Below are positions 1 through 14,275 of a stretch of 14,275 bases of DNA, piece by piece. How positions within the stretch are numbered: position 1 is the stretch's first letter; the number at the start of each line of letters is the position of its first letter. Under the pieces are notes generated by a model, which worked only from the letters and a program-made list of their open reading frames with translations, was not told the DNA's origin and searched no databases. The translations under genes were made by a program, and so were the position numbers. Source of the stretch: Myxococcales bacterium (GTDB lineage: Bacteria > Myxococcota_A > UBA9160 > JALSIO01); NCBI GenBank assembly GCA_026989995.1, contig JALSIO010000570.1, positions 1 through 14,275 on the forward strand. The letters are read 5' to 3'.

Positions 1-158
1 GTGCGAACTGCGCCCGCAAGGTAGGGAGCCCTTCGGCCGCCGGGAGCGCTGGCGTGTCAAACTTCGGTAAAAGCGGGGTTCCGGCTCCCGGAAGCGGTCG
101 GGCGCCCCGCCCCGTCCACACGCCCTCCCCGCGGGCGGTTTGCTAGCTTTCGCCGCCC
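1..158. other. Left-edge non-coding leader upstream of typA
   Basis: No gene is supported here. One plus-strand frame entering from the left edge is open for 22 codons and ends in TAA at 68-70; it could be the C-terminal tail of an upstream gene but is too short to recognise. Just after it lies a small inverted repeat, TTCCGG-CTC-CCGGAA at 79-93, which could be a weak terminator; it has no T-run on the plus side. The remaining GC-rich stretch up to 158 must hold the typA promoter unless typA is co-transcribed from further left. I see no convincing -35/-10 pair. Confidence 0.4.
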
Positions 159-1988
159 ATGCCCTCGCCCCGCAAGGAAATTCGCAACGCCGCCATCATC
201 GCCCACGTGGATCACGGCAAGACGACGCTGGTGGATGGCCTCCTGCGCCAGACCGGCAGCTTCCGCGAACGGCAGGAGGTGGCGGAGCGGGTGCTCGACA
301 GCGGCGATCTCGAGCGGGAGCGGGGCATCACGATCCTTTCCAAGAGCACCGCCGTCGACTTCGAGGGCGTGCGCATCCAGCTCGTGGACACCCCGGGTCA
401 CGCCGACTTCGGCGGCGAGGTGGAGCGCGTGCTCGGCATGGTCGACGCCGCCCTGCTGCTCGTGGATGCGGTCGAGGGAGTCATGCCCCAGACCCGCTTC
501 GTGCTCCGCAAGGCCGTGGAGCGGGGGCTGCGTCCCATCCTCGTGGTGAACAAGATCGACCGCCCCGAGGCCCGTCCGGAGGCCGTGGTCGACGCGGTCT
601 TCGACCTGCTCGTGGACCTCGGGGCCAGCGACGCGCAGCTCGAGTTCCCGGTGGTCTACGCCTCGGCGCGGGAGGGAACCGCCTCCCTCGATCCGGCCGG
701 TCCCCGCGTCGACCTCCGCCCTCTGCTCGAGACCATCGTCCGCGAAGTGCCGGCGCCGGAGGTCGATCTCGAAGGGCCACTGCTCTTCCAGGCCGTGACC
801 CTCGGCTTCGACGACTACGTGGGGCGTCTCGTGGTGGGCCGCGTGGAGCGCGGCTCCCTCCGTCGCGGATCCGTGGTCGAGCGGGTCGCGGCGTCCGGCG
901 GCACCGAGACCTTCCGCGTCACCAAGCTCTTCGGCTACCGGGGGATCGAGCGCATGGAGCTCGCCGAGGCGCGTGCCGGCGACATCGCCCTCATCGCCGG
1001 GGTCGATTCCATCGAGGTGGGCGACACCCTGCGCGCGCCCGGCTGCCCGGACGTGCTTCCGCGCATCGCGGTGGATCCGCCCACGCTGAGGGTGCGCTTC
1101 ACCGTCAACGACTCCCCCTTCGCGGGCCAGGAGGGCCGTTTCCTCACCAGCCGCCAGCTCGGCGAGCGCCTGCACCGCGAAGCGCTCGGGAACGTATCCA
1201 TCCGCGTGGAAGCCGGGGCCCGCCCCGACACCTTCGAGGTCGCAGGCCGAGGGGAGCTGCAGGTCGCGGTGCTGATCGAGACCCTCCGCCGGGAGGGGTA
1301 CGAGTTCAGCGTCTCCCGTCCCGAGATCATCGTCCGTGAGATCGACGGGCGGCCCTGCGAGCCGGTCGAGGACGTGGTCGTGGAGCTTCCGGAGCCCCAC
1401 GCCGGCACGGTGATGGAGAAGCTCGCGGCGCGGCGGGGCCGGCTCCTGCGGATGGAGCACCGCCAGGGCGACGTGGTGCTCCACTACGCGGTGCCGAGCC
1501 GCGGGCTCTTCGGCTACCGGAGCGAGTTTCTGGCCGATACCCGCGGCGAGGGTACCCTGCACCGGACCGTGCGCGGCTACGAGCCCTGGCAGGGGCCGCT
1601 CGCCGGTCGGCGCGTGGGCGCCCTCGTGGCGAGCGAGGGGGGGCGCACGACCGCCTACAGCCTCTTCCAGCTCCAGGAACGCGCCGCCCTCTTCCTGGGG
1701 CCGGGGGTGCCCGTCTACGAGGGCCAGATCGTGGGCGAGAACCGGCGCCCGGGCGACATGGTGGTCAACGTGGTGCGCGCCAAGAAGCTCACCAACATCC
1801 GGGCCGCCGGCCGCGACGAGAACACCATCCTGTCGCCGCCGCGCAAGCTCACCATCGAATCGGCCCTCGAGTGGATCGCGGAGGACGAGCTGCTCGAAGT
1901 CACGCCGAGCTCGCTGCGCCTTCGCAAGCGGCTGCTGCGCGAGGCCGACCGCCGCCGCCACGCCCGGAGCGGCCGCGGCTCCGCCTGA
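159..1988 (+). CDS. typA: Translational GTPase TypA/BipA
   Basis: TypA/BipA is a ribosome-binding translational GTPase of the EF-G/LepA superfamily, acting in the cytoplasm in 50S subunit assembly and stress or cold adaptation. The 609-aa product has the usual family length. G motifs are visible in order: G1 AHVDHGKT at residues 15-22, G2 RGIT at 55-58, G3 DTPG at 77-80, G4 NKID at 131-134 and a G5-like SA at 169-170. The C-terminus carries the TypA-specific signature around KKLTN (542-546), followed by the DELLEVTP and LRLRKR blocks, which separates it from LepA and EF-G. The ATG at 159 fits the usual N-terminus (basic residues, then [13 protein letters not shown]), although no good Shine-Dalgarno sequence precedes it. 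The next gene follows after 10 nt, so the two are probably co-transcribed. Family knowledge supports the role; the motifs are seen directly. Confidence 0.97.
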
Positions 1989-1998
1989 GGAGGTCGCG

Positions 1999-2811
1999 GT
2001 GTCCCTTTTCGGACTCTCGCCGGAGGAGAAGGCCCGCTACGAGCGGGACGGCTACCTGGTCCGCGAGGCCGTGCTCACCCGGGAGGAGGTCGACTGCCTC
2101 CGCGAGGGGGCCGAGGCGGTGCGCCTGCGTGCGCTCGAGGCGGTGGCCACGGGCACCCACTACCGGGTGGACGGGAACCGCTACGTGGAGGCGGTGGAGG
2201 CGACGATCCAGTACGAACACCGGCCGGAGAGCAGCGAGCTCCGTGTGGTCCAGCCCTTCCACCACCTCGACCCGCGCCTCGATCGCCTGATCGAGGATGC
2301 CCGCCTCGTCGAGCCCGTGCAGGGGATCCTCGGCTGCAGCCGCCTGGCGCTTTTCACGGACAAGCTCAACCTGAAGCCGGCCCGCGAGGGCTCCGGCTTC
2401 GGCTGGCACCAGGACTCCCCGTACTGGGCACCGGAGGCCTCGCACCTCGACCGGCTTCCGAACGTCATGGTTGCCCTCGACGACGCCGACCGGGAAAACG
2501 GCTGCCTGCGCGTCATCCCGGCCAGCCACCGCCGGGGCCTTCTGCCCGGCCGTCGGGGCCCGGCCCGGCTCGACGGGCTCTTCACCGATCCGGCCTGCTT
2601 CGACGCGAGCCGGCAGGTCGCGCTCGAGGTCCCCGCCGGGAGCGCCATCTTCTTCGCCGCACACCTCGTGCACGGCTCCGAGCCCAATCGCTCCTCGCGC
2701 CCGCGGCGGGCGGTGGTGATCACCTACCAGCCGGAGGGATTCGCCATGTTCCGGCGCGGTGTCGAGCGCCGCGTGTGCCCCCGCGACCCCGCGCGGCTCG
2801 TCGGAGGCTGA
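1999..2811 (+). CDS. Phytanoyl-CoA dioxygenase (PhyH) family protein
   Basis: Predicted non-haem Fe(II)/2-oxoglutarate-dependent oxygenase, 270 aa, a normal length for bacterial PhyH proteins. The double-stranded beta-helix core shows the iron-binding HxD (His137, Asp139 in GWHQDSPYW), the distal histidine in HLVHGS (His225 most likely) and the following arginines (Arg236/237) expected to bind the 2-oxoglutarate carboxylate. The block NGCLRVIPASH (167-177) is also typical. The start is GTG at 1999, preceded by GAGGAGG at 1987-1993 with a 5-nt spacer; the Shine-Dalgarno overlaps the typA stop codon, suggesting coupled translation. Substrate is unknown: the family hydroxylates fatty acyl-CoAs, small metabolites, ectoine and others, and PhyH paralogues are numerous in many high-GC soil and marine bacteria. 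The link to typA is positional only. Confidence 0.9.
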   Translation: MSLFGLSPEEKARYERDGYLVREAVLTREEVDCLREGAEAVRLRALEAVATGTHYRVDGNRYVEAVEATIQYEHRPESSELRVVQPFHHLDPRLDRLIEDARLVEPVQGILGCSRLALFTDKLNLKPAREGSGFGWHQDSPYWAPEASHLDRLPNVMVALDDADRENGCLRVIPASHRRGLLPGRRGPARLDGLFTDPACFDASRQVALEVPAGSAIFFAAHLVHGSEPNRSSRPRRAVVITYQPEGFAMFRRGVERRVCPRDPARLVGG

Positions 2812-2812
2812 G

Positions 2813-2836
2813 CCGGCGCCACGGCGCGCCCGCCGG
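2813..2836. terminator. Possible bidirectional terminator between PhyH and thrH
   Basis: CCGGCG at 2813-2818 and CGCCGG at 2831-2836 form a 6-bp inverted repeat around a 12-nt loop. It fills the gap between two convergent genes (stops at 2811 and 2838). There is no T-run, so it is a weak, position-based call. Confidence 0.35.
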
Positions 2837-2837
2837 T

Positions 2838-3470
2838 TCAGGAGTTCCCGCGGGCAGCCGATTCCAGCCGGCCGGCGGCGGCGCGGAAGGCGGCGCGGAG
2901 CTCCTCGTAGTCTCTTGTCACGGGGAACTGCGGGAACTCCTCCGCCACGCGGTCCGGCGGGCGGAAGAGGATCCCGGCGTCGGCCTCGGCGAGCATCGTG
3001 GTGTCGTTGTAGGAGTCCCCCGCGGCCACCGTGGCGAAGTTGAGCGAGCGAAGTGCCTGGATCGCGCGCCGCTTCGGGTCGCGCTGCCGGAGCCGGTAGC
3101 CGGTGACCTCCCCGGAAGGCGCCACCTCGAGGCAGTGGCAGAAGAGGGTGGGCCAGCCGAGCTTGCGCATGAGGGGCGTCGCAAACTCGTAGAAGGTGTC
3201 CGAAAGGATCACCACCTGGTGGCGCTCGCGCAGCCAGCTGAGGAACTCCGCCGCGCCGGGCAGCGGGTCCATGCCGCCGATCACCTCCTGGATGTCGGGA
3301 AGACCGAGGCCGCGCTCGCGCAGGATGCGCAGGCGCCGCCCCATGAGCTCGTCGTAGTCGGGGATGTCCCGGGTGGTGAGCCGGAGCTCGGGAATCCCGG
3401 TTCGCTCCGCGAAGGCGATCCAGATCTCCGGAACCAGCACGCCCTCGAGATCGAGACAGGCCACCAGCAA
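2838..3470 (-). CDS. thrH: Bifunctional phosphoserine phosphatase/homoserine phosphotransferase ThrH
   Basis: HAD-superfamily cytoplasmic enzyme of 210 aa. In Pseudomonas aeruginosa ThrH dephosphorylates phosphoserine and can pass the phosphate to homoserine, linking serine and threonine synthesis. HAD motifs seen: motif I DLEGV with Asp7 as nucleophile and Glu9 in place of the usual second Asp, a hallmark of ThrH; motif II at Ser90-Asp91; motif III Lys133; motif IV GDSYND at 151-156. The stretch [10 protein letters not shown] after motif I is also diagnostic. The start chosen is TTG at 3470, because AGGAGG stands 7 nt upstream on the minus strand and the protein then begins LVACLDLEG as in homologues; GTG at 3464 is the alternative. 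It stands alone, convergent with the PhyH gene and divergent from the efflux operon, so no operon partner helps to refine its role. Confidence 0.93.
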
Positions 3471-3714
3471 CCTCGAACCTCCTGCGGGTCGGTCCGGGAA
3501 CCGCCCGCGCCACCCACGCCGTCGAGCTCGCTACCGGCGGGGACCCGGGTTCGATAGCATCCCCCGAGGAGGCTCGCCGAAAATCCGCGCTTCCCCGCGT
3601 AGTTGACGGTTCCCGGTCCCATCGCGATGGCCGCGTCCGGAGCGCCACGTGGCGGGCGCGGGACGTGCGCGGAGGCCCGGCGGGCCCCCGCGACGCCGCC
3701 CGGGAGGCACCTTG
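3471..3714. promoter_or_regulatory. Divergent intergenic region with twin-palindrome operator candidate
   Basis: This 244-nt gap separates divergent thrH and the RND adaptor gene, so it should hold both promoters. On the plus strand a -35-like TTGACG lies at 3603-3608. Two perfect 12-bp palindromes follow: CCATCGCGATGG at 3619-3630, covering where the -10 box would be, and CGCCACGTGGCG at 3643-3654. Their centres are 24 bp apart. This layout is what a dimeric repressor such as a TetR- or MarR-type regulator of an efflux pump would use, but no regulator gene is in the window. No good -10 box is visible and no thrH promoter could be pinpointed. Confidence 0.45.
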
Positions 3715-4839
3715 GTGCAGAGACCCCCCGCGCTCCTGCTCCTCGCGCTGCTGCCGCTTTTCGCCTGCGGCGGGGAGGAGTCCGCACCGAAGTCACAGGC
3801 CCCGACGGACGACGCGCCCGTGGTCGAGGTGGTGACGGTGCGGCCGGAGCCCCTTCGGAACGTGGTCCGGATTCCGGGGCAGCTCGCTGCCGAGCTCTCG
3901 GTGGTGCTCCACCCCGAGATCGACGGGGTGGTGGAGGAGATCCTCTTCCGGGAAGGCACCACGGTCACCCGGGGCACCCTGCTGATCCGCCTTCGCGACG
4001 CCGAGCAGCGCGCGCGCCTCGCCGAGGCCCGAGCGCGCCTCGCCCTCGCCGAGGAGGTCCACCGGCGCACCCGGGAGCTCGCCGCACGTGACGTCGCCTC
4101 GGAGGCGCAGCTCGAGCGCGCCGCCGCCGAACGCGACGTGGCCCGGGCGCGGGTGGAGCTCGCGCGGGTGGAGCTCGAGCGGACCCTGATCCGCGCCCCC
4201 TTCGACGGCATGATGGGCGCCCTCGAGGTCTCCCCCGGCGATCGGGTGGAACCCGAGACCCCGCTGGTCCGGATCGACGCCATCGACCGGCTGCAGCTCC
4301 TCTTCTACGTGCCCGAAGTCGCGCTCTCGGCGGTCCGGCCGGGAATTCCCGTGGAGATCGAGGTGGCGCCCCAGCCCGGTCGGCGTTTTCCGGGCACGGT
4401 GTACTTCGTGTCACCGACCCTCGATCCGGCCACCCGCCGGCTGCTCCTGAAGGCGTGGGTCCCCAACCCGGACCACGCCCTCCGCCCCGGCCTCTTCGCA
4501 CACATCGATGCCGAGATCGGGCGCAAGGAGGATGCGCTTCTGGTGCCCGAGTCCGCGTTGGTGCCCGGTCTCGCCGGCACGAGCGTGTGGCGGATCGACG
4601 GGCAGGGCGTGGCCGAACGGGTCCCGGTGGAGGTGGGACTTCGCGTGGACGGGCGCGCGGAGATCCTCTCCGGCCTCGAGCCGGGCGACCGGGTGGTCTC
4701 CGCCGGCACGCACAAGGTCGTGGCGGGGGGGCGTGTCCGGGCCGTGGAGGCGACCGCGCGGGCCGGGCCGTCGGAGCGGGGCGACGCGGGGGCCACCGCG
4801 CGCGGCCGGGCCGCAGCCTCCCCGGCCCGCGGGGGTTGA
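3715..4839 (+). CDS. RND efflux periplasmic adaptor (membrane fusion protein), lipoprotein
   Basis: Periplasmic adaptor of a tripartite RND efflux pump (HlyD/AcrA family), 374 aa. The N-terminus is a lipoprotein signal: short basic start, hydrophobic run of Leu/Ala, and a lipobox-like LFAC with Cys18 as the lipidated residue. After a linker come the first half of the lipoyl domain (about 71-95), a helical hairpin of heptad-like Ala/Leu/Arg repeats (about 96-155), the second lipoyl half containing RAPFDGMMG (160-168), then beta-barrel and membrane-proximal domains. GTG at 3715 is preferred: GGGAGG lies 7 nt upstream, while in-frame TTG at 3712 is only 4 nt away. The longer open frame back to 3649 has no signal-peptide logic. 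The permease gene begins 9 nt downstream. Sequence family gives the class; the exported substrate cannot be told. Confidence 0.93.
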   Translation: MQRPPALLLLALLPLFACGGEESAPKSQAPTDDAPVVEVVTVRPEPLRNVVRIPGQLAAELSVVLHPEIDGVVEEILFREGTTVTRGTLLIRLRDAEQRARLAEARARLALAEEVHRRTRELAARDVASEAQLERAAAERDVARARVELARVELERTLIRAPFDGMMGALEVSPGDRVEPETPLVRIDAIDRLQLLFYVPEVALSAVRPGIPVEIEVAPQPGRRFPGTVYFVSPTLDPATRRLLLKAWVPNPDHALRPGLFAHIDAEIGRKEDALLVPESALVPGLAGTSVWRIDGQGVAERVPVEVGLRVDGRAEILSGLEPGDRVVSAGTHKVVAGGRVRAVEATARAGPSERGDAGATARGRAAASPARGG

Positions 4840-4848
4840 GGGATTTCG

Positions 4849-7800
4849 GTGCGCCTCTCCCAGATCTCCATCGAACGGCCGGTCCTCGCCACCGTCCTCT
4901 CCCTCGTGATCGCGCTCTTCGGCGCGCTCGCCGTGTTCCGCCTGCCCAACCGCGAGCTCCCAGACGTGGATCCCCCGGCGGTGACCGTCACCACCGTCTA
5001 TCCGGGCGCGGCTCCGGAGGTGGTGGAGACCTCCGTCACCGAGCCCCTCGAGGACGAGATCATCGGTATTCCCGGGGTCCGGCACGTGACCTCCGAGAGT
5101 CGCGAGGAGGTGTCGGAGATCCGCGTGGAGTTCGAGATCAGCCGGGATCTCGAGGCCGCCGCCAACGACGTGCGGGACCGCGTGGCTCGCGCGCGCCGCG
5201 CGCTGCCCGAGGACGCCGAGGAGCCGGTGGTCGCCAAGCGCAACGCCGACGACTTCCCCATCATCTGGCTCGCCCTCTACAGCGACCACCTCGACCAGAT
5301 CGCGCTCTCGAGCCTCGCCGACCGGAGCATTCGCGACCGCCTGGGAAAGCTGCCCGGGGTGGCCATGGTGCTCATGAGCGGCGAGCGGCGCTTTTCCATG
5401 CGGATCTGGATCGACGGCGAGCGACTCGTCGCCCAGGGGCTCACGGTGGCGGACGTGGCCGCTGCGCTCGAGCGCGAGAACGTGGACCTTCCCTCGGGCC
5501 GGCTCGAAGGCGCCGACCGCGAGTTCACCGTGCGGAGCCTCGGCGAGCTGCGGACGCCCACCGCCTTCGAGAGCCTGATCGTGGCCAACCGGGGCGGGCA
5601 GCCCGTCCGGCTCTCCGACGTGGCGCGGGTCGAGGTGGGTCCCGAGACCACCCGCAAGATCGTCCGCTTCAACGGCCGCCCCGCGGTGGGCCTCGGCGTG
5701 GTGAAGCAATCGAAGGCCAACACCCTCGACGTGGCCGATGCCGTCATGGCCGAGGTCGCCTCGCTGCGCCGCGAGCTTCCTCCGGGGGTGGTGCTGGAGA
5801 CGGCGTGGGACGGCTCGGCCTTCATCCGGGAGTCCATTCGCGACGTGGCGCGCACCATCCTCGAGGCCATCGGCCTCGTGGTGCTGGTGATCTACGCCTT
5901 CCTCCGCTCGGCCCGGGCCACGCTGATCCCGGCTGCGGCCATCCCGGTCTCCGTGCTCGGTGCCTTCGCCTTCCTCTACTTCACGGGCTTCAGCATCAAC
6001 ACCCTCACGCTGATGGGCCTGACGCTCGCCATCGGGCTCGTGGTGGACGACGCCATCGTGGTGCTCGAGAACGTGGCGCGCTGGGTGGAGGGCGGAACGC
6101 CCCCCGTCGAGGCTGCCCGGCGCGGGATGGGCGAGATCTCCTTCGCGGTGATCGCGGCGACCATCTCGGCGATCGCGGTCTTCGTGCCGCTCACCTTCCT
6201 CACCGACAAGACCGGGCGGCTCTTCCGGGAGTTCGCGGTGACCGTCGCCTCAGCCCTGGCGGTCTCCGGCTTCGTCGCCCTCACGCTCTCCCCCGCCCTC
6301 TGCGCGCTGATCCTCCGCGCCGAAGGCCAGGGGGGGAGGATCAAGCGCTTCCTCGGCCGGGCACTCGCGGCGCTGGGTCGGGCCTACACGGGCGGGCTCG
6401 ATCCGAGCCTGCGCCGCCGCGGCGCGGTGGTGCTGCTCGGGGTGCTCTGGGTGGCTGTCGGCGCCTGGCTCTACGGCCGTCTCGACGAGGAGCTCATTCC
6501 GAACTCGGACCGCGGCATGCTGGTGGCCTTCACCCGCGCACCCCAGGGCAGCACCATCGAGTACACGGACCGCTACCAGCAGCAAGCGGAGCGCGTCTTC
6601 CTCACCCACCCGGACGTGCAGCGGACCTTCTCCGTGGTGGCCCTCGGCATCGGCACCCCCGGCGTGGTGAACGAGGGCTTCTTCTTCGTGAGCCTCCGGC
6701 CGCGGGGGGAGCGCGCGACGCCGAGCCTTTCCGCGCTGCGGGACGAGATCCAGCGGGGTGTCGACCAGGTGCCCGGGATCGAGACCTTCGTGGTGGAGCC
6801 GAGGCCGATGCGGGGCCTCGGAGCGCCGGTGTCCCTCGTCCTCCAGGGGCCCGACGTCCACGAGCTTCACGGGTTCGGTCAGGCGCTCGTGGACCGCCTC
6901 GAGGCGACTCCCGGATTCCGCAACGTGCAGCTGGACCTGCACATGAACAAGCCACAGCTCGAGCTCGAAATCGACCGCGATCGCGCCAGCGACCTCGGCG
7001 TCTCCGTGCGGGACGTGGCCACCACCCTCCAGATCCTGCTCGGGGGCAAGGCGCTTTCGACCTTCAAGCTGGAGGGGGAGACCCATGACGTGATCGCCCA
7101 GCTCCCGCGGGCAGAACGGCAGCGGGCCGAGGACCTGCTCGGACTCTACGTGCGCGGGCGCGACGGGCAGCTCGTCTCGCTCTACTCGGTGGTCCGGGTG
7201 CGGGAGGCCGTGGCTCCCCGCTCGCTCCCGCACTACGATCGGCTTCGGAGCGCCAAGGTCACCGCGCGGCTCGGCGACGGCCTCTCCCAGGGGGCGGCGC
7301 TGGCCACCGCGCGCGCGCTGGCCGAGGAGATCCTGGCCGGCGCCGAGGGCTACCGCGTGGTCTTCGCCGAGGAGGCCGAGGACTTCTTCGAGTCCCAGAA
7401 CGCGCTGCTCTTCGCGTACGGCCTGGCGCTGGTCTTCGTCTTCCTGGTGCTCGCCGCCCAATTCGAGAGCTTCGTGCACCCGGTGATCATCCTGGTGGCG
7501 GTGGCGCTCTCCTTCACCGGCGCCCTGCTTGCGCTCTGGCTCATCGACCAGACCCTGAACATCTACTCGAAGATCGGCCTGGTGATGCTGGTGGGCCTCG
7601 TGACCAAGAACTCGATCCTGATCGTGGAATTCGCCAACCAGTTGCGGGCGCGCGGGGTCGGGCTTCTCGAGGCGACGCGGGAGGCAGCGCGCACCCGGTT
7701 CCGGCCCATCCTGATGACGGCGCTCGCGACCATCGCGGGCATTCTCCCCATCGCGCTCGGCCTCGGGGCCGGCGGCGAGTCCCGGGCACCGCTCGGCATC

Positions 7801-7938
7801 GCGGTGGCCGGGGGGATGGCCTTCTCGACGCTGCTCACCTTCTTCGTGGTCCCTGCCGTCTACCTCGCGGTGGAGGGCTTCCGCGAGGCCCGGCGCCGCA
7901 GGACCGCCGCGGTTCCGGCGCCGGCGGGGGCGCCGTGA
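4849..7938 (+). CDS. RND efflux transporter inner-membrane permease (HAE1/AcrB-type)
   Basis: Proton-driven inner-membrane pump of 1029 aa, close to the usual length of AcrB/MexB-type permeases. The N-terminus (RPVLATVLSLVIALFG) is transmembrane helix 1, followed by the periplasmic porter domain. The proton relay is intact: Asp400-Asp401 in the VVDDAIVVLEN helix (TM4) and Lys920 in the VTKNSILIVEFAN helix (TM10). Two repeats of six TM helices with large periplasmic loops are visible. The start GTG at 4849 has GAGGGA at 4838-4843 and 5 nt spacing, directly behind the adaptor stop. It pairs with that adaptor; an outer-membrane TolC-like channel is not encoded here and must be elsewhere. Downstream, uppP overlaps by 4 nt. 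Subfamily features fit drug/hydrophobic compound export (HAE1) rather than heavy-metal export (HME); the substrate is not deducible. Confidence 0.96.
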   Translation: MRLSQISIERPVLATVLSLVIALFGALAVFRLPNRELPDVDPPAVTVTTVYPGAAPEVVETSVTEPLEDEIIGIPGVRHVTSESREEVSEIRVEFEISRDLEAAANDVRDRVARARRALPEDAEEPVVAKRNADDFPIIWLALYSDHLDQIALSSLADRSIRDRLGKLPGVAMVLMSGERRFSMRIWIDGERLVAQGLTVADVAAALERENVDLPSGRLEGADREFTVRSLGELRTPTAFESLIVANRGGQPVRLSDVARVEVGPETTRKIVRFNGRPAVGLGVVKQSKANTLDVADAVMAEVASLRRELPPGVVLETAWDGSAFIRESIRDVARTILEAIGLVVLVIYAFLRSARATLIPAAAIPVSVLGAFAFLYFTGFSINTLTLMGLTLAIGLVVDDAIVVLENVARWVEGGTPPVEAARRGMGEISFAVIAATISAIAVFVPLTFLTDKTGRLFREFAVTVASALAVSGFVALTLSPALCALILRAEGQGGRIKRFLGRALAALGRAYTGGLDPSLRRRGAVVLLGVLWVAVGAWLYGRLDEELIPNSDRGMLVAFTRAPQGSTIEYTDRYQQQAERVFLTHPDVQRTFSVVALGIGTPGVVNEGFFFVSLRPRGERATPSLSALRDEIQRGVDQVPGIETFVVEPRPMRGLGAPVSLVLQGPDVHELHGFGQALVDRLEATPGFRNVQLDLHMNKPQLELEIDRDRASDLGVSVRDVATTLQILLGGKALSTFKLEGETHDVIAQLPRAERQRAEDLLGLYVRGRDGQLVSLYSVVRVREAVAPRSLPHYDRLRSAKVTARLGDGLSQGAALATARALAEEILAGAEGYRVVFAEEAEDFFESQNALLFAYGLALVFVFLVLAAQFESFVHPVIILVAVALSFTGALLALWLIDQTLNIYSKIGLVMLVGLVTKNSILIVEFANQLRARGVGLLEATREAARTRFRPILMTALATIAGILPIALGLGAGGESRAPLGIAVAGGMAFSTLLTFFVVPAVYLAVEGFREARRRRTAAVPAPAGAP

Positions 7939-8720
7939 GCCCGGCCGAGGCCGTCCTGCTCGGGATCCTGCAGGGGCTGACCGAGTTCCTGCCGGTCTCG
8001 AGCTCGGGACATCTCGTGATCGGCGAGGCCCTGCTCGGAATCCACGAGGAGGGGATCCTCTTCGAGATCGCCGTCCACGCGGCGACGCTCGTGGCGGTGG
8101 TGCTCTTCTACCGGCGGCGCATCGGGGAGCTGCTGCTCGGAGCGCTCCGGCGGGAGGGGAGCGCCCTGGCCTACGGGGCGAAGCTCGCGCTGGCCACCCT
8201 GCCGGCGGTGGCCGTGGCCCTTCTGCTTCGCGATTTCGTCGAGGCGCAGTTCGAGTCCCCGGTGACGGTCGGCTGGGCGCTTCTGGCCACCGGGGCCCTG
8301 CTCTACACGACCCGCTTCACGCTGCCGCGGGCGTCGCTGCCGGAGCCCGGCTACGCCGCGGCGCTCGCCATCGGCTGCGCCCAGGCGGTGGCCATCCTGC
8401 CCGGGATCTCCCGCAGCGGGGCCACGGTGGCGACCGCCCTCGCCCTCGGCGTGGCGCCGCTCGCCGCGGCCGAGTTCTCCTTCCTGCTCTCGATCGTGGC
8501 CATCGCCGGGGCCGTGGTGCTCGCACTCCCGGACGCGATGGCGGCCTCGGGCGAGCGCCTCGCCTCCCTCGGCGTGGGAGGCGCGGCCGCGCTCCTCTCG
8601 GGGGTCGCCGCCCTCTGGCTCTTCCTCCGGCTGCTGCGCAGCCGGGGGTTCCACCACTTCGCCTGGTACTGCTGGGCCGCGGGCGGGGTGCTTCTCGTCG
8701 TGCTTTCGCTCCGCGGCTGA
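7935..8720 (+). CDS. uppP: Undecaprenyl-diphosphatase UppP (BacA family)
   Basis: Integral membrane phosphatase, 261 aa, that converts undecaprenyl diphosphate to the monophosphate carrier lipid used for peptidoglycan and O-antigen synthesis; overproduction gives bacitracin resistance. Both family signatures are seen: the (E/Q)xxxE motif as Gln13-GLT-Glu17 followed by FLPVSSSGH with His26, and PGISRSGAT (156-164) with the catalytic Arg160. Several hydrophobic helices fill the rest. The GTG start at 7935 overlaps the permease stop (GTGA), so translation is likely coupled to the RND pump. Position 13 is Gln where E. coli has Glu, an accepted family variant. Ends just ahead of a strong hairpin. 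Function is secure from the motifs; the operon pairing with an RND pump is unusual. Confidence 0.95.
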   Translation: MSPAEAVLLGILQGLTEFLPVSSSGHLVIGEALLGIHEEGILFEIAVHAATLVAVVLFYRRRIGELLLGALRREGSALAYGAKLALATLPAVAVALLLRDFVEAQFESPVTVGWALLATGALLYTTRFTLPRASLPEPGYAAALAIGCAQAVAILPGISRSGATVATALALGVAPLAAAEFSFLLSIVAIAGAVVLALPDAMAASGERLASLGVGGAAALLSGVAALWLFLRLLRSRGFHHFAWYCWAAGGVLLVVLSLRG

Positions 8721-8734
8721 GGCGCGGGCGCCCG

Positions 8735-8772
8735 GGTGCGCACCGGAGCCCGCGTGGGCCCCGGTGCGCGCC
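8735..8772. terminator. Bidirectional hairpin terminator between uppP and the sigma factor gene
   Basis: A strong inverted repeat: GCGCACCGG at 8738-8746 pairs with CCGGTGCGC at 8761-8769, extended outward by one G-U and two G-C pairs, with an inner GCCC/GGGC stem (8748-8751 with 8756-8759) closing on GCGT. It occupies the 60-nt gap between convergent genes. There is no T-run, so intrinsic termination is inferred from stem strength and position. Confidence 0.6.
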
Positions 8773-8780
8773 GTCCGGAT

Positions 8781-10133
8781 TCAGGGCTCGAGGATCGGGT
8801 GCAGGCGCTGCGCCGGGATGGTCTCCCGGAGCTTCTTCAGCGCCCGGGCCTCGAGTTGGCGCACCCGCTCGCGGGAGAGCCCGAGCGATTGACCGATCTG
8901 CTCGAGGGTGTGCTCCTCCTCGCCCGAGAGCCCGTAGCGGAGCCGCAGGATGAGCTGCTCCCGGTCCGAGAGGTGGCCGATGAGCATGCCCACGCCGCTG
9001 CGCATCCGCTCGGCGTCGAGCCCGCCATCCGGCTGCGAGGTGCGGGGATCGGCCACGAAGTCCTCGAGCCGCTTCTCGGTGCCGGCCACCGACGACTCGA
9101 GCGAGATCGCCTCCCGCGAGAGCAGGTCCAGGGATTCGAGCGATTCGGCGTCGGTTCCGAGCGCCGGGGCGAGCTCGTGGGGCAGGGGCTCCCGCCCCAG
9201 CTTCCCGGTGAGCTCCGCGCGCACCCGCTGGCTTCGCTGGAGCCGGTCGTGCACGTGCGAGGGGAGCCGGATGGTGCGCGAGTGGTTCTGGATGGCCCGA
9301 ACCAGGGCCTGCCGGATCCACCACACGGCGTAGGTGGAGAACTTGAATCCGCGGCGGTGGTCGAACTTCTCGACCGCCCGGATCAGGCCGAGGTTGCCCT
9401 CCTGGATCAGGTCGGGAAAGGAGAGGCCGAGGTTGCGGTAGTCCTTGGCGATGGCGACCACGAGCTTCAGGTTGTGCTCGATGAACTGGTTCTTGACCCG
9501 CGTCATCCGCTCGTGGGCCGCCTCCACCGCGTTCGCGAGTTCGAGGATCTGGTCCTTGGTGACTCCGTAGCGGTCCTCGAAGTCCTTGAGCTTTCGGGTC
9601 CCCCGGCGGAGCCGGCGGGCCTCCCTTGCCAGCCGGAGGGTCCGATCGCGGAGCTCGGCGAGGACCGCCAGCGAGAGGTGGGCCGAAGCGAGGTCCCGGG
9701 ACATCCGCGCGTCGATCCGGCGGATCTCGGCGCGGGCGCGGCGCTGCCAGGCCTTCTCGCGCTGGGCGAGCTGGCGCCGAAGCCGGCGCACGGCGCGCTC
9801 CACCCGCGCTGCGATCTCGCCGGTCTCCTCGTCCCCCACCGATTCGCTCAGCTTCGCGCCGGTGTGGGAGAGGGCGCGGAGGGCATCCCAGCGCTCGATC
9901 ACGTGCATGGCGGATACGGGGACGGCGTAGAGCGCCTCCCGGAGCGCGGCGGTGGCCGCCTCGAGCTCCTTCGCGAGCATGACCTCCTCTTCGCGTCGGA
10001 GCGTCCGCGTGCCGCCGATCTCCTGGAAGTACGACTCGAGCGGGCGTCGCTCGCGTCCCGGATCGGGATCGTCGGCGGGCGCCACCGGCGCGGGGCGGCT
10101 GGCGGCGCGCGGCGCGGACTCCGAAGAGCGCAT
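8781..10133 (-). CDS. RNA polymerase sigma factor, sigma-70 family (RpoD/RpoS-like, no region 1.1)
   Basis: Sigma-70 group 1/2 factor, 450 aa, giving promoter specificity to RNA polymerase. Region 1.2 is [10 protein letters not shown] (31-40); region 2 runs about 210-300 and includes [14 protein letters not shown], the [10 protein letters not shown] core-binding block (241-250) and the [11 protein letters not shown] -10 recognition helix (265-275); region 3 is about 300-375; region 4 includes [15 protein letters not shown] (388-402) and the helix-turn-helix ending [18 protein letters not shown] (419-436). Between 1.2 and 2.1 sits a spacer of roughly 150 residues rich in Arg and Ala. Region 1.1 is absent, which argues for a group 2 factor or a short primary factor. 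The ATG at 10133 is chosen because AAGGA lies 5 nt upstream and GGAGG just before that; an ATG at 10166 would add 11 residues. The open frame back to 10601 lacks sigma homology. Confidence 0.93.
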
Positions 10134-10333
10134 CGAGGTCCTTTCCTCCAGCTTCACGTGCCTCATCCCCTGGTCCGGCCGGTGCAGGCCCGGCCCCGGT
10201 GCGCCCGGGTCCCGTCCCACCGGACCGTCTCTGCGGTGCGCGATCCGGCGCACTGCGGTTTCCGGGAGGGTCTCCCCTCCCTCGTTGGCTGCCTCGACCG
10301 GGTCCGGGTCCGGATCGCTCCGACCCGCCCGTC

Positions 10334-10366
10334 CGTCCGGCCCGTCCGGCCCGTCCGGCCCGTCCG
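10334..10366. repeat. 9-bp tandem repeat, three perfect copies plus a partial one
   Basis: CGTCCGGCC repeats at 10334-10342, 10343-10351 and 10352-10360, then a broken fourth copy CGTCCG. It lies about 200 nt upstream of the sigma-factor start in non-coding DNA. The short unit and lack of spacers make it a microsatellite-like slippage tract rather than a functional array. Confidence 0.8.
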
Positions 10367-10670
10367 TCGGGCCCGTGCGGCCGGCCCGTGCGGCCCCCCG
10401 ACTCCCCCGCGGTGCCGCGTGGCGGTGGCTCCACGGGGTGGGCCGGGCGCGAGGGCGTCCCCGAGCCCCGCCGCAATCCGCTCGCCATCGACCGGGTCGG
10501 CGGCCCGTCCCGCCGGGGAGACTCCCGGGAGGAGCCTGGCTTCGCCCGCGTCGGTCGCGGAGGGGCGCCCTAGCATGCGCGCTTCTGCTTCCCCTTTCCA
10601 CCCAAATCTCGATCCGTCAGTCAGTCGGCCTCCCTGAAAGGGGGATTTGCCCGGAAAGGCGCTGCAAAAT

Positions 10671-10756
10671 GGGGCATATCGACCCACTTTCCGCGTCGTC
10701 CCTCTGCAACGCGGGGGTCGATCTCCCCAGAATGCCCCTTGGGGATGCCCGCATCC
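10671..10756. promoter_or_regulatory. Cluster of inverted repeats, possible operator or structured leader
   Basis: ATCGACCC at 10678-10685 is the exact inverse of GGGTCGAT at 10715-10722, and the flanks extend it imperfectly (GGGG at 10671, CCCC at 10725-10728). Immediately after come CCCC-TT-GGGG at 10735-10744 and GGATGC-CC-GCATCC at 10743-10756. These lie between the divergently read-through flank of the sigma gene and the 3' end of the lipoprotein gene. They could be operator half-sites, an RNA leader, or terminator structure for the lipoprotein gene; no known riboswitch or RNA family was recognised. Confidence 0.35.
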
Positions 10757-10813
10757 GGAAGCGAACCCGCGCCGCATCTGCACCGGCGAAGAGCGGCTCC
10801 CCGCTTCATCCCT

Positions 10814-11254
10814 TCAGGGAGTGGCGTGCAGGAGCTCGACCGTGACATCGCGGACCGGAAAATCCACGTCCTCGACCCAGGAGACGGCCCGCCGCTTCGC
10901 CCCCGCTCGCAGCCGGGCGGCGCCGAGACGACCCTCACGGATCTCCCCGCTGGGGCCGTGGAGGCGCACGCGCAGTGCCACCGATTCCAGGGTGCGGGAG
11001 GTCCCGTTGAGGAGGTCCATCTCCACCCGGACCCCCGACCTGCTCCGGGTGATCGAGACCAGGTCGTAGGCGAGCGTGCCGGCCCGGAGGTTCCGGGCCC
11101 GGCCCACCGGCCGGCCCGGTGAGGGCGCGGCGACCCCCGGGGCCTGCGTCGTCCGCGTGGGCCCGGGCGGGGCGGCGCAGGCGGCGCAGGCGGCGGCGAG
11201 CCCGAGCAGGGGAGCGCGGAGCCGGTCGATCACGGAGGACGGCGGGCGGCGCAT
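10814..11254 (-). CDS. Putative lipoprotein of unknown function
   Basis: A 146-aa protein I do not recognise with certainty. The N-terminus has basic residues, a hydrophobic stretch (about 14-25) and Cys23 or Cys26 preceded by small residues, suggesting a lipoprotein signal, although the lipobox lacks the usual Leu at -3. A Pro/Ala/Thr-rich linker (27-48) leads to a compact C-terminal domain of alternating hydrophobic residues, probably beta-sandwich, with the stretch VRVEMDLLNGTS. This recalls small YcfL-like (DUF1425) periplasmic lipoproteins, but that is a guess. ATG at 11254 is chosen because it puts the hydrophobic segment at the N-terminus; no strong Shine-Dalgarno is visible. The frame stays open much further upstream (to 12346), but that extension is antisense to the oxidoreductase remnant and thiolase gene and is rejected. 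Confidence 0.6.
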   Translation of the reverse strand: MRRPPSSVIDRLRAPLLGLAAACAACAAPPGPTRTTQAPGVAAPSPGRPVGRARNLRAGTLAYDLVSITRSRSGVRVEMDLLNGTSRTLESVALRVRLHGPSGEIREGRLGAARLRAGAKRRAVSWVEDVDFPVRDVTVELLHATP

Positions 11255-11317
11255 GCCGCGCCCAGGGTACCGCGGCCGGCGGGGCCTTTCGGCCTCTGAC
11301 GGGGTCTCGGGCGCGGG

Positions 11318-12228
11318 CGGCCCGAGGTCGAGGCCGTCGACATCCTCACACCCCACGACCTCCACGCCGCGCAGGCCGTGGCTGCGCTCGACGCCGGCCG
11401 GCACGTCGCGCTCCAGAAACCGCCGGCCCGCAGCCTCGCGGAGTTCGACCGCATCGAGGCGGCCGCGCTCCGGCGCGGCCGCCTCCTGCGGGTCTTCGAG
11501 AACTTCCGGTACCACCCCCCGCACCGGAGTGCGCGGCGGCTCGTCGAGGAGGGCGCCATCGGGGAGTAGCGGGGAGTGGCTGGGAATCCGCATGCTCACG
11601 CTGGCGGGGCGTCCGCAGGACGGCCGGGAGGTTCCCGCCTCGGTGTGGGCCTGGCGGAGTGAACCCGAGCGATGCGGTGGGGGGCCACGACCTTCCACCA
11701 CGCCTACCACGTGTACAGCATGGCGCGCTTCTTCTCCCCGGTGGAGGTGGACGGGTGCACGCCTTCGTCCACACCTTTCCGCTGCCGGGCGGCGGCGTCT
11801 GCGACGGGCCCGCGGTCCGCTCCTGGCGCTACGATGGGCCGGTGCCCCGCCTGGGTTCCTGGCAGGTCGTCGCCTGCCTCGGCATGCGGTTGGGGTCGGG
11901 GTACTGTCCGAGGGACGACCGGATGGAGACCTTGGGGAGCGAAGGAGTGCTCTTCGTGCACGGGTGCACCGCAAGGATGATCGCGGAGCCGGTGCTCGTC
12001 CTCTACCGCGACGGCGAGACCCGCGCCTTCCACGACCTCGAGACCGACGGGTGGACCTCGTTCCGGGATGGGGCGGCCGCCTTCGCCCGGGCGATCCGTT
12101 TCGGGGGCGCGGTGGAGGAGTCTCCCGAGGGCGCCCGCACGACCCTCCCGATGGTGCTCGCTGCGGGGCGGAGCGCAGGGGAGGGCCGCGCGGTCCGGCG
12201 CGCCGAAGTGGTCGGGGCGGTCGGATGA
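11318..12228 (+). pseudogene. Gfo/Idh/MocA-family oxidoreductase, 5' truncated and frameshifted
   Basis: Remnant of an NAD(P)-dependent dehydrogenase. Fragments in three frames follow the family order. Fragment 1 (11318-11567) reads VEAVDILTPHDLHAAQ, then VALQKPPA (the EKP-type catalytic motif, here QKP) and RVFENFRYHPP. It stops at TAG 11567-11569 within a 10-bp tandem duplication (11560-11569 and 11570-11579). Fragment 2 (from 11571) reads EWLGIRMLTLAGR to ERCGGGP. A one-base loss near the G-run at 11676-11686 shifts to fragment 3, TTFHHAYHVYSMARFF. Another one-base loss near 11747-11756 shifts to fragment 4, VHAFVHTFPLPGGGVCDG onward to 12228. The Rossmann start with GxGxxG is missing, with a TGA at 11297-11299. 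The final TGA overlaps the thiolase ATG, showing it was once the first gene of that operon. Repairing three indels restores one continuous frame, so decay is clear, barring assembly error. Confidence 0.85.
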
Positions 12229-13388
12229 CCGGTGGCGTGGCGCTTCGGGACCGCACCGCCATCGCCGGGATCGGGCAGACGCGCTTCGGCCGGGGGCTCC
12301 CGGAATCGGAGCTCGAGCTCGGCTGCCTCGCCGTGGCCGAGGCCATCGCCGATGCCGGACTCGACCCCTCGGAGGTCGACGGTGCGGTGATCTTCTCGAT
12401 GGAGGACGGACGGGAGGTGCAGCTCGCCCGCTCCGTGGGGCTCGGAGACCTGCGCTTCTTCGCCGAGGTCGGCTACGGCGGTGGCGCCGGGTGCGCGACG
12501 GTGGGGCTCGCCGCCCTCGCGGTGGCGAGCGGGCAATGCGAGGTGGCCGTGGCCTGGCGGGCCCGGAAGCGCGCGGCGCCGAGCAGCCGACCCTGGGCCC
12601 GGGTGGAGGCGCGGGTCGGGGGGGACTTCCAGTGGACCCGCCCCTTCGGCCTGCTGCGCCCGGTGGACGAGATCGCCATGCTCACCCGCCGCTACATGCA
12701 CGAGTACGGGGCCACCCGCGATCACCTCGCCAACGTGGCCCTCGCCTGCCGGAAGCACGCCAACCGCAACCCCCGGGCCGTGATGCACGACCGGCTGCTC
12801 ACCCGGGAGCAGTACATGGAGTCCCGCTGGATCTCCGAGCCCCTCTGCCTCTTCGACAACTGCCTCGAGACGGACGGAGCCCTCGCCTGCGTGGTGGTCT
12901 CGGCGGAGCGGGCGCGCGACCTGCGCCACCCCCCGGTCTACATCCACAGCTACGCGCAGGGCCTCCCCCGCCAGCACCAGGTGATGACCAACTACTTCTG
13001 CGAGGATCCGCTGCGCGGGCCGAGCCACGTCTGCTCCGAGCGCCTCTTCGGTGCTGCGGAGTTCGGGCCCGGCGACGTGGACGTGGCCCAGATCTACGAC
13101 GCCTTCACGCCCCTGATCCCTCTCTCCCTCGAAGGCTACGGCTTCTGCGGGAGGGGCGAGGGCGCCGCGTTCACCGAGGAGGGTGCGCTCGAGTGGCCCG
13201 ACGGCCGCCTGCCGATCAACACCTCGGGGGGTGGCCTCTCCGAGGCCTACGTGCACGGTTTCAACCTGATCCTCGAGGGCGTGCGCCAGATGCGCGGGAC
13301 CTCGACCTGCCAGGTGGAAGGCGCCGAGACCTGCCTCGTCACCAGCGGAGAGGGCGTGCCCACCAGCGCGCTCCTCCTCCGGAGCTAG
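12225..13388 (+). CDS. Thiolase-superfamily protein, Ltp2/SCP2-thiolase-like (probable non-thiolytic aldolase)
   Basis: A 387-aa thiolase-fold protein of the lipid-transfer/SCP2-thiolase branch. By eye alignment the catalytic thiolase residues are replaced: the nucleophile Cys position falls on Gly86 (in YGGGAGCA, 84-91), the Asn of NEAF is Tyr291 (IYDAFT), the His of GHP is Tyr342 (SGGGLSEAYVHG, 334-345), and the C-terminal Cys position is about Leu371. Tyrosines at these last two motifs are the pattern reported for the steroid side-chain aldolase Ltp2, which works with a DUF35 partner in retro-aldol cleavage of a hydroxyacyl-CoA. The DUF35 gene follows 3 nt downstream. ATG at 12225 overlaps the stop of the dead oxidoreductase and matches the family start (DRTAIAGIGQTRFG); its ribosome site is weak. 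An in-frame open stretch reaches 11076 but is antisense or pseudogene. The substrate is unknown; sterol or other branched acyl-CoA is an inference. Confidence 0.9.
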   Translation: MTGGVALRDRTAIAGIGQTRFGRGLPESELELGCLAVAEAIADAGLDPSEVDGAVIFSMEDGREVQLARSVGLGDLRFFAEVGYGGGAGCATVGLAALAVASGQCEVAVAWRARKRAAPSSRPWARVEARVGGDFQWTRPFGLLRPVDEIAMLTRRYMHEYGATRDHLANVALACRKHANRNPRAVMHDRLLTREQYMESRWISEPLCLFDNCLETDGALACVVVSAERARDLRHPPVYIHSYAQGLPRQHQVMTNYFCEDPLRGPSHVCSERLFGAAEFGPGDVDVAQIYDAFTPLIPLSLEGYGFCGRGEGAAFTEEGALEWPDGRLPINTSGGGLSEAYVHGFNLILEGVRQMRGTSTCQVEGAETCLVTSGEGVPTSALLLRS

Positions 13389-13391
13389 GCC

Positions 13392-13829
13392 GTGTCGCGC
13401 TCACTCATCCTTCCCGATCCCGCCGATCCGGACAGCGCCTTCTTCTGGGAGGGAACGGCGCGCGGCGAGCTCCGGGTGCAGGTGTGCGGGCGCTGCCGGC
13501 GCCGACGCCACCCGCCGCGGCCCATGTGCCCCTTCTGCCGCTCCGCCGAGCGGGGCTTCGAGGTCCTCTCGGGCCGGGGCCGGATCTGGTCGTTCGTGGT
13601 GGCCCACCCCCCGCTGCTCCCGGCCTACGCCGAGCTCGCTCCCTACAACGTGATCGCCGTGGCCCTCGAGGAGGATCCGACCCTCCGGCTGGTGTCGAAC
13701 CTGGTGCCCGGGCCGGGGGCCGCCCCGGGCGAGGTGGACCCGGCCGGGATCCGGATCGGGGAGCCGGTCCGGGCGATCTTCGAGCCGGTGGAGGACGTCT
13801 TCCTGCCGCGCTTCGTCCGGGAGGGCTGA
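13392..13829 (+). CDS. Zn-ribbon/OB-fold DUF35 protein, partner of the thiolase-like protein
   Basis: A 145-aa DUF35 protein: an N-terminal helix with FFWEG (17-21) typical of the family, a rubredoxin-like zinc ribbon with Cys32, Cys35, Cys46 and Cys49 (CxxC-x10-CxxC), then an OB-fold barrel (about 56-140) with the GRIWSFVVAHPPLLPAYA segment. Proteins of this family form complexes with thiolase-superfamily enzymes such as Ltp2 and shape their acyl-CoA site. GTG at 13392 has GGAG at 13381-13384 with 7-nt spacing and lies 3 nt after the thiolase stop, so the two should be produced together. A strong hairpin follows at 13849. Identity is well supported; the exact substrate is not. Confidence 0.92.
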   Translation: MSRSLILPDPADPDSAFFWEGTARGELRVQVCGRCRRRRHPPRPMCPFCRSAERGFEVLSGRGRIWSFVVAHPPLLPAYAELAPYNVIAVALEEDPTLRLVSNLVPGPGAAPGEVDPAGIRIGEPVRAIFEPVEDVFLPRFVREG

Positions 13830-13848
13830 ACCGCCCGCGCGGCGCACC

Positions 13849-13869
13849 CCCCGCCCGGCTCGGGCGGGG
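13849..13869. terminator. Strong GC hairpin, terminator after DUF35
   Basis: A perfect 9-bp stem, CCCCGCCCG at 13849-13857 with CGGGCGGGG at 13861-13869, closes on a 3-nt loop GCT. It begins 20 nt after the DUF35 stop and is followed by CCTCTTCG, a poor T-tract. It lies between convergent genes, so it may serve both. Confidence 0.65.
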
Positions 13870-13881
13870 CCTCTTCGCGCC

Positions 13882-13907
13882 CGCCGGGGCCAAAGCGGCC
13901 GCCGGCG
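13882..13907. terminator. Second hairpin, likely terminator of the UGSC gene
   Basis: CGCCGGGGCC at 13882-13891 pairs with GGCC-g-CCGGCG at 13897-13907 with one bulged G and loop AAAGC, giving 10 pairs. On the minus strand it begins about 35 nt after the UGSC stop codon. Confidence 0.5.
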
Positions 13908-13942
13908 TGCCGCGGAGGCGGTCGGGCGCCCGGCGTCGCGGC

Positions 13943-14275
13943 TCAGCCCGCTTCGGCCTCCTGGCCGATCCCGGCGAGGATGGCCTCGAGGGCGGCGTCG
14001 GCGATGGCGCGCATCTCCTCGTCGGTCCGGTCCTGGATGGGGTGGGGTACGTAGACCGCGGCCGGGTCCACACCGAGGGCGCGGGCCTGCGCGAGGGCTC
14101 CATCCTGGAACTCCACCGTGGCGACGAAGAGCCCCGGCACCCCGAGGGTCTCGAGCTCCGCCATGTCGTGCACACTGCACGACGTGCAGCTTCCTCAGTC
14201 GGCGAGGGCCTCGATCACGGCTTCGCAGCGGCTCGCGATCTCCTGGCGCAGGTCGATCGGCGCCGGCTTGGTGAA
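13943..14275 (-). CDS. UGSC-family selenoprotein, 5' end beyond the window; TGA at 14195-14197 read as selenocysteine
   Basis: Read from the right edge on the minus strand, one frame runs for 110 codons with a single internal TGA (complement of 14195-14197) and ends at 13943. Before the TGA it encodes FTKPAPIDLRQE and then VIEALAD; the TGA is followed by Gly-Ser-Cys, giving U-G-S-C, then TSCSVHD and MAELETLGVPGLFVATVEF. This matches the UGSC family of (seleno)proteins, in which Sec (or Cys) in U/C-G-S-C is the presumed redox site and the HD-x-x-ELE-x-x-G-x-P block follows. A second Cys lies at TSC. The C-terminal half includes YVPHPIQDRTDEEM. A SECIS-like hairpin sits at 14165-14183. Truncation here is only by the window edge. 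A GTG at 14173 would give a 76-aa protein without the motif and is not credible. Reaction and substrate of the family are, to my knowledge, not established. Sec decoding requires selA/B/C/D elsewhere in the genome. Confidence 0.88.
14165..14183 (-). promoter_or_regulatory. Bacterial SECIS-like hairpin downstream of the UGA codon
   Basis: On the minus strand GTCGTGCA (14183-14176) and TGCACGAC (14172-14165) are perfect inverse repeats. Paired as 7 bp they leave loop AGUGU, with G as the second loop base; the loop starts 18 nt after the UGA. This fits the published bacterial SECIS rules (apical loop roughly 16-37 nt after UGA with a G among its first two bases), which is where SelB binds. Note that the element lies within the coding sequence, as is normal in bacteria. 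Confidence 0.7.

Follow-up and report, generated by a model that had tools for sequence, protein, structure and literature searches.

A UGSC-family gene with a predicted selenocysteine codon and a conserved upstream partner in a Myxococcales bacterium: a candidate subunit of a two-part selenoenzyme

We analyzed a stretch of 14,275 nucleotides from a Myxococcales assembly (hereafter the window), at whose end an in-frame UGA interrupts a gene on the minus strand. By profile and motif the product of this gene is a UGSC-family protein, of which the window holds the C-terminal portion, and its UGA at 14197-14195 almost certainly encodes selenocysteine (Sec). Comparison with relatives supports the Sec codon, a hairpin just downstream of it and a linkage to an upstream partner gene. 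In the reading that we consider likely, the protein contains Sec and serves as the small redox subunit of an enzyme made of two parts, the other being the product of this overlapping partner gene.

The window gene and its in-frame UGA

The gene has the following features.

13943..14275, minus strand: UGSC-family selenoprotein gene, 3' part, 110 codons with the UGA read as Sec, plus stop
14195..14197, minus strand: in-frame TGA, predicted selenocysteine codon (from the translation and relatives)
14186..14197, minus strand: U-G-S-C motif
13943..13945, minus strand: terminal stop, also TGA

Translated on the minus strand from 14275, the gene reads FTKPAPIDLRQEIASRCEAVIEALAD-UGA-GSCTSCSVHDMAELETLGVPG...EAG, with the frame open past the UGA to the stop at 13945-13943. 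With the TGA read through, the product matched PF24696 (UGSC; E 1.7e-25, 90.5 bits, cut-off 25), and the U/C-G-S-C motif is present at the Sec codon. The initial annotation had noted a coherent frame on both sides of the TGA and the placement of this codon exactly at the U of the motif, and both observations held. Against the NF041046 profile ("UGSC family (seleno)protein") the window fragment scored 105.8 bits and so fell short of the cut-off of 125; the match begins at profile position 43, and the first 42 positions fall outside the window, leaving the fragment without its N-terminus. Searches of the window against Rfam and PHROGs gave no match, and no UGSC relatives were found in the viral contigs searched.

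The 5' end beyond the contig edge, which the initial annotation had proposed to recover, was found within the source genome (3.83 Mb in 824 contigs, 89.9% complete) through an overlap with a second contig, C377.

14123..14275: overlap with C377 (locus L022, 1-153), 152 of 153 bases identical (one mismatch)

The C377 sequence was considered as a paralogue, being a second UGSC match, and this was rejected: because its first 153 bases match the window end with one mismatch and hold the TGA, the two contigs carry one gene between them, and C377 supplies the gene start. The whole protein, joined from the window and C377, begins MSTATPAPAARVLLDPTGE and has about 184 residues. Since C377 also reads TGA at the Sec codon, a sequencing error there is unlikely.

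The codon at the Sec position across relatives

Among named genomes, 285 relatives were confirmed by scanning, and all of the best 80 that were kept have TGA at the Sec codon with the frame open downstream. In a survey of 90 genomes of the same class as the window genome, exactly one TGA was present in 136 of 138 strong matches, a count in which split genes enter as two pieces (the window's own half is one such piece). With the codon recurring in this way, chance nonsense at this one position is as improbable as initially judged. The two matches without TGA belong to one genome (G083) and have the Cys codons TGT and TGC; besides these two copies (G083:C265; L150, L224), the genome has a Sec copy. 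Ten of the 148 class rows were left out of the count as weak or decayed, namely a decayed copy in two pieces on G077:C28, a match on G043:C42 (24.3 bits, one TGA) and seven rows with no stop at 21.1-37.5 bits; some of these seven may be distant relatives that lack Sec. One of the G077 pieces (C28:16826-17242) contains two TGA and one TAG and is apparently decayed.

We also examined, at the protein level, 120 listed proteins of 897 database matches. Of these proteins, 104 stop at the ALAD-type residues preceding the UGA; gene calling therefore does cut UGSC genes, as had been predicted for the window gene. Another 12 continue through with Cys (6), Trp (2), Arg (1) or Gly (3) according to the motif used by the script, and the remaining four fall into neither group, although two of them align with Cys at the position. 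The expectation of Sec or Cys at the aligned position was thus correct for the relatives, with W, R or G in six of the 120 listed proteins. In a diverged set (A6, 23 rows), every residue varies apart from U, G and C in UGxC and a single downstream Gly, and strong UGSC copies number up to eight per genome among the 90 class genomes. Passages of a report on Geodermatophilaceae describe UGSC-motif selenoproteins alongside a tRNA-Sec with a CUA anticodon (PMC5330540), an independent sign that the family takes Sec.

Upstream partner gene

The initial annotation drew attention to a convergent thiolase-like/DUF35 gene pair as genomic partners of the UGSC gene. The window genes concerned, together with others named from a reading of their translations, are as follows.

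12234-13388, plus strand: lipid-transfer/thiolase-like protein (NF005892, 525.9 bits), convergent to the UGSC gene
13392-13829, plus strand: ChsH2-type zinc-ribbon/OB (DUF35) protein (PF12172, PF01796), convergent to the UGSC gene
159-1988: BipA/TypA GTPase
4849-7938: RND-type efflux pump
8781-10601, minus strand: sigma-70-type factor

The pair was ruled out as a functional partner, with tblastn matches to its two members in only one and none, respectively, of 140 fetched UGSC loci. The sole general neighbour found (135 of these 140 loci) is instead a gene that lies beyond the window edge on C377, upstream of the UGSC gene and overlapping it by ATGA. Its product of about 483 residues combines a thioredoxin-like N-terminus containing CPTC with a core of about 340 residues. 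The thioredoxin part weakly matched TIGR01068 (E<=0.1 for 16 of 21 members, the lowest being 1.3e-4) and matched thioredoxins in the PDB down to E 2.4e-4. The core gave no convincing match in Pfam, NCBIfam or the PDB.

This partner is upstream in 78 of the 80 named loci (best 80 of 285); of the other two, L098 has no room for it and in L052 it is absent from the 657 bases available. A 4-base overlap with the UGSC gene was counted in 26 of the 78, with start codons chosen by script. Across the 90 class genomes, both genes occur in 67, the partner only in two (in each of which it runs into a contig end), UGSC only in none, and neither in 21. A partner match lies on the same strand within 1500 bases of 127 of the 138 UGSC matches (105 upstream, 22 downstream) and was not found within that distance for the other 11, one of which is the half gene in the window, where the contig stops. 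All 122 placed cases have the two genes on the same strand.

Partner ORFs were recovered from the 140 loci in 138 instances; the thioredoxin part is present in 83, absent in 54 and partial in one, with the 60 class loci hand-picked and rich in diverged copies. Seven partners lacking this part (L179, L186, L193, L199, L204, L208, L210) have C-G-P-x-G-C at the N-terminus, a stretch that is perhaps a replacement redox pair. Fusions occur in both orders. Three proteins join the core to UGSC (P0247, P0263, P0275) and end where the UGA would be, and four loci (L155, L185, L213, L115) join UGSC to the core in a single frame with one UGA inside. On these sequence comparisons, UGSC and its upstream partner probably form an enzyme together.

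Fold of the UGSC protein

A single AlphaFold2 model of the UGSC protein (pLDDT 89.3, pTM 0.84) has the element order H-E-H-E-H-E-[U]H-E-H-E-H, in which five strands alternate with helices. The modeled Sec follows strand 3 and directly precedes a helix, and a selenol placed there would have a lowered pKa. The sequence gave no worthwhile match to solved structures.

The model bears on an alternative in which UGSC acts alone, as a thioredoxin-like thiol/selenol oxidoreductase such as a peroxidase, and shares no more than a transcript with the partner. A thioredoxin-like fold is given as likely in passages of PMC2398784, and both the UxxC motif and the 11 of 138 matches without an adjacent partner match are compatible with independent action. 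However, the fold in our model does not look thioredoxin-like, as its five strand-helix alternations differ from the thioredoxin order, and the strict co-occurrence and the fusions tie UGSC to its partner. We therefore consider a stand-alone oxidoreductase unlikely.

Selenocysteine machinery

A search for Sec machinery, proposed in the initial annotation, gave a mixed result in the window's own genome. The selA (C581, 500.9 bits) and selB (C203, 289.9 bits) genes both scored above their cut-offs, whereas neither selD nor tRNA-Sec, with 150 of 712 first-look candidates scored, was found in the assembly at 89.9% completeness. A weak "selD" match on C7 proved to be the thiamine-phosphate kinase ThiL. 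Among 13 tRNA-Sec matches, the eight loci inspected were tRNA-Ser and others, and the best DNA match to tRNA-Sec was the tmRNA. The missing selD and tRNA-Sec, the weakest point of the Sec case, are likely assembly gaps. In a set of 40 genomes, 29 have UGSC, and of these 24 have tRNA-Sec, 24 selD and 28 selA; three of the 29, the window's genome among them, have neither tRNA-Sec nor selD.

Some Sec genes lie close to UGSC itself. Within the fetched stretch of the 80 named loci (best 80 of 285), tRNA-Sec was found in seven, selB in seven and selA in six, and four loci (L041, L083, L084, L099) contain tRNA-Sec, selA, selB, the partner and UGSC together. In some Acidimicrobiia, UGSC is thus directly linked to Sec genes. 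This proximity would fit a gene pair that serves selenium metabolism itself, in delivery, storage or as an accessory of the Sec machinery. Such a role is quite improbable in view of the up to eight strong copies per genome, the catabolic-looking genes that adjoin the class loci, and the same-order genomes without UGSC that still have tRNA-Sec (5 of 11), selD (8 of 11) and selA (8 of 11). The neighbours in the 60 class loci, named from a reading of their sequences and given as raw counts, include P450 (13), CoA-transferase (12), short-chain dehydrogenase (9), D-aminoacylase-like amidohydrolase (7) and enoyl-CoA hydratase (7).

A hairpin downstream of the UGA

A bacterial SECIS-type hairpin can be drawn just 3' of the window UGA.

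14165..14183, minus strand: GUCGUGCA-GUG-UGCACGAC, 8 bp with a 3-nt loop beginning G-U, UGA-to-loop distance 19 nt

This hairpin satisfies the bSECIS model as given in passages of PMC13188914 (a stem of 4-16 bp, a loop of 3-9 nt with G at its first or second position, 16-37 nt of spacing, MFE <= -7.5). A 51-nt fold reached -20.5 kcal/mol, equalled in stability by 5 of 200 shuffles, and the hairpin is within the minimum 51-nt fold in 121 of 148 distinct sequences and in 62 of 69 when the named sequences plus the window are taken. A 104-nt fold has a different minimum structure (z -0.35), which counts against the hairpin.

Codon choice provides a further line of evidence. In 81 sequences, with codons counted from the UGA, synonymous choice is nearly frozen at +4 to +8 and at +10, with z of -13.3 (Thr), -18.8 (Ser), -6.5 (Cys), -22.5 (Ser), -11.9 (Val) and -21.2 (Asp) in that order, values that, like the shuffles used for pairing, overstate the effect as the sequences are related. 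Ser at +7 occurs in 70 rows and is always encoded by AGT, and at the intervening His (+9) choice is free (z -0.8). Codons outside the hairpin mostly vary as expected, with dips at -15, -2 and -1 (z -7.1, -6.5 and -5.2); because such dips occur upstream of the UGA, the Cys value at +6 is unremarkable alone.

Pairing was scored over 144 distinct Sec sequences, diverged paralogues included, and was formed in 1065 of 1152 cells; 500 shuffles reached at most 1001 cells and slid partners 100-651. All seven outer pairs are formed in 102 of the 144 sequences. At pair 20-26, 120 sequences have C-G and 19 have G-C; at pair 18-28, 119 have T-A, seven C-G and seven A-T. Changes on both sides numbered 50 in the hairpin and 46 at slide +3 and are not decisive alone; because this count was nearly equalled by one slide, the case rests on the pairing and the codon freezing. 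The two G083 Cys copies keep four and five of seven hairpin pairs. Their use as a hairpin control was dropped, as they are two genes only with pairing partly retained, and since 22 of the 144 Sec sequences also form five or fewer pairs, they give no firm control. Overall, these comparisons support a Sec insertion hairpin for the UGSC gene.

That the UGA is a true stop, in a pseudogene or a gene for a short product, is scarcely credible: standard gene calling ends 104 of the 120 listed proteins at this point and neither selD nor tRNA-Sec was found in the 89.9% complete genome, but the same codon with an open frame behind it recurs in all 80 named loci (best 80 of 285), the synonymous codons just past it are nearly frozen, and the hairpin pairing is retained in diverged copies.

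Comparison with known systems

UGSC proteins are an established selenoprotein family in the passages available from PMC2398784, PMC9312934 and PMC13188914. The window protein shares the motif, Sec codon, length and domain of the UGSC-containing family (NF041046, PF24696; passages of the GOS survey PMC2398784), and no tested feature separates it from that family. NF041046 was matched at E<=0.01 by 29 of 29 scanned members of set A3 and by 23 of 23 of A6. A fusion of UGSC with "Unknown_1" is reported in the same text of PMC2398784 (2008), and "Unknown_1" is probably the partner core described here. The UGSC passages of the papers found in the open-licence literature give no function and mention no adjacent partner gene, and nothing was found in print on the UGSC-partner gene pair within that literature. 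What we add to the known family is the partner linkage, the conservation of the hairpin and a model that is not thioredoxin-like.

A more distant resemblance is to GrdB/F/H, for which passages of PMC6778437 and PMC13188914 give a UxxCxxC motif that the window protein also has, whereas in diverged UGSC copies the last C is replaced by W, R, S, G or A. The selenoprotein B profile (TIGR01917) was weakly matched at E<=0.01 by 15 of 29 A3 members (best E 4.2e-5) and by four of 23 in A6, with UGSC proteins of about 180 aa set against a profile of 431 positions. Membership of the window protein in GrdB/PrdB was rejected on profile cut-offs (TIGR01917, 20.1 bits versus 602.2; NF040794, 20.9 versus 800), PF07355 (the Pfam GrdB family) was not among its Pfam matches, and we keep the resemblance as a lead. 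These sequence matches suggest a remote tie of UGSC to reductases that cleave organic substrates. The partner N-terminus shares CPTC/CxTC and weak profile matches with the thioredoxin family; unlike thioredoxins, the partner adds the core of about 340 residues, which also occurs without the thioredoxin part.

Proposed mechanism and significance

We propose a two-part selenoenzyme because of the weak GrdB-type matches, the number of paralogues, the neighbours in the class loci and the U-C pair. That pair is the likely redox centre, as A6 keeps nothing unchanged beyond the U, G and C of the UGxC motif and a single Gly. The UGA would be decoded as Sec by SelB and Sec-tRNA, directed by the hairpin immediately downstream, and the resulting protein would act as the small redox subunit beside the product of the upstream overlapping gene. 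We infer the complex, its electron path and its reaction type. The partner's N-terminal CPTC module probably reduces a selenenylsulfide between the U and C of UGSC, and its core probably binds the substrate, so that core and UGSC would do the substrate work and the thioredoxin part, where present, would be a built-in reductant. The enzyme most likely reduces an organic substrate or cleaves it reductively, for which the Sec-bearing B subunit of glycine and proline reductases offers a loose analogy, as a lead only.

A wider reading is, in our judgment, about evenly balanced between right and wrong: UGSC proteins may descend, distantly, from the Sec domain of glycine/proline reductase B and supply the selenium-bearing part of two-part selenoenzymes that form a large, so far unrecognised class, in which the partner has a new fold and several paralogues per genome act on different substrates in catabolic neighbourhoods. 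Most of the listed database entries (104 of 120) hold only half of the UGSC protein. It is the partner linkage that merits follow-up, and carriers include apparently cultured strains (Desertimonas flava, Ilumatobacter nonamiensis and Acidiferrimicrobium sp.). With a co-occurring partner that brings a reducing module and is fused to UGSC in both orders, an "unknown selenoprotein" becomes a testable two-subunit enzyme.
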